A DNA stretch of 43,925 bases from Bacillota bacterium. GTDB lineage: Bacteria > Bacillota > Clostridia > DSM-8532. The stretch is taken from NCBI GenBank assembly GCA_022702935.2, contig JAKIML020000107.1, forward strand, positions 1 to 43,925, given 5' to 3'. Of the stretch, positions 1-43,925 are shown in pieces. Both the position numbers and the translations under genes were made by a program. Below the pieces are notes generated by a model. It worked only from the letters and a program-made list of their open reading frames with translations. It was not told the origin of the DNA and did no database searches. Every line of letters starts with the position of its first letter. Position 1 is the first letter of the stretch.

Positions 1-134
1 TCAATCTTCCTACTGAGCCCTTCTATGGTCTGTTCAGACAACTCTATCCGATCGGTTTCCCAGCCGTTTTTTTCAAATCCTTTTTGCATCCCATACTTAA
101 TCATGGGCGATGGGTTAGTGAAAAGAATTCTCAT
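1..134 (-). CDS. Partial protein N-terminus, possibly a glycosyltransferase (CgeB-like)
   Basis: Only the first 44 residues lie in the window; the gene runs off the left edge. The ATG at 134 reads leftward as MRILFTNPSPMIKYGMQKGF and onward. AAGGGG lies about 11 bases upstream of it. A short beta strand followed by a small-residue turn and an N-terminal hydrophobic 'ILFTN' is common at the start of GT-B glycosyltransferases and CgeB-type spore maturation proteins, but 44 residues are too few to be sure. The neighbour on the other strand is a second sugar-transferase-like gene, which fits a surface glycosylation locus. The function is an inference; that this is a gene start is well supported by the open frame and the ribosome site. 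Confidence 0.55.
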   Translation of the reverse strand, partial: MRILFTNPSPMIKYGMQKGFEKNGWETDRIELSEQTIEGLSRKI

Positions 135-180
135 AGGTCATAAAGCCCCTTAATTAGTAATGTAAATTAAATGCTAGTAC

Positions 181-209
181 AGTATATGCACCAGGCTTGT
201 TTCAGATAT
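181..209 (-). promoter_or_regulatory. Possible sigma-E-like promoter for the leftward gene
   Basis: On the minus strand ATA is followed after 18 bases by CATATACT, close to the sigma-E pattern known from Bacillus (ATA-N16-18-CATACANT). It lies about 47 bases upstream of the start codon at 134. The region is AT-rich, so a chance match is quite possible. Confidence 0.25.
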
Positions 210-223
210 AGGGGCAGGGCGTA

Positions 224-251
224 ACCAGTTGTAACCAAAAGGCATAGAATA
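224..251 (+). promoter_or_regulatory. Candidate sigma-K-type promoter
   Basis: AC at 224-225, a 17-base spacer, then CATAGAATA at 243-251. This is an exact match to AC-N16/17-CATANNNTA, the sigma-K consensus established in Bacillus subtilis. A start point near 258 would leave a leader of about 30 bases carrying the GAGGGG ribosome site. The same motif with the same spacing precedes the related gene at 25994-26806. The assignment is an inference from sequence only. Confidence 0.45.
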
Positions 252-286
252 CTACTGTAGATACGTTATATGAGGGGAACTATGGC

Positions 287-970
287 ATGATGGATAACAA
301 CAAGCCCTTGTGCATTCAATCATTTCGGGTGCTGGCCAAGTTTCAGCAGGAACATGTTCAGATCTTTTTCCAGGAGAAACGTGATCCCATGACCGGTAAG
401 CGCCTGAGAAAGAAAGAACCTGTTACACTGTTTATTAATAACGCAGGAATACTCAACGAATATCCTTTGGAGTGCATTAGCTGTATTAAGGTCAGATTGG
501 TTGATGAACCAAGGATCACATTCATCTGTGATAAGAAGGTAAGGCTTGAAATAGGCTTTATCATTTATTTAGTGGTCAAATTTGAGGGGAACCAGGAATA
601 CGAGCTCATTGTATTGCCCCAGGATCTGGGCATCGATGTGAACACTCTCTATGATTTGACCGAGAAACAGATAGCCAATAGCGTGGTCCAGACCATGCAG
701 TGGGTAGGGGATCGGTTTGTTTACACCCTTACGGCCACCTTTGACGAATTTGATGGGATCATTCCACCGGGGCTTATCGCATCTAATACCTTAGTAGGGA
801 ATGTGACACTGAGGAATACCACATGGACCTTTGATATCGATGGGGTAAGCTTCGACGGTACCGGTTCGCCTCCAGTTCTGGCCACTCGTGTGGATTTGGC
901 CATCTTTCAGGATATCATTATCCGAATCGGAATTGAGCAGGGCATCCTGGTGGACGGGGAGGTGGATTAA
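287..970 (+). CDS. Uncharacterised protein, paralogue of the gene at 25994-26806
   Basis: A 227-residue protein with no signal peptide or membrane segment; I do not recognise a named family. The middle third aligns by eye with the 270-residue protein at 25994-26806: both have a run of the type P-x3-L-[FY]-I-x-N, a later 'C-x-K', an 'ICxxK' element, and a strand ending in 'LP-[QR]-[DN]-L'. Both also end with an I-[DE]-[KR]-[IL]-GI-[ED]-Q motif. The rich beta pattern faintly recalls SPOCS/DUF3794 spore-coat-associated domains, which is only an impression. The start at 287 (ATGATG) follows GAGGGG. The stop is 5 bases before the next gene, so the two are co-transcribed. The sigma-K-like promoter upstream suggests late mother-cell expression. 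Confidence 0.75.
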   Translation: MMDNNKPLCIQSFRVLAKFQQEHVQIFFQEKRDPMTGKRLRKKEPVTLFINNAGILNEYPLECISCIKVRLVDEPRITFICDKKVRLEIGFIIYLVVKFEGNQEYELIVLPQDLGIDVNTLYDLTEKQIANSVVQTMQWVGDRFVYTLTATFDEFDGIIPPGLIASNTLVGNVTLRNTTWTFDIDGVSFDGTGSPPVLATRVDLAIFQDIIIRIGIEQGILVDGEVD

Positions 971-975
971 TTCCC

Positions 976-1794
976 GTGGAGCGGGTTTTAATCGCAAGCC
1001 CTGTCAATCAGCACCCTGCCATTCTCAAAGAGTTTGCGGCATCCCTTTTGAATCTGGAGCTCAAAGGGGTGTGCGCAAGCTTTTTATTTATTGAAGACAA
1101 CTACCAGGAGGAATCCCGGGAAATACTTTCAAGACTGGCTGGCCAGCTTGGCGGAGAAATCCTGATGGTGCAGAGCAAGCCCGACGATTACCGGAAGGAG
1201 CTTGGGCATGCCTGGACCCCTGCTCGCATCACCAAAGTGACCGAGTTTCGTAACCGGATTCTCGACCATGCCCGAGAAAAAGACTATGATTCACTTTTCA
1301 TGGTGGATTCCGACCTGATGCTTCACCCTAAAACCCTGATTCACCTTATGACGCAGAAAAAGGATATTGTGTCGGAGATTTACTGGACCTCCTGGACACC
1401 CGGCAGCAGACCCTTCCCCCAGGTCTGGCAGTGTGATAATTATACCCAATGCCTGCCCGGTCAGCAGGATCAGCCTTACCTGTCCAGGACCTATCAGGGC
1501 CTGAAGGATTTTCATGAAAGCCTTAAAAAACCCGGCATCTATAAAGTGGGGGGCCTTGGAGGCTGTACCCTGATGAGCCGGGCAGTGTTAAAAAGCCCTG
1601 TTTCCTACAGCAAAATACCCAATCTGAGCTTTTTGGGAGAGGATAGGCATTTTTGTGTGCGCGCAGCGGTACTGGGTTTCGAGCTGTATGTGGACACCTG
1701 CTATCCGGCCTTTCACTTGTACCGTCTTGCTGATTTGCCCCGGTGGGAGTCTGTCAAAAAAGGCTGGGAATACGGGGTTTCCCTGGCAAATTAG
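976..1794 (+). CDS. Glycosyltransferase-like protein (GT-A fold)
   Basis: 272 residues starting at a GTG, with GGGGAGGTGG upstream inside the end of the previous gene. The N-terminus (RVLIASPVNQHP) is typical of a nucleotide-sugar binding fold. The run MVDSDLMLHP near residue 115 supplies a DxD-like metal/nucleotide-sugar motif. A later GEDRHFCVRA motif near residue 220 resembles the [DE]D region that holds the catalytic base in GT2-type enzymes. No membrane segment is seen, so it probably acts in the cytosol. Its coupling to the uncharacterised gene before it, and its place just upstream of spoIIA, suggest that it glycosylates a spore or surface component. The acceptor and sugar are unknown. 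The fold call is fairly secure; the substrate is not. Confidence 0.7.
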   Translation: MERVLIASPVNQHPAILKEFAASLLNLELKGVCASFLFIEDNYQEESREILSRLAGQLGGEILMVQSKPDDYRKELGHAWTPARITKVTEFRNRILDHAREKDYDSLFMVDSDLMLHPKTLIHLMTQKKDIVSEIYWTSWTPGSRPFPQVWQCDNYTQCLPGQQDQPYLSRTYQGLKDFHESLKKPGIYKVGGLGGCTLMSRAVLKSPVSYSKIPNLSFLGEDRHFCVRAAVLGFELYVDTCYPAFHLYRLADLPRWESVKKGWEYGVSLAN

Positions 1795-1805
1795 CCTGAA
1801 AATAA

Positions 1806-1831
1806 AGGAGAGAACAGGGAAATAAAGAAAT
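1806..1831 (+). promoter_or_regulatory. Possible sigma-H promoter of the spoIIA operon
   Basis: AGGAGAG at 1806-1812, about 13 bases, then AGAAAT at 1826-1831. This loosely resembles the sigma-H pattern (AGGANNT, 12-14 bases, GAAT), and sigma-H drives spoIIA in Bacillus. The match is imperfect. Confidence 0.3.
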
Positions 1832-1864
1832 CACTTATTGATAAGGCAATAGGGGGGTGAAGGT

Positions 1865-2173
1865 ATGGATGTTAAGTTTGCAAAGGAAGGAAACACACTC
1901 ATTGTTTTAATAGAAGGGGAGATTGACCATCATACGGCTTCTCGGGCAAGAGCAAGAATAGACAGCAAGTTCCTCATGGAGCCAGTTAAGAATATGGTGA
2001 TGGATTTATCCAGAGTGACCTTTATGGACAGTGCAGGCATTGGCTTGATTTTGGGACGCATGAACAGAGTTAACAGCGTGGGCGGCAAAATGACCCTTCG
2101 CAAGCCTAAGCCTGAGATCAGCAAAATATTGAAAATGTCCAAGATAGAGTCTATTGTAGAGCTAGATGCCTGA
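1865..2173 (+). CDS. spoIIAA: Anti-sigma-F factor antagonist SpoIIAA
   Basis: 102 residues, a single STAS domain of normal length. The phosphorylation site is visible as FMDSAGIG, with Ser56 as the residue that the SpoIIAB kinase phosphorylates in this family. Unphosphorylated SpoIIAA binds SpoIIAB and frees sigma-F in the forespore. The start at 1865 follows GGGGGGTGAAGGT. It is the first gene of the spoIIAA-spoIIAB-sigF operon, whose order is the standard one in spore formers; this is one of the firmest calls in the window. Confidence 0.97.
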   Translation: MDVKFAKEGNTLIVLIEGEIDHHTASRARARIDSKFLMEPVKNMVMDLSRVTFMDSAGIGLILGRMNRVNSVGGKMTLRKPKPEISKILKMSKIESIVELDA

Positions 2174-2203
2174 AGTCTTAAAGTATTGTGAGGTACATGG
2201 GTT

Positions 2204-2632
2204 ATGCAGCCAATCAACAGAATGAAAACCGAGTTTTTGAGTAAATCCTCCAACGAGGCCTTTGCGCGGGTTGTGGCGGCTTCGTTCGTTGCCCAGGCCG
2301 ATCCCTCAATAGACGTCTTGGCGGATATACGAACAGCGGTATCGGAGGCAGTCACCAACGCCATTGTCCATGGCTATGACGATACAGAGGGCATTGTGAC
2401 CATGGAATGCCTTCTGTATTCGGACCATGTGGAGATCATTATCGAGGATTTTGGCAAGGGCATTAAGGATATCGCACAGGCCAAAACGCCCCTTTTCACC
2501 ACACGCCCTGATCTGGAGCGGTCGGGTATGGGATTTACCGTCATGGAAACCTTTATGGACAGCCTTGAGGTAGAATCCGAACCGGGTAAGGGCACAAAAA
2601 TCCGAATGACAAAGCAATTGGAGTATAGGTAG
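2204..2632 (+). CDS. spoIIAB: Anti-sigma-F factor / serine kinase SpoIIAB
   Basis: 142 residues with the GHKL ATPase/kinase fold: the N box SEAVTNAIVHGY (residues 47-58), the G1 box DFGKGI (82-87) and the G2 box RSGMGF (106-111) are all intact. It holds sigma-F inactive and phosphorylates SpoIIAA on serine. The ATG at 2204 follows GTGAGG. It lies 30 bases after spoIIAA and 8 bases before sigF, as expected for proteins made in fixed stoichiometry. Confidence 0.97.
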   Translation: MQPINRMKTEFLSKSSNEAFARVVAASFVAQADPSIDVLADIRTAVSEAVTNAIVHGYDDTEGIVTMECLLYSDHVEIIIEDFGKGIKDIAQAKTPLFTTRPDLERSGMGFTVMETFMDSLEVESEPGKGTKIRMTKQLEYR

Positions 2633-2640
2633 GCAAAAGC

Positions 2641-3378
2641 ATGAGCAACTTTAACGACGAGTCCACCCTTGAAATGATCAAACGGGCTCAGAATGGTGAT
2701 GCTGAAGCGAGAAACACCCTGATTGACAAGAATACCGGCCTGGTCTGGAGCGTGGTCAGAAGATTCCGCAACAGGAATGTGGAAACCGAGGACCTGTTCC
2801 AGATTGGCTGCATCGGCCTGATTAAAGCCGTTGATAAATTTGATGTCTCCTTTAATGTGCGTTTTTCCACCTATGCCGTTCCCATGATACTCGGGGAGAT
2901 AAGGCGGTATTTCAGGGATGACGGGGCCATCAAGGTCAGCAGAAGCCTCAAGGAGCTGTCCATCAAGGCCAAGGATATCAGTGAAAGGCTGGAGCAGAGC
3001 TTAGGGCGTCCGCCCAGCATCAATGAGCTGTCCAAGGCCCTGGATGAGGAGCCTGAAAATGTCATCCATGCCCTTGAAGCCTCCCGCGCTCCCGAATCCC
3101 TGTTCAGGGAATACGAGGATGAGGACGGCTCTGAAAACCGCTTAATCGACAGGATCATCGCCGAGGAAGGTAACAGCGAAGCCGATACGGTGGAACGCAT
3201 ATCTCTTTATAACGCCATCAAGCAGCTTTCGCCCAGGGAGAAGAATCTCATCTGGATGCGCTTCTATTCGGGCCAGACCCAACAGAGCGTGGCCAAAAAG
3301 CTGGGCATATCCCAGGTTCAGGTGTCCAGGCTCGAGAAAAAGGTGCTGGATATCTTAAAGGCAAAGCTGGAGGGCTGA
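2641..3378 (+). CDS. sigF: RNA polymerase sigma-F factor, early forespore
   Basis: 245 residues, the normal length. Region 2 (DLFQIGCIGLIKAVDKFD, from about residue 50) binds core polymerase and melts the -10 element. A region 3 segment lies in the middle, and the region 4 helix-turn-helix is visible near residues 213-232 (VAKKLGISQVQVSRLEKK). It directs the first forespore-specific transcription after septation and is controlled by the two upstream proteins. The ribosome site is weak (GGTAGGC), so translational coupling to spoIIAB is likely. The stop lies 4 bases from the stop of the convergent DUF1015 gene. No separate terminator is visible there. Confidence 0.97.
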   Translation: MSNFNDESTLEMIKRAQNGDAEARNTLIDKNTGLVWSVVRRFRNRNVETEDLFQIGCIGLIKAVDKFDVSFNVRFSTYAVPMILGEIRRYFRDDGAIKVSRSLKELSIKAKDISERLEQSLGRPPSINELSKALDEEPENVIHALEASRAPESLFREYEDEDGSENRLIDRIIAEEGNSEADTVERISLYNAIKQLSPREKNLIWMRFYSGQTQQSVAKKLGISQVQVSRLEKKVLDILKAKLEG

Positions 3379-3382
3379 TGGC

Positions 3383-4729
3383 TCAGCGAATCCTTCTGCA
3401 TTCCAAATAGAAGCGCTTTTCTGCGGCTTCACCCATGGAAAAGGTTTTCCGGGGAAGAGCGCCATCCAGTATGACGGTCTTAAACAGCTCGTTTTTATCC
3501 ATGGGAGCAAGGAAGAAGCCCATATTGCCGGCCTGATGTCCCAGTCTTTCGGTTACATCCTCACCATGGACATAGTCAATACCCACCTGCTTATTCTCTT
3601 TCAGATAAATATCCAGAAAGTTCTGAAGGGTGGCCACGTCCAGATTGTAGGCGGGACATTCCACCACAAGATAACCCGAGCCCTGATAAGAGGTATAGGG
3701 AATAATATGCCCATTGGCCTGAGGCCTTTCCTGGGCCTTAACAACACTTGCCTTGCAGCCCTTGTCATTGTAGAAATTGCAGAAGGCCTCAGCAAGATGT
3801 GAGGGATCCACATTAAAGAGGACTCTGTGAATGGGCTCAAACACAAGCCCGCTGTCGTGAACATTGACCACTTCCACCAGAGCATAGCGCGCCGGATGCT
3901 GTGCCTGCTCCTCAGCGGAGAGATTTTTTTTCAGATTCTCCCAACAGGCCTTGGCAGTGGCCAGCGAGTGATTGCCGTCACCTACGGCAAACAAGAGGAC
4001 ACCATAATCATCCTTTAATTGATAACGCTTTTTGAAAAGTTCAGGGTTCTTCAATTTCAGGAGGGCCTGGGCCATGCCTGAAAGATCAGTCTCATCGCTG
4101 ACCTTCCAGCCCTTGATGCTTCCGCTGTCCATCATGAGTTCAAAATCATAGACCTTATCAAGGTTCCCGGTTTTTTTAACCAGGGGCTCAATGACGGTTC
4201 TTTCAGCATCGTCAATCAGTATCATAATATGGGGAAGCTCCAGTGGAGCGTTTTCACGGATGCGAATGCGGGGCGGGAGGCGCTCAATAATGGTGCCCTC
4301 AGTGGCACGGATGAGGCTTTGGGAGCCCTTGTTATAGTCATAGCGCTCCAGATCTACGGCAAAAATGAGGCCGTGACGTGTAAGTCCGCTCTTGAAGGTT
4401 CTTTCGGTCAGCAACACTGTATCGGTCAGCTCTTCAAACATCTGATGATTGATATATTGGGTCATGGTTTCCCTGATTCTCTCAATACGCAATGCTTTTT
4501 GGTCCTCAGTCTCAGTCTCGAGATAAGCCTCAGGGAAAATCATGCGCAGGGTGGAGGGATTCTCTCCGACAAATGCGTCCACACTCTCCCAGTATTCAGG
4601 CTCGGATGTGTATTGATCACAGGCAACCGTAGCCCAACGTGTCATATCCGTGCCTTTTTTGGGCAGCAATACCGATGAAATACTTATACCTAATTCTTCT
4701 TGAAAAATGTTTCTTAATTGGTTATCCAT
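3383..4729 (-). CDS. DUF1015 family protein
   Basis: 448 residues, full length for DUF1015 (COG4198), a conserved clostridial family of uncertain function. The family pattern is visible: RWATVACDQYTSEPEYWESV near residue 32, and later FAVGDGNHSLATAKACWE near residue 250. Members often sit near serine biosynthesis genes in other anaerobes, but none is present here. The protein looks soluble. It faces the spoIIA operon tail to tail and has its own good promoter at 4765-4793. The family assignment is firm; the biochemical role is unknown. Confidence 0.9.
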   Translation of the reverse strand: MDNQLRNIFQEELGISISSVLLPKKGTDMTRWATVACDQYTSEPEYWESVDAFVGENPSTLRMIFPEAYLETETEDQKALRIERIRETMTQYINHQMFEELTDTVLLTERTFKSGLTRHGLIFAVDLERYDYNKGSQSLIRATEGTIIERLPPRIRIRENAPLELPHIMILIDDAERTVIEPLVKKTGNLDKVYDFELMMDSGSIKGWKVSDETDLSGMAQALLKLKNPELFKKRYQLKDDYGVLLFAVGDGNHSLATAKACWENLKKNLSAEEQAQHPARYALVEVVNVHDSGLVFEPIHRVLFNVDPSHLAEAFCNFYNDKGCKASVVKAQERPQANGHIIPYTSYQGSGYLVVECPAYNLDVATLQNFLDIYLKENKQVGIDYVHGEDVTERLGHQAGNMGFFLAPMDKNELFKTVILDGALPRKTFSMGEAAEKRFYLECRRIR

Positions 4730-4764
4730 AGATGAGAAACCTCCCTAAATTTTGACCTTTGTCC

Positions 4765-4793
4765 ATTTTAGAGCAATATGAAATATCTGTCAA
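4765..4793 (-). promoter_or_regulatory. Sigma-A promoter for the DUF1015 gene
   Basis: On the minus strand a perfect TTGACA (4793-4788), a 17-base spacer, and TAAAAT (4770-4765). It lies about 36 bases upstream of the start codon at 4729. Confidence 0.75.
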
Positions 4794-4864
4794 ACGCTTC
4801 TGCGCATCTATTTTGAAAATTTAGTTATACTATATACGAAATCAAAAGAGGAGGGAAAATTTGT

Positions 4865-5041
4865 ATGAAAAGCGGATTTAGCGGCGGAGTTCTTATTGGT
4901 GTTGTACTTGGTGCAGCCCTTTCCATAATGGCTGATGAGGAATTCAGATTGGACAGATCAGTCAGACATATGAGCAGAGTGGGTAGGAAGTTAGGCAGAT
5001 GTTGCGGCAGAGCCTATACATCGATGAGACATATGATATAA
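4865..5041 (+). CDS. Small 58-residue protein with an N-terminal hydrophobic segment
   Basis: An open frame of 58 codons starting MKSGFSGGVLIGVVLGAALS, with GAGGAGGG upstream of the ATG and a strong terminator just after the stop. Residues 5-22 form a glycine-rich hydrophobic segment, as in YtxH-type small proteins. The rest is very basic (many Arg, Lys) with a Cys-Cys pair near residue 46 and a His-Met ending. A membrane-anchored peptide with a positively charged tail is the simplest reading. I do not recognise a family. A dedicated ribosome site and terminator make it very likely to be a real single-gene unit. Confidence 0.75.
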   Translation: MKSGFSGGVLIGVVLGAALSIMADEEFRLDRSVRHMSRVGRKLGRCCGRAYTSMRHMI

Positions 5042-5053
5042 AGTGATTGAGGG

Positions 5054-5087
5054 AAAACAGGGAACGAAGAAGTTCCCTGTTTTTTTT
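5054..5087 (+). terminator. Factor-independent terminator after the 58-residue gene
   Basis: A perfect 12-base-pair stem (5054-5065 with 5072-5083) with the loop GAAGAA, running into T residues to 5087. Confidence 0.9.
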
Positions 5088-5149
5088 GTGTGTATATTGA
5101 TTGAGCAGCATTAGTCCCTGCCCGACAGCTATTCAACCTTATGGTGTCA

Positions 5150-5179
5150 TTGCAATCTATTCCCAGAACATGTTAAACT
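5150..5179 (+). promoter_or_regulatory. Likely sigma-A promoter of the MFS gene
   Basis: TTGCAA at 5150-5155, an 18-base spacer, TAAACT at 5174-5179, about 70 bases before the start at 5251. It is a moderate match. Confidence 0.45.
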
Positions 5180-5250
5180 CTAATAAAATAAACGGCTAAT
5201 CCGTCTGGGAAGAATATGAGCAAAACTTATTAATTTGTAGAGGACAAAGC

Positions 5251-6477
5251 ATGAATCAACAGTGGAAAAAGAATACCATACTCTTTCTGGCCAGCCAGAC
5301 CATCTCCTTATTCGGCTCATCCCTGGTTCAATATGCCATGACCTGGTATATTACCTTGGAGACCCAATCAGGAGCCATGATGACCATTGCCATCCTGTGC
5401 GGATTTCTGCCAACCTTTATTCTGTCCCCATTTGCGGGGGTATGGGCTGATCGCTATAATCGAAAGCTTCTCATTGTCTTATCGGACAGTTTTATCGCAT
5501 TGGTTACATTGATACTGGCCATTCTGTTCTATTTGGGCTATGAATCGGTTTGGCTGCTCTTTGTGGCTATGGCTCTCCGGGCGGTTGGTTCTGGAATTCA
5601 AATGCCGGCCGTCAATGCATTCCTGCCCCAATGGGTGCCTGAGGATAAGCTCACCAAGGTCAATGCCACCAATGGGAGCATTCAATCCCTGGTGACATTG
5701 GTTTCGCCCATGCTGAGCGGAGCACTTCTTTCCACAGCCACCATTGAATCCATTTTCTTTATCGATGTGGGCACTGCTGCTATTGCCGTGGTTATTATGC
5801 TACTGTTTTTACGTGTTCCTGCTCATGAAAAGTCCCTATCACGGGCGTCCACCACCTATTTCTCCGACCTGAAGGAAGGGTTTCAATACATTCTCAACCA
5901 TAGCTTTGTCAGAAATCTGTGCCTTTTTAATATCTTCTTCTTTATACTGGCCGCCCCGGTTGCCTTTTTGACCCCCTTGCAGGTGACCCGCCGCTTTGGA
6001 AATGATGTATGGCGGCTAACCGCCATTGAGATTGCCTTTTCGGTAGGAATGATGCTTGGGGGCATTGCCATGGCCTCCTGGCAGGGATTTAGAAACAAGG
6101 TGCATACCATGTCCCTGTCCATCTTTATCATTGGTGCAGGAACCTTCGTGTTGGGCATTATGCCTAACTTTTGGCCGTACCTGGCTTTTATGGGCATTAT
6201 CGGTGTGGCTATGCCCATATTTCATACCCCTGTAACAGTCTTGCTTCAGCAGAAGGTTGAAGGCGATTTTCTGGGGCGTGTTTTTGGTGTGCTTACCATG
6301 CTTTCAACCTCCATGATGCCGTTGGGGATGTTGATCTTTGGGCCCATGGCTGACTATGTGGCCATTGAGTGGATGCTTGTGGCAACAGGCACATTGCTTA
6401 TCCTCCAGGGGTTGCTTATGTTTACAAACAAGGCTTTGGTCCGGGAGGGAGAGCCCCAGGAAACCCCTGAGATTTAA
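5251..6477 (+). CDS. MFS exporter of the macrolide/multidrug efflux type
   Basis: 408 residues with about twelve hydrophobic segments, the usual size of DHA3-type major facilitator exporters related to MefA. The MFS signature after segment 2 is visible as GVWADRYNRKLLIVLSD, near residues 62-78. The second half has GVAMPIFHTPVTVLLQQKVE, typical of the same subfamily. It should be a cytoplasmic-membrane antiporter driven by proton motive force; the substrate cannot be told from sequence. The ATG at 5251 follows TAGAGGACAAAGC. It appears to be a single-gene unit with its own promoter. Macrolide efflux is a known role of the subfamily, but many members are not resistance genes. Confidence 0.85.
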   Translation: MNQQWKKNTILFLASQTISLFGSSLVQYAMTWYITLETQSGAMMTIAILCGFLPTFILSPFAGVWADRYNRKLLIVLSDSFIALVTLILAILFYLGYESVWLLFVAMALRAVGSGIQMPAVNAFLPQWVPEDKLTKVNATNGSIQSLVTLVSPMLSGALLSTATIESIFFIDVGTAAIAVVIMLLFLRVPAHEKSLSRASTTYFSDLKEGFQYILNHSFVRNLCLFNIFFFILAAPVAFLTPLQVTRRFGNDVWRLTAIEIAFSVGMMLGGIAMASWQGFRNKVHTMSLSIFIIGAGTFVLGIMPNFWPYLAFMGIIGVAMPIFHTPVTVLLQQKVEGDFLGRVFGVLTMLSTSMMPLGMLIFGPMADYVAIEWMLVATGTLLILQGLLMFTNKALVREGEPQETPEI

Positions 6478-6506
6478 ATGTTGTTTTAAGTCAAATAAAC
6501 CATGAG

Positions 6507-6534
6507 TTGTTCAATACCGTCTATTATATATAAC
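6507..6534 (+). promoter_or_regulatory. Possible promoter of the small lipoprotein gene
   Basis: TTGTTC at 6507-6512, 16 bases, TATAAC at 6529-6534, 45 bases before the start codon. It is a moderate match in an AT-rich gap. Confidence 0.4.
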
Positions 6535-6578
6535 ATACCTACACATATGCCTGCTCATCTTAGTTGGGAGGAATCAAA

Positions 6579-7133
6579 ATGAAGAAAAGAGTTTACTATT
6601 TCGTAGCGCTTCTTTGTGCCCTGGCATTGCTTGCGGCCTGCAGCCGGATGGAACCCCCGAAGCAGACTCCGGCACAAACTCCTGAGCAAAGTCAGAGCCC
6701 GGAAACCATGGCGCCCGAGATAACACGCAACAGCACCCTTGAAATCCTGAACCTGGATGTTAATGATGAAAAGGCTCTTGCAGCAATCGTGAATTGCCCC
6801 GATGAGGAAACCCTGGCTAAGGTGCCCAGCCTTAAAACCTATAATGAAGATGAGGATATTGAATCCATGCTCCTGGTTCCTGTTGAGAACGGATCCCGTG
6901 TTGAGCTTGTCAGCCTTGAATGGGACAATGAGAAGCTTAACGAAGTTGGCACCGCCTTTGTGACCGAGAAAACCGAGGACGGCTATGGACTGTTCGTTAG
7001 AGCCGTACGCACCGAGGGAGCACCGTATCTTAAGATTGTGGTGGAAAGCCCCAAGGGGGAGCGGGGGGAATACCTGATTGTCTATAACGGCAGGGACGGA
7101 ACTCCTGAGATTGAATATATAACAGCCGAATAA
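6579..7133 (+). CDS. Small lipoprotein of unknown function
   Basis: 184 residues. The ATG at 6579 is preferred over a TTG 15 bases upstream because GGGAGGAATCAAA lies directly before it and the signal peptide then starts normally (MKKRV). The lipobox is LLAAC, so the mature protein is anchored through a diacylglyceryl cysteine near residue 21. It is followed by a Pro/Gln/Thr/Glu-rich linker and an acidic globular domain of about 130 residues. I recognise no family. It begins the lipoprotein- and surface-protein-rich stretch that continues to 9.8 kb. Confidence 0.75.
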   Translation: MKKRVYYFVALLCALALLAACSRMEPPKQTPAQTPEQSQSPETMAPEITRNSTLEILNLDVNDEKALAAIVNCPDEETLAKVPSLKTYNEDEDIESMLLVPVENGSRVELVSLEWDNEKLNEVGTAFVTEKTEDGYGLFVRAVRTEGAPYLKIVVESPKGERGEYLIVYNGRDGTPEIEYITAE

Positions 7134-7609
7134 GCGCGGTTTATAGAAAATAACTGTCTTAATAAAAGCAACATGCTATAAGGCAAAATAATCCGGACAT
7201 CTTTGGTGAACCTTTGCTTACGGAAGATGTATTTTTTTTACAAATATATCAATTGAGTAGCAGATTCAATATTATATATCTAACAGTCTTTTCTTATATT
7301 ATCTGGACCTATCATTCTGTTTTGTTTCCGTTAAGCATCGCATCAGATGGTGAAGAAATGGACTTGTTGATCACGGGGCGCAGGTATTGGTTTGATAAAT
7401 ATCATTGGAGTATTAGTAAATAGGTGGATAGATTACGCATCGTTATGAACAGCCAGTAGACAGAAAATGGATGATGGGCTATACTTATCGATATGTAATA
7501 TTAAGGGTGAATATCCAGGTATTATAATTAAGTATTTCAGTTTTGCTCCTTCAGTACTGATGTTTTCTATAAAAATAGAAATAAGCACTAATCAAGGAGA
7601 GAATCTGTG
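7134..7609 (+). other. AT-rich gap of 476 bases without a supported gene
   Basis: No frame here has both a ribosome site and a plausible protein. The sequence is visibly AT-richer than the flanking genes. It holds a candidate -10 element at 7523-7528 for the next gene. It may be a decayed coding region, but nothing can be recognised. Confidence 0.5.
7501..7528 (+). promoter_or_regulatory. Possible promoter of the S-layer-homology gene
   Basis: TTAAGG at 7501-7506, 16 bases, then a perfect TATAAT at 7523-7528. The -35 element is poor. Confidence 0.4.
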
Positions 7610-8624
7610 ATGAAAAGAAAAGCTCTAATTCTTTCAGTCGTTTTGCTTCTAGCCATTTCCCTTCTTGTTCCCTCAGCCTTGGCTGCTAGCGATGCTGATG
7701 CTGAGCTGGCGGCCTTACACTGTCACCCGCGCCCAGTTTATCAAGATGTTCATCCGGGCCATGTATGGAGCCGATGCCGTTAACATTATGATGGCTGACT
7801 TTAACCACTGGGCAGCCAAGGATATCAAAAAGGCTGAGGAGATAGGGGTTTTAGCCACCAGAGAGTATTACATAAACAATATTGACCAGCCCATCACCCG
7901 GGCTGAAATGGCAAAGCTTATTATAAGGGCATATATGCAGTTTGAGCCTGATCCCTTCCCCTATGAGGAAAGCAAGGTCTTTTCTTCTGTTATTAAGGAC
8001 TATCATCAAATTCCTGCAGAGTATCAGCCCTCGGTACTGATGACCTATGCAACAGGTATTATCACCGGCTATCCCGATGGCCGGTTTGGGGGAAACGATA
8101 CTGCTACCAGAGCCCAGGCTGCCGCTTTTATCATCCGCTATCTGGACAAGAATGAAAGAATCAAGGTTGAGAAGCCCACCGCAGGCTCAGGTACAGGAAC
8201 CGGCAAGCGTGAGGCCACCATCCTTCGTTGGGACGACCCCTATAGACCTGTCCCCCAGGAAGGAGATATCTTCATCAAGCCCGACGGGACCGAGGTAGTT
8301 CTCAAAATTGGCCCGGCAGGAGTATTGGGGGAAAACCAGAACTGTGATATCTGGGGAGGAATGGCTTATCCAAGTGGTAATGTGTTAAAGGAGGGAATGT
8401 TAGGGATACCTCAGTGGGGGCATCTTGGCGAAACCTATCTCATTGACGATTATGGGGAGGGCCATTTTTGGGAGGAATGGAAGATGATAATGAAATATTA
8501 TGGTAATAAGGCTTATGAAGATGTTAAGAACCCCAAAGAAGGACAAACCTATGGAAAGTGGCTCATATATATGTATGGTCAATGGTGCTGGATTGGTCCA
8601 ATAAATCTTGCGAGGTTTTCATAA
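7610..8624 (+). pseudogene. S-layer-homology (SLH) domain surface protein, frameshifted after the signal peptide
   Basis: AAGGAGAG and the ATG at 7610 start a clear signal peptide (MKRKALILSVVLLLAISLL, cleavage near SALAAS). That frame soon ends at a TAA at 7781-7783. The mature protein continues in the +1 frame from about 7710, where SLH motifs appear at once (TVTRAQFIKMFIRAMYG, then ITRAEMAKLIIRAY and GIITGYPDGRFGGNDTATRAQAAAFIIRY). One extra base, or two missing ones, between about 7690 and 7720 separates the two halves. The three SLH units would bind secondary cell-wall polymer. A Gly/Thr linker and an unrecognised C-terminal domain rich in Trp/Tyr (LIDDYGEGHFWEEW) follow. It may be a true pseudogene or a sequencing error. 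A partial second copy of the C-terminal domain lies at 9980-10157. Confidence 0.75.
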
Positions 8625-8631
8625 GAAATAG

Positions 8632-8805
8632 TCAATAGCTGTTGCTTCTGTTGCATACTATTCCAACAAGCGCTCGACCGACAATATGCGCTCAGATGGT
8701 ACCCGCTAAAGTCAAGGCGTCATATATGAGGCATATATGGCGTTCTTTGAGGAGGTAACCTATGGCGGATTTGAAGGTCAATCCAAGAGGTCTCGAGGAA
8801 AGTGA
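8632..8805 (+). pseudogene. Remnant of an unrecognised coding region
   Basis: One frame stays open across the gap between the SLH gene and the DUF5050 gene except for one TAA at 8707-8709. It reads NKRSTDNMRSDGTR, stop, then SQGVIYEAYMAFFEEVTYGG and ends at a TGA at 8803-8805. The mixed composition looks protein-like. There is no start codon with a ribosome site, and I recognise no family. It is most likely the tail of a decayed gene. Confidence 0.3.
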
Positions 8806-9800
8806 ATAATTTTGCAATGTATAAAAGAAAGTGTAAACTGTTCGGGATATTAATCATTCTTTTAGCCTTGACTTCATGCATAAATAATAAGGATGCGTTT
8901 CAAGAAAATCTGTTAGAAAATAATATGGGAAGCATTGAGGGCAATATTTTTGGTTCTATTTTAAGGCATGAGGACTGGTATTTTTACACAAATATTCAGG
9001 ACAATAGTAGTCTCTATAAAATAAAAGCAGATGGTTCGAAGAGAAAAAAACTAAGCTACGGTCAAACCAATATAATTGGTATCTATGATAATTGGGTTCT
9101 ATATATCGATTACTCTGACAGGGGCACACTTTATAGAATTACCACGGATGGTAAAGATGAAGCAAGAGTTGTCAATGAAAGAATTCTGAAAGCAAAAATT
9201 GTTGGAGAATGGGTCTATTATATTGGTTTTGTCGATAATAGTATCTACAATATCTGCAAAATAAAAGTCGATGGTTCGAATAAAACAGTTCTCGTAGAGG
9301 ACTGTGCAGGCGAAATGATTGTGGATGGGGATTGGATATACTATACCCATGTTTTCGGTTTTCATTTATACAAAGTAAAAACTGACGGTACTGAGATTTA
9401 TAAACTTAATAATACTCCCACTAAGAAGATTAGCCTTGATGGGGACTGGATATACTTTATTGAAAGTCTAGGAAGTAATAGATTATACAGAATCAGAACC
9501 GATGGAACAGATAAGGAAAAGATAACTGAGGATGAGTCAATCGACCTTACTGCTAAGGATGGATGGATCTACTACCATGTTACTGGGCCTGGGCCATATG
9601 GAACAAAACTATATCGGGCAAGGATAGATGGCTCAGAAAAAACAAAGATATTTAATGGAGGATTAGGCGACGTTATTGTTGATGGGGAATGGTTGTATTT
9701 TTGTGTAGACCCTCGAATAATTGGAGGAGAAGCTATCGGAAGAATTAAAATAGATGGGACTAGTGAAGAAGTGATTCCAGTAAACTACTTTAGCCGATGA
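8802..9800 (+). CDS. DUF5050-type lipoprotein with beta-propeller-like repeats
   Basis: 332 residues. The signal peptide ends in the lipobox LTSC, so the protein is membrane-anchored outside the cell. The rest is a chain of roughly 40-45-residue repeats with the pattern GDWIYY ... LYKVKTDGT, seen at least six times. This is the hallmark of DUF5050, a family predicted to form a beta-propeller. The start is uncertain: a GTG at 8802, or an ATG at 8817 that gives a more normal signal peptide. Base composition is clearly AT-richer than the core genes on either side, which suggests acquisition by transfer. The binding partner is unknown. Confidence 0.75.
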   Translation: MNNFAMYKRKCKLFGILIILLALTSCINNKDAFQENLLENNMGSIEGNIFGSILRHEDWYFYTNIQDNSSLYKIKADGSKRKKLSYGQTNIIGIYDNWVLYIDYSDRGTLYRITTDGKDEARVVNERILKAKIVGEWVYYIGFVDNSIYNICKIKVDGSNKTVLVEDCAGEMIVDGDWIYYTHVFGFHLYKVKTDGTEIYKLNNTPTKKISLDGDWIYFIESLGSNRLYRIRTDGTDKEKITEDESIDLTAKDGWIYYHVTGPGPYGTKLYRARIDGSEKTKIFNGGLGDVIVDGEWLYFCVDPRIIGGEAIGRIKIDGTSEEVIPVNYFSR

Positions 9801-9979
9801 CAAAAGCACAAGTATAATTCACTAGAGCTTTGGTAATTGAGCACGATAGCAATGATTTTTCACTGATTATTACTGATTTATGAGGGTTTGATCTGAATTA
9901 CTACTTGCATATAAGATAACAATAACTGCTGCTTCCGGCGGCTATGGGAATCCATAACCGCTTTATTACAAGACTCTCA

Positions 9980-10157
9980 TGTTATTGTTCTAAAGGAGGG
10001 TAAGCTTGGTATAGCTGCCTGGGGTCATCTTGGAGAAACCTACCTCATAGACGATTATGGAGAGGGCCATTTCTGGGAGGAATGGAAGATGATCGTAAAA
10101 TATTAAGGTAATAAAGCCCGTGAAGAAGTCAAGAACCCCAAAGAAGGCCAAACCTAA
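9980..10157 (+). pseudogene. Truncated, broken copy of the SLH gene's C-terminal domain
   Basis: The reading frame from 10005 (LGIAAWGHLGETYLIDDYGE and on) is nearly identical to the end of the SLH protein encoded around 8400-8555. It has a TAA at 10104-10106 where the long copy has TAT (Tyr), and it stops at 10155-10157. DNA similarity begins near 9980 (TAAAGGAGGG). It has no start and cannot make a product. It is a duplication remnant that marks past recombination in this patch. Confidence 0.8.
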
Positions 10158-10165
10158 GAGTTACA

Positions 10166-10199
10166 AAAGGTCGTGAGTATTTATCCTACCACGACCTTT
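10166..10199. terminator. Hairpin after the SLH remnant
   Basis: AAAGGTCGTG (10166-10175) pairs with CACGACCTTT (10190-10199) across a 14-base loop. There is no long T run, so termination efficiency is uncertain. It separates the accessory patch from the hyd operon promoter. Confidence 0.5.
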
Positions 10200-10221
10200 A
10201 TATATTTGATGAAAGTAACCA

Positions 10222-10250
10222 TTGTTTTCCCGGCAGGACTATGTTATAAT
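10222..10250 (+). promoter_or_regulatory. Sigma-A promoter of the hyd maturation operon
   Basis: TTGTTT at 10222-10227, a 17-base spacer and a perfect TATAAT at 10245-10250. The start point would be near 10257, about 200 bases before the first start codon. Confidence 0.75.
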
Positions 10251-10256
10251 ATTAAC

Positions 10257-10420
10257 AAACAATCCATATGGGGTGCGTCGCGAGGCCAAAGGGTCCTTTC
10301 GACAAACCAAGGCTTTTTTCCAACCAATCGTACTGAATGCACGAGGGTTCGTCCCGAGTGAGAAGGCGAGAGAATAGTGGGTTTACTATCCTTGTGCCTG
10401 TTCGGTACAAGGATTTTTTG
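10257..10420 (+). promoter_or_regulatory. Structured leader RNA with terminator (candidate riboswitch or attenuator)
   Basis: About 165 bases lie between the promoter and a terminator, with no convincing gene inside. Helices seen by eye: GTGCGT near 10271 with ATGCAC near 10339, enclosing a GTCG/CGAC stem with AAAG/CTTT stacked on it. GAGGCC near 10279 can also pair with GGCTTT near 10310. ATAGT (10373-10377) can pair with ACTAT (10385-10389), which overlaps the first bases of the terminator's 5' arm and could compete with it. The layout (promoter, compact fold, terminator, ribosome site, operon) is that of a transcription-terminating riboswitch. I checked it by memory against common classes (TPP, FMN, cobalamin, SAM-I, lysine, THF, c-di-GMP-I, ZTP, Moco, M-box, glycine, guanidine, T-box) and saw no match. 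Confidence 0.6.
10388..10419 (+). terminator. Factor-independent terminator in the hyd leader
   Basis: ATCCTTGTGCC (10388-10398) pairs with GGTACAAGGAT (10404-10414) over a TGTTC loop, followed by six T residues (10414-10419). It sits about 37 bases before the first start codon, so it must be read through or blocked for the operon to be expressed. Confidence 0.88.
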
Positions 10421-10455
10421 TTATGCAAAAACCGATGAGGAAAGGGAGACATGCC

Positions 10456-10701
10456 ATGGAAAACCGTATAGCTCTGATGGGCATTATTGTTGAAAACCCT
10501 GCATCCGTTGAAAGGCTTAATGCCATTCTTCATGATTATGCGGAGTACATTGTGGGAAGGATGGGGATTCCCTACCACAAGCGTAAGATATCCATCATCA
10601 GTGTGGTTCTTGATGCACCGCAGGATGTGATAAGTGCCCTGTCGGGCAAGCTGGGCATGCTTCCCCAGGTCAATATCAAAACGATATACTCCAAGGTTTA
10701 A
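10456..10701 (+). CDS. TM1266-type putative regulator of the iron-only hydrogenase system
   Basis: 81 residues from the ATG at 10456, chosen because AAGGGAGA lies 7 bases upstream; an earlier ATG at 10423 lacks such a site and lies just after the terminator. The sequence (MENRIALMGIIVENPASVER, HKRKISIISVVLDAPQDVIS, LSGKLGMLPQVNIKTIYSK) fits the short ACT/NikR-C-like family annotated as iron-only hydrogenase system regulator. The name rests on gene neighbourhood and fold; no DNA-binding domain is present. It lies 27 bases before hydE in the same operon. Confidence 0.85.
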   Translation: MENRIALMGIIVENPASVERLNAILHDYAEYIVGRMGIPYHKRKISIISVVLDAPQDVISALSGKLGMLPQVNIKTIYSKV

Positions 10702-10728
10702 TTTACAGCATTCAATAAGGAGGCGCCT

Positions 10729-11799
10729 ATGTTTCAGCTCATTGACAAGCTAGAAAGGGATAGAACCTTAACGAAAGAAGAGTTTATTGAACTTCTCAAC
10801 CATATCACCCACGAGACCAGCGAATACCTCTTTGAAAAGGCAAGGAGAATTTCAAAGAAGTATTTTGGAAGCCGCATCTATACCCGAGGTCTGGTGGAGT
10901 TCACCAACTTCTGCAAGAATGACTGCTATTACTGCGGTATACGCTGCAGCAACAAGAACGCCGAGCGCTATCGACTGTCCAAAGAAGAGATCATGAGCTG
11001 CTGCGAGCAGGGGTATAAGCTGGGGTTCCGCACCTTTGTACTGCAGGGCGGAGAGGATCCTAAGTATTCGGTGGAGGCCTTTGCCGATATTATACGCACC
11101 ATTCGCACCAATTACCCTGACTGTGCCATCACCCTGTCCATTGGTGAACGGGATTATGATGAATATAAGACCTATTTCGAGGCAGGCGCCAACCGTTTTC
11201 TGCTTCGTCATGAAACGGCCAATGAGGAGCATTACAAAAAGCTCCACCCCCAAAACCTGAGCCTTGCCCATCGCAAGCAGTGCTTAAGAGATTTAAAGAA
11301 AATAGGCTACCAGGTGGGAACGGGGTTCATGGTGGGCTCTCCTTACCAGACGGTGGAATGCATTGCCGAAGATCTGCTGTTTATCCGGGAACTGGAGCCC
11401 CAGATGGTGGGGATTGGCCCATTTATCAGTCACCAGGATACCCCCTTTAAAGATGAACCCTCGGGAACCCTGGAGCTGACCCTCTTTCTCATTGGAGTTT
11501 TAAGGCTCATGCTGCCCAACGGCCTCATACCCGCCACAACCGCCTTGGGGACCATCCATAAAAACGGACGGGAGCTGGGTATACTGGCCGGGGCCAATGT
11601 AGTCATGCCCAATCTGTCACCGGTGAAGGTCAGAAAGAAGTATTCTCTCTACGACAATAAGATTTGTACGGGTGAGGAGGCTGCCGAGTGCCGGATGTGT
11701 CTTCAGAACCGTGTTCAGAAGATTGGTTATGAGCTTGTCGTAGACAGGGGGGATTTTAAACCTTTGGATAGCATGGAGCCCTTGGAACAATTAGCTTAG
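10729..11799 (+). CDS. hydE: [FeFe] hydrogenase H-cluster radical SAM maturase HydE
   Basis: 356 residues. The radical SAM motif FCKNDCYYCG (Cys62, Cys66, Cys69) is intact. A C-terminal CX7CX2C motif (CTGEEAAECRMC), which carries the optional second cluster in Thermotoga HydE, is also present. HydE takes part in building the dithiolate-bridged diiron subcluster of the H-cluster. AGGAGGC precedes the ATG at 10729. hydG follows after 13 bases. hydF and the hydrogenase catalytic subunit must be encoded elsewhere. Confidence 0.96.
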   Translation: MFQLIDKLERDRTLTKEEFIELLNHITHETSEYLFEKARRISKKYFGSRIYTRGLVEFTNFCKNDCYYCGIRCSNKNAERYRLSKEEIMSCCEQGYKLGFRTFVLQGGEDPKYSVEAFADIIRTIRTNYPDCAITLSIGERDYDEYKTYFEAGANRFLLRHETANEEHYKKLHPQNLSLAHRKQCLRDLKKIGYQVGTGFMVGSPYQTVECIAEDLLFIRELEPQMVGIGPFISHQDTPFKDEPSGTLELTLFLIGVLRLMLPNGLIPATTALGTIHKNGRELGILAGANVVMPNLSPVKVRKKYSLYDNKICTGEEAAECRMCLQNRVQKIGYELVVDRGDFKPLDSMEPLEQLA

Positions 11800-11812
11800 G
11801 AGGCGACTTATT

Positions 11813-13231
11813 ATGTATAACAAATTATCCCCATACGCCACCGATTTTATCGATGACGCCGAAATCCTGGATACCCTGGATTATGCGCAGAAGAATAAAA
11901 GCAACCGCGCGCTGATTGAAAGCATTCTGGAAAAAGCCCGCACTATGAAGGGATTGAATCATCGGGAAGCGGCCGTGCTTCTGGACTGTGAGATAGAAGA
12001 TCTCAACGAGAAGATGTATGCTCTGGCTCAGGAAATCAAGCAGAAGCTTTACGGCAACCGTATTGTTATGTTTGCGCCCCTGTATTTGTCCAACTACTGT
12101 GTCAATGGATGCGTCTACTGTCCCTATCACCATTCCAATAAGCACATCACCCGCAAAAAGCTCACTCAGGAGGAGATCCGCCGTGAGGTTATAGTCCTCC
12201 AGGACATGGGACATAAGCGCCTGGCACTGGAAACCGGGGAAGACCCCATCAATAACCCCATTGAGTATGTCCTTGAAAGTATTAATACCATCTATAGCAT
12301 CAAGCATAAGAACGGGGCCATTCGCCGGGTTAATGTGAATATTGCGGCCACCACCGTTGATAACTACCGAAAGCTGAAGGAGGCCGGCATCGGTACCTAT
12401 ATCCTGTTCCAGGAAACCTATCATAAGCCCACCTATGAGGCCTTGCATCCCACAGGGCCCAAGCATAATTACGCCTACCATACCGAAGCCATGGACAGGG
12501 CCATGGATGGCGGCATTGACGATGTAGGCCTGGGTGTTCTTTTCGGCCTTAATCTCTACCGCTATGACTTTGTTGGCCTCTTAATGCACGCCGAGCACCT
12601 GGAAGCCTACAAGGGCGTGGGACCCCATACCATCAGCGTTCCCAGAATCCGCCCTGCTGATGATATCAACCCTGATGATTTTACCAATGCCATTTCCGAT
12701 GACATCTTTGCCAAGATAGTGGCCGTTATCCGCCTGGCTGTTCCCTATACGGGCATGATCGTATCCACCAGAGAATCGCCCAGAACCCGTGAGCGGGTGC
12801 TTAAGCTGGGCGTATCCCAGATCAGCGGCGGTTCCAGAACCAGTGTGGGCGGCTATGTGGAGCCCGAGTCCGAGGATGAAAATTCAGCCCAGTTCGATGT
12901 CAGTGACAGGCGCACCCTGGATGAGGTTGTTCATTGGCTGCTGAAGCTTGGCTACATACCCAGCTTCTGTACGGCCTGCTATCGCGAGGGACGTACCGGG
13001 GACAGATTTATGCAGCTTGTGAAAGCGGGGCAGATAGCCAACTGCTGCCAGCCCAACGCCTTGATGACCTTGAAGGAGTATCTGGAGGACTATGCCTCTC
13101 CTGAAACCAGGCAAATGGGTGAGCACGTCATTTTAAATGAGCTCAATCACATTCCCAACGAGAAGGTGCGCAATCTGGCCACCCAATACATCCTTGAAAT
13201 GAAGGAAGGAAAGCGGGATTTTCGCTTTTAG
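11813..13231 (+). CDS. hydG: [FeFe] hydrogenase H-cluster radical SAM maturase HydG (tyrosine lyase)
   Basis: 472 residues, normal length. The N-terminal radical SAM motif is YCVNGCVYC (Cys96, Cys100, Cys103). The C-terminal second cluster motif FCTACYREGR followed about 20 residues later by NCC is present. HydG cleaves tyrosine to make the CO and cyanide ligands of the H-cluster. Strong sequence throughout (NVNIAATTVDNYRKLKEAGI, SQISGGSRTSVGGY) leaves little doubt. AGGAGGCGAC lies before the ATG. A good terminator closes the operon at 13343-13369. Confidence 0.97.
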   Translation: MYNKLSPYATDFIDDAEILDTLDYAQKNKSNRALIESILEKARTMKGLNHREAAVLLDCEIEDLNEKMYALAQEIKQKLYGNRIVMFAPLYLSNYCVNGCVYCPYHHSNKHITRKKLTQEEIRREVIVLQDMGHKRLALETGEDPINNPIEYVLESINTIYSIKHKNGAIRRVNVNIAATTVDNYRKLKEAGIGTYILFQETYHKPTYEALHPTGPKHNYAYHTEAMDRAMDGGIDDVGLGVLFGLNLYRYDFVGLLMHAEHLEAYKGVGPHTISVPRIRPADDINPDDFTNAISDDIFAKIVAVIRLAVPYTGMIVSTRESPRTRERVLKLGVSQISGGSRTSVGGYVEPESEDENSAQFDVSDRRTLDEVVHWLLKLGYIPSFCTACYREGRTGDRFMQLVKAGQIANCCQPNALMTLKEYLEDYASPETRQMGEHVILNELNHIPNEKVRNLATQYILEMKEGKRDFRF

Positions 13232-13290
13232 CCGAGGATAATGCTTGAGCACAATGTTCCTATCATATAAAGCTGAGATATAGAACCTTC

Positions 13291-13328
13291 AATGCCAGGC
13301 TATGTAGTTGATGATATGGCTTGGCATT
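13291..13328 (+). other. Hairpin downstream of hydG
   Basis: AATGCCAGGC (13291-13300) pairs with GCTTGGCATT (13319-13328) with one G-T pair. It has no T run. It may protect the 3' end of the hyd transcript; the actual terminator follows 15 bases later. Confidence 0.5.
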
Positions 13329-13342
13329 GTTTGCGTTTATGG

Positions 13343-13369
13343 GGATAGTCTCACACACTATCCTTTTTT
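13343..13369 (+). terminator. Terminator of the hyd operon
   Basis: GGATAGT (13343-13349) pairs with ACTATCC (13357-13363) across a 7-base loop, followed by six T residues. Confidence 0.85.
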
Positions 13370-13401
13370 ATTATAGAAGAATAATCAATATACTCTCTTG
13401 C

Positions 13402-13431
13402 TTGACGCATGTCCGGCGGTTTGGGTATACT
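13402..13431 (+). promoter_or_regulatory. Sigma-A promoter of alaS
   Basis: TTGACG at 13402-13407, an 18-base spacer, TATACT at 13426-13431. The leader would be only about 47 bases, too short for a T-box. Confidence 0.75.
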
Positions 13432-13485
13432 TATTTATAATGTTTATCAAGAATTTAACACTAAGAGAGGTCGGGAAAAACCGCC

Positions 13486-16125
13486 ATGCGAAAAATCGGA
13501 CTTAATGAATTGAGAGAAATGTATCTGTCTTTTTTTGAGAGCAAGGGACACCTTCGCCTGCCCAGCTTTTCACTGGTTCCTCAGAATGACCCCAGTATCC
13601 TTCTTATCAACGCGGGCATGACGCCCTTGAAGCCATATTTTACAGGTAAGGAGACTCCGCCCAGAAAGCGTGTGACCACGTGTCAGAAGTGCATTCGCAC
13701 GCCCGATATTGAGAATGTGGGTAAAACCTCCCGCCACGGCACCTTCTTTGAGATGCTTGGCAATTTCTCCTTCGGCGATTATTTCAAGAAGGAGGCCATT
13801 CCGTGGGCATGGGAATTCATGACCAAGGTTCTTGAGATCCCCGAAGAACTTTTATATGTTTCTGTTTATGAGCACGATGATGAAGCCTATGATATATGGC
13901 ATAAGGATGTGGGGCTGCCTCCGGAGAAAATCTTCCGCATGGGCAAGGCCGATAATTTCTGGGAGCATGGAACAGGCCCCTGCGGCCCCTGCTCGGAAAT
14001 CTATTTTGACCGGGGCCCCGACAAGGGCTGCGGCAAGCCCGACTGTACTGTAGGCTGTGATTGTGACCGCTTCATTGAGGTCTGGAATAATGTTTTTACC
14101 CAGTTTGATCGCCAGGCTGACGGCACCTATCTGGAGCTGGCCAGCAAGAACATTGACACGGGTATGGGCTTAGAGCGTCTGGCCTGCGTGATGCAGGGTG
14201 TGGACAGCATCTTTGAAGTGGACTCCATCCGCGCTATATTGGACCATGTCTGCCGCATCGCCAATGTTTCCTACGGTAAGGAATACAAGAGTGATGTCTC
14301 CATCCGCGTTATCACCGACCATTCCCGCAGCGTGACCATGATGGTTTCCGATGGTATTCTGCCCTCCAACGAAGGCAGGGGCTATGTGCTGCGCAGACTC
14401 TTAAGAAGAGCTGCCCGTCATGGCAGACTGTTGGGTATCAACAGAACCTTCCTGGCAGAGATTGTCGATACGGTTATAGCCTGCTCGGGCGGCGCCTATC
14501 CTCACCTTGTCGAGAAGCAGGACTATATCAAGAAAGTTATCAGCCTTGAGGAAGAACGCTTCTATGCCACCATTGATCAGGGCATGATTATTCTTGAGGA
14601 CTATATGAAGCAGGTGCGCGAGAATGGCACCAATATGCTGACCGGCGAAATGGTCTTCAAGCTTCATGACACCTATGGCTTCCCCCTGGATTTAACCCGG
14701 GAGATTGCCAATGAGAACAACCTGACCCTGGACGAAGAAGGCTTCCATAATGAGATGAAGGCCCAGAAGAACAAGGCCAGAGAAGCCCGAAAGAGCAAGG
14801 AAGGCTCTGCCTGGGAAAAGGATCTCTTTGCCAATACCGACAAATCAGTGACCACACGTTTCTTAGGCTATACCCAGTATAGCTGTGAAGGAACGGTGCA
14901 ATATATCGTTTTGGATGACGAGCTCTCCGAGAGCGCTCAGCAGGATGATGAAATAACCGTAGTGCTGGATGCCACCACCTTCTATGCCGAAAGCGGCGGA
15001 CAGGTGGGGGATACGGGTACCTTGTCCAATGCCAACTTTGCCATGGAGGTTACCGGCTGCAGAAAAACCGCTGACGGCAAGTATCTCCATACCGGTAAAG
15101 TGGTTCGCGGCAGCGTTCAGGTGGGCGATAAGGTAACAGCCGCCATTGATATTGAAAAGCGCAAGGCAACGGCCCGGAACCATACGGCCACACACCTGCT
15201 CCATCAGGCTCTGAAGCATGTTTTAGGCGACCATGTTAATCAGGCCGGTTCCTTGGTAACCCCTGAAAGACTGCGCTTTGACTTTACCCATTTCTCAGCC
15301 ATTACACCGGAGCAGCTTGAGGCTATTGAGAACGAGGTCAACAGCAAGATTCTGGAGAACCTTGCGGTGGATATCCGTGAAATGCCCATTGACGAAGCCA
15401 AAAAGCTTGGTGCCATGGCCCTGTTCGGTGAGAAATACGGCGACACGGTACGGGTTGTTTCGGCTGGCGATTACAGCCGGGAGCTTTGCGGCGGTACCCA
15501 TCTGCATGCCACCGGTGAGGCCGGTTTGATAAAGATCTTAAGCGAAAGCGGTATTTCCGCTGGCGTCAGAAGAATTGAAGCCCTGACTGGCTTTAATGCC
15601 CTGAACTTCTATAAGAACAGGGATGCCCTTCTTAAAACAGCCGCCGATGCGGCCAAGGTCTCCACTGAGGACATTGTCAGAAAGATTGAGGGGCTCCATG
15701 ATGAATTGAAGAGCACCAGAAAAGAGCTTGAAGAGGCTCGGGCCAAACTGGTCAGCAGTTCTACCGACAGCCTTGTCAATGAGGCCGAATCGGTCAAGGG
15801 TATGAAGATCGTAGCGGCCAAGCTGGAAAATCTGGATATGAATGCCCTGAGAAATGCTTCCGACACCATTAAGAATAAACTAGGCTCGGGCGTGGTAATA
15901 CTGGTTTCCGGTAAGGACGATAAGGTGAATCTGATTGTATCGGCCACCAAGGATGCTGTAACAGCCGGAATCCACTGCGGCCAGATTATCAAGGATGCGG
16001 CCCAGGCCTGCGGCGGTGGCGGCGGCGGTCGTCCCGATATGGCTCAGGCCGGCGGCAAGGACCCCAACGGCATGGACGAAGCACTGCGCATTGCCAAGGA
16101 AAAAGCCAAGGCCATGCTGGCATAG
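13486..16125 (+). CDS. alaS: Alanyl-tRNA synthetase
   Basis: 879 residues, full length. The class II catalytic domain is at the N-terminus (LRLPSFSLVPQNDPSILLIN). The editing domain carries the zinc ligands HTATH and, further on, CGGTH. A Gly-rich C-terminal C-Ala domain ends in the ACGGGGGGRPDMAQAGG signature. It charges tRNA-Ala and hydrolyses mischarged Ser and Gly. The ATG at 13486 follows AGAGAGGTCGGG. A 4-Cys cluster with spaced Cys residues around residue 185 (KGCGKPDCTVGCDCD) is an insertion seen in several anaerobes. It has its own promoter and a hairpin after the stop. Confidence 0.98.
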   Translation: MRKIGLNELREMYLSFFESKGHLRLPSFSLVPQNDPSILLINAGMTPLKPYFTGKETPPRKRVTTCQKCIRTPDIENVGKTSRHGTFFEMLGNFSFGDYFKKEAIPWAWEFMTKVLEIPEELLYVSVYEHDDEAYDIWHKDVGLPPEKIFRMGKADNFWEHGTGPCGPCSEIYFDRGPDKGCGKPDCTVGCDCDRFIEVWNNVFTQFDRQADGTYLELASKNIDTGMGLERLACVMQGVDSIFEVDSIRAILDHVCRIANVSYGKEYKSDVSIRVITDHSRSVTMMVSDGILPSNEGRGYVLRRLLRRAARHGRLLGINRTFLAEIVDTVIACSGGAYPHLVEKQDYIKKVISLEEERFYATIDQGMIILEDYMKQVRENGTNMLTGEMVFKLHDTYGFPLDLTREIANENNLTLDEEGFHNEMKAQKNKAREARKSKEGSAWEKDLFANTDKSVTTRFLGYTQYSCEGTVQYIVLDDELSESAQQDDEITVVLDATTFYAESGGQVGDTGTLSNANFAMEVTGCRKTADGKYLHTGKVVRGSVQVGDKVTAAIDIEKRKATARNHTATHLLHQALKHVLGDHVNQAGSLVTPERLRFDFTHFSAITPEQLEAIENEVNSKILENLAVDIREMPIDEAKKLGAMALFGEKYGDTVRVVSAGDYSRELCGGTHLHATGEAGLIKILSESGISAGVRRIEALTGFNALNFYKNRDALLKTAADAAKVSTEDIVRKIEGLHDELKSTRKELEEARAKLVSSSTDSLVNEAESVKGMKIVAAKLENLDMNALRNASDTIKNKLGSGVVILVSGKDDKVNLIVSATKDAVTAGIHCGQIIKDAAQACGGGGGGRPDMAQAGGKDPNGMDEALRIAKEKAKAMLA

Positions 16126-16142
16126 TCCTGACCAAAAGCATA

Positions 16143-16170
16143 GGGGGCATCCTTTTGCTGTGATGCCCTC
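16143..16170 (+). terminator. Hairpin between alaS and the HIT gene
   Basis: GGGGGCATC (16143-16151) pairs with GATGCCCTC (16162-16170) over a 10-base loop. There is no T tract, so it is at most a partial terminator or an mRNA-stability element. Confidence 0.4.
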
Positions 16171-16202
16171 AATACCATTATAGAATACGGGAGTGAGTGG
16201 AA

Positions 16203-16547
16203 ATGGATAATTGCCTTTTCTGCAAGATTATCAAGGGTGAAATTCCCTCAAGCAAGGTCTACGAGGACGAGCATGTGCTGGCCTTCAAGGATATCAATCC
16301 TGCAGCGCCCGTACATGTTCTGGTGGTTCCCAAATTGCATATTGACAGCTTGGAAGGGCTTAATGATGAGAATGTTGAACAGGTGGTACCCATCCACAAA
16401 GCCATTAAAGAGGTTGCCAGGATTATGGGCATCAGCGAGTCGGGGTACAGGGTCATTGTCAATTGCGGCAAGGAAGCAGGGCAGACCGTGTTCCACTTGC
16501 ATTATCATGTCCTTGGCGGTGTAAAAATGGGGGAAAAGATCATATAA
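16203..16547 (+). CDS. HIT family nucleotide-binding hydrolase (HinT-like)
   Basis: 114 residues from the ATG at 16203. A GTG six bases earlier is too close to GGGAG to be used; the ATG has a 9-base spacing. The protein shows CLFCKIIKGEIPSSKVYEDE at the start and the histidine triad VFHLHYHVLGG near the end. HIT proteins of this type hydrolyse purine nucleoside phosphoramidates and AMP-lysyl compounds in the cytosol. Cys residues near the start may bind zinc, as in many Firmicute members. Placement between alaS and rpsU is common in Clostridia. Confidence 0.95.
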   Translation: MDNCLFCKIIKGEIPSSKVYEDEHVLAFKDINPAAPVHVLVVPKLHIDSLEGLNDENVEQVVPIHKAIKEVARIMGISESGYRVIVNCGKEAGQTVFHLHYHVLGGVKMGEKII

Positions 16548-16570
16548 TGGTGTTAGCTCGGAAAAATATG

Positions 16571-16600
16571 TTGACGCTATTAAAAGCACTATTATATAAT
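16571..16600 (+). promoter_or_regulatory. Sigma-A promoter of rpsU
   Basis: TTGACG at 16571-16576, an 18-base spacer and a perfect TATAAT at 16595-16600. It gives a leader of about 85 bases before rpsU, in which I see no clear regulatory fold. Confidence 0.8.
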
Positions 16601-16692
16601 AGAATACGTGCTGTAACATGGTTTACCATTCACACCGACTGGATAAATCCCCTGGCACGGCTGTACGTACGTAACAGAGGGGAGGGATAGAT

Positions 16693-16869
16693 GTGTCTGA
16701 AGTAAGAGTTAAGGAGAACGAATCCCTTGACAGTGCGCTTAAGAGATTTAAGAGACAATGTGCTAAGGCTGGCGTTCTCGCTGAAGTGAGGAAAAGAGAA
16801 CACTATGTCAAACCCAGCGTAAAGCGCAAGAAGAAGTCCGAGGCTGCGAGGAAGAGAAAGGCGAAGTAA
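16693..16869 (+). CDS. rpsU: Ribosomal protein bS21
   Basis: 58 residues, the usual length. The start is a GTG at 16693 with GGAGGGATAG before it; the ATG at 16691 is in another frame and stops at once. The sequence ([20 protein letters not shown], then a Lys/Arg-rich tail [15 protein letters not shown]) is a typical clostridial S21. It binds the 30S platform near the 3' end of 16S rRNA. yqeY follows after 12 bases, the conserved Firmicute order. Confidence 0.97.
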
Positions 16870-16881
16870 GGGGAGAGATTA

Positions 16882-17325
16882 ATGTCCCTTAAGGAAAGAT
16901 TGTTGAATGATTTGAAGGAGGCCATGAAGGACAAGGATGAGATTCGCAAGGATACCATCCAGCTCATTCGGGCGGCCGTCCTGAGAATCGAGAAAGACAA
17001 ACATATTACCCTTGATGATGAAGGGGTAAGTGATGTTCTGGTTAAAGAGTTGAAAAGTGCCCGGGATGCTCTGGTCGAGATAGAGAAGAGCGGTCGGGAG
17101 GACTTGATTCAAAAAGCCAACCGCCAAATCGAAATCATTCAACAGTATTTGCCGGAGCAGCTCTCTGAAGAACAACTAGAGGCTATTGTAAAAGAAGCCA
17201 TCCAAGAAACTGGCGCTCTATCCGTTAAAGATATGGGCAAGATCATGAAAGTGGTAATGCCCAAGATTAAAGGTAGGTCGGACGGTAATTTGGTCAATAC
17301 GGTAGTCAAAAAATTATTATCATAG
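16882..17325 (+). CDS. yqeY: YqeY / GatB-YqeY domain protein
   Basis: 147 residues, full length. The motif RKDTIQLIRAAV near residue 22 and the C-terminal MGKIMKVVMPKIKGRSDGN are typical of YqeY, which resembles the tRNA-binding tail domain of GatB. A role in translation or tRNA amidation is suspected but not proven. GGGGAGAG precedes the ATG. It is co-transcribed with rpsU, and a hairpin terminator follows at once. Confidence 0.95.
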   Translation: MSLKERLLNDLKEAMKDKDEIRKDTIQLIRAAVLRIEKDKHITLDDEGVSDVLVKELKSARDALVEIEKSGREDLIQKANRQIEIIQQYLPEQLSEEQLEAIVKEAIQETGALSVKDMGKIMKVVMPKIKGRSDGNLVNTVVKKLLS

Positions 17326-17329
17326 CCAT

Positions 17330-17357
17330 AAAGCCCGGAGTGATGACTTCGGGCTTT
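17330..17357 (+). terminator. Terminator after yqeY
   Basis: AAAGCCCG (17330-17337) pairs with CGGGCTTT (17350-17357); an inner AGT/ACT pairing extends the stem. The tail GTTATT is only moderately T-rich. Confidence 0.65.
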
Positions 17358-17398
17358 GTTATTACCGCTTTTTATCTTATTTACACGGGGATAAAACC

Positions 17399-19564
17399 AT
17401 GGAAAGTTACTATTTCGGAAATGGCAGACGATGGGTGCTGCCCGAGTCCATAACAGAGACTGCATTATCAGAAACGGATCTGCCAGGAATATTCATCAAG
17501 CTCCTGTCACAAAGGAATATTTCTTCTCTTCAAGAGGCCCAGGCCTTTCTCAATCCATCCCTGGAGCATCTGCATGATCCCTTTCTTCTCGACGGGATGG
17601 AAATTGCCGCAAACAGAATTGTACAAGCTATAGAGAACAAGGAAAAGATCCTGATATACGGTGACTACGATGTAGACGGGGTTTCGGCCACAGCCATCAT
17701 GGTCCGATATTTTCAGTCCCTGAATCTTCCCGTGGACTATTACATCCCTGATAGGGTGGATGAGGGCTACGGCATCAGTGAAGCGGGTATTGAGTACATA
17801 GGTTCCATGAATTACGATCTGATGATTACGGTGGACTGCGGCATTACGGCCCGTTTTCAGGTGGAAGCCATCTATGAGCGCTATTCCCAAAGAGGCCGCA
17901 GCATTGATATCATCATTACTGACCACCACCAGAGCAATGCCCAGTTCATGCCCGAGGCGCTGGTGGTCATTGACCCCCATGTCCCCGGGTGCAATTATCC
18001 GTTCAAGAACCTCTGCGGTGCAGGACTGGCCCTGAAGCTGGTTCATGCCGTGGGCCACAAGCTGGGCCATCCCGACAGGTTCATGGATTATCTGGATCTT
18101 GCCGCCCTTGCCACCATTGCGGATATTGTTGAATTAAAGGGCGAAAACCGAATTATCACGAAATATGGCATTGAAAAGATCATCAAAAACCCCTGCCTGG
18201 GCATGAAAGCGCTGCTTAAAGCCTCGGCGGCCTCACAAATGGACTCCTATCGGGTTTCCTTCGCCCTGGCACCCCGGGTGAATGCGGCGGGACGCATGGG
18301 GGATGCCAAGTGTGCTGTTGCGCTTTTTACCACCCAAGATGAGGCTGAGGCTGAAAAAATCGCCGAGCTTCTGAACCAATCCAATATAAGGCGCCAGGAG
18401 GTTCAGGATCAGATCTTTAAATCCGCTGTCGAAGCCATAGACAGGGATGAGCGTTACCAGAGGGAGAAAATTCTGGTGGTTTATGGCGAGGGCTGGCACC
18501 ATGGGGTCATTGGCATTGTGGCGTCCAAGCTGGTGGATCGATACCACAAGCCTGCCTTTGTGCTCTCCATTGAAGAAGATAAAGCCGTGGGCTCAGCGCG
18601 CAGCGTGGAAGGCTTTAACCTGTTTAATGCCATGGAGGCCCATGCCGATCTGCTGGTCAAGTTTGGCGGCCATGAACAGGCCGGGGGCCTAACCCTGCAA
18701 GCCCAGGATATTGAATATTTCAGAACCCGTATCAATGAATATGCCGAAAGAATGCTGGAGGAAGAGTTGCTTAAGCCGGCTCTTCAGGTGCAGCTCCTGG
18801 CCGGAAAAGGCGATATCAGCCTTGCCACAGCCAAGCTTCTCACCCGGTTGGAGCCCTTTGGCTCAGGTAACACCATGCCCCTGTTCTGTTATAGGGGAGC
18901 CACCCTGGTCAGTAAAAAAACCGTCGGAAATGGGAAACACCTCAAACTGACCCTGGATTTTGACGGCGAAAGGGCCGATGGTGTCTACTTCAACAAGGGA
19001 TATCTGGATGAGGGCATCTTTGAAGGCGACAGGGTGGATGTGGTCTTCACGCAGGAGATCAACCTTTGGCAGAACCAGGAATATTTACAGCTTAAGATAT
19101 GGGATATGCATCTGAACGAGACGGTTCTTGCACAGAACCGATTCCTTCTCAAGGCCGCCCGGCAGGTTGAATGTCTTGATTGTGACGAAAATAGCCTTTA
19201 TAATGGGATTATTGATAAAATCATCACTATTGATGATATAACTGTTAACAGGGACATCCTGGCTGTCATATACAGAAATATAGCCCGGATCGAAGATAAA
19301 GCCTTCACTCCGGCTGACCTGTTTGTGCAGGCAAGAATTCTTGCCAAAGAGACAAAAAAGCCTATTAACGGGTTCAAGTTTTTTGTGGCGCTGTTGGTTT
19401 TTGATGAGCTGGAGCTTATCTCCCTGGAGCTTCAGAGGAACGGCACCTATCGGATGAGTCGCCCCGAAGTGGTTTCAAAGGTTAACCTGGAGGAGTCCGA
19501 GATCCTTGAATGGGTTCGGCAGGCGGCGCAAGGCTTTATAGAAGACGGTGGTATGAATGATTGA
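17399..19564 (+). CDS. recJ: Single-stranded-DNA-specific exonuclease RecJ
   Basis: 721 residues. The DHH phosphoesterase motifs are visible in order: YGDYDVDGVSATA (about residues 82-94), DCGI (about 142), DHHQ (about 179) and, in the DHHA1 half, FGGHEQAGGL. The OB-fold and a C-terminal extension of about 150 residues follow, as in Firmicute RecJ. The enzyme degrades single-stranded DNA 5' to 3' in recombination and mismatch repair. There is no clear AGGAGG; ACGGGGATAAAACC precedes the ATG. The last codons overlap rel by 8 bases. Confidence 0.96.
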   Translation: MESYYFGNGRRWVLPESITETALSETDLPGIFIKLLSQRNISSLQEAQAFLNPSLEHLHDPFLLDGMEIAANRIVQAIENKEKILIYGDYDVDGVSATAIMVRYFQSLNLPVDYYIPDRVDEGYGISEAGIEYIGSMNYDLMITVDCGITARFQVEAIYERYSQRGRSIDIIITDHHQSNAQFMPEALVVIDPHVPGCNYPFKNLCGAGLALKLVHAVGHKLGHPDRFMDYLDLAALATIADIVELKGENRIITKYGIEKIIKNPCLGMKALLKASAASQMDSYRVSFALAPRVNAAGRMGDAKCAVALFTTQDEAEAEKIAELLNQSNIRRQEVQDQIFKSAVEAIDRDERYQREKILVVYGEGWHHGVIGIVASKLVDRYHKPAFVLSIEEDKAVGSARSVEGFNLFNAMEAHADLLVKFGGHEQAGGLTLQAQDIEYFRTRINEYAERMLEEELLKPALQVQLLAGKGDISLATAKLLTRLEPFGSGNTMPLFCYRGATLVSKKTVGNGKHLKLTLDFDGERADGVYFNKGYLDEGIFEGDRVDVVFTQEINLWQNQEYLQLKIWDMHLNETVLAQNRFLLKAARQVECLDCDENSLYNGIIDKIITIDDITVNRDILAVIYRNIARIEDKAFTPADLFVQARILAKETKKPINGFKFFVALLVFDELELISLELQRNGTYRMSRPEVVSKVNLEESEILEWVRQAAQGFIEDGGMND

Positions 19565-21740
19565 CGAATTCCTGCGTTTGAAGGAGTTGGTAGTTAAATA
19601 TAAGCCCAATGCCAATTTTGAGCTGATTGAGAAGGCCTATAACCTTTCCAAGCAGGCTCATGAGGGTCAGGAGCGCGTTTCAGGGGACCCCTACATCACC
19701 CATCCGGTGGAGGTAGGGTGTATTCTGGCTGAGCTCGAAATGGATGAAAGCTCCATCGCCGCAGGCATACTCCATGATACCATTGAGGATACCACCTTTA
19801 CCTATGAGCAAGTCAAAAAGGAGTTTGGTGAAGAGATCGCCGAGCTGGTGGACGGTGTCACCAAGCTCACAAAAATTCCCTACACCACAAAGCAGGAGAT
19901 CCAGGCCGAGAATTTCAGAAAAATGTTTCTGGCCATGGCCAAGGACATCCGGGTCATCATTATTAAGCTGGCCGATCGCCTCCATAATATGAGAACCCTG
20001 AAATTCATGAACAAGGACAAGCAAATCCAGAAGGCCCGTGAAACCATGGAAATCTATGCGCCCCTGGCCCATCGCCTTGGTATGCACAAGATTAAATGGG
20101 AGCTGGAGGATTTGAGCTTCCGCTATCTGGACGAGAAGAATTACTACGACCTGGTGGAGAAAATTGCAAAAAAGCGTCGTGAACGCGAGGAATATATCAA
20201 TAATATTATTGCTGATGTTGCCAAAAAGACCGAGGAAGTGGGCATTGAGGTCGATATAGAGGGTCGTCCCAAGCATCTTTACAGCATCTATAAAAAGATG
20301 AGCACCCAGAATAAGACCATTGATCAAATCTATGACCTTTTTGCCATACGTTTGATTGTTGACACAGTCAAGGACTGCTATACGGTGCTGGGGCTCATGC
20401 ATGAGCTCTTTAAGCCCATGCCGGGCCGTTTCAAGGACTATATCTCTATGCCCAAGCCCAACATGTATCAATCCCTTCACTCCACGGTTATCGGTCCCGA
20501 GGGTATCCCCTTTGAGGTTCAAATCAGAACCTGGGAGATGCACCGGGTGGCCGAGGTGGGTATTGCAGCCCATTGGCAGTACAAAGAAGGCGGCTCAGGA
20601 GAAAAAACCTATGCTGAAAAGCTGTCCTGGTTGAGGCAGATGATTGATTGGCAGAAGGATGCCCGGGACGCCGATGAATTCATGGAAAACCTTAAGATTG
20701 ACCTGTTTACCGACGAGGTCTTCGTCTTTACCCCCAAGGGGGATGTGAAGAACCTCAAGGCGGGCTCCAACCCCATTGACTTTGCCTATTCCATTCACAG
20801 CGCCATAGGTAATCGTATGATAGGCGCCAAGGTCAATGGCCGCATTGTCAATCTGGACTATGAGCTTAAGAACGGCGATATTGTTGAAATCATCACCTCG
20901 GGCGCCAGCAACGGCCCCAGCCGGGACTGGCTGAAAATCGCCAAGACCTCACAGGCCAGGAATAAGATCAACCAGTGGTTCAAGAAGGAAAAACGCGAAG
21001 AGAATGTTGAAATGGGAAGGACCATCTTTGAAAAAGAGGTTAAAAAGAATGGTCTTACCATGTCTCAGGTCTTAAAGAGCGAGTCCCTTGACGGAATTAT
21101 AAAGAAATACAGCTTCCATAATATTGACGATCTCTATGCCGCCATTGCCCTTGGGGCCATTACTGCGGCCAAGATTGTCTCCCGTCTGAAGGAGGAGTAC
21201 AGAAAAACCCTGCCTCCCGAGGAGCAGACCAACATGCTTCTTGACCAGATCGAAAAGGAAAGCAAAAAGAAAAGTAAAACAGTACCCGACAGCGGTATTG
21301 TGGTTAAGGGTATTGACAACTGTCTGGTCAGGCTTTCCCGTTGCTGCAACCCGGTTCCGGGAGACGATATTGTGGGTTATATCACCAGGGGCAGGGGTGT
21401 TTCGGTTCACCGCAGCGACTGTCCCAATATGAAGAATATCATTATTGACGGGGATGCCCGTCTCATAGATGTTTACTGGTATCAGAGCGTTTCGCCCAAT
21501 GTTTCCTATCTGGCTGAAATCACCTTAAAGGCCCATGACAGACCCGGTCTGCTGGTTGAGATCACCAATGCTATCGGTGAATCCCGCATTCCTCTGCGGG
21601 CCATCAATGCCCGTACCGTCAAGGACATGACGGTGGTTATGCATATGACCCTGGAGATTAATAACACCGAGCAATTGGACAGGATCATTGCTAAAATGAG
21701 CCGCATCAAGGACGTGTTCGAGATTTCGCGTAATAAATAG
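19557..21740 (+). CDS. rel: Bifunctional (p)ppGpp synthetase/hydrolase Rel
   Basis: 727 residues with all Rel domains: an HD hydrolase domain with HDTIED at residues 73-78, the synthetase domain (YDLFAIRLIV near 260), a TGS domain (VFVFTPKGDVKNLKAGS near 385), a helical/zinc-finger region with SRCCNPVPGDDIVGYIT and a C-terminal ACT domain. Both active sites look intact, so it can make and break (p)ppGpp. Its ATG lies inside the end of recJ, so translation is coupled. The recJ-rel-dtd order is standard in Firmicutes. Confidence 0.97.
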   Translation: MIDEFLRLKELVVKYKPNANFELIEKAYNLSKQAHEGQERVSGDPYITHPVEVGCILAELEMDESSIAAGILHDTIEDTTFTYEQVKKEFGEEIAELVDGVTKLTKIPYTTKQEIQAENFRKMFLAMAKDIRVIIIKLADRLHNMRTLKFMNKDKQIQKARETMEIYAPLAHRLGMHKIKWELEDLSFRYLDEKNYYDLVEKIAKKRREREEYINNIIADVAKKTEEVGIEVDIEGRPKHLYSIYKKMSTQNKTIDQIYDLFAIRLIVDTVKDCYTVLGLMHELFKPMPGRFKDYISMPKPNMYQSLHSTVIGPEGIPFEVQIRTWEMHRVAEVGIAAHWQYKEGGSGEKTYAEKLSWLRQMIDWQKDARDADEFMENLKIDLFTDEVFVFTPKGDVKNLKAGSNPIDFAYSIHSAIGNRMIGAKVNGRIVNLDYELKNGDIVEIITSGASNGPSRDWLKIAKTSQARNKINQWFKKEKREENVEMGRTIFEKEVKKNGLTMSQVLKSESLDGIIKKYSFHNIDDLYAAIALGAITAAKIVSRLKEEYRKTLPPEEQTNMLLDQIEKESKKKSKTVPDSGIVVKGIDNCLVRLSRCCNPVPGDDIVGYITRGRGVSVHRSDCPNMKNIIIDGDARLIDVYWYQSVSPNVSYLAEITLKAHDRPGLLVEITNAIGESRIPLRAINARTVKDMTVVMHMTLEINNTEQLDRIIAKMSRIKDVFEISRNK

Positions 21741-21805
21741 GGTATGGGGCCTTGGCTTTTACCAAAGACTAAAAGTAATACTTTTGAGGATAAGGAGCTT
21801 CTGAC

Positions 21806-22258
21806 ATGCGCGCAGTAGTGCAAAGAGTCTCACAGGCTTCGGTTCGAGTTGAGGGAAAAATCACGGGAGAGATCCAAAAGGGCCTTCTGGTTCTTCTCGG
21901 GGTAGGTCAGGGTGATAATGAAAAGGACATGACCTATCTGGCCGATAAAATTGTAAACCTGCGTATTTTTGATGATGCCGAGGGTAAAATGAACCTGTCA
22001 TTGCTGGATGTGGGCGGAAGCCTGCTGGTGGTTTCCCAGTTCACCTTGTTTGGGGATTGCCGAAAGGGCAAGCGGCCCAGTTATACTGATGCCGCCCGGC
22101 CTGAGGAGGCGCGCTGGCTCTATGAGGATTTCATGGCCTATGTAAAGGACACCTATGGGATACAGGTAGAGGCAGGAATCTTCCAGGCCATGATGGATGT
22201 GAGCCTTACCAATGAAGGGCCCGTAACTCTGCTTCTGGACAGCCGAAAGACCTTCTAG
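21806..22258 (+). CDS. dtd: D-aminoacyl-tRNA deacylase
   Basis: 150 residues, normal length. Family motifs are present: [17 protein letters not shown] at the N-terminus, [17 protein letters not shown] in the middle and [11 protein letters not shown] at the end (the Gly-cisPro-like signature of DTD). It releases D-amino acids and glycine from mischarged tRNA. AAGGAG lies before the ATG. It lies 65 bases after rel with no terminator in between. Confidence 0.97.
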
Positions 22259-22287
22259 AATAAGTATAAAGAGTAAGGAAGGATTTA

Positions 22288-22905
22288 ATGGAATATATAA
22301 GACTTTCCCGCGGATTATTTGATTCCAATTGCTATATTCTCATAGATAATAACGAATGCGCCATTATCGACGCTGGCGTGGAAGCCCAGCAGATTATGGA
22401 GGTTCTCCAGGATAAAGGACTTACTGCACGGTATATTATCCTGACCCATGGTCATTTGGATCATATTCATCATGTGGATGCCATTCAAAAGGCCACCGGC
22501 GCGGAGATTTGCCTCCATGAGGAAGAGCTGGAGCTTTACGCGAATAATGCCTATAACGGTTATGATATGTTTCCCATGATCACACCCCATGAGCATCCTA
22601 AGCCCCACAGGCTCTTAAAGCATGGGGACAGGCTGCCCTTTGGCCAGGGAGAGCTGGAGATCATTCATACACCCGGCCATTCACAGGGCTCCATTTCGGT
22701 GCTGTGGGGTAATCAGCTCTTTACCGGTGATACCCTTTTTGCCCAATCGGTAGGCCGGACCGACCTCTATGGCGGAAGCGGGCGAAAGATACTGGAATCC
22801 ATCAGAAATCGCCTTTATACCCTTCCGGAGGATTGTACTGTTCATCCGGGCCATGGCGGATCCACCACTATTGGCTATGAAAGAGAGCATAATCCCTATG
22901 CCTGA
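22288..22905 (+). CDS. MBL-fold hydrolase (glyoxalase II-like)
   Basis: 205 residues with the complete metal-binding set of the metallo-beta-lactamase fold: THGHLDHIHH, HTPGHSQGS, GDTLF and a final HPGHGGSTTIGYE. This is the YcbL/glyoxalase-II-like family that commonly sits beside rel-dtd in Firmicutes. It probably hydrolyses a thioester, but the substrate is unknown. GGAAGG precedes the ATG. Its last codons overlap the presumed hemZ start. Confidence 0.93.
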   Translation: MEYIRLSRGLFDSNCYILIDNNECAIIDAGVEAQQIMEVLQDKGLTARYIILTHGHLDHIHHVDAIQKATGAEICLHEEELELYANNAYNGYDMFPMITPHEHPKPHRLLKHGDRLPFGQGELEIIHTPGHSQGSISVLWGNQLFTGDTLFAQSVGRTDLYGGSGRKILESIRNRLYTLPEDCTVHPGHGGSTTIGYEREHNPYA

Positions 22906-24484
22906 TCAAGTTTTATTTGTATTTATTGAAGGCTTAGCCATGGAAATGGAGGCGTGGGAGCTTATACGCCTCTTTTTTGATGCGGATTCCATTCGCTTTA
23001 TTGAAAATGGGCTGGATGCTCCCAACCCTTCTTTGCGGGTCAATGCCGCTGAACTGGGCAAGGGGCCCTTGAACGCCAGTCTTCTTGTGGTCAGGACCCA
23101 GGAGGATGAGGCGGGCTGGACCTGCTCAGTGTCCTTTTTTGCGGACATTGACAATGTCAGGGCACTCCATGAGGGGCTGGCCCTTCAAAGGACACCCCAT
23201 TGTTTCCATACCCGCACCATATCTCGCGCTGAAACAGAAAAACCCGGAGGAAGACTTTCAGGCAACCACAAAATCCTTGCGGGTGCCTGTATCTATGAGT
23301 TGCTTTCACAGTACACGGGTAAAAAGCTCCCCTACGGCTCCTTAACCGGCATCAGGCCTGTCAAGCTGGCCATGCAATGCCTGGAAGACGGTATGGATAA
23401 AAGCATAAGTCTTAAGCATCTGATGTCAGCCACAGGCATGAGCGCCCAAAAGGCCGAACTCATCTGGAATGTGGCCCAGGTGGAGTATCCCTTAATCCGC
23501 GAGCAGCCCAAAAGGTATCATCTGTATGTGGGAATTCCTTTTTGCTTAAGCCGCTGCCTTTATTGTTCCTTTACCTCCTACCCTGTCAAAGGCTTTGAGC
23601 ATCTCATTGCCGACTACATGGACGCCCTGGAAAAGGAAGCGGCGGTTATTTCCCAATGGGTGCGGGAGGGGGAGATGAAGCTAGGATCGGTGTATATCGG
23701 CGGGGGAACCCCTACAGCCCTGGATGAGCGCCACTTTCGAATTCTCCTGGATTTCCTGACCCGATATTTCCCCATACATGGCAATGAGTTTACCGTTGAA
23801 GCGGGGAGACCCGATTCCATCACAAGGGAAAAGCTTAAGACCATGAAGAAATACGGGGTGTCCCGTATCAGTATCAATCCCCAGACCATGAACGACAAAA
23901 CCCTCAGGCTCATAGGCCGGAATCACACCTCCGAGGATATTGAAGAGAAGTTTGCCTTGGCCAGGGAAATGGGCTTTGACCATATTAATATGGATGTTAT
24001 CGCCGGACTGCCCGGTGAGGATGAGGCCATGTTCAGAACCACTCTGGATAGAATAGAAGCCATGAGGCCAGAGGGACTCACGGTTCATACCATGTCCATC
24101 AAGCGAGCCTCCAGGCTCCGGGAAGCCAAGGACGCCTTTACCGCCGCCAAGGACGAGGTGGTGGAAGCCATGATTAATGAGGCGGCCCAATCAGCCCGAA
24201 AAATGGGCATGCGGCCCTATTACCTCTATCGTCAGAAGAACATCCTGGCCAATCTTGAAAACACGGGCTATGCCCTGCCTGGACGGGAGTGCCAGTATAA
24301 TATACAGACCATGGAGGAAAGGCAGACCATCCTGGCCCTGGGGGCTGGAGCCATTTCCAAATTCGTCCTTCCGGGCGGACGGATTGAGCGCCACTTTAAC
24401 CTTAAAGAAGTAGGCCTTTACATTAAGCGCATCGATGAAATGATAGAAAAAAAGAAGCAGTATTTTGCGGGACAGGTAACTTAA
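22898..24484 (+). CDS. hemZ: HemZ, coproporphyrinogen-dehydrogenase-like radical SAM protein
   Basis: 528 residues from the ATG at 22898 (MPDQVLFVFIEG); an ATG at 22877 is an alternative. The frame is open further upstream but overlaps the MBL gene. The radical SAM motif CLSRCLYC lies near residues 215-222, preceded by a HemZ-specific N-terminal domain of about 200 residues. The motif GGGTPTALDE follows, then a HemN-like region. It belongs to the HemN family and is called HemZ in Firmicutes. True coproporphyrinogen oxidase activity is unproven for many members. Confidence 0.92.
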   Translation: MPDQVLFVFIEGLAMEMEAWELIRLFFDADSIRFIENGLDAPNPSLRVNAAELGKGPLNASLLVVRTQEDEAGWTCSVSFFADIDNVRALHEGLALQRTPHCFHTRTISRAETEKPGGRLSGNHKILAGACIYELLSQYTGKKLPYGSLTGIRPVKLAMQCLEDGMDKSISLKHLMSATGMSAQKAELIWNVAQVEYPLIREQPKRYHLYVGIPFCLSRCLYCSFTSYPVKGFEHLIADYMDALEKEAAVISQWVREGEMKLGSVYIGGGTPTALDERHFRILLDFLTRYFPIHGNEFTVEAGRPDSITREKLKTMKKYGVSRISINPQTMNDKTLRLIGRNHTSEDIEEKFALAREMGFDHINMDVIAGLPGEDEAMFRTTLDRIEAMRPEGLTVHTMSIKRASRLREAKDAFTAAKDEVVEAMINEAAQSARKMGMRPYYLYRQKNILANLENTGYALPGRECQYNIQTMEERQTILALGAGAISKFVLPGGRIERHFNLKEVGLYIKRIDEMIEKKKQYFAGQVT

Positions 24485-24486
24485 AA

Positions 24487-24584
24487 TAAGAGCCATAATA
24501 TTCTCATCCTCTTGCTGCCCTCGTGGCAGGAAGTTGTTAATGCGCCTGCTTAAGGCATATCAGATGAGAACATCATGGCTTTAT
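24487..24584 (-). terminator. Long nested inverted repeat between hemZ and the flavin reductase gene
   Basis: 24487-24508 and 24563-24584 form arms of 22 bases. On the minus strand most of the mismatches become G-U pairs, and the helix is followed by TTATTTT. A second hairpin (CTTGCTGCC with GGCAGGAAG, 24511-24533) sits in the loop. It looks like a large terminator for the leftward flavin reductase gene. A decayed mobile element is the alternative. Confidence 0.5.
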
Positions 24585-24631
24585 ATCAGGTTTTAAGTAA
24601 AATACTGCTTCTTCCCAAGTGGCTTCGGGGG

Positions 24632-25150
24632 TTATTTCCCGGAGTTTTCTTTGATGCTCAGAATTTCACCCACGTACATTCTGTGAAAATCCCCGTTGAG
24701 GTAGTTCTTAATGATATTGGGGTCCAGGAAATGATCGGGATTAAGATCCTGATAATAGAGCTTTTTGCACTCAATAATGAGCCTGGACTGCTCAAAGCCC
24801 GTAGCGCCATGCTCCAGTGCAAAGGGGGTGAGGCCTGTTTCCTTGGTCTTGTCAATGTCCCGCCCGGATTTCTGGCCGCAGAGGTTCAGGACGCTTCGGT
24901 ATTCCTGGGAGAAGAAGTTAAGGGAGAAGGTCTCATTTTTCTCCATAAACTCATAGGTATAGCGTGAGGGACGCACAAACACAAAGCAGACATTCTTGTG
25001 CCACAGAACGCCCAGCCCGCCCCAGCTTGCCGTCATCATATTAAAGTGGTCGGGACCTCCGGCGGTAATCAGCATCCAGTCCTGTCCGATAAGGGAAAAG
25101 ACATTGTCTGTCAAGCTCTTGGGTTCCAGGGGAAGAAATGTGCTCATCAT
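24632..25150 (-). CDS. Flavin reductase-like FMN-binding protein
   Basis: 172 residues. MTASWGGLGVLWHKNVCFVF and RPSRYTYEFMEKNETFSLNF are typical of the FMN-binding split-barrel flavin reductase family common in anaerobes. The N-terminal half binds FMN; the partner protein is unknown. AAGGAG lies 8 bases before the ATG. A promoter lies at 25185-25214. The gene is convergent with hemZ. Confidence 0.9.
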   Translation of the reverse strand: MMSTFLPLEPKSLTDNVFSLIGQDWMLITAGGPDHFNMMTASWGGLGVLWHKNVCFVFVRPSRYTYEFMEKNETFSLNFFSQEYRSVLNLCGQKSGRDIDKTKETGLTPFALEHGATGFEQSRLIIECKKLYYQDLNPDHFLDPNIIKNYLNGDFHRMYVGEILSIKENSGK

Positions 25151-25184
25151 ATCTCAACTCCTTTGATTCTTTTACTTTTGGTAT

Positions 25185-25214
25185 AGTATACCACGAGCAT
25201 GTCTCTAAGGACAA
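25185..25214 (-). promoter_or_regulatory. Promoter of the flavin reductase gene
   Basis: On the minus strand TTGTCC (25214-25209), an 18-base spacer and TATACT (25190-25185), about 35 bases before the start. Confidence 0.6.
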
Positions 25215-25299
25215 ATATACCCAGATCATATAAAGATATCAGGCAATAAATCCTATGTACGCCCTCTTCTGAATAGAATGAAGGGGGGAGGATGGAGCT

Positions 25300-25923
25300 A
25301 TGGTAACCGATGATTTGCTGGCTTATTATACCTTCGCAAAAGAAGTGCTGTACGACACATCCATGGGCATGATCAGGAGTGTTTTTCCCATCCGGAGCGT
25401 GGAAAGATGCTATCTCTATAATGTGTCCTTCAGTACCCATATTCTGGATGCTACCCTTGAAATCCTCCTGGATTACACCCTTGAAATCATCTACAGCATT
25501 ATCAATGATAAAGGCGAGCTTGAAAGGATTAGCGAAATGATACAAAAGGACAAAATGCTGACCGTGGACTTAAAGCGTTATCCCTTGCTTATGGAGCAGG
25601 AGGAAGGCCAGGTGAGTTTTCATCATTGGGTCACTGACGCTTCCTATGAGGCCAAGATTGTGGATGAAAGCAAAATACAGCTCACCGTCCATGCCACCAT
25701 TGAAGGCTCTGCTGCCCGAAGACCCTATTTAAATCTATGTATGCTTGGTATTGAGGAGCCCAGGGAGGACCTTAAGGCCTGGGAGGATCCCATCCATCTT
25801 TCAAGGCAGTTAGCCCAGGTGAGGAAGAACCTGGACATTGCTCATGAGAGGCTCAGTGAAAAGAACTATATCATTGACGGCCTCATACAGGTTTTAAGAG
25901 CGTGGGAAAAGAAGGAATCCTAA
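25300..25923 (+). CDS. Uncharacterised soluble protein
   Basis: 207 residues starting MVTDDLLAYYTFAKEVLYDT, with GGGGGGAGG upstream of the ATG. I recognise no family. The N-terminal half is mixed alpha/beta with a single Cys in RCYLYNVSF. The C-terminal 45 residues (RQLAQVRKNLDIAHERLSEK) form a charged helix that may be a short coiled coil. No signal peptide or membrane segment is seen. A bidirectional hairpin separates it from the convergent gene to its right. Codon use resembles the neighbours, so it does not look recently acquired. Confidence 0.75.
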   Translation: MVTDDLLAYYTFAKEVLYDTSMGMIRSVFPIRSVERCYLYNVSFSTHILDATLEILLDYTLEIIYSIINDKGELERISEMIQKDKMLTVDLKRYPLLMEQEEGQVSFHHWVTDASYEAKIVDESKIQLTVHATIEGSAARRPYLNLCMLGIEEPREDLKAWEDPIHLSRQLAQVRKNLDIAHERLSEKNYIIDGLIQVLRAWEKKES

Positions 25924-25931
25924 GCAAAATA

Positions 25932-25964
25932 ATACCCCTGTAAAATATCTTTTTACAGGGGTAT
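25932..25964. terminator. Bidirectional terminator
   Basis: ATACCCCTGTAAAA (25932-25945) pairs perfectly with TTTTACAGGGGTAT (25951-25964) over a 5-base loop. On the minus strand it is followed by TATTTTGC. It serves the two convergent uncharacterised genes. Confidence 0.85.
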
Positions 25965-25993
25965 GCTCAACGGGTAATGCTGCTGGATAGGAT

Positions 25994-26806
25994 TCATTTG
26001 CAGATAAACTCAGGCTTACCTTGGATGATGACATCCTGATCAATACCCAGCTTATCAATAATATCCTCGGTTACCGTCAACTCTACGATGGTGGTCCAAA
26101 CGAAGCTGCCGCCGCCAATATCGACCTGGAAGGTATCCAGAACGTCAATATCATACTTAAGATCCTTCAAAAGGATGTAGGACTGCAGGCTGGGGTCATC
26201 CAATACACAGCGATTCAGATGAGGCGTGAAGTCTGTGAAGGGGATGGATACACTATACTCAAAGCTTGTATAATTGTTCACACCTGCAGAAACAATGATC
26301 AGGGATTCGTTGGGCACCTTATGGGTTTGATGCTGTAAAACAGGCACACCGGCGGCATTGATGACGGTGGAGTCCACAAAGGCTTTCGTCGTCAGCGCAT
26401 TGTACTGTAAGCGATTGGACAGGTTTCTGGGCAGTGTCAGAACATCAAAGGTTCCGTCCTCAAACTCAACCAACAAAACCAATTGATACCTGTGGGTTAC
26501 CTTGGACTTGCTGTTGCAAATCAAGGTGTTTCTGGGATAATCGGTTTCAATAACACGCTTGCAGAGCTTCACGCATCTGACAGGTGAGCCTAAATCCGGC
26601 ACCGGCCCAGGTACGCTTCCGTTGTTGATAATATACAGCCTAAAAGGTCTTTTAACGCCAACAGCGACATTCTCCTCAGTGTATTTCTCCTGCCACAGCG
26701 TAGCCACATTATTCAAGACTTTCTTACCAAGAATCTGCTTGGTGAATATATCGATTTCAGGCAGGACTTTCTCAGGCAGGGTTTGGATGCTGCTCTCTTC
26801 TGGCAT
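25994..26806 (-). CDS. Uncharacterised protein, paralogue of the gene at 287-970
   Basis: 270 residues, soluble, with AGGAG just before the ATG at 26806. It shares the pattern described for the gene at 287-970 (RPFRLYIINNGS, later CVKLCKR, NTLICNSKSK, LLVEFEDGTFDVLTLPRNL). It also shares the C-terminal element DIIDKLGIDQDVIIQGKPEF. It carries an extra N-terminal segment (QTLPEKVLPEIDIFTKQILG) of about 40 residues. The upstream region holds an exact sigma-K-type motif. A beta-rich protein secreted to or assembled on the forming spore is a reasonable guess, not a demonstrated fact. Confidence 0.78.
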   Translation of the reverse strand: MPEESSIQTLPEKVLPEIDIFTKQILGKKVLNNVATLWQEKYTEENVAVGVKRPFRLYIINNGSVPGPVPDLGSPVRCVKLCKRVIETDYPRNTLICNSKSKVTHRYQLVLLVEFEDGTFDVLTLPRNLSNRLQYNALTTKAFVDSTVINAAGVPVLQHQTHKVPNESLIIVSAGVNNYTSFEYSVSIPFTDFTPHLNRCVLDDPSLQSYILLKDLKYDIDVLDTFQVDIGGGSFVWTTIVELTVTEDIIDKLGIDQDVIIQGKPEFICK

Positions 26807-26839
26807 ATGATCAACTCCTGATGTTACAACTTTCTGCTT

Positions 26840-26867
26840 TATATTATGTTATCTGGGATAGGTCTGT
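26840..26867 (-). promoter_or_regulatory. Candidate sigma-K-type promoter
   Basis: Reading leftward: AC (26867-26866), 17 bases, CATAATATA (26848-26840). This is an exact match to AC-N16/17-CATANNNTA, with the same spacing as the site before the paralogue at 287. The -35 end abuts the stop of the upstream gene, so the paralogue can be expressed independently of it. Confidence 0.45.
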
Positions 26868-27310
26868 TACTTGAAAAACCTTGATAATTTACTTCCCGTT
26901 GCTTTCTTTTGCTCCTGCTGCTGTATCCATGCGGTTTTTTCATTCATAGTGTCAAGGAGCTGTTTGAGTAAGGTCATTTCCTTTTGCAGCTCTCCTAAAC
27001 GAGTCATTTCCTTTTGGAGTTCTCCCAGCCTGGTCATGATATCGGTTTGTGTCTGCTTAATGGGTTTTGTGGCTTCGTGAATTATCTCATGAATATTGGA
27101 TTCCTTGTTTTCTTGTTCAGGAGCCTTGGCTGCCGATGTTTGACCTGTTTTATTGGATTTTAGCTCATAGGCCACGACAGGCTTTTTATGTAACTCCATG
27201 GAGAGACCTTTGAGTATATCTTCTCTCTGTCTATCTTCAGTCTCGCTCTTTTCCTTGGATATACGCCTCCAGCCCGAGCTGTAGGTCGAATGATAATTGA
27301 AATCATCCAT
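26867..27310 (-). CDS. Coiled-coil protein with tandem 10-residue repeats
   Basis: 147 residues, very polar, with no signal peptide. The N-terminal third has YHSTYSSGWRRISKEKSE. A Lys/Glu/Gln-rich linker follows. Residues from about 92 carry the repeat MTRLGELQKE twice and a diverged third unit MTLLKQLLDT, predicted to form an alpha-helical coiled coil. The protein ends SKLSRFFK. AAGAAGTGA before the ATG is a modest ribosome site. Together with the next gene it forms a leftward pair, but each may have its own sporulation-type promoter. I do not recognise a family; a scaffold or coat-associated role is speculative. Confidence 0.7.
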   Translation of the reverse strand: MDDFNYHSTYSSGWRRISKEKSETEDRQREDILKGLSMELHKKPVVAYELKSNKTGQTSAAKAPEQENKESNIHEIIHEATKPIKQTQTDIMTRLGELQKEMTRLGELQKEMTLLKQLLDTMNEKTAWIQQQEQKKATGSKLSRFFK

Positions 27311-27344
27311 GCTGCGTCACTTCTTTCAAAGTTAATCTCAATTA

Positions 27345-27371
27345 ATTATATGAATCATGGTCAAAAAGTAT
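27345..27371 (-). promoter_or_regulatory. Possible sigma-E-like promoter of the coiled-coil gene
   Basis: On the minus strand ATA (27371-27369), 16 bases, CATATAAT (27352-27345). This is near the Bacillus sigma-E consensus. The region is AT-rich, so chance cannot be excluded. Confidence 0.3.
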
Positions 27372-27414
27372 ATTAAAACGCCTGCTTTCAACAGCTTGTA
27401 CCAAATAGAAGGAT

Positions 27415-27443
27415 TTGACAGACAGAGTTGTAAAACATACAAT
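27415..27443 (+). promoter_or_regulatory. Sigma-A promoter of the MBL-fold lipoprotein gene
   Basis: A perfect TTGACA at 27415-27420, a 17-base spacer and TACAAT at 27438-27443, 36 bases before the ATG at 27480. Its position supports that start over an earlier one. Confidence 0.8.
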
Positions 27444-27479
27444 AAGGAATGCAATGATAAAATGGAGGAAAATGTCTCT

Positions 27480-28280
27480 ATGAACATTAAGACAAGGTTT
27501 CTGGCGCTATGCCTGATAGGGCTTGTGCTTTTCATGCTGCCAGCCTGCAGCCATTCAACGCCTCAGCCCACCCAGGAACCGCTGACCAGGCCCGATGAGT
27601 CCTTTTTACAATTTGGCGAAACCAATGAGACCATTGTTGAGCTGACTAAAATTAACAGCTCAGTCTGGGTTCATACCTCCTATTATGAGGAGAATGGGGC
27701 ACTTCTTCCTACCAATGGCCTGGTGGTGCTCACCAATAAATCAGTGGTGCTTATTGATACGCCGCATACTGAGGCTCAGCTTGTGAGCCTGACCAAGTTA
27801 ATTAAGCAGGCCTTTAACGGAACCATCAAGACAGTCATCGTCACCCATGCCCATGAGAAATGCATGGGGGGCGTGGCCTATCTGAAAAAGAATGAAATCC
27901 CTGTCTCCAGTCTTGAAGTGGTGGCTGCGGCAGCCCAAGCAAAGGGCTTGCCCGTTCCCGATCAGATGATCGAGGGAGAATCGGGGGAGATGGAAATTGA
28001 TAATACCGTTTTTGAGCTGTTTTATCCCGGCGGAAGCGCTACTCCCGACAATACGGTGGTTTGGATCGACAAGCATAATGTGCTCTATGGCGGCTGTCTC
28101 ATAAGGCAATATGGTGCCGATTCTCTGGGAGATACTCCCGAGGCCGATTTGGGCCAATGGAAAACAGCTCTGGAAAACATCAGGGATAAATATGCCGAAG
28201 CCGATATTGTCGTCCCCAGCCAGGGACAATGGGGGGACACAAGTCTCATTGACTATACCCTTGAGCTTCTTGAGGAATAA
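27480..28280 (+). CDS. Lipoprotein of the class B1 metallo-beta-lactamase type with a degenerate metal site
   Basis: 266 residues from the ATG at 27480 (GGAGG upstream, promoter directly before). The signal peptide ends in the lipobox LPAC (Cys23). The mature part follows the Bacillus cereus BcII pattern closely: VLIDTPHTEAQ, VTHAHEKCMGG, FYPGGSATPDNTVVWID, LYGGCLIRQ, VVPSQGQWGD. Compared with BcII from memory, His116, His118 and Cys221 are kept (His123, His125, Cys206 here). Asp120 is replaced by Lys127, His196 by Ala187 and His263 by Gln248. Half of the zinc ligands are therefore lost and hydrolysis of beta-lactams is unlikely. It may be a binding protein or a decayed enzyme; the clean full-length frame favours a retained, changed function. 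Confidence 0.85.
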   Translation: MNIKTRFLALCLIGLVLFMLPACSHSTPQPTQEPLTRPDESFLQFGETNETIVELTKINSSVWVHTSYYEENGALLPTNGLVVLTNKSVVLIDTPHTEAQLVSLTKLIKQAFNGTIKTVIVTHAHEKCMGGVAYLKKNEIPVSSLEVVAAAAQAKGLPVPDQMIEGESGEMEIDNTVFELFYPGGSATPDNTVVWIDKHNVLYGGCLIRQYGADSLGDTPEADLGQWKTALENIRDKYAEADIVVPSQGQWGDTSLIDYTLELLEE

Positions 28281-28584
28281 GTGAAAAGGTACACACCGGG
28301 GCGTTCATTTGGAACGCCTCTTTTTTTGATGTTCTTTATTCTGCCCATTCCATTATTGCCTGCGTGTCAGGGCAATAATACCGTTGGGGCCTGTTTTTTT
28401 AAAATTGGGTTAAATAAAGGGTTACAGCATTCTGAGCTTCATATCGAATACTAAAGCATTAAGAGCGATCATAAAATGAATCAATCTAACTCCATGTCCC
28501 TATCCCTATCACTATCCATGCAATGGCGCACACCGGATTGTGATAAAGGGCATTGGATGAAATTTTTAGATGGAGGAATGAGAA
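28281..28584 (+). other. Intergenic region of 304 bases
   Basis: It holds the terminator at 28298-28327 and a second hairpin (ATTATTGCC 28352-28360 with GGCAATAAT 28371-28379). A pyrimidine-rich stretch with the repeated unit TATCCC/TATCAC lies near 28500. The region also serves as the leader of the peptide transporter operon. No gene is seen. The promoter for the operon was not found with confidence. Confidence 0.5.
28298..28327 (+). terminator. Terminator after the MBL-fold lipoprotein gene
   Basis: GGGGCGTTC (28298-28306) pairs with GAACGCCTC (28312-28320), one G-T pair, followed by seven T residues. Confidence 0.9.
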
Positions 28585-30282
28585 ATGAAGAAGCTAAGGA
28601 TCACCGCATTGATTGCTCTTATTTTGTGCTGTTCTGTGCTCATTGTTTCTTGCGGAACCCAGACATCAAGTAAAAGCTGGGATTTAGCGGCTAAACAGAT
28701 TGACATTATTCGCGGCACAAATCCCGAAAAAAGCCCCGATGCAGCCAAGAACCGCAAGGATACCCTTGTTATCGGATCTACCGACTTTAATGGAATCTTT
28801 ACATCAAGCTGGAGCCAGACTGTTTATGACCAATATGTTACTGTACTGGTTCAAGGTACTATAGTAGAGCCTGACTTTGATGCGCAGCCCATTCCAGGTT
28901 TCTGTGATTTTAAAATATCCGACGATGGCCTCACCTATACCTTTACCCTCAAGAACGGGGTGAAATTCTCGGACGGAACCCCTGTTACAGCCAAGGACAT
29001 TGAGTTTACCTGGTATGTAATGTGTGATCCTGCCTATGACGGTGATGTTGACATGGCATCTATAAAGATTGTAGGTGCTCAGGATTATATGGATAACAAG
29101 GCTGATACCATTTCAGGCATCAAGGTAATCAATGACAAAACTATTGAAGCCAGGCTTGAAGAGGTCAATGCCAAAGCCATCTGGATTCTGGGCGGCGGTG
29201 GCATACTGAGCAAGGCCTATTATGGCAAGGATTATACAAAGGGCAATGTGGATGGAATTAAGGCCCTTCATAATACACCCTTCGGCGCCGGCCCCTATAA
29301 GCTTGTTGAGTTCAGATTGGGCGAGAGCATCACTCTGGTTGCCAATGAGCACTATTTCAAGGGAACGCCAAAGATTAAGAATGTCGTTTACTCTGTGACA
29401 CCTACGGGGCAGGAACTGGAACGTGTCAGACTGGGTGAAGTGGATATTGACTTCCCCACCGTGAATGAAGAAAACATCCAGGATGCTAAGAGCACCGGTT
29501 ATATTGATATCTATCGTTTCCCCACCAATGGCTATGGCTATGTGGGCTTTAAGCATGACGATCCCAAGTATTCCGACAAACGCGTGCGTCAGGCCCTGAT
29601 TCATGCCCTGAACCGCAAGGATGTGGTTGAGGTTGTTTATGGGCCCTATGCCAATGTCATTAATATCCCGCAATCCAAGGTATCCTGGGCCTATACCGAG
29701 GAAGGCATCAACACCTATGACTTTGACCTGGCCAAGGCCGAGGCGCTTCTCAAAGAGGCAGGCTGGACCAAGAATGCTCAGGGCAGGCTCGAAAAGGACG
29801 GTCAGGTATTTAAGATTGTCTTTACCACCATGCAGGGCCATCCTGTAACAGCGCCCATGCTTCCCGTGATGAAGGATGACTATGCCAAGCTGGGAATTGA
29901 CCTGGAAATCGAATATGTGGATTGGCCCACCCTGAGTGACAAGGTCAATGCCGGAACCGCCGATATGTGGTTTATGGCCTGGGGACTGGTTGCTGATCCC
30001 GATCCCTATAACATTTACGGATCTGACGGTACTCAGAACTACTACCGCTATAAGAACCCAGAAGCTGATAAGCTCATGAAGGATGCCGTCCACACCACCG
30101 ATATTGAAAAGCGTAAGGAACTCTACAAGAAGATCTACCAGATTTTCAACGAGGAAATACCTTGTATCTGGGTCTATCAAAGAAGCGATATGTGGGCTGT
30201 CAACAGCCGTGTCAAGAACTTCAAATGCTCACCTTATCGTGATTATGTCTACGATCTCTATCAGGTTGAACTGGCACAATAA
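28585..30282 (+). CDS. Peptide ABC transporter substrate-binding lipoprotein
   Basis: 565 residues of the SBP_bac_5 family (DppA/OppA type). The signal peptide ends in the lipobox VSC near residue 23. The family core is clear: YTFTLKNGVKFSDGTPVTAK near residue 115, and KRVRQALIHALNRKDVV near residue 335. It captures peptides (or nickel, in some members) outside the cell and hands them to the permeases encoded downstream. TGGAGGAATGAGAA precedes the ATG at 28585. A hairpin after it may let the binding protein be made in excess over the membrane parts. Confidence 0.95.
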   Translation: MKKLRITALIALILCCSVLIVSCGTQTSSKSWDLAAKQIDIIRGTNPEKSPDAAKNRKDTLVIGSTDFNGIFTSSWSQTVYDQYVTVLVQGTIVEPDFDAQPIPGFCDFKISDDGLTYTFTLKNGVKFSDGTPVTAKDIEFTWYVMCDPAYDGDVDMASIKIVGAQDYMDNKADTISGIKVINDKTIEARLEEVNAKAIWILGGGGILSKAYYGKDYTKGNVDGIKALHNTPFGAGPYKLVEFRLGESITLVANEHYFKGTPKIKNVVYSVTPTGQELERVRLGEVDIDFPTVNEENIQDAKSTGYIDIYRFPTNGYGYVGFKHDDPKYSDKRVRQALIHALNRKDVVEVVYGPYANVINIPQSKVSWAYTEEGINTYDFDLAKAEALLKEAGWTKNAQGRLEKDGQVFKIVFTTMQGHPVTAPMLPVMKDDYAKLGIDLEIEYVDWPTLSDKVNAGTADMWFMAWGLVADPDPYNIYGSDGTQNYYRYKNPEADKLMKDAVHTTDIEKRKELYKKIYQIFNEEIPCIWVYQRSDMWAVNSRVKNFKCSPYRDYVYDLYQVELAQ

Positions 30283-30348
30283 TCCCATGGTTAGTTTTTA
30301 AAGTATAGTAACGGTTTAGCCGTTGCCTGATTAATGCTGAATGGGCGG

Positions 30349-30381
30349 AAAATGCCCGGCTCAAAACGGGTCGGGTATTTT
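30349..30381 (+). terminator. Partial terminator / processing hairpin after the binding-protein gene
   Basis: AAAATGCCCG (30349-30358) pairs with CGGGTATTTT (30372-30381). There is no free T run beyond the stem. It is likely to reduce, not stop, transcription into the permease genes. Confidence 0.5.
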
Positions 30382-30411
30382 CTGCTAATCTGCCATGGGA
30401 AGGTGCAAGGG

Positions 30412-31380
30412 ATGAAAGAGTATATTATAAGAAGGTTGCTTCAGTACATACCCATTCTTATCGTTACAGCACTCATTATTTTCACCATTGTTGCCCTGAT
30501 TCCGGGTGATTATATCGACAGTGTAGCCTCATCAAATCCTAAATATACTGCTGAAAAAATTGCGGCTTTAAAGGCCAAATACGGATTCGACAAGCCCATC
30601 CTCCAACGTTTTCTCATTTGGATAGGCAATGCGCTGAAGTTAGACTTTGGTGAGTCCCTGAGCTATCAAAGGCCGGTCACAGAGGTCATCAGTTATTTTA
30701 TGTGGAACTCCTTTTATCTTGCCGCCATTGCTTTTCTGCTTGAGATTGTCATTGCCATTCCCATTGGCATTATATCGGCCACACGTCAATATTCCAAACT
30801 GGATTTCACGGTCACGGCCTTCTCCATGATTGGTCTTTCCATGCCCTCATTCTTTTTAGGTCTGCTGCTCAAAAAGATTTTCTGCATTGATTTACAGCTC
30901 CTGCCCCTGGCGGGAATGCGCACCGTAGGTGTCCAATATACGGGCTTTGTTGCCTTTTGGGATGTTTTTAAACACATGCTTTTGCCCGTGGTTGTTCTGG
31001 CCCTGCAGGGTATGGGCTCATGGATGCTCTATACACGCTCTTCCATGCTGGATGTTATTAAACAGGATTACATACGTACCGCCAGAGCCAAGGGCTTGTC
31101 CGAACGGGTTGTGATCTATAAGCATGCCTTGAGAAATGCTATGATACCCATTGTCAATCTTCTGGGCATGAGTATTCCCGGTCTTTTCACGGGAGCTATC
31201 ATCACCGAGCAGGTGTTTGCCTATCCCGGGGTGGGAAAGGCCGCCGTGGATGCCTTAAGCAAGCGGGATTACATGTTCGTGGTGGGCTTCAATCTCTTTG
31301 CCGCCCTCATGCTGTTTCTAGGCAATCTCCTGTCCGATATTGCCATGGCCATGGTTGACCCGCGTATAAAACTGAAATAG
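30412..31380 (+). CDS. Peptide ABC transporter permease (DppB/OppB type)
   Basis: 322 residues from the ATG at 30412 (MKEYIIRRLLQYIPILIVTA), chosen because GAAGGTGCAAGGG is directly upstream and the N-terminus is then standard; an open frame to 30334 is not needed. About six membrane segments are seen. The inner-membrane coupling loop (DYIRTARAKGLSERVVIYKH) that docks on the ATPases is intact. It pairs with the next gene to form the channel. Confidence 0.94.
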   Translation: MKEYIIRRLLQYIPILIVTALIIFTIVALIPGDYIDSVASSNPKYTAEKIAALKAKYGFDKPILQRFLIWIGNALKLDFGESLSYQRPVTEVISYFMWNSFYLAAIAFLLEIVIAIPIGIISATRQYSKLDFTVTAFSMIGLSMPSFFLGLLLKKIFCIDLQLLPLAGMRTVGVQYTGFVAFWDVFKHMLLPVVVLALQGMGSWMLYTRSSMLDVIKQDYIRTARAKGLSERVVIYKHALRNAMIPIVNLLGMSIPGLFTGAIITEQVFAYPGVGKAAVDALSKRDYMFVVGFNLFAALMLFLGNLLSDIAMAMVDPRIKLK

Positions 31381-31390
31381 GGGGGATTTT

Positions 31391-32308
31391 ATGCGTGAAT
31401 TATCTCTGAAGGATGCTTCCGTAGAGCATGAAGAGCGAATCCTTTCACCCTGGGCATTAGCCATGAAACGGTTTATGCGCAACAAGCTGGCCATTGCGGG
31501 ATTGGCGGTGCTGGGCGTCATTACACTTCTATGTATAATCGGGCCCATTCTTTCACCCTATGATATCCTGGAAACCAATATCCTCAACACCAAAAAGCCG
31601 CCCAGCGCCAAGCACTGGCTCGGTACCGACATTGCGGGACGGGATGTTCTGCTCAGACTCCTTTACGGCGGGCGTATATCGCTGACAGTTGGGCTGGTTT
31701 CCACCATTATCAACCTGTTCATTGGTGTTTTGGTAGGCGGCATAGCCGGTTATTATGGCGGAAAGCTGGATGGTTTTTTAATGCGCGTGACGGATATTTT
31801 CATGAGTCTGCCCCTTCTGCCCGTGCTCCTGGTGCTTGCCTCCATTATCTCCGACCTGCAGATTACCCCTGAGATTCGCATTTATTATGTCATGTTCATT
31901 ATCGGGGCCTTGACCTGGCCCTCCTTAGCCCGGCTGGTCCGGGGCCAGATTCTATCCTTAAGAGAGCAGGAGTTCATGCTGGCCACCGAGGCCCTGGGCT
32001 TAACCGATGGGCGTAAAATCTTCAGGCATCTCATTCCCAATGTTATCCCCATTATTGTGGTCAACACCACTCTTAATATCGGCGGCTCCATTATCATCGA
32101 GTCCACCTTAAGCTTTCTGGGCCTGGGAGTAGCGCCCCCGTACCCTTCCTGGGGAAACATGGTCAATGTGGTCAATGATTTCAAGGAATTCCGGCTTCGG
32201 CCGTGGCTTTGGGTTCCCCCAGGCATCATGATATTTCTAACGGTCATGGCCATCAATTTTATCGGAAACGGCCTCAGAGATGCCTTTGATCCGAAAATGA
32301 AGCAATAG
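31391..32308 (+). CDS. Peptide ABC transporter permease (DppC/OppC type)
   Basis: 305 residues, with an N-terminal cytosolic segment, then about six membrane segments. The family marker AKHWLGTDIAGRDVLLRLLYG near residue 70 and the coupling loop FMLATEALGLTDGRKIFRHL are both present. It forms the permease heterodimer with the preceding gene. AGGGGGGATTTT lies upstream of the ATG, 10 bases after the preceding stop. Confidence 0.94.
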   Translation: MRELSLKDASVEHEERILSPWALAMKRFMRNKLAIAGLAVLGVITLLCIIGPILSPYDILETNILNTKKPPSAKHWLGTDIAGRDVLLRLLYGGRISLTVGLVSTIINLFIGVLVGGIAGYYGGKLDGFLMRVTDIFMSLPLLPVLLVLASIISDLQITPEIRIYYVMFIIGALTWPSLARLVRGQILSLREQEFMLATEALGLTDGRKIFRHLIPNVIPIIVVNTTLNIGGSIIIESTLSFLGLGVAPPYPSWGNMVNVVNDFKEFRLRPWLWVPPGIMIFLTVMAINFIGNGLRDAFDPKMKQ

Positions 32309-32320
32309 GAGGGTGAGAAT

Positions 32321-33307
32321 ATGGCAGAGACTTTAGTAGAATTCAGCGATCTTCACACCTATTTTCAAACCGATCGGGGCACGGTGAAAGCGGTCAATGG
32401 CGTCTCCTTCAAGATAAAGGAGGGCGAAACGGTTTGTGTGGTTGGGGAGTCGGGCTGCGGAAAATCGGTTACGGCACTGTCACTGATGCGGCTCATACCC
32501 AGGCCTCCCGGGGAGATTGTCAAAGGTGAGATACTCTATAGGGGACGGGATCTCACAAAGGTCAGCGATGAAGAGATTCGCAGGATTAACGGCAACGAGA
32601 TAGCTATGATTTTTCAGGAGCCCATGACTTCCTTAAATCCCGTGTTCAAGGCAGGGGAACAGATCGCCGAGGCCATTATGCTGCACCAAAGGATCACGGC
32701 CTCCGAGGCAAAGGCCCGCGCCATCCATATGCTGGAGCTGGTGAATATCCCTAACGCCTCACGGGTCTATGAGGCCTATCCCCATGAGCTGTCGGGCGGC
32801 ATGCGCCAGCGGGTCATGACGGCCATGGCCTTAAGCTGTAATCCCCGGCTCTTGATTGCCGACGAGCCCACCACCGCCCTGGATGTGACCATTCAGGCAC
32901 AGATTCTGGACCTTATCCGGGATATGAAGAAGAAACTGAACATGTCGGTGATGCTTATTACCCATGACCTGGGTGTGGTGGCCGAAATGGCCGATTATGT
33001 GGTGGTCATGTACTGCGGAAAGGTGATAGAGGAAGGGCCCGTTATTGAAATCTTTAAGAATCCCAAGCATCCCTATACACTGGGACTGCTCAGATCCAAG
33101 CCCGTGCTCTCCCGGCATCGTGGCAGGCTTTATTCCATACCGGGCCAGGTGCCTAATCCCATTGGCCTTAATGATAACTGTTATTTTTCAGGCCGCTGCG
33201 AAAACTGTATGCTCAAATGCAAGGATTCTGTCCCGCCCCTGATCACCCTTGGTCGTAACCACAAGGTGGCGTGCTTTCTTTTTAACGAGAAAGGAGAAAA
33301 AACATGA
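32321..33307 (+). CDS. Peptide ABC transporter ATP-binding protein (DppD/OppD type)
   Basis: 328 residues. Walker A GESGCGKS, the ABC signature LSGGMRQR, Walker [10 protein letters not shown] and the switch His in ITHDLG are intact. The C-terminal oligopeptide extension has a Cys set ([14 protein letters not shown]) that in related ATPases binds an iron-sulphur cluster. The ATG follows AGGAGGGTGAG. The end overlaps the next start by 4 bases (ATGA). Confidence 0.95.
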
Positions 33308-34269
33308 GTCAAGCATTAATACGCGTTGAGCATCTGAAGAAGTATTTCCCTGTGTCGGGTGGAATTTTCAGAAAGACTGTGGGCTATATCAAGGCCGTGG
33401 ATGATATATCCTTTGAGATTAAAAGAGGGGAGACCCTCGGATTGGTCGGGGAATCGGGCTGCGGGAAAAGCACCGTAGGCCGTACTCTGCTCAGGCTCTA
33501 TGAGAAAACCGCCGGGCAGGTCTTCTACAGAGATCAGGATATATTTAATCTGAACAGAAAAAGGCTGCGCCAGCTCAGGCCCAAAATGCAGATAGTTTTT
33601 CAAGATCCCTATGGCTCCCTTAATCCGCGTATGACAGTGGGCAATATTATTGGGGAGGCCCTGCTGAGTCATCGGCTTGTAGGAAGGGATAACTATGAGA
33701 AGCGAGTCATGAAGGTTATGGAGGACTGCGGCCTGCCGTCCTATTACATGGATCGCTATCCCCACGAGTTTTCGGGTGGGCAGCGGCAAAGAATTGGCAT
33801 TGCCAGAGCCCTTGCTTTGGAACCTGAGTTTATTGTGGCCGATGAGCCCGTATCGGCCCTGGATGTGTCCATTCAGTCCCAGATTATCAATCTGCTCATG
33901 GATCTTCAAAAACAGCATGGTTTGACCTATCTGTTCATCAGCCACGATCTGTCGGTGGTGGAGCATATATCCACCCGGGTGGCCATTATGTATCTGGGAT
34001 CGCTGGTGGAAATAGGTCCTAAGGAAAGCGTCTTCTCAAAGCCCCTGCACCCCTATACCAAGGCCCTCATGTCTGCGGTTCCCGTCCCCGACCCCACCAT
34101 AAAGCGGGAGCGGATTGTCTTGGAAGGTGATATTCCTTCCCCCGACAAGCCCCCTGCCGGCTGCAAGTTTCATACACGATGTCCTGTGGCCATTGCCAAA
34201 TGCAAGTCCCAGACCCCTGAGCTGGTTTTAAGGGGACATGACCATTGTGTGGCCTGCCATCTTGTTTAG
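33304..34269 (+). CDS. Peptide ABC transporter ATP-binding protein (DppF/OppF type)
   Basis: 321 residues. Walker [10 protein letters not shown], signature FSGGQRQR, Walker [13 protein letters not shown] and switch FISHDLS are intact. The C-terminal Cys-containing tail ([13 protein letters not shown]) matches the family. It forms the ATPase heterodimer with the preceding protein, and the ATGA overlap couples their translation. It is the last gene of the operon's recognisable transporter part. Confidence 0.95.
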
Positions 34270-34305
34270 CCATAACTTATTGCCTGTCAAAAAGGTGAGA
34301 AATCC

Positions 34306-34494
34306 ATGAATAATGAAGAAAAAATCAAGAATCATACATATCCGCCTCAGGAAAGATTAATGCTAGAATGGAAAGATAAAGTGGCCATTTGTATTGCCGT
34401 TGTTAAAGTTATACTGCCATGGGGGATGATTATCGGGCTGATTTACTTTTTGCTGCTCCTTATTTATGACTGCATCATCCCGGTGCAGATATGA
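34306..34494 (+). CDS. Small one-segment membrane protein
   Basis: 62 residues (start MNNEEKIKNHTYPPQERLML) with AAGGTGAG six bases before the ATG. One hydrophobic segment covers residues 28-56 (ICIAVVKVILPWGMIIGLIY and on), and the end is short. It follows the peptide transporter by 36 bases with no terminator, so it is likely part of that transcript. I do not recognise it; small membrane proteins like this sometimes modulate a transporter. The ribosome site makes it credible. Confidence 0.6.
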   Translation: MNNEEKIKNHTYPPQERLMLEWKDKVAICIAVVKVILPWGMIIGLIYFLLLLIYDCIIPVQI

Positions 34495-34503
34495 CACCGC
34501 TTA

Positions 34504-34532
34504 TTGATTTTTTTGACAATGCGTTATATAGT
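34504..34532 (+). promoter_or_regulatory. Promoter of the BMP/nucleoside transporter operon
   Basis: TTGATT at 34504-34509, a 17-base spacer and TATAGT at 34527-34532, about 55 bases before the start at 34588. A TTGACA at 34515 has no good partner. Confidence 0.55.
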
Positions 34533-34587
34533 TAATAAGGGTTAGACATTCAAAAACTATACAACATATGACTGAGGAGGAAAAAAT

Positions 34588-35730
34588 ATGAAAAGAACCC
34601 TAGCTCTTATTCTCGTATTGGCTCTATCCGTGTCCTTAATCGCAGGTTGCGGAAAAGTGAACAATGGAGGCGCAAGCGGTACACCAGCACCACAGGCTTC
34701 CGATTCTGCAACACCCGCACCTTCAGGCTCCGGCGCTGAATTAGCGCTTGTTACCGATTTAGGAACCATTGACGACAAATCCTTTAACCAGGGTTCATGG
34801 GAAGGTCTTAAGAAGTATGCTACTGAGAACAATAAAACCTATCAGTACTACCAGCCCAGCGAAGGCACCAATGCTGCTTATCTTGAAGCCATTGGCCTTG
34901 CTGTAAAGGGTGGTGCAAAGGTTATTGTAACCCCCGGTTTCCTTTTTGAGGTTCCTGTTTATGAAGCTCAAACCAAGTATCCCGATGTAAAATTTGTTCT
35001 TTTGGATGGCGAACCCCACACCGAGGACTATGGCACCTACAAGACCGAAGCTAATACCCTTTGCATTCTCTATGCAGAGCAGGAAGCAGGATTCATGGCT
35101 GGTTACGCTGCTGTTAAGGATGGCTTCAGAAAGCTCGGCTTTATGGGTGGTATGGCTGTTCCTGCCGTTGTTCGTTTCGGCTATGGCTTCCTCCAGGGCG
35201 CAGAAGCTGCTGCCAAGGAATTGGGTCTTGCTGAGGGTGAAGTTTCTGTTATGTACAACTACACCGGCGACTTCAATGCAGCTCCCGAAAAACAGGCTAA
35301 GGCTGCCGGCTGGTATGAATCCGGTACCGAGGTTATCTTTGCCTGCGGCGGTGCTACCGGTAACTCTGTTATGGCTGCTGCCGAAGCATCCAAGGACAAG
35401 TGGGTTATTGGTGTTGACGTTGACCAGTACTCCGAATCCAATACCGTTATTTCTTCTGCTGTGAAGCAGCTTGGCAACTCTGTTTATCAGGCACTGGAAG
35501 CTTACTACGGCGGAAAATGGGATGGCGGAAAGACCTGGGTTCTTGATTCCAAAAATGATGGTGTAGGTATTGCTATGGATAACGCCAGATGGCGCACTTT
35601 CTCCGCTGCTGATTACGCTACTCTGTATAAGGCAGTTCAGGATGGTAAGTACACCATCAACAGCGCTTCCGATATCGAGATCAAGGATCTTGGCCTTAAG
35701 CTGGTAAAGGTTACTGAAGTAGCTGACTAA
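34588..35730 (+). CDS. BMP-family substrate-binding lipoprotein (nucleoside ABC transporter)
   Basis: 380 residues. The signal peptide ends in the lipobox IAGC (about residue 21) and is followed by a Ser/Pro/Thr/Ala linker. The BMP family core is clear: LVTDLGTIDDKSFNQGSWEG and, later, VFACGGATG- and GVDVDQY-like elements. Members such as PnrA, BmpA and Med-like proteins bind purine nucleosides. AGGAGG lies before the ATG. Codons favour GCT, GTT and GGT far more than the neighbouring genes, which use GCC and GTG; this is a common mark of very high expression. A hairpin after the gene probably lowers downstream expression. Confidence 0.94.
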   Translation: MKRTLALILVLALSVSLIAGCGKVNNGGASGTPAPQASDSATPAPSGSGAELALVTDLGTIDDKSFNQGSWEGLKKYATENNKTYQYYQPSEGTNAAYLEAIGLAVKGGAKVIVTPGFLFEVPVYEAQTKYPDVKFVLLDGEPHTEDYGTYKTEANTLCILYAEQEAGFMAGYAAVKDGFRKLGFMGGMAVPAVVRFGYGFLQGAEAAAKELGLAEGEVSVMYNYTGDFNAAPEKQAKAAGWYESGTEVIFACGGATGNSVMAAAEASKDKWVIGVDVDQYSESNTVISSAVKQLGNSVYQALEAYYGGKWDGGKTWVLDSKNDGVGIAMDNARWRTFSAADYATLYKAVQDGKYTINSASDIEIKDLGLKLVKVTEVAD

Positions 35731-35774
35731 TCCGATGCTTAACTGATATTAATGAATTTACGCATGCAATTCAT

Positions 35775-35804
35775 ACGGGAAGGTGCCTTACAGTGCCTTC
35801 CCGT
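35775..35804 (+). terminator. Partial terminator after the BMP gene
   Basis: ACGGGAAGG (35775-35783) pairs with CCTTCCCGT (35796-35804). An outer GAATTTAC/GTAAATTC pairing extends it. There is no T run, so partial read-through into the ATPase gene is expected. Confidence 0.55.
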
Positions 35805-35884
35805 TGTAAATTCCGCATGATTGCATCTTTGCGTTTAGACTGGACCGGTTATGGGGACAGTAAGTATTAAGGGGGTGGAATACC

Positions 35885-37411
35885 TTGGAGTATATTATTG
35901 AAATGCTGAATATTGTCAAAGAATTTCCGGGTATCCGAGCCAATGACGATATTACACTCCAGGTGAAAAAAGGGGAAATCCATGCCTTATTGGGTGAAAA
36001 CGGAGCAGGAAAGAGCACGCTGATGAGCGTGTTGTTCGGAATGTATAAGCCGGAGAGCGGAACCATTAAGCTCCGCGGACAAGAGGTTCATATCTCCGGT
36101 CCCAAGATGGCCAATGAGCTGGGCATCGGCATGGTTCATCAGCACTTTAAGCTGGTGCACAATTTCACTGTTCTCCAGAATATTATTCTTGGAGTAGAAA
36201 CAACCAAGAATGGCTTTCTAAAAATAGACGAGGCCCGAAAAAAAGTAATGGCCCTGTCTGAGCAGTATGGGCTTAAGGTGGATCCCGATGCCTTGATATC
36301 GGATATCACCGTGGGTATGCAGCAAAGGGTTGAAATCCTGAAAATGCTGTACAGGGATAATGAAATCCTCATCTTTGATGAGCCCACTGCCGTATTGACG
36401 CCTCAGGAGATTGACGAGCTGATGACCATCATGAAGGGGCTCGCCGCTGAGGGCAAATCTATTGTGTTTATCACTCATAAGCTGGAAGAAATCAAACGTG
36501 TGGCCGACCGCTGCACCGTTCTTCGCAGGGGTAAAAGCATTGGTACCGTCAATGTTGCCGATGTGACCATTGAGCAAATGTCTGAGATGATGGTAGGCCG
36601 CAAGGTTATTCTCCATGTGGAGAAGGCCCAGATGGATGCGGGCAAGCCCGTGCTTGAGGTCAAGAATCTTACCATCAGGAGTGAAAGAGCTAAAAAGAAC
36701 AAGGTCAATAACCTCAGCCTGGAAGTCCGGGAAGGGGAGATTGTTTGTATAGCCGGCGTTGATGGAAACGGGCAGTCTGAGCTGATCTATGCTATCAGCG
36801 GCTTAGTTCCCGTCAATGAGGGTCAGATTATACTGAAGGGTGAGGACATCACCAACAAATCCATCCGCTACAGGAATGTACATGGTCTTTCCCATATTCC
36901 GGAGGACAGGCATAAGCTGGGGCTTGTACTGGATTACAGCCTGGCTGAAAACCTGATTCTCATGGAGTATTTTGAGCCCCGCTTCCAGAAGGGCGGATTT
37001 TTAAGGAACAATGAAATCATCAAGCACGCCAACAAGCTTATCGAGCAATTTGACATACGTTCAAGCGAAGGCTATAAGACCCGGGTAAGAAGCATGTCGG
37101 GCGGTAATCAGCAAAAGGCCATTGCGGCAAGAGAGCTGAGCCGAGATCCGGATTTGCTTCTGGCGGTTCAGCCCACCCGCGGCCTGGATGTGGGTGCCAT
37201 TGAATATATGCATAAGCAAATTGTCAGAGCTCGGGATAATGGCAAGGCCGTACTCGTTGTATCCTTTGAGCTGTCGGAGGTCATGCGTCTTGCCGACAGA
37301 ATCCTGGTCATGTTTGAAGGCGAGATTGTCGCCAATGTCAGACCGTCGGAGGTTACCGAAAATGAGCTGGGCTTGTATATGGCCGGTGCAAAGAGAGGAG
37401 ATGCGGGATGA
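35885..37411 (+). CDS. Nucleoside/sugar ABC transporter ATP-binding protein (two ATPase domains)
   Basis: 508 residues, the usual size of double-domain ATPases of the simple sugar/nucleoside group. Domain 1: Walker A GENGAGKST, signature SDITVGMQQRVEI (an altered LSGGQ), Walker B LIFDEPTAVL. Domain 2: Walker A region GVDGNGQSE lacks the normal Lys-Ser/Thr and Walker B reads AVQPTRGLDVGA; both are normal degeneracies in this family. The start is a TTG at 35885 with GGGGGTGG seven bases upstream. The end overlaps the next gene by 4 bases (ATGA). Confidence 0.94.
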   Translation: MEYIIEMLNIVKEFPGIRANDDITLQVKKGEIHALLGENGAGKSTLMSVLFGMYKPESGTIKLRGQEVHISGPKMANELGIGMVHQHFKLVHNFTVLQNIILGVETTKNGFLKIDEARKKVMALSEQYGLKVDPDALISDITVGMQQRVEILKMLYRDNEILIFDEPTAVLTPQEIDELMTIMKGLAAEGKSIVFITHKLEEIKRVADRCTVLRRGKSIGTVNVADVTIEQMSEMMVGRKVILHVEKAQMDAGKPVLEVKNLTIRSERAKKNKVNNLSLEVREGEIVCIAGVDGNGQSELIYAISGLVPVNEGQIILKGEDITNKSIRYRNVHGLSHIPEDRHKLGLVLDYSLAENLILMEYFEPRFQKGGFLRNNEIIKHANKLIEQFDIRSSEGYKTRVRSMSGGNQQKAIAARELSRDPDLLLAVQPTRGLDVGAIEYMHKQIVRARDNGKAVLVVSFELSEVMRLADRILVMFEGEIVANVRPSEVTENELGLYMAGAKRGDAG

Positions 37412-38508
37412 TGTCAAAAAAAGATAACAAGGGATTCCGAATCCCGGATCTCACCAGAGTTGCAGGCCCCATATCGTCCATAGGCGCCATTGTGGTGGGA
37501 TTAATCATCGGTCTTATTATTCTTTTGATAGCAAATCCCTCAAAGGCCCTTGAAGGCTTTGGCTGGATCATTGGAGGAAGCCTCCAAAGCCCCAAGGATA
37601 TAGGCAATGTGCTTTATTATGCTACACCCATCATTATGACCGGTTTGTCGGTGGCCTTTGCATTCAGGACAAGCCTCTTTAATATCGGTGCTTCAGGCCA
37701 GTTTATCATGGGTGCGGTGGGGGCCGTTATTGTAGGTGTTCACGGGAAGTTCTTAGGAAGCTTCCAGTGGGTGGCCGCTCTTTTAGCCTCCATGGTCTTT
37801 GGTGCACTGTGGGCCCTCATTCCGGGTATCCTGAAGGCCTTTTACAATGTGAATGAGGTTATTTCCTTTATTATGACCAATTATATCGGCATGTACTTAG
37901 CGAATATCCTTGTCAGAGAAACCGTATACCATAAGCTGACCAATCGTTCACTTCCCGTTGCCGCCACAGCCAATATTCCCAAAATGGGAATGGATAAGCT
38001 TTTCCCTGAATCCATGGCCAACGGAGGATTCATTATCGCCGTACTCATTGCCATTCTGGTCTATATTCTGCTGAACAAGACCACCTTTGGCTTCGAGCTT
38101 AAGGCCTGCGGCTTTAACAAGGATGCCAGCCGATATGCAGGAATTAACGCCAAAAAGAATATTGTATTGTCCCTGCTGATAGCGGGTGCTTTGGCGGGTA
38201 TTGGCGGAGGCTTGCTCTATCTGGCAGGCAGCGGTAAATACATTTATGTAGAAGATGTCCTGGCTGCAGAAGGCTTTACAGGTATATCGGTGGCCCTTCT
38301 GGGAATGTCCCATCCCATCGGCACTCTGTTTGCAGGCCTCTTTATAGCCTATATTACCGTGGGTGGCTCCTACATGCAGTTGGCCGGCTTTGTTCCGGAG
38401 ATTATCGATATCATAACAGCGACCATTATTTACTTTGCCGCCTTTGCGCTGATTTTACGCAGCGTGCTACAGCGGTTCCGTTTCAGGAAGGCAGGCGATA
38501 AATCATGA
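37408..38508 (+). CDS. Nucleoside ABC transporter permease 1
   Basis: 366 residues of the BPD_transp_2 family, with about nine or ten membrane segments. The motifs LFNIGASGQFIMGAVGA near residue 90 and TTFGFELKACGFNKDASRYA near residue 228 are typical. It forms the channel with the next gene. ATGA overlaps at both ends couple it to the ATPase gene and to permease 2. Confidence 0.94.
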   Translation: MMSKKDNKGFRIPDLTRVAGPISSIGAIVVGLIIGLIILLIANPSKALEGFGWIIGGSLQSPKDIGNVLYYATPIIMTGLSVAFAFRTSLFNIGASGQFIMGAVGAVIVGVHGKFLGSFQWVAALLASMVFGALWALIPGILKAFYNVNEVISFIMTNYIGMYLANILVRETVYHKLTNRSLPVAATANIPKMGMDKLFPESMANGGFIIAVLIAILVYILLNKTTFGFELKACGFNKDASRYAGINAKKNIVLSLLIAGALAGIGGGLLYLAGSGKYIYVEDVLAAEGFTGISVALLGMSHPIGTLFAGLFIAYITVGGSYMQLAGFVPEIIDIITATIIYFAAFALILRSVLQRFRFRKAGDKS

Positions 38509-39464
38509 GTACCATTTATTTTTTGATCCAGCAAACCATGTTTTTTACCATTCCTTTGATGGTGGTGGCCCTGGGCGGAATGTTTTCTGAACGAAGCGGG
38601 GTTGTTAATATTGCCCTTGAGGGAATCATGCTCATGGGTGGTTTCTGCAGCATATTTTTTATCAATCAGATGCAGGATACCCTCTCAGGACAGTTGCTGC
38701 TCATTCTGGCCATTCTGATTGCCATGGCTTCGGGTGCCGTATTCTCCCTCTTGCACGCCTATGCCTCCATCAATATGAAGGCGGATCAGACCATCAGCGG
38801 TACGGCTTTGAATCTGCTGGCCCCCTCGTTAGCCATATTCATGGCTCGTATGATTCAGCCATCCGGTGTTCAGCAGATTGCCTTTAACAATACCTTCAGA
38901 ATTGCCAAGGTTCCCGTTCTCGGAGATATTCCGGTCATTGGCAATATGTTCTTCCAAAACACCTATATTACCACCTATCTGGGTGTGCTCATTCTGATAG
39001 TCAGCGCCATTGTCCTTTTCAAGACCAAGTTCGGCCTGCGCTTAAGAGCGTGCGGCGAGCATCCCCAGGCTGCTGATTCAGTGGGTGTCAGCGTTTATAA
39101 GATTCGCTATTCCGGCGTCATCATTTCAGGCGCATTGGGTGGATTGGGCGGACTCATCTTTATTATCACTACCTCCACCAACTATAATGCCAGTGTGGCC
39201 GGTTATGGCTTCCTTGCCCTGGCCGTTTTGATCTTCGGCCAATGGAAGCCCTATAAAGTGGCAGGAGCCGCCCTGTTCTTCGGCTTTATGAAAACTATTT
39301 CAGCCACCTATTCCACCATACCCTGGCTGCAGGGGCTGAACCTCTCGGGTTATTTCTATAAGATGATACCCTATATTGCTACCCTGATAGTGCTGGTCTT
39401 CAGCTCCAAGAAGTCCCAGGCCCCCAGGGCAGCGGGTACGCCCTATGACCAGGGTGCCAGATAG
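38505..39464 (+). CDS. Nucleoside ABC transporter permease 2
   Basis: 319 residues of the same family, with the matching motifs GVVNIALEGIMLMGGF near residue 32 and TKFGLRLRACGEHPQAADSV. It completes a BMP-type importer (binding protein, ATPase, two permeases). It overlaps permease 1 by 4 bases. The Lys/Arg-rich C-terminus is cytosolic. No terminator is visible after it. Confidence 0.94.
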   Translation: MSTIYFLIQQTMFFTIPLMVVALGGMFSERSGVVNIALEGIMLMGGFCSIFFINQMQDTLSGQLLLILAILIAMASGAVFSLLHAYASINMKADQTISGTALNLLAPSLAIFMARMIQPSGVQQIAFNNTFRIAKVPVLGDIPVIGNMFFQNTYITTYLGVLILIVSAIVLFKTKFGLRLRACGEHPQAADSVGVSVYKIRYSGVIISGALGGLGGLIFIITTSTNYNASVAGYGFLALAVLIFGQWKPYKVAGAALFFGFMKTISATYSTIPWLQGLNLSGYFYKMIPYIATLIVLVFSSKKSQAPRAAGTPYDQGAR

Positions 39465-39520
39465 GGAATGGAGGTTCTTTGGGGCAATTTCATAATCATA
39501 TCGTGTAACAGCGTATGATA

Positions 39521-39529
39521 TGCTATAAT
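39521..39529 (+). promoter_or_regulatory. Extended -10 promoter of the metallophosphoesterase gene
   Basis: TGCTATAAT (39521-39529) is a perfect extended -10. A -35 element is poor. The start point would be near 39536, only about 10 bases before the ATG, so the mRNA would be almost leaderless. Confidence 0.45.
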
Positions 39530-39545
39530 TGTCCCGAGGTGTGCT

Positions 39546-40436
39546 ATGAAGAAAAAGAGAAGAGGGTGGGCCTATACCCTCGTCCTGTTGATTTTCCTTG
39601 TCCTGTTCTTTTACTGGGACAATAACAGCCTTCAAATATCACGATATACACTGGCTTACAGTCAGCTTCCCCAGGGCTTTGACGGACTTCGCATTGTACA
39701 GATAAGCGACATGCATGGCAAGACCTTTGGCGAGAAGAACAGCACTCTGGCAGAACGAATTAAGGCATTGAAGCCCGATATTCTTCTGACCACCGGAGAC
39801 ATGATGAGCTCCACCGCCAATGACGGTGGAGCCTTTCTGGATTTTCTGGATACCTTCGGCTCCTATTGCCCTGTGTATATGTGCATGGGAAACCATGAGC
39901 AGATTGCCCGGTGGTTGACTGACAATGACACTCATCTTAAATATGAGAAGTTTATCCAGGCGGTGAAAAGCCGAGGGGTAACAGTCCTGGATAACGAAAA
40001 GGTACTGATTGAGAGAAATGGGGATAAGATAGCCCTTGCGGGACTGACTTTGGAGCTTTATCACTATTCCCGCAGGGATCTCAATCCCAATGACGACAGT
40101 CTGTTCCTGAAAAAATCCTATATTGATCAGGTTTTAGGTGATCCTGTTGAGCCCTTTACCCTTCTTTTGGCCCATAACCCGGCCTACTTTTCCGAGTATT
40201 CGGCCTGGGGTGCTGATTTAACCCTGGCAGGCCATGTGCATGGCGGTATTATTCAGGTTCCCTTCATGGGAGGGCTGCTCTCCCCGGAGCATGTGTTCTT
40301 TCCTGAATACGATGCGGGGCTCTTTGAGAATGAGACAGGGAAAATGATTGTCAATCGGGGCTTGGGCAATTCGGTTATCAATTTCAGGCTGTTTAACAGA
40401 CCCGAGATCACCTTTATAGAGCTTAAGACAGAATAA
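39546..40436 (+). CDS. Membrane-anchored metallophosphoesterase (YkuE-like)
   Basis: 296 residues. A hydrophobic N-terminal segment (residues 9-24) with a very basic head anchors it with the catalytic part outside. Metal-binding motifs in order: ISDMHGK (a D-x-H variant), TTGDMM, MGNHE, LLAHNPAY, and GHVHGG. It resembles the YkuE/LpxH-like calcineurin phosphoesterases; substrates of this group include lipid or cell-wall phosphates, unproven here. GAGGTG lies before the ATG. A strong bidirectional terminator follows. Confidence 0.92.
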   Translation: MKKKRRGWAYTLVLLIFLVLFFYWDNNSLQISRYTLAYSQLPQGFDGLRIVQISDMHGKTFGEKNSTLAERIKALKPDILLTTGDMMSSTANDGGAFLDFLDTFGSYCPVYMCMGNHEQIARWLTDNDTHLKYEKFIQAVKSRGVTVLDNEKVLIERNGDKIALAGLTLELYHYSRRDLNPNDDSLFLKKSYIDQVLGDPVEPFTLLLAHNPAYFSEYSAWGADLTLAGHVHGGIIQVPFMGGLLSPEHVFFPEYDAGLFENETGKMIVNRGLGNSVINFRLFNRPEITFIELKTE

Positions 40437-40451
40437 AATATGATTGCATGA

Positions 40452-40496
40452 AAAGGCTTGCCTTAAGAATCAACTTTTGATTCCGGGCAAGCCTTT
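40452..40496. terminator. Bidirectional terminator
   Basis: AAAGGCTTGCC (40452-40462) pairs with GGCAAGCCTTT (40486-40496), with an inner GAATCA/TTGATTC helix. On the plus strand it is followed by GATTTTTGGG. It separates the phosphoesterase gene from the leftward kinase gene. Confidence 0.88.
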
Positions 40497-40565
40497 GATT
40501 TTTGGGTTTATGCAGCTTTCAAAGCCATTGCTCCTGCCATCTGTCAAAGAATAATCGTATGAAAA

Positions 40566-41159
40566 TCACTTCTGCCTTGACAAGCCATTTTCATAGACAA
40601 TATTACACTGTGCCATGATGTTCATGGTCTCAAAGTACAGGTTCTCTCGGGGAATCCATTCCTCAATGAACCTTTTCAGTTTCTCAGGGCCGTTTCGCAT
40701 TAAAATACGCTGCTGCTGCGTCTGGTCGTCAAGGGTCAGGAACACCTTCAGGTCATAATGGGCTGAGAGGGTGGGGTGGAGGCTGTAGGAACCCTCGATG
40801 AGGTTCAGCTTTTTTGGCTGCACCCATACCGGAGACGCCAGAGACATGGTGGCACAGTTGAAAGGCCTGTATGCGAAGGGTATACCTCGGAGCAGGCCAT
40901 CCATGACCTCCTCCTTAAAGCGCTCATAATCCACATTGCCTCCCGGCTCCCGGAAGCGTTCAGGGGTTCTTTGCTCGGGCCTTAGAAAAAAATCATCCAT
41001 ATGAAAGACATTGCAGTCAAAGCCTTCTGCAAGGCAGGCTGCCAGGGTGGTTTTGCCCGACCCGCATTTGCCGTCAATGGCAACAAGGACCCGTTCTTTT
41101 TTCTTTAACAGGGACTCTATGGAATCATGAAGGGTTTCTAATAATACATCATTAAACAT
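40566..41159 (-). CDS. P-loop small-molecule kinase, uridine-kinase-like
   Basis: 197 residues. The P-loop is VAIDGKCGSGKTTLAA near residues 25-40. It is followed by VFHMDDFFLRPEQRTPERF and GGNVDYERF, the pattern of the uridine kinase / phosphoribulokinase family. The LID region RNGPEKLKRFIEEWIP is near the end. It should phosphorylate a small alcohol such as a nucleoside or vitamin. Its ATG overlaps the ECF S-component gene by 8 bases, so import and phosphorylation of one compound is a sensible inference. Which compound is not visible. Confidence 0.85.
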   Translation of the reverse strand: MFNDVLLETLHDSIESLLKKKERVLVAIDGKCGSGKTTLAACLAEGFDCNVFHMDDFFLRPEQRTPERFREPGGNVDYERFKEEVMDGLLRGIPFAYRPFNCATMSLASPVWVQPKKLNLIEGSYSLHPTLSAHYDLKVFLTLDDQTQQQRILMRNGPEKLKRFIEEWIPRENLYFETMNIMAQCNIVYENGLSRQK

Positions 41160-41682
41160 CCTGAAGCAATCTTCCTTTACGCAAAGCCATAATGATAACA
41201 GGGATCAGGACAATTTGCGCGATAATGCCGGGAATGGCATTGAGCAAAGCTCCGCCCATGAAGAGCTCCCAGGTGAAGGAAGCGCCGCTGAGGCCGTAAA
41301 TAATGAGGGAGGCAAGGCCCCATACCAGTCTGCCGCCAATCATGGACAGGAGCAAGCTGACATAAACAAAGAGGGGTTTCTTGGGCAAAGCCTTGTATAA
41401 CAGACCGGCTAACAGACCATAGGCCGCAAGCTCAAAAGCCATAGTGGCCGCCGTGGGCATGGGGGGAAACTGAAATAGCAGATTCCTTAACAGGGGCGCA
41501 ATAAAGCCAACGATTACCCCATAAGGCGCACCACAGATAAAGCCACAGAGCAGCACAGGGATATGCATGGGAAGCAGAGCCTTTCCAATGGCAGGGATTT
41601 GTCCCGTAATGAAGGGCAGCAGCATGCAGAGCGCAAGAAACAAGCCTGATAAAACGAGATTTTTGGTCGAGAACTTTTTCAT
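41152..41682 (-). CDS. ECF transporter substrate-binding S component
   Basis: 176 residues with about six hydrophobic segments, the normal size of an ECF S component. The N-terminus (KNLVLSGLFLALCMLLPFIT) and the basic first turn match the region that contacts the shared EcfT. The segment LLPMHIPVLLCGFICGAPYG resembles vitamin-type S components. It must use an energising module (EcfA, A', T) encoded elsewhere. GGAGG lies before the ATG, directly after the leader terminator. The coupled kinase gene suggests a vitamin or nucleoside substrate; no matching riboswitch tells which. Confidence 0.88.
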   Translation of the reverse strand: MKKFSTKNLVLSGLFLALCMLLPFITGQIPAIGKALLPMHIPVLLCGFICGAPYGVIVGFIAPLLRNLLFQFPPMPTAATMAFELAAYGLLAGLLYKALPKKPLFVYVSLLLSMIGGRLVWGLASLIIYGLSGASFTWELFMGGALLNAIPGIIAQIVLIPVIIMALRKGRLLQDV

Positions 41683-41695
41683 CTTTTTCCTCCAT

Positions 41696-41772
41696 AAAAA
41701 AATACCATAAAAATATCTGCCTGATTTTCATCACCAGGCCCATACCTTCATGGTATTTTTGTTTATGGTATG
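41696..41772 (-). promoter_or_regulatory. Attenuator or riboswitch-like leader of the ECF/kinase operon
   Basis: On the minus strand the terminator is AATACCAT (41757-41750) with ATGGTATT (41708-41701), then a T run to 41696. An inner GCCTG/CAGGC hairpin (41739-41735 with 41723-41719) sits inside. A rival pairing is CATACC (41772-41767) with GGTATG (41746-41741), which overlaps the terminator's neighbourhood. GGAGG and the start codon follow the T run at once. The arrangement is that of a ligand-controlled terminator. I do not recognise the class. Confidence 0.55.
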
Positions 41773-41791
41773 TTTATTAATTATCATGTTT

Positions 41792-41807
41792 GCCGACTTC
41801 GGTCGGC
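41792..41807. terminator. Short hairpin between the ABC-F and ECF genes
   Basis: GCCGAC (41792-41797), loop TTCG, GTCGGC (41802-41807). It lacks a T run on either strand. It may be a weak terminator for the ABC-F gene or the first helix of the ECF leader. Confidence 0.45.
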
Positions 41808-41820
41808 CGTTCTTCTCACT

Positions 41821-41849
41821 ATCATAAAATAGAATATAGTGAAAGACAA
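41821..41849 (-). promoter_or_regulatory. Promoter of the ECF/kinase operon
   Basis: On the minus strand TTGTCT (41849-41844), a 17-base spacer and TATGAT (41826-41821). The start point near 41814 gives a leader of about 130 bases that contains the attenuator. Confidence 0.6.
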
Positions 41850-41873
41850 GCAAAAATTACGAACAAAGTTTAC

Positions 41874-43583
41874 TTAACCTTTGGCAAGTGTATTTTTTGT
41901 GCGGCAGAGCGCAAAGTACTCCTGTTCCAGAGCCTTCTTGATTTCCTCATCCTTGCAACTGTCAATTTTGGAAGACAGCTCGGCAAGACGCATCTCCAAA
42001 ACCATGAGCTTAAGTGCCGGATCCTCGGGTGCTGGTTTGTCAGGGATTGGTTCTTCCCGCTTTTCCCTGGTCTTCTCCTGTTCATAGTCCTTCAAGGTTC
42101 CCTCATAGGTGAACATTTTCTTATCCTCAAAGATGAGCAGGCGCTGTCCCACATTCTCCACAAATCGACGGTCATGGGAAACGAGGAGGAGGGTACCGCT
42201 ATATTCGCACAGAACCTGTTCCATAGCCTCCATGGAGTAGACATCCAGGTAGTTGGTGGGCTCGTCAAGAATGATAAAATTGGCATCGGAGGCCAGAATC
42301 CGGGCCAGGGAGACCTTTACCTTTTCACCGCCGCTCAAAACCGAGACCTTCTTATAGACCTCCTCCCGGGCGATTAAAAGCCGCGCCAGGAGCGTTCGAA
42401 CCTCATGCTCAGGCTTATGACTTTGGGCCATCACATTTTCAAGGATGGTCTGCTCAAAGTTCAGATGGGAGAAATCCTGCCTGAAATATCCCATTTTTAT
42501 GCCCGGTGAGAGGACCAGACTCTTTGTCTCGCACTGGTTTGAGGCGACCTTTAATAGAAGCTCCACAAAAGTGGTTTTTCCTGAACCATTAGGTCCCAGG
42601 AGTACAGTTCTTTTCCCGGTAGGTATCTCAAAGCTTGCCTTTTCCAGCAGCTTAAGCCCCGGATAGCCCAAATCCAGATCCCTGGCCTTTACCGCCGTTT
42701 GGGAAACCGGGTTTTTCACTTGCTGGAAGGACATTTTAACGGTGATGGGATCCTCGGGGCGCTCCTTGACCTCCAGATGCTCAATTCTTGAACGAAGGGC
42801 ATCCACATGTTTCGAGAGATGCTGCTGAATCTCAGTGGAGCTCCGCTTATGAAGGCGGGCCTCTGAATTTCCCATCCGCTTTGGCGTCTTTCGTATGGAA
42901 CGGATATGCTCCTTGCGTTCAACAATTCGATACTCTAAACGTTTTTTCTCCTTAACATAGGCCTCATATTCGAAGCACTGGCGGCGGTAATTCTGCTCTT
43001 TTTGTTCCAGATAGGAGGTATAGTTGCCTTTATAGCTTCTGACAGTGCCGTTAGCAATCTCCAGAATACTATTGCAGAGATTATCCAACAGGCTTCTGTC
43101 GTGGGAAACCAGAAGCAGGGCGCCTTTATAGGATTGGAGCTCTTTTTCTACAATACTTGCGGCTTCCATGTCCATATTGCTGGTGGGCTCGTCAGCTAAA
43201 AGCAAGCCCGCCCCAGGATCAAATCCAAGCGCAAACCTGGCTCTGGACTTCTCGCCACCGCTCATATTCTGATGAAGGGCACCGGGATCCACCCCAAGGG
43301 TGGAGGCCAGCCTTTCCTCCTTAAGGGGAGTGAGGGTTCCTGCAGTCACCTCGGGAACGCCGTCATCCTGCTGCGTGAGAATACTTAAGCGGGTATAGAC
43401 CTTGACCTGTCCCTGATCAGGGGGCTCAAGGCCGGCCAGAATCTTGAGCAGCGTGCTTTTTCCGGCTCCATTGGCGCCCACCAGGCCGATACGATCACCC
43501 GAGTAAATTTTAAGAGATACATCCGATAGAATTTGATATTCGCCATAGGCTTTACTGATTTTGTCACAGCTTAACAATAGCAT
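41874..43583 (-). CDS. ABC-F ATPase, antibiotic-resistance (ribosome protection) type
   Basis: 569 residues, two ATPase domains and no membrane segment. Domain 1: GANGAGKST, signature MSGGEKSRAR, LLLADEPTSNMD. Domain 2: GPNGSGKTT, LSGGEKVKVS, FIILDEPTNYLD. The inter-domain linker contains KTPKRMGNSEARLHKRSS, similar to the linker of clostridial ARE ABC-F proteins related to Vga/VmlR, whose tip reaches the ribosome's peptidyl transferase centre. Such proteins displace lincosamides, streptogramins A or pleuromutilins; the spectrum here cannot be read from sequence. The start codon lies directly after an attenuator terminator, the usual control of this gene group. Confidence 0.88.
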   Translation of the reverse strand: MLLLSCDKISKAYGEYQILSDVSLKIYSGDRIGLVGANGAGKSTLLKILAGLEPPDQGQVKVYTRLSILTQQDDGVPEVTAGTLTPLKEERLASTLGVDPGALHQNMSGGEKSRARFALGFDPGAGLLLADEPTSNMDMEAASIVEKELQSYKGALLLVSHDRSLLDNLCNSILEIANGTVRSYKGNYTSYLEQKEQNYRRQCFEYEAYVKEKKRLEYRIVERKEHIRSIRKTPKRMGNSEARLHKRSSTEIQQHLSKHVDALRSRIEHLEVKERPEDPITVKMSFQQVKNPVSQTAVKARDLDLGYPGLKLLEKASFEIPTGKRTVLLGPNGSGKTTFVELLLKVASNQCETKSLVLSPGIKMGYFRQDFSHLNFEQTILENVMAQSHKPEHEVRTLLARLLIAREEVYKKVSVLSGGEKVKVSLARILASDANFIILDEPTNYLDVYSMEAMEQVLCEYSGTLLLVSHDRRFVENVGQRLLIFEDKKMFTYEGTLKDYEQEKTREKREEPIPDKPAPEDPALKLMVLEMRLAELSSKIDSCKDEEIKKALEQEYFALCRTKNTLAKG

Positions 43584-43619
43584 AAAAAAACCTCCCTGAG
43601 CTTATGCTGCCGGAAGGTT
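43584..43619 (-). terminator. Attenuator terminator at the ABC-F start
   Basis: On the minus strand AACCTTCC (43619-43612) pairs with GGGAGGTT (43596-43589), 15-base loop, followed by seven T residues (43590-43584) and then the ATG. The 3' arm holds the ribosome binding site, so the helix blocks both transcription and translation. Confidence 0.8.
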
Positions 43620-43704
43620 GACAAGAGCATGATTAAGCTATAAATAAAGAACAGCCTAAAAAAGAATGGTCCACACTATAAATCTGCCAATTCCGGTAGC
43701 ATAA
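43602..43704 (-). promoter_or_regulatory. Anti-terminator pairing in the ABC-F leader
   Basis: TTATGCTACCGGAA (43704-43691 on the minus strand) can pair with TTCCGGCAGCATAA (43615-43602), 13 of 14 positions. This would destroy the terminator's 5' arm. The two folds exclude each other, as needed for attenuation. Confidence 0.65.
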
Positions 43705-43728
43705 ACGATACTTCAATAAAGTATTCAT
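43633..43728 (-). CDS. Possible leader peptide of the ABC-F gene
   Basis: A 31-codon frame (MNTLLKYRLCYRNWQIYSVD and on) starts at 43728 and spans the upstream anti-terminator arm, at about codons 9-13. A ribosome stalled here by a drug could change which helix forms. No clear ribosome site precedes it. The frame is open further upstream (an ATG at 43809 would give 58 codons). The existence of a leader peptide is expected from related resistance genes; this particular one is uncertain. Confidence 0.3.
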   Translation of the reverse strand: MNTLLKYRLCYRNWQIYSVDHSFLGCSLFIA

Positions 43729-43824
43729 TTTAAAATCGTCCGAAATTAGCAAATCATCATTAGTCTCGGGACCTTTTCCTTTCTTAAGATTTACACCACA
43801 CTTATTCATGGTGCATTCATTAGC

Positions 43825-43853
43825 ATCATAGCATGGGCTGCCATCGACGTCAA
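43825..43853 (-). promoter_or_regulatory. Promoter of the ABC-F gene
   Basis: On the minus strand TTGACG (43853-43848), a 17-base spacer and TATGAT (43830-43825). The start point near 43818 gives a leader of about 235 bases. The 70 bases beyond it up to the window edge hold nothing I can identify. Confidence 0.65.
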
Positions 43854-43925
43854 GACTTACAGTACTGAACGATAGCGTCAATTTACTGTAGGAAAAAGAA
43901 GAAAAGAATCATCCTGATATCGTGT

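Follow-up and report, generated by a model that had tools for sequence, protein, structure and literature searches.

A conserved candidate leader RNA upstream of TM1266, [FeFe]-hydrogenase maturation and ABC importer genes

In PyrR-controlled pyr attenuators, a protein-bound hairpin blocks an antiterminator; the regulator gene comes first in its own operon, and both biosynthetic and transport operons are controlled. Dual-hairpin antitermination of the ANTAR (EutV/NasR) type relies on two like hairpins arranged in tandem before a terminator. Vitamin and cofactor riboswitches (TPP, cobalamin, Moco/Wco) guard both the biosynthesis and the import of a cofactor with one RNA. Here we compare with these systems a leader that precedes the genes for a TM1266 family protein, HydE and HydG in a 43,925-nucleotide stretch of Bacillota DNA (the window).

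The preliminary description had called for a comparison with Rfam, and no known class reaches threshold in the window or in relative loci. Positions 9900-10800 gave no match at the gathering threshold in Rfam 15 (4227 models); 20 relative loci yielded only a tRNA, as did 8 further loci at E≤1. The L10_leader model covers hairpin 2 and the terminator but was rejected, being far below threshold (20.1 bits against 44, E 0.84). Full-text literature searches gave no paper whose title or abstract opening presents this RNA or a hydE/hydG riboswitch; a 2017 survey of 224 candidate RNAs (doi 10.1093/nar/gkx699) could contain an account of it. The papers searched, among them PMC8632094, PMC11109978, PMC6429828, PMC7266159, PMC11477304, PMC9431212, PMC3543383, PMC9481103 and PMC9679718, give no description of the leader RNA, and the main texts of three genome-wide RNA surveys do not mention hydrogenase, hydE, hydG or TM1266. 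The review PMC9481103 reports tandem tungsten-cofactor riboswitches 5' of hydrogenase genes.

The leader and its neighbouring genes

The features of the locus are collected in Table 1, in which R1 and R2 are two models of the conserved hairpin, R2 representing its compact form. About 165 gene-free bases had been proposed to lie directly 5' of a regulator-hydE-hydG operon, and this was borne out: all three genes have TIGR matches, and no convincing gene was found between about 10257 and 10456, where overlapping open reading frames (e.g. 62 aa, 10173-10361) are mechanical only. The "consensus promoter" of the preliminary description stands in part, since its extended -10 element is perfect but its -35 element is poor, and on account of the latter the site was absent from the output of a consensus promoter scan.

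Table 1. Positions of the features of the leader and the genes behind it in the window
Feature	Position	Strand	Basis or remark
-35 element TTGTTT	about 10222-10227	+	poor/weak
Extended -10 promoter element TGTTATAAT	10242-10250	+	sequence; perfect -10
Candidate regulatory leader RNA	10257-10420	+	terminator, folding, pairings; conserved 5' of TM1266/hyd operons
Hairpin 1 (HP1): GGU/ACC, 2x2 loop GC/AA, GUCG/CGAC, 2x2 loop CG/UU, AGG/CCU	10272-10308	+	pairs all standard
Hairpin 2 (HP2, core): CU-GA-(AUG)-CAC-GA-GGG UUCGU CCC-GA-GUG-(A)-GA-AGG	10333-10366	+	R1 67.9 bits, E 3.6e-13, the window being one of R1's 17 training rows; equivalent positions covary in other leaders
Antiterminator, 5' strand AGGCGAGAGAAUAG	10364-10377	+	overlaps 3' base of HP2 (AAGGCG)
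Antiterminator, 3' strand CUAUCCUUGUGCCU	10386-10399	+	overlaps 5' arm of terminator
Intrinsic terminator hairpin	10388-10414	+	11-bp stem, then T run 10414-10419; -16.6 kcal/mol
TM1266 family protein; sensor fold like that of the NikR C-terminal domain; putative RNA-binding partner	10456-10701	+	PF21699; TIGR03959, 117.8 bits
hydE	10729-11799	+	TIGR03956, 601 bits, E 6.3e-181
hydG	11813-13231	+	TIGR03955, 931 bits, E 7.2e-281

Several observations concern the flanks. A hairpin at 10165-10206 (AAAGGTCGTG...CACGACCTTT) probably terminates the preceding transcription unit and was the source of a weak Rfam match to Termite-leu (E 0.85), rejected because it lies upstream of the leader. Just 5' of the leader, 9985-10110 (reading GHLGETYLIDDYGEGHFWEEWKM) retains traces of the C-terminal region of an SLH-domain protein encoded at 7665-8621 and, by eye, looks like a decayed partial duplication. 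Downstream of hydG lies alaS (13486-16125), likewise in G009 (L140:4327-4701, alaS by eye), so the order hydE-hydG-alaS is common to two genomes of the genus.

HP1 and HP2 have, by eye, the same architecture. R2 gives the HP2 of the window only 4.2 bits; this hairpin is a variant of the compact one in which the 5' side of the outer loop is longer. The two antiterminator strands form 12 pairs with 2 mismatches, a duplex stronger than in 98 of 100 shuffles. A short pairing, ATAGT/ACTAT, had been suggested to compete with the arm of the terminator; it forms the inner end of this longer antiterminator. The terminator of the preliminary description was confirmed, as a stem followed by a T run. Once transcription has reached 10403, the antiterminator state is the more stable one (-30.6 vs -19.4 kcal/mol); in the full-length leader it is the terminator state (-36.0 vs -30.6 kcal/mol). 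Given these energies, and since the antiterminator shares bases with the 3' end of the HP2 stem as well as with the arm of the terminator, holding HP2 closed should cause termination. A possible long-range pairing of GUGCGU (10273-10278) with AUGCAC (10337-10342), with matching changes by eye in L002 and L003, would compete with both HP1 and HP2.

The folding of the whole leader (-53.2 kcal/mol, z -1.84) was equalled by 10 of 200 shuffles, and 3 terminator-like sites were found on both strands of 9800-11000 compared to 1.1 expected in shuffles. Because the folding energy is modest compared to chance, the case for the leader rests on comparison. Taken alone, the z value would suit a constitutive 5' UTR of the ordinary kind, its terminator there by chance; that explanation is contradicted by the covariation, the recurrence in distant genomes and the gene context described below, and we regard it as very improbable.

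Conservation and covariation of the hairpin

A single-sequence search detected TM1266 in 99 of 148 related genomes, and a profile search detected it in 132 of 197, with 127 of the latter above the cut-off. Upstream DNA was compared at 106 of 108 TM1266 places (G063:C158, at a contig edge, and a weak second place in G052 were omitted), and at a further 80 loci with named records from 80 of 374 relatives, of which L151 and L152 were left uncounted as duplicates of G012 and G013. The recurring element consists of C-CUGA, a hairpin, GRAAGG, a linker that varies and, last, a terminator with a 5' arm complementary to the region around AAGG. In its compact form the hairpin reads CCU-GA-CAC-AA-AGA..UCU-GA-GUG-AA-AGG, its three short helices being set apart by two 2x2 loops. 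Both strands carry one pattern (CUGA-N3/4-RA-AG), and the hairpin is thus nearly two-fold symmetric. By sequence the predicted hairpin element is often tandem, both copies fitting one pattern in L009, L010, L011, L017 and L201; some leaders, e.g. L030 and L048, have by eye only one apparent hairpin.

Strict models (E≤0.01) detected the leader 5' of TM1266 at 79 of 184 loci (52/106 and 27/78), so that many TM1266 genes may be without it; 44 alignment rows from these loci were the training set of R1 and R2. Two strict matches are in records labelled Alphaproteobacteria (L163, L221), and other metagenome-assembled genomes labelled outside Clostridia match by eye only. Alignments A1 and A4 mixed hairpin variants, placing 3-bp and 4-bp forms out of register, and the separate alignments A2 and A5 were therefore used instead. 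In 17 window-type leaders, 91.9% of cells were paired, compared to at most 53.3% when partners were slid. In 27 compact hairpins, which were chosen with outer-helix pairing required, 97.4% of cells were paired, 7 of 10 pairs had changed on both sides, and the covariation score was 0.672 compared to 0.210 in shuffled and at most 0.176 in slid alignments. A pairing-blind test, which selects on unpaired loop letters, found the outer helix paired in 36 of 184 regions 5' of TM1266, compared to 0-2 of 184 per shuffle (six shuffles) and none of 35 control regions. The sequence is also conserved beyond the needs of pairing (CUGA, RA, AAG). Together, these results describe a structured, conserved and covarying element, a putative aptamer.

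The competing pairings were compared in the same way. A terminator was found in 59 of 62 leaders, and the antiterminator duplex outdid at least 95 of 100 shuffles in 16 of the 19 window-type leaders and in 23 of the 40 compact ones. These leaders thus combine an intrinsic terminator with a mutually exclusive, conserved antiterminator, as in an attenuator. The duplex lay outside the best 5% in 17 of the 40 compact leaders and was worse than most shuffles in L062 and L077. An earlier ungapped-helix test had given a near-null result (6.06 vs 5.45) and was superseded by this duplex-energy test with a proper terminator search.

The preliminary description had named two outcomes that would speak against it: a significant Rfam hit, and lack of conservation or covariation among related hyd operons. 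Neither occurred, as no Rfam class was matched and conservation and covariation, here measured by means other than R-scape, were both strong. For the same reasons its view of the architecture, as a riboswitch or protein-controlled attenuator, holds. The signals it put forward, iron, a redox cofactor, S-adenosylmethionine or tyrosine, are candidates. To judge from sequence comparison, the leader is a real cis-regulatory RNA built of tandem hairpins with GA-rich internal loops.

Genes behind the element and hydrogenases without maturases

A search of 391 genomes of the window's class with R1 (E≤0.02) marked 49 places, spread over 48 genomes; 45 of the places adjoin TM1266, hydE/G or ABC genes. 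The matches in G253, G115, G152 and G171 were rejected as chance, the DNA fetched around them containing no TM1266, hyd or ABC gene. In 592 kb from 178 loci fetched around TM1266, R2 gave 64 matches at E≤0.01, of which 50 precede TM1266 and the other 14 immediately precede hydG, at 11 hydE-hydG and 3 TM1266-hydG junctions. In the 12 hydG copies that were inspected, a purine-rich, Shine-Dalgarno-like stretch (e.g. AAAGGA) overlaps or follows the 3' end of the hairpin a short distance 5' of the start codon; this suggests that the same hairpin may control the translation of hydG.

The element precedes several types of operon. TM1266 is followed by hydE-hydG(-hydF) or by hydG(-hydF), and hydE-hydG also occurs without TM1266 in cis (L140, L250). 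Other operons combine TM1266 with an ABC importer (L110-L118, L120, L123, L231, L234, L184, L225) whose binding protein matches NMT1/phosphonate-binding families. In G010 (L146) ABC genes without TM1266 in cis follow a weak R1 match (E 0.012), and in L214 the ABC genes come first and TM1266 last, with a leader-like hairpin, by eye, before the binding protein. A further type encodes TM1266, a FecCD permease, an ATPase fused to a second TM1266 domain, NifH, two nitrogenase-component-1-type proteins and a Peripla_BP_2 binding protein; in L288 HydF and a lyase are encoded as well. The tie to hydrogenase maturation, as first described, therefore stands for the TM1266-hyd operons but is too narrow, since the leader also precedes TM1266-ABC operons, including those of genomes in which no HydF or HydG (or, where tested, HydE) was detected.

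An ABC ATPase with a C-terminal TM1266 domain is seen at L207:4282-5340, and related operons occur in L287-L290. These operons contain FecCD permease, NifH-like and nitrogenase-component-1-type genes, some also HydE, HydF and a lyase, and have the same leader hairpin. A weak R2 hairpin (20.9 bits, E 0.0034) lies at L289:7356-7401, at the start of a Peripla_BP_2 gene in a nitrogenase-like operon. The fusions of TM1266 with an ABC ATPase suggest ligand sensing at a transporter.

Twelve genomes have an operon of leader, TM1266 and ABC genes (G001, G002, G003, G006, G007, G016, G025, G046, G112, G397, G409, G410). HydG (E≤1e-60) and HydF (above the cut-off) were detected in none of them, nor was HydE in the 9 searched for it (all but G397, G409 and G410). 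All 12 match the Fe-hydrogenase large-subunit family, G112 weakly, and the proteins L332-L336 (from G002, G007, G046, G025 and G397) have the motifs TSCSPGW, MPCTAK and EIMACPGGC. G004 resembles these genomes, but its contig stops before any ABC gene. HydG is present in four genomes with a leader-linked ABC operon (G005, G009, G010, G372).

A strong match to the binding protein (>300 bits) was found in 40 of 197 relatives. Among 180 relatives with HydA, it was found in 20 of 58 without HydE compared to 18 of 122 with HydE (Fisher p 0.003, uncorrected for phylogeny). The other 38 genomes with HydA and without HydE had no strong match, so that import is one possibility and not a rule, and the notion of the ABC importer as a plain substitute for the maturases has partial support only. 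Synthetic [2Fe] compounds activate apo-hydrogenase spontaneously. A more specific proposal, which we consider speculative and rather unlikely, is that the RNA/TM1266 system senses an H-cluster precursor (an iron-CO-CN or [2Fe] compound) which the TM1266-linked importer takes up. If so, bacteria with [FeFe]-hydrogenase and without HydE, HydF and HydG would obtain the cluster from neighbouring cells able to produce it, with a single RNA element toggling between its synthesis and its import.

TM1266, the candidate mechanism and related systems

TM1266 is a protein of 81 residues without a DNA-binding domain. Its structure model (pLDDT 95.1) matches 2NZC with Z 16.0, and full-length and C-terminal NikR entries with Z 9.8-13.6 at 9-20% sequence identity; the best of the latter superposes it on the NikR sensor domain with 1.5 Å over 80 residues. 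The predicted fold is beta-alpha-beta-beta-alpha-beta, of ACT/NikR type. TM1266 thus has the fold of the C-terminal domain of the nickel sensor NikR in common with that protein, whereas NikR also has a ribbon-helix-helix DNA-binding domain, which TM1266 is without. A TM1266-type protein is termed a transcription factor in PMC9679718.

The link between protein and RNA was examined in 39 HydE genomes unseen by the models. At E≤0.01, R2 found the hairpin in 9 of 18 genomes with TM1266, each time next to TM1266 or hyd genes, compared to 1 of 21 (G045) without a TM1266 match above the cut-off (Fisher p 0.002, uncorrected for phylogeny; the 21 include G095, with a match below the family cut-off). 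The other 9 of the 18 had no such match. Since the models were trained on TM1266-linked leaders, this co-occurrence test is not bias-free. No R2 match at E≤0.1 was found in 35 control regions, namely the hyd-operon upstream regions of 15 genomes without TM1266 and those of 20 binding-protein genes apart from TM1266. The 20 binding-protein regions, none with a leader, comprise 12 from genomes without TM1266 above the cut-off (including G070, with a weak TM1266 match) and 8 from genomes with it; four of the 20, L298, L299, L304 and L307, are shortened by contig ends. Copies without TM1266 in cis stand before hydE-hydG (L140, L250) and before hydG (L338, L344). The last belongs to G045, a 97% complete genome with no TM1266 match. 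We know of no RNA binding by TM1266.

What comparison and computation establish is that the element is conserved, how it is structured, which pairings compete in it and among which genes it lies. A NikR-like sensor, often encoded first behind a symmetric and often tandem hairpin, would have the look of a self-regulating RNA-binding attenuator. The reading we find best, and hold with even confidence, is a PyrR-like attenuator on the GA-loop hairpin with TM1266 as its probable binder and a ligand linked to the H-cluster. The attenuator would be built on the conserved hairpin, which has two internal loops rich in GA and occurs twice in tandem in the window. In the absence of effector, HP2 would lend its 3' base to pairing with the 5' arm of the terminator, and TM1266-hydE-hydG would be read. 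With effector, HP2 would be held closed, the antiterminator blocked and the terminator folded, turning the operon off; this direction of control is a guess. The same hairpin beside the Shine-Dalgarno sequence before hydG would control translation. The effector would be TM1266, acting in trans as well, and its ligand would be connected with the H-cluster or its supply. Points that speak against this reading are the hairpin of G045, the TM1266 genes at which strict models gave no leader, the leaderless binding-protein genes of eight genomes with TM1266, the compact leaders with a weak antiterminator duplex, the label of transcription factor and the ATPase fusions.

The main rival, which we judge somewhat less probable, is a metabolite- or metal-sensing riboswitch, whose tandem GA-loop hairpins would bind a small molecule while TM1266 is merely often co-regulated. 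It would account for the conservation of CUGA, RA and AAG, for the presence of transcriptional and apparent translational platforms, and for biosynthesis and importer operons under one element, as with vitamin riboswitches; it would also fit the four copies that have no TM1266 in cis, among them the one in G045. Against it, the hairpin co-occurs with TM1266 and is absent from control regions, its core, of some 35 nt, is small and close to two-fold symmetric, as would suit a protein dimer, and no ligand is known. We leave it roughly a third of the weight, mainly on account of G045 and since TM1266 is not known to bind RNA. G045 would equally suit another factor in trans, be it some other protein that binds RNA or a mechanism that depends on temperature or on the ribosome; but TM1266 is the sole gene noticed in all operon types, and the conserved unpaired purines argue against a pure thermometer, so we think such a factor improbable.

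If the attenuator with TM1266 as binder is the right reading, TM1266, so far a "putative regulator" with a solved structure, would gain a concrete role. A widespread cis-regulatory RNA unmatched in Rfam 15 is added to a central anaerobic pathway. Maturation and importer genes under one control, together with hydrogenase genomes in which none of the three maturases was detected, give a handle on what H-cluster assembly senses and on whether its product can come from outside.

By analogy, the leader would work like a PyrR-type attenuator, and we claim membership of no named family. It has in common with the pyr attenuators the terminator, the antiterminator, the regulator-first operon and the sharing of control by biosynthesis and transport; the protein-bound hairpin is here a prediction. 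It differs in its own hairpin type (two GA loops, near two-fold symmetry, often tandem), which has no Rfam match, and in its partner, a phosphoribosyltransferase in PyrR and here, as proposed, a NikR-like sensor domain. Tandem like hairpins before a terminator are common to the leader and the ANTAR type. In contrast, the conserved nucleotides of the ANTAR type are in hexaloops and those of the leader in internal loops, leaders with a single apparent hairpin occur, and no ANTAR protein is implied. With vitamin and cofactor riboswitches the leader has in common the control of biosynthesis and importer genes and the terminator and Shine-Dalgarno platforms, whereas it fits no known aptamer model and is strongly linked to one protein family.
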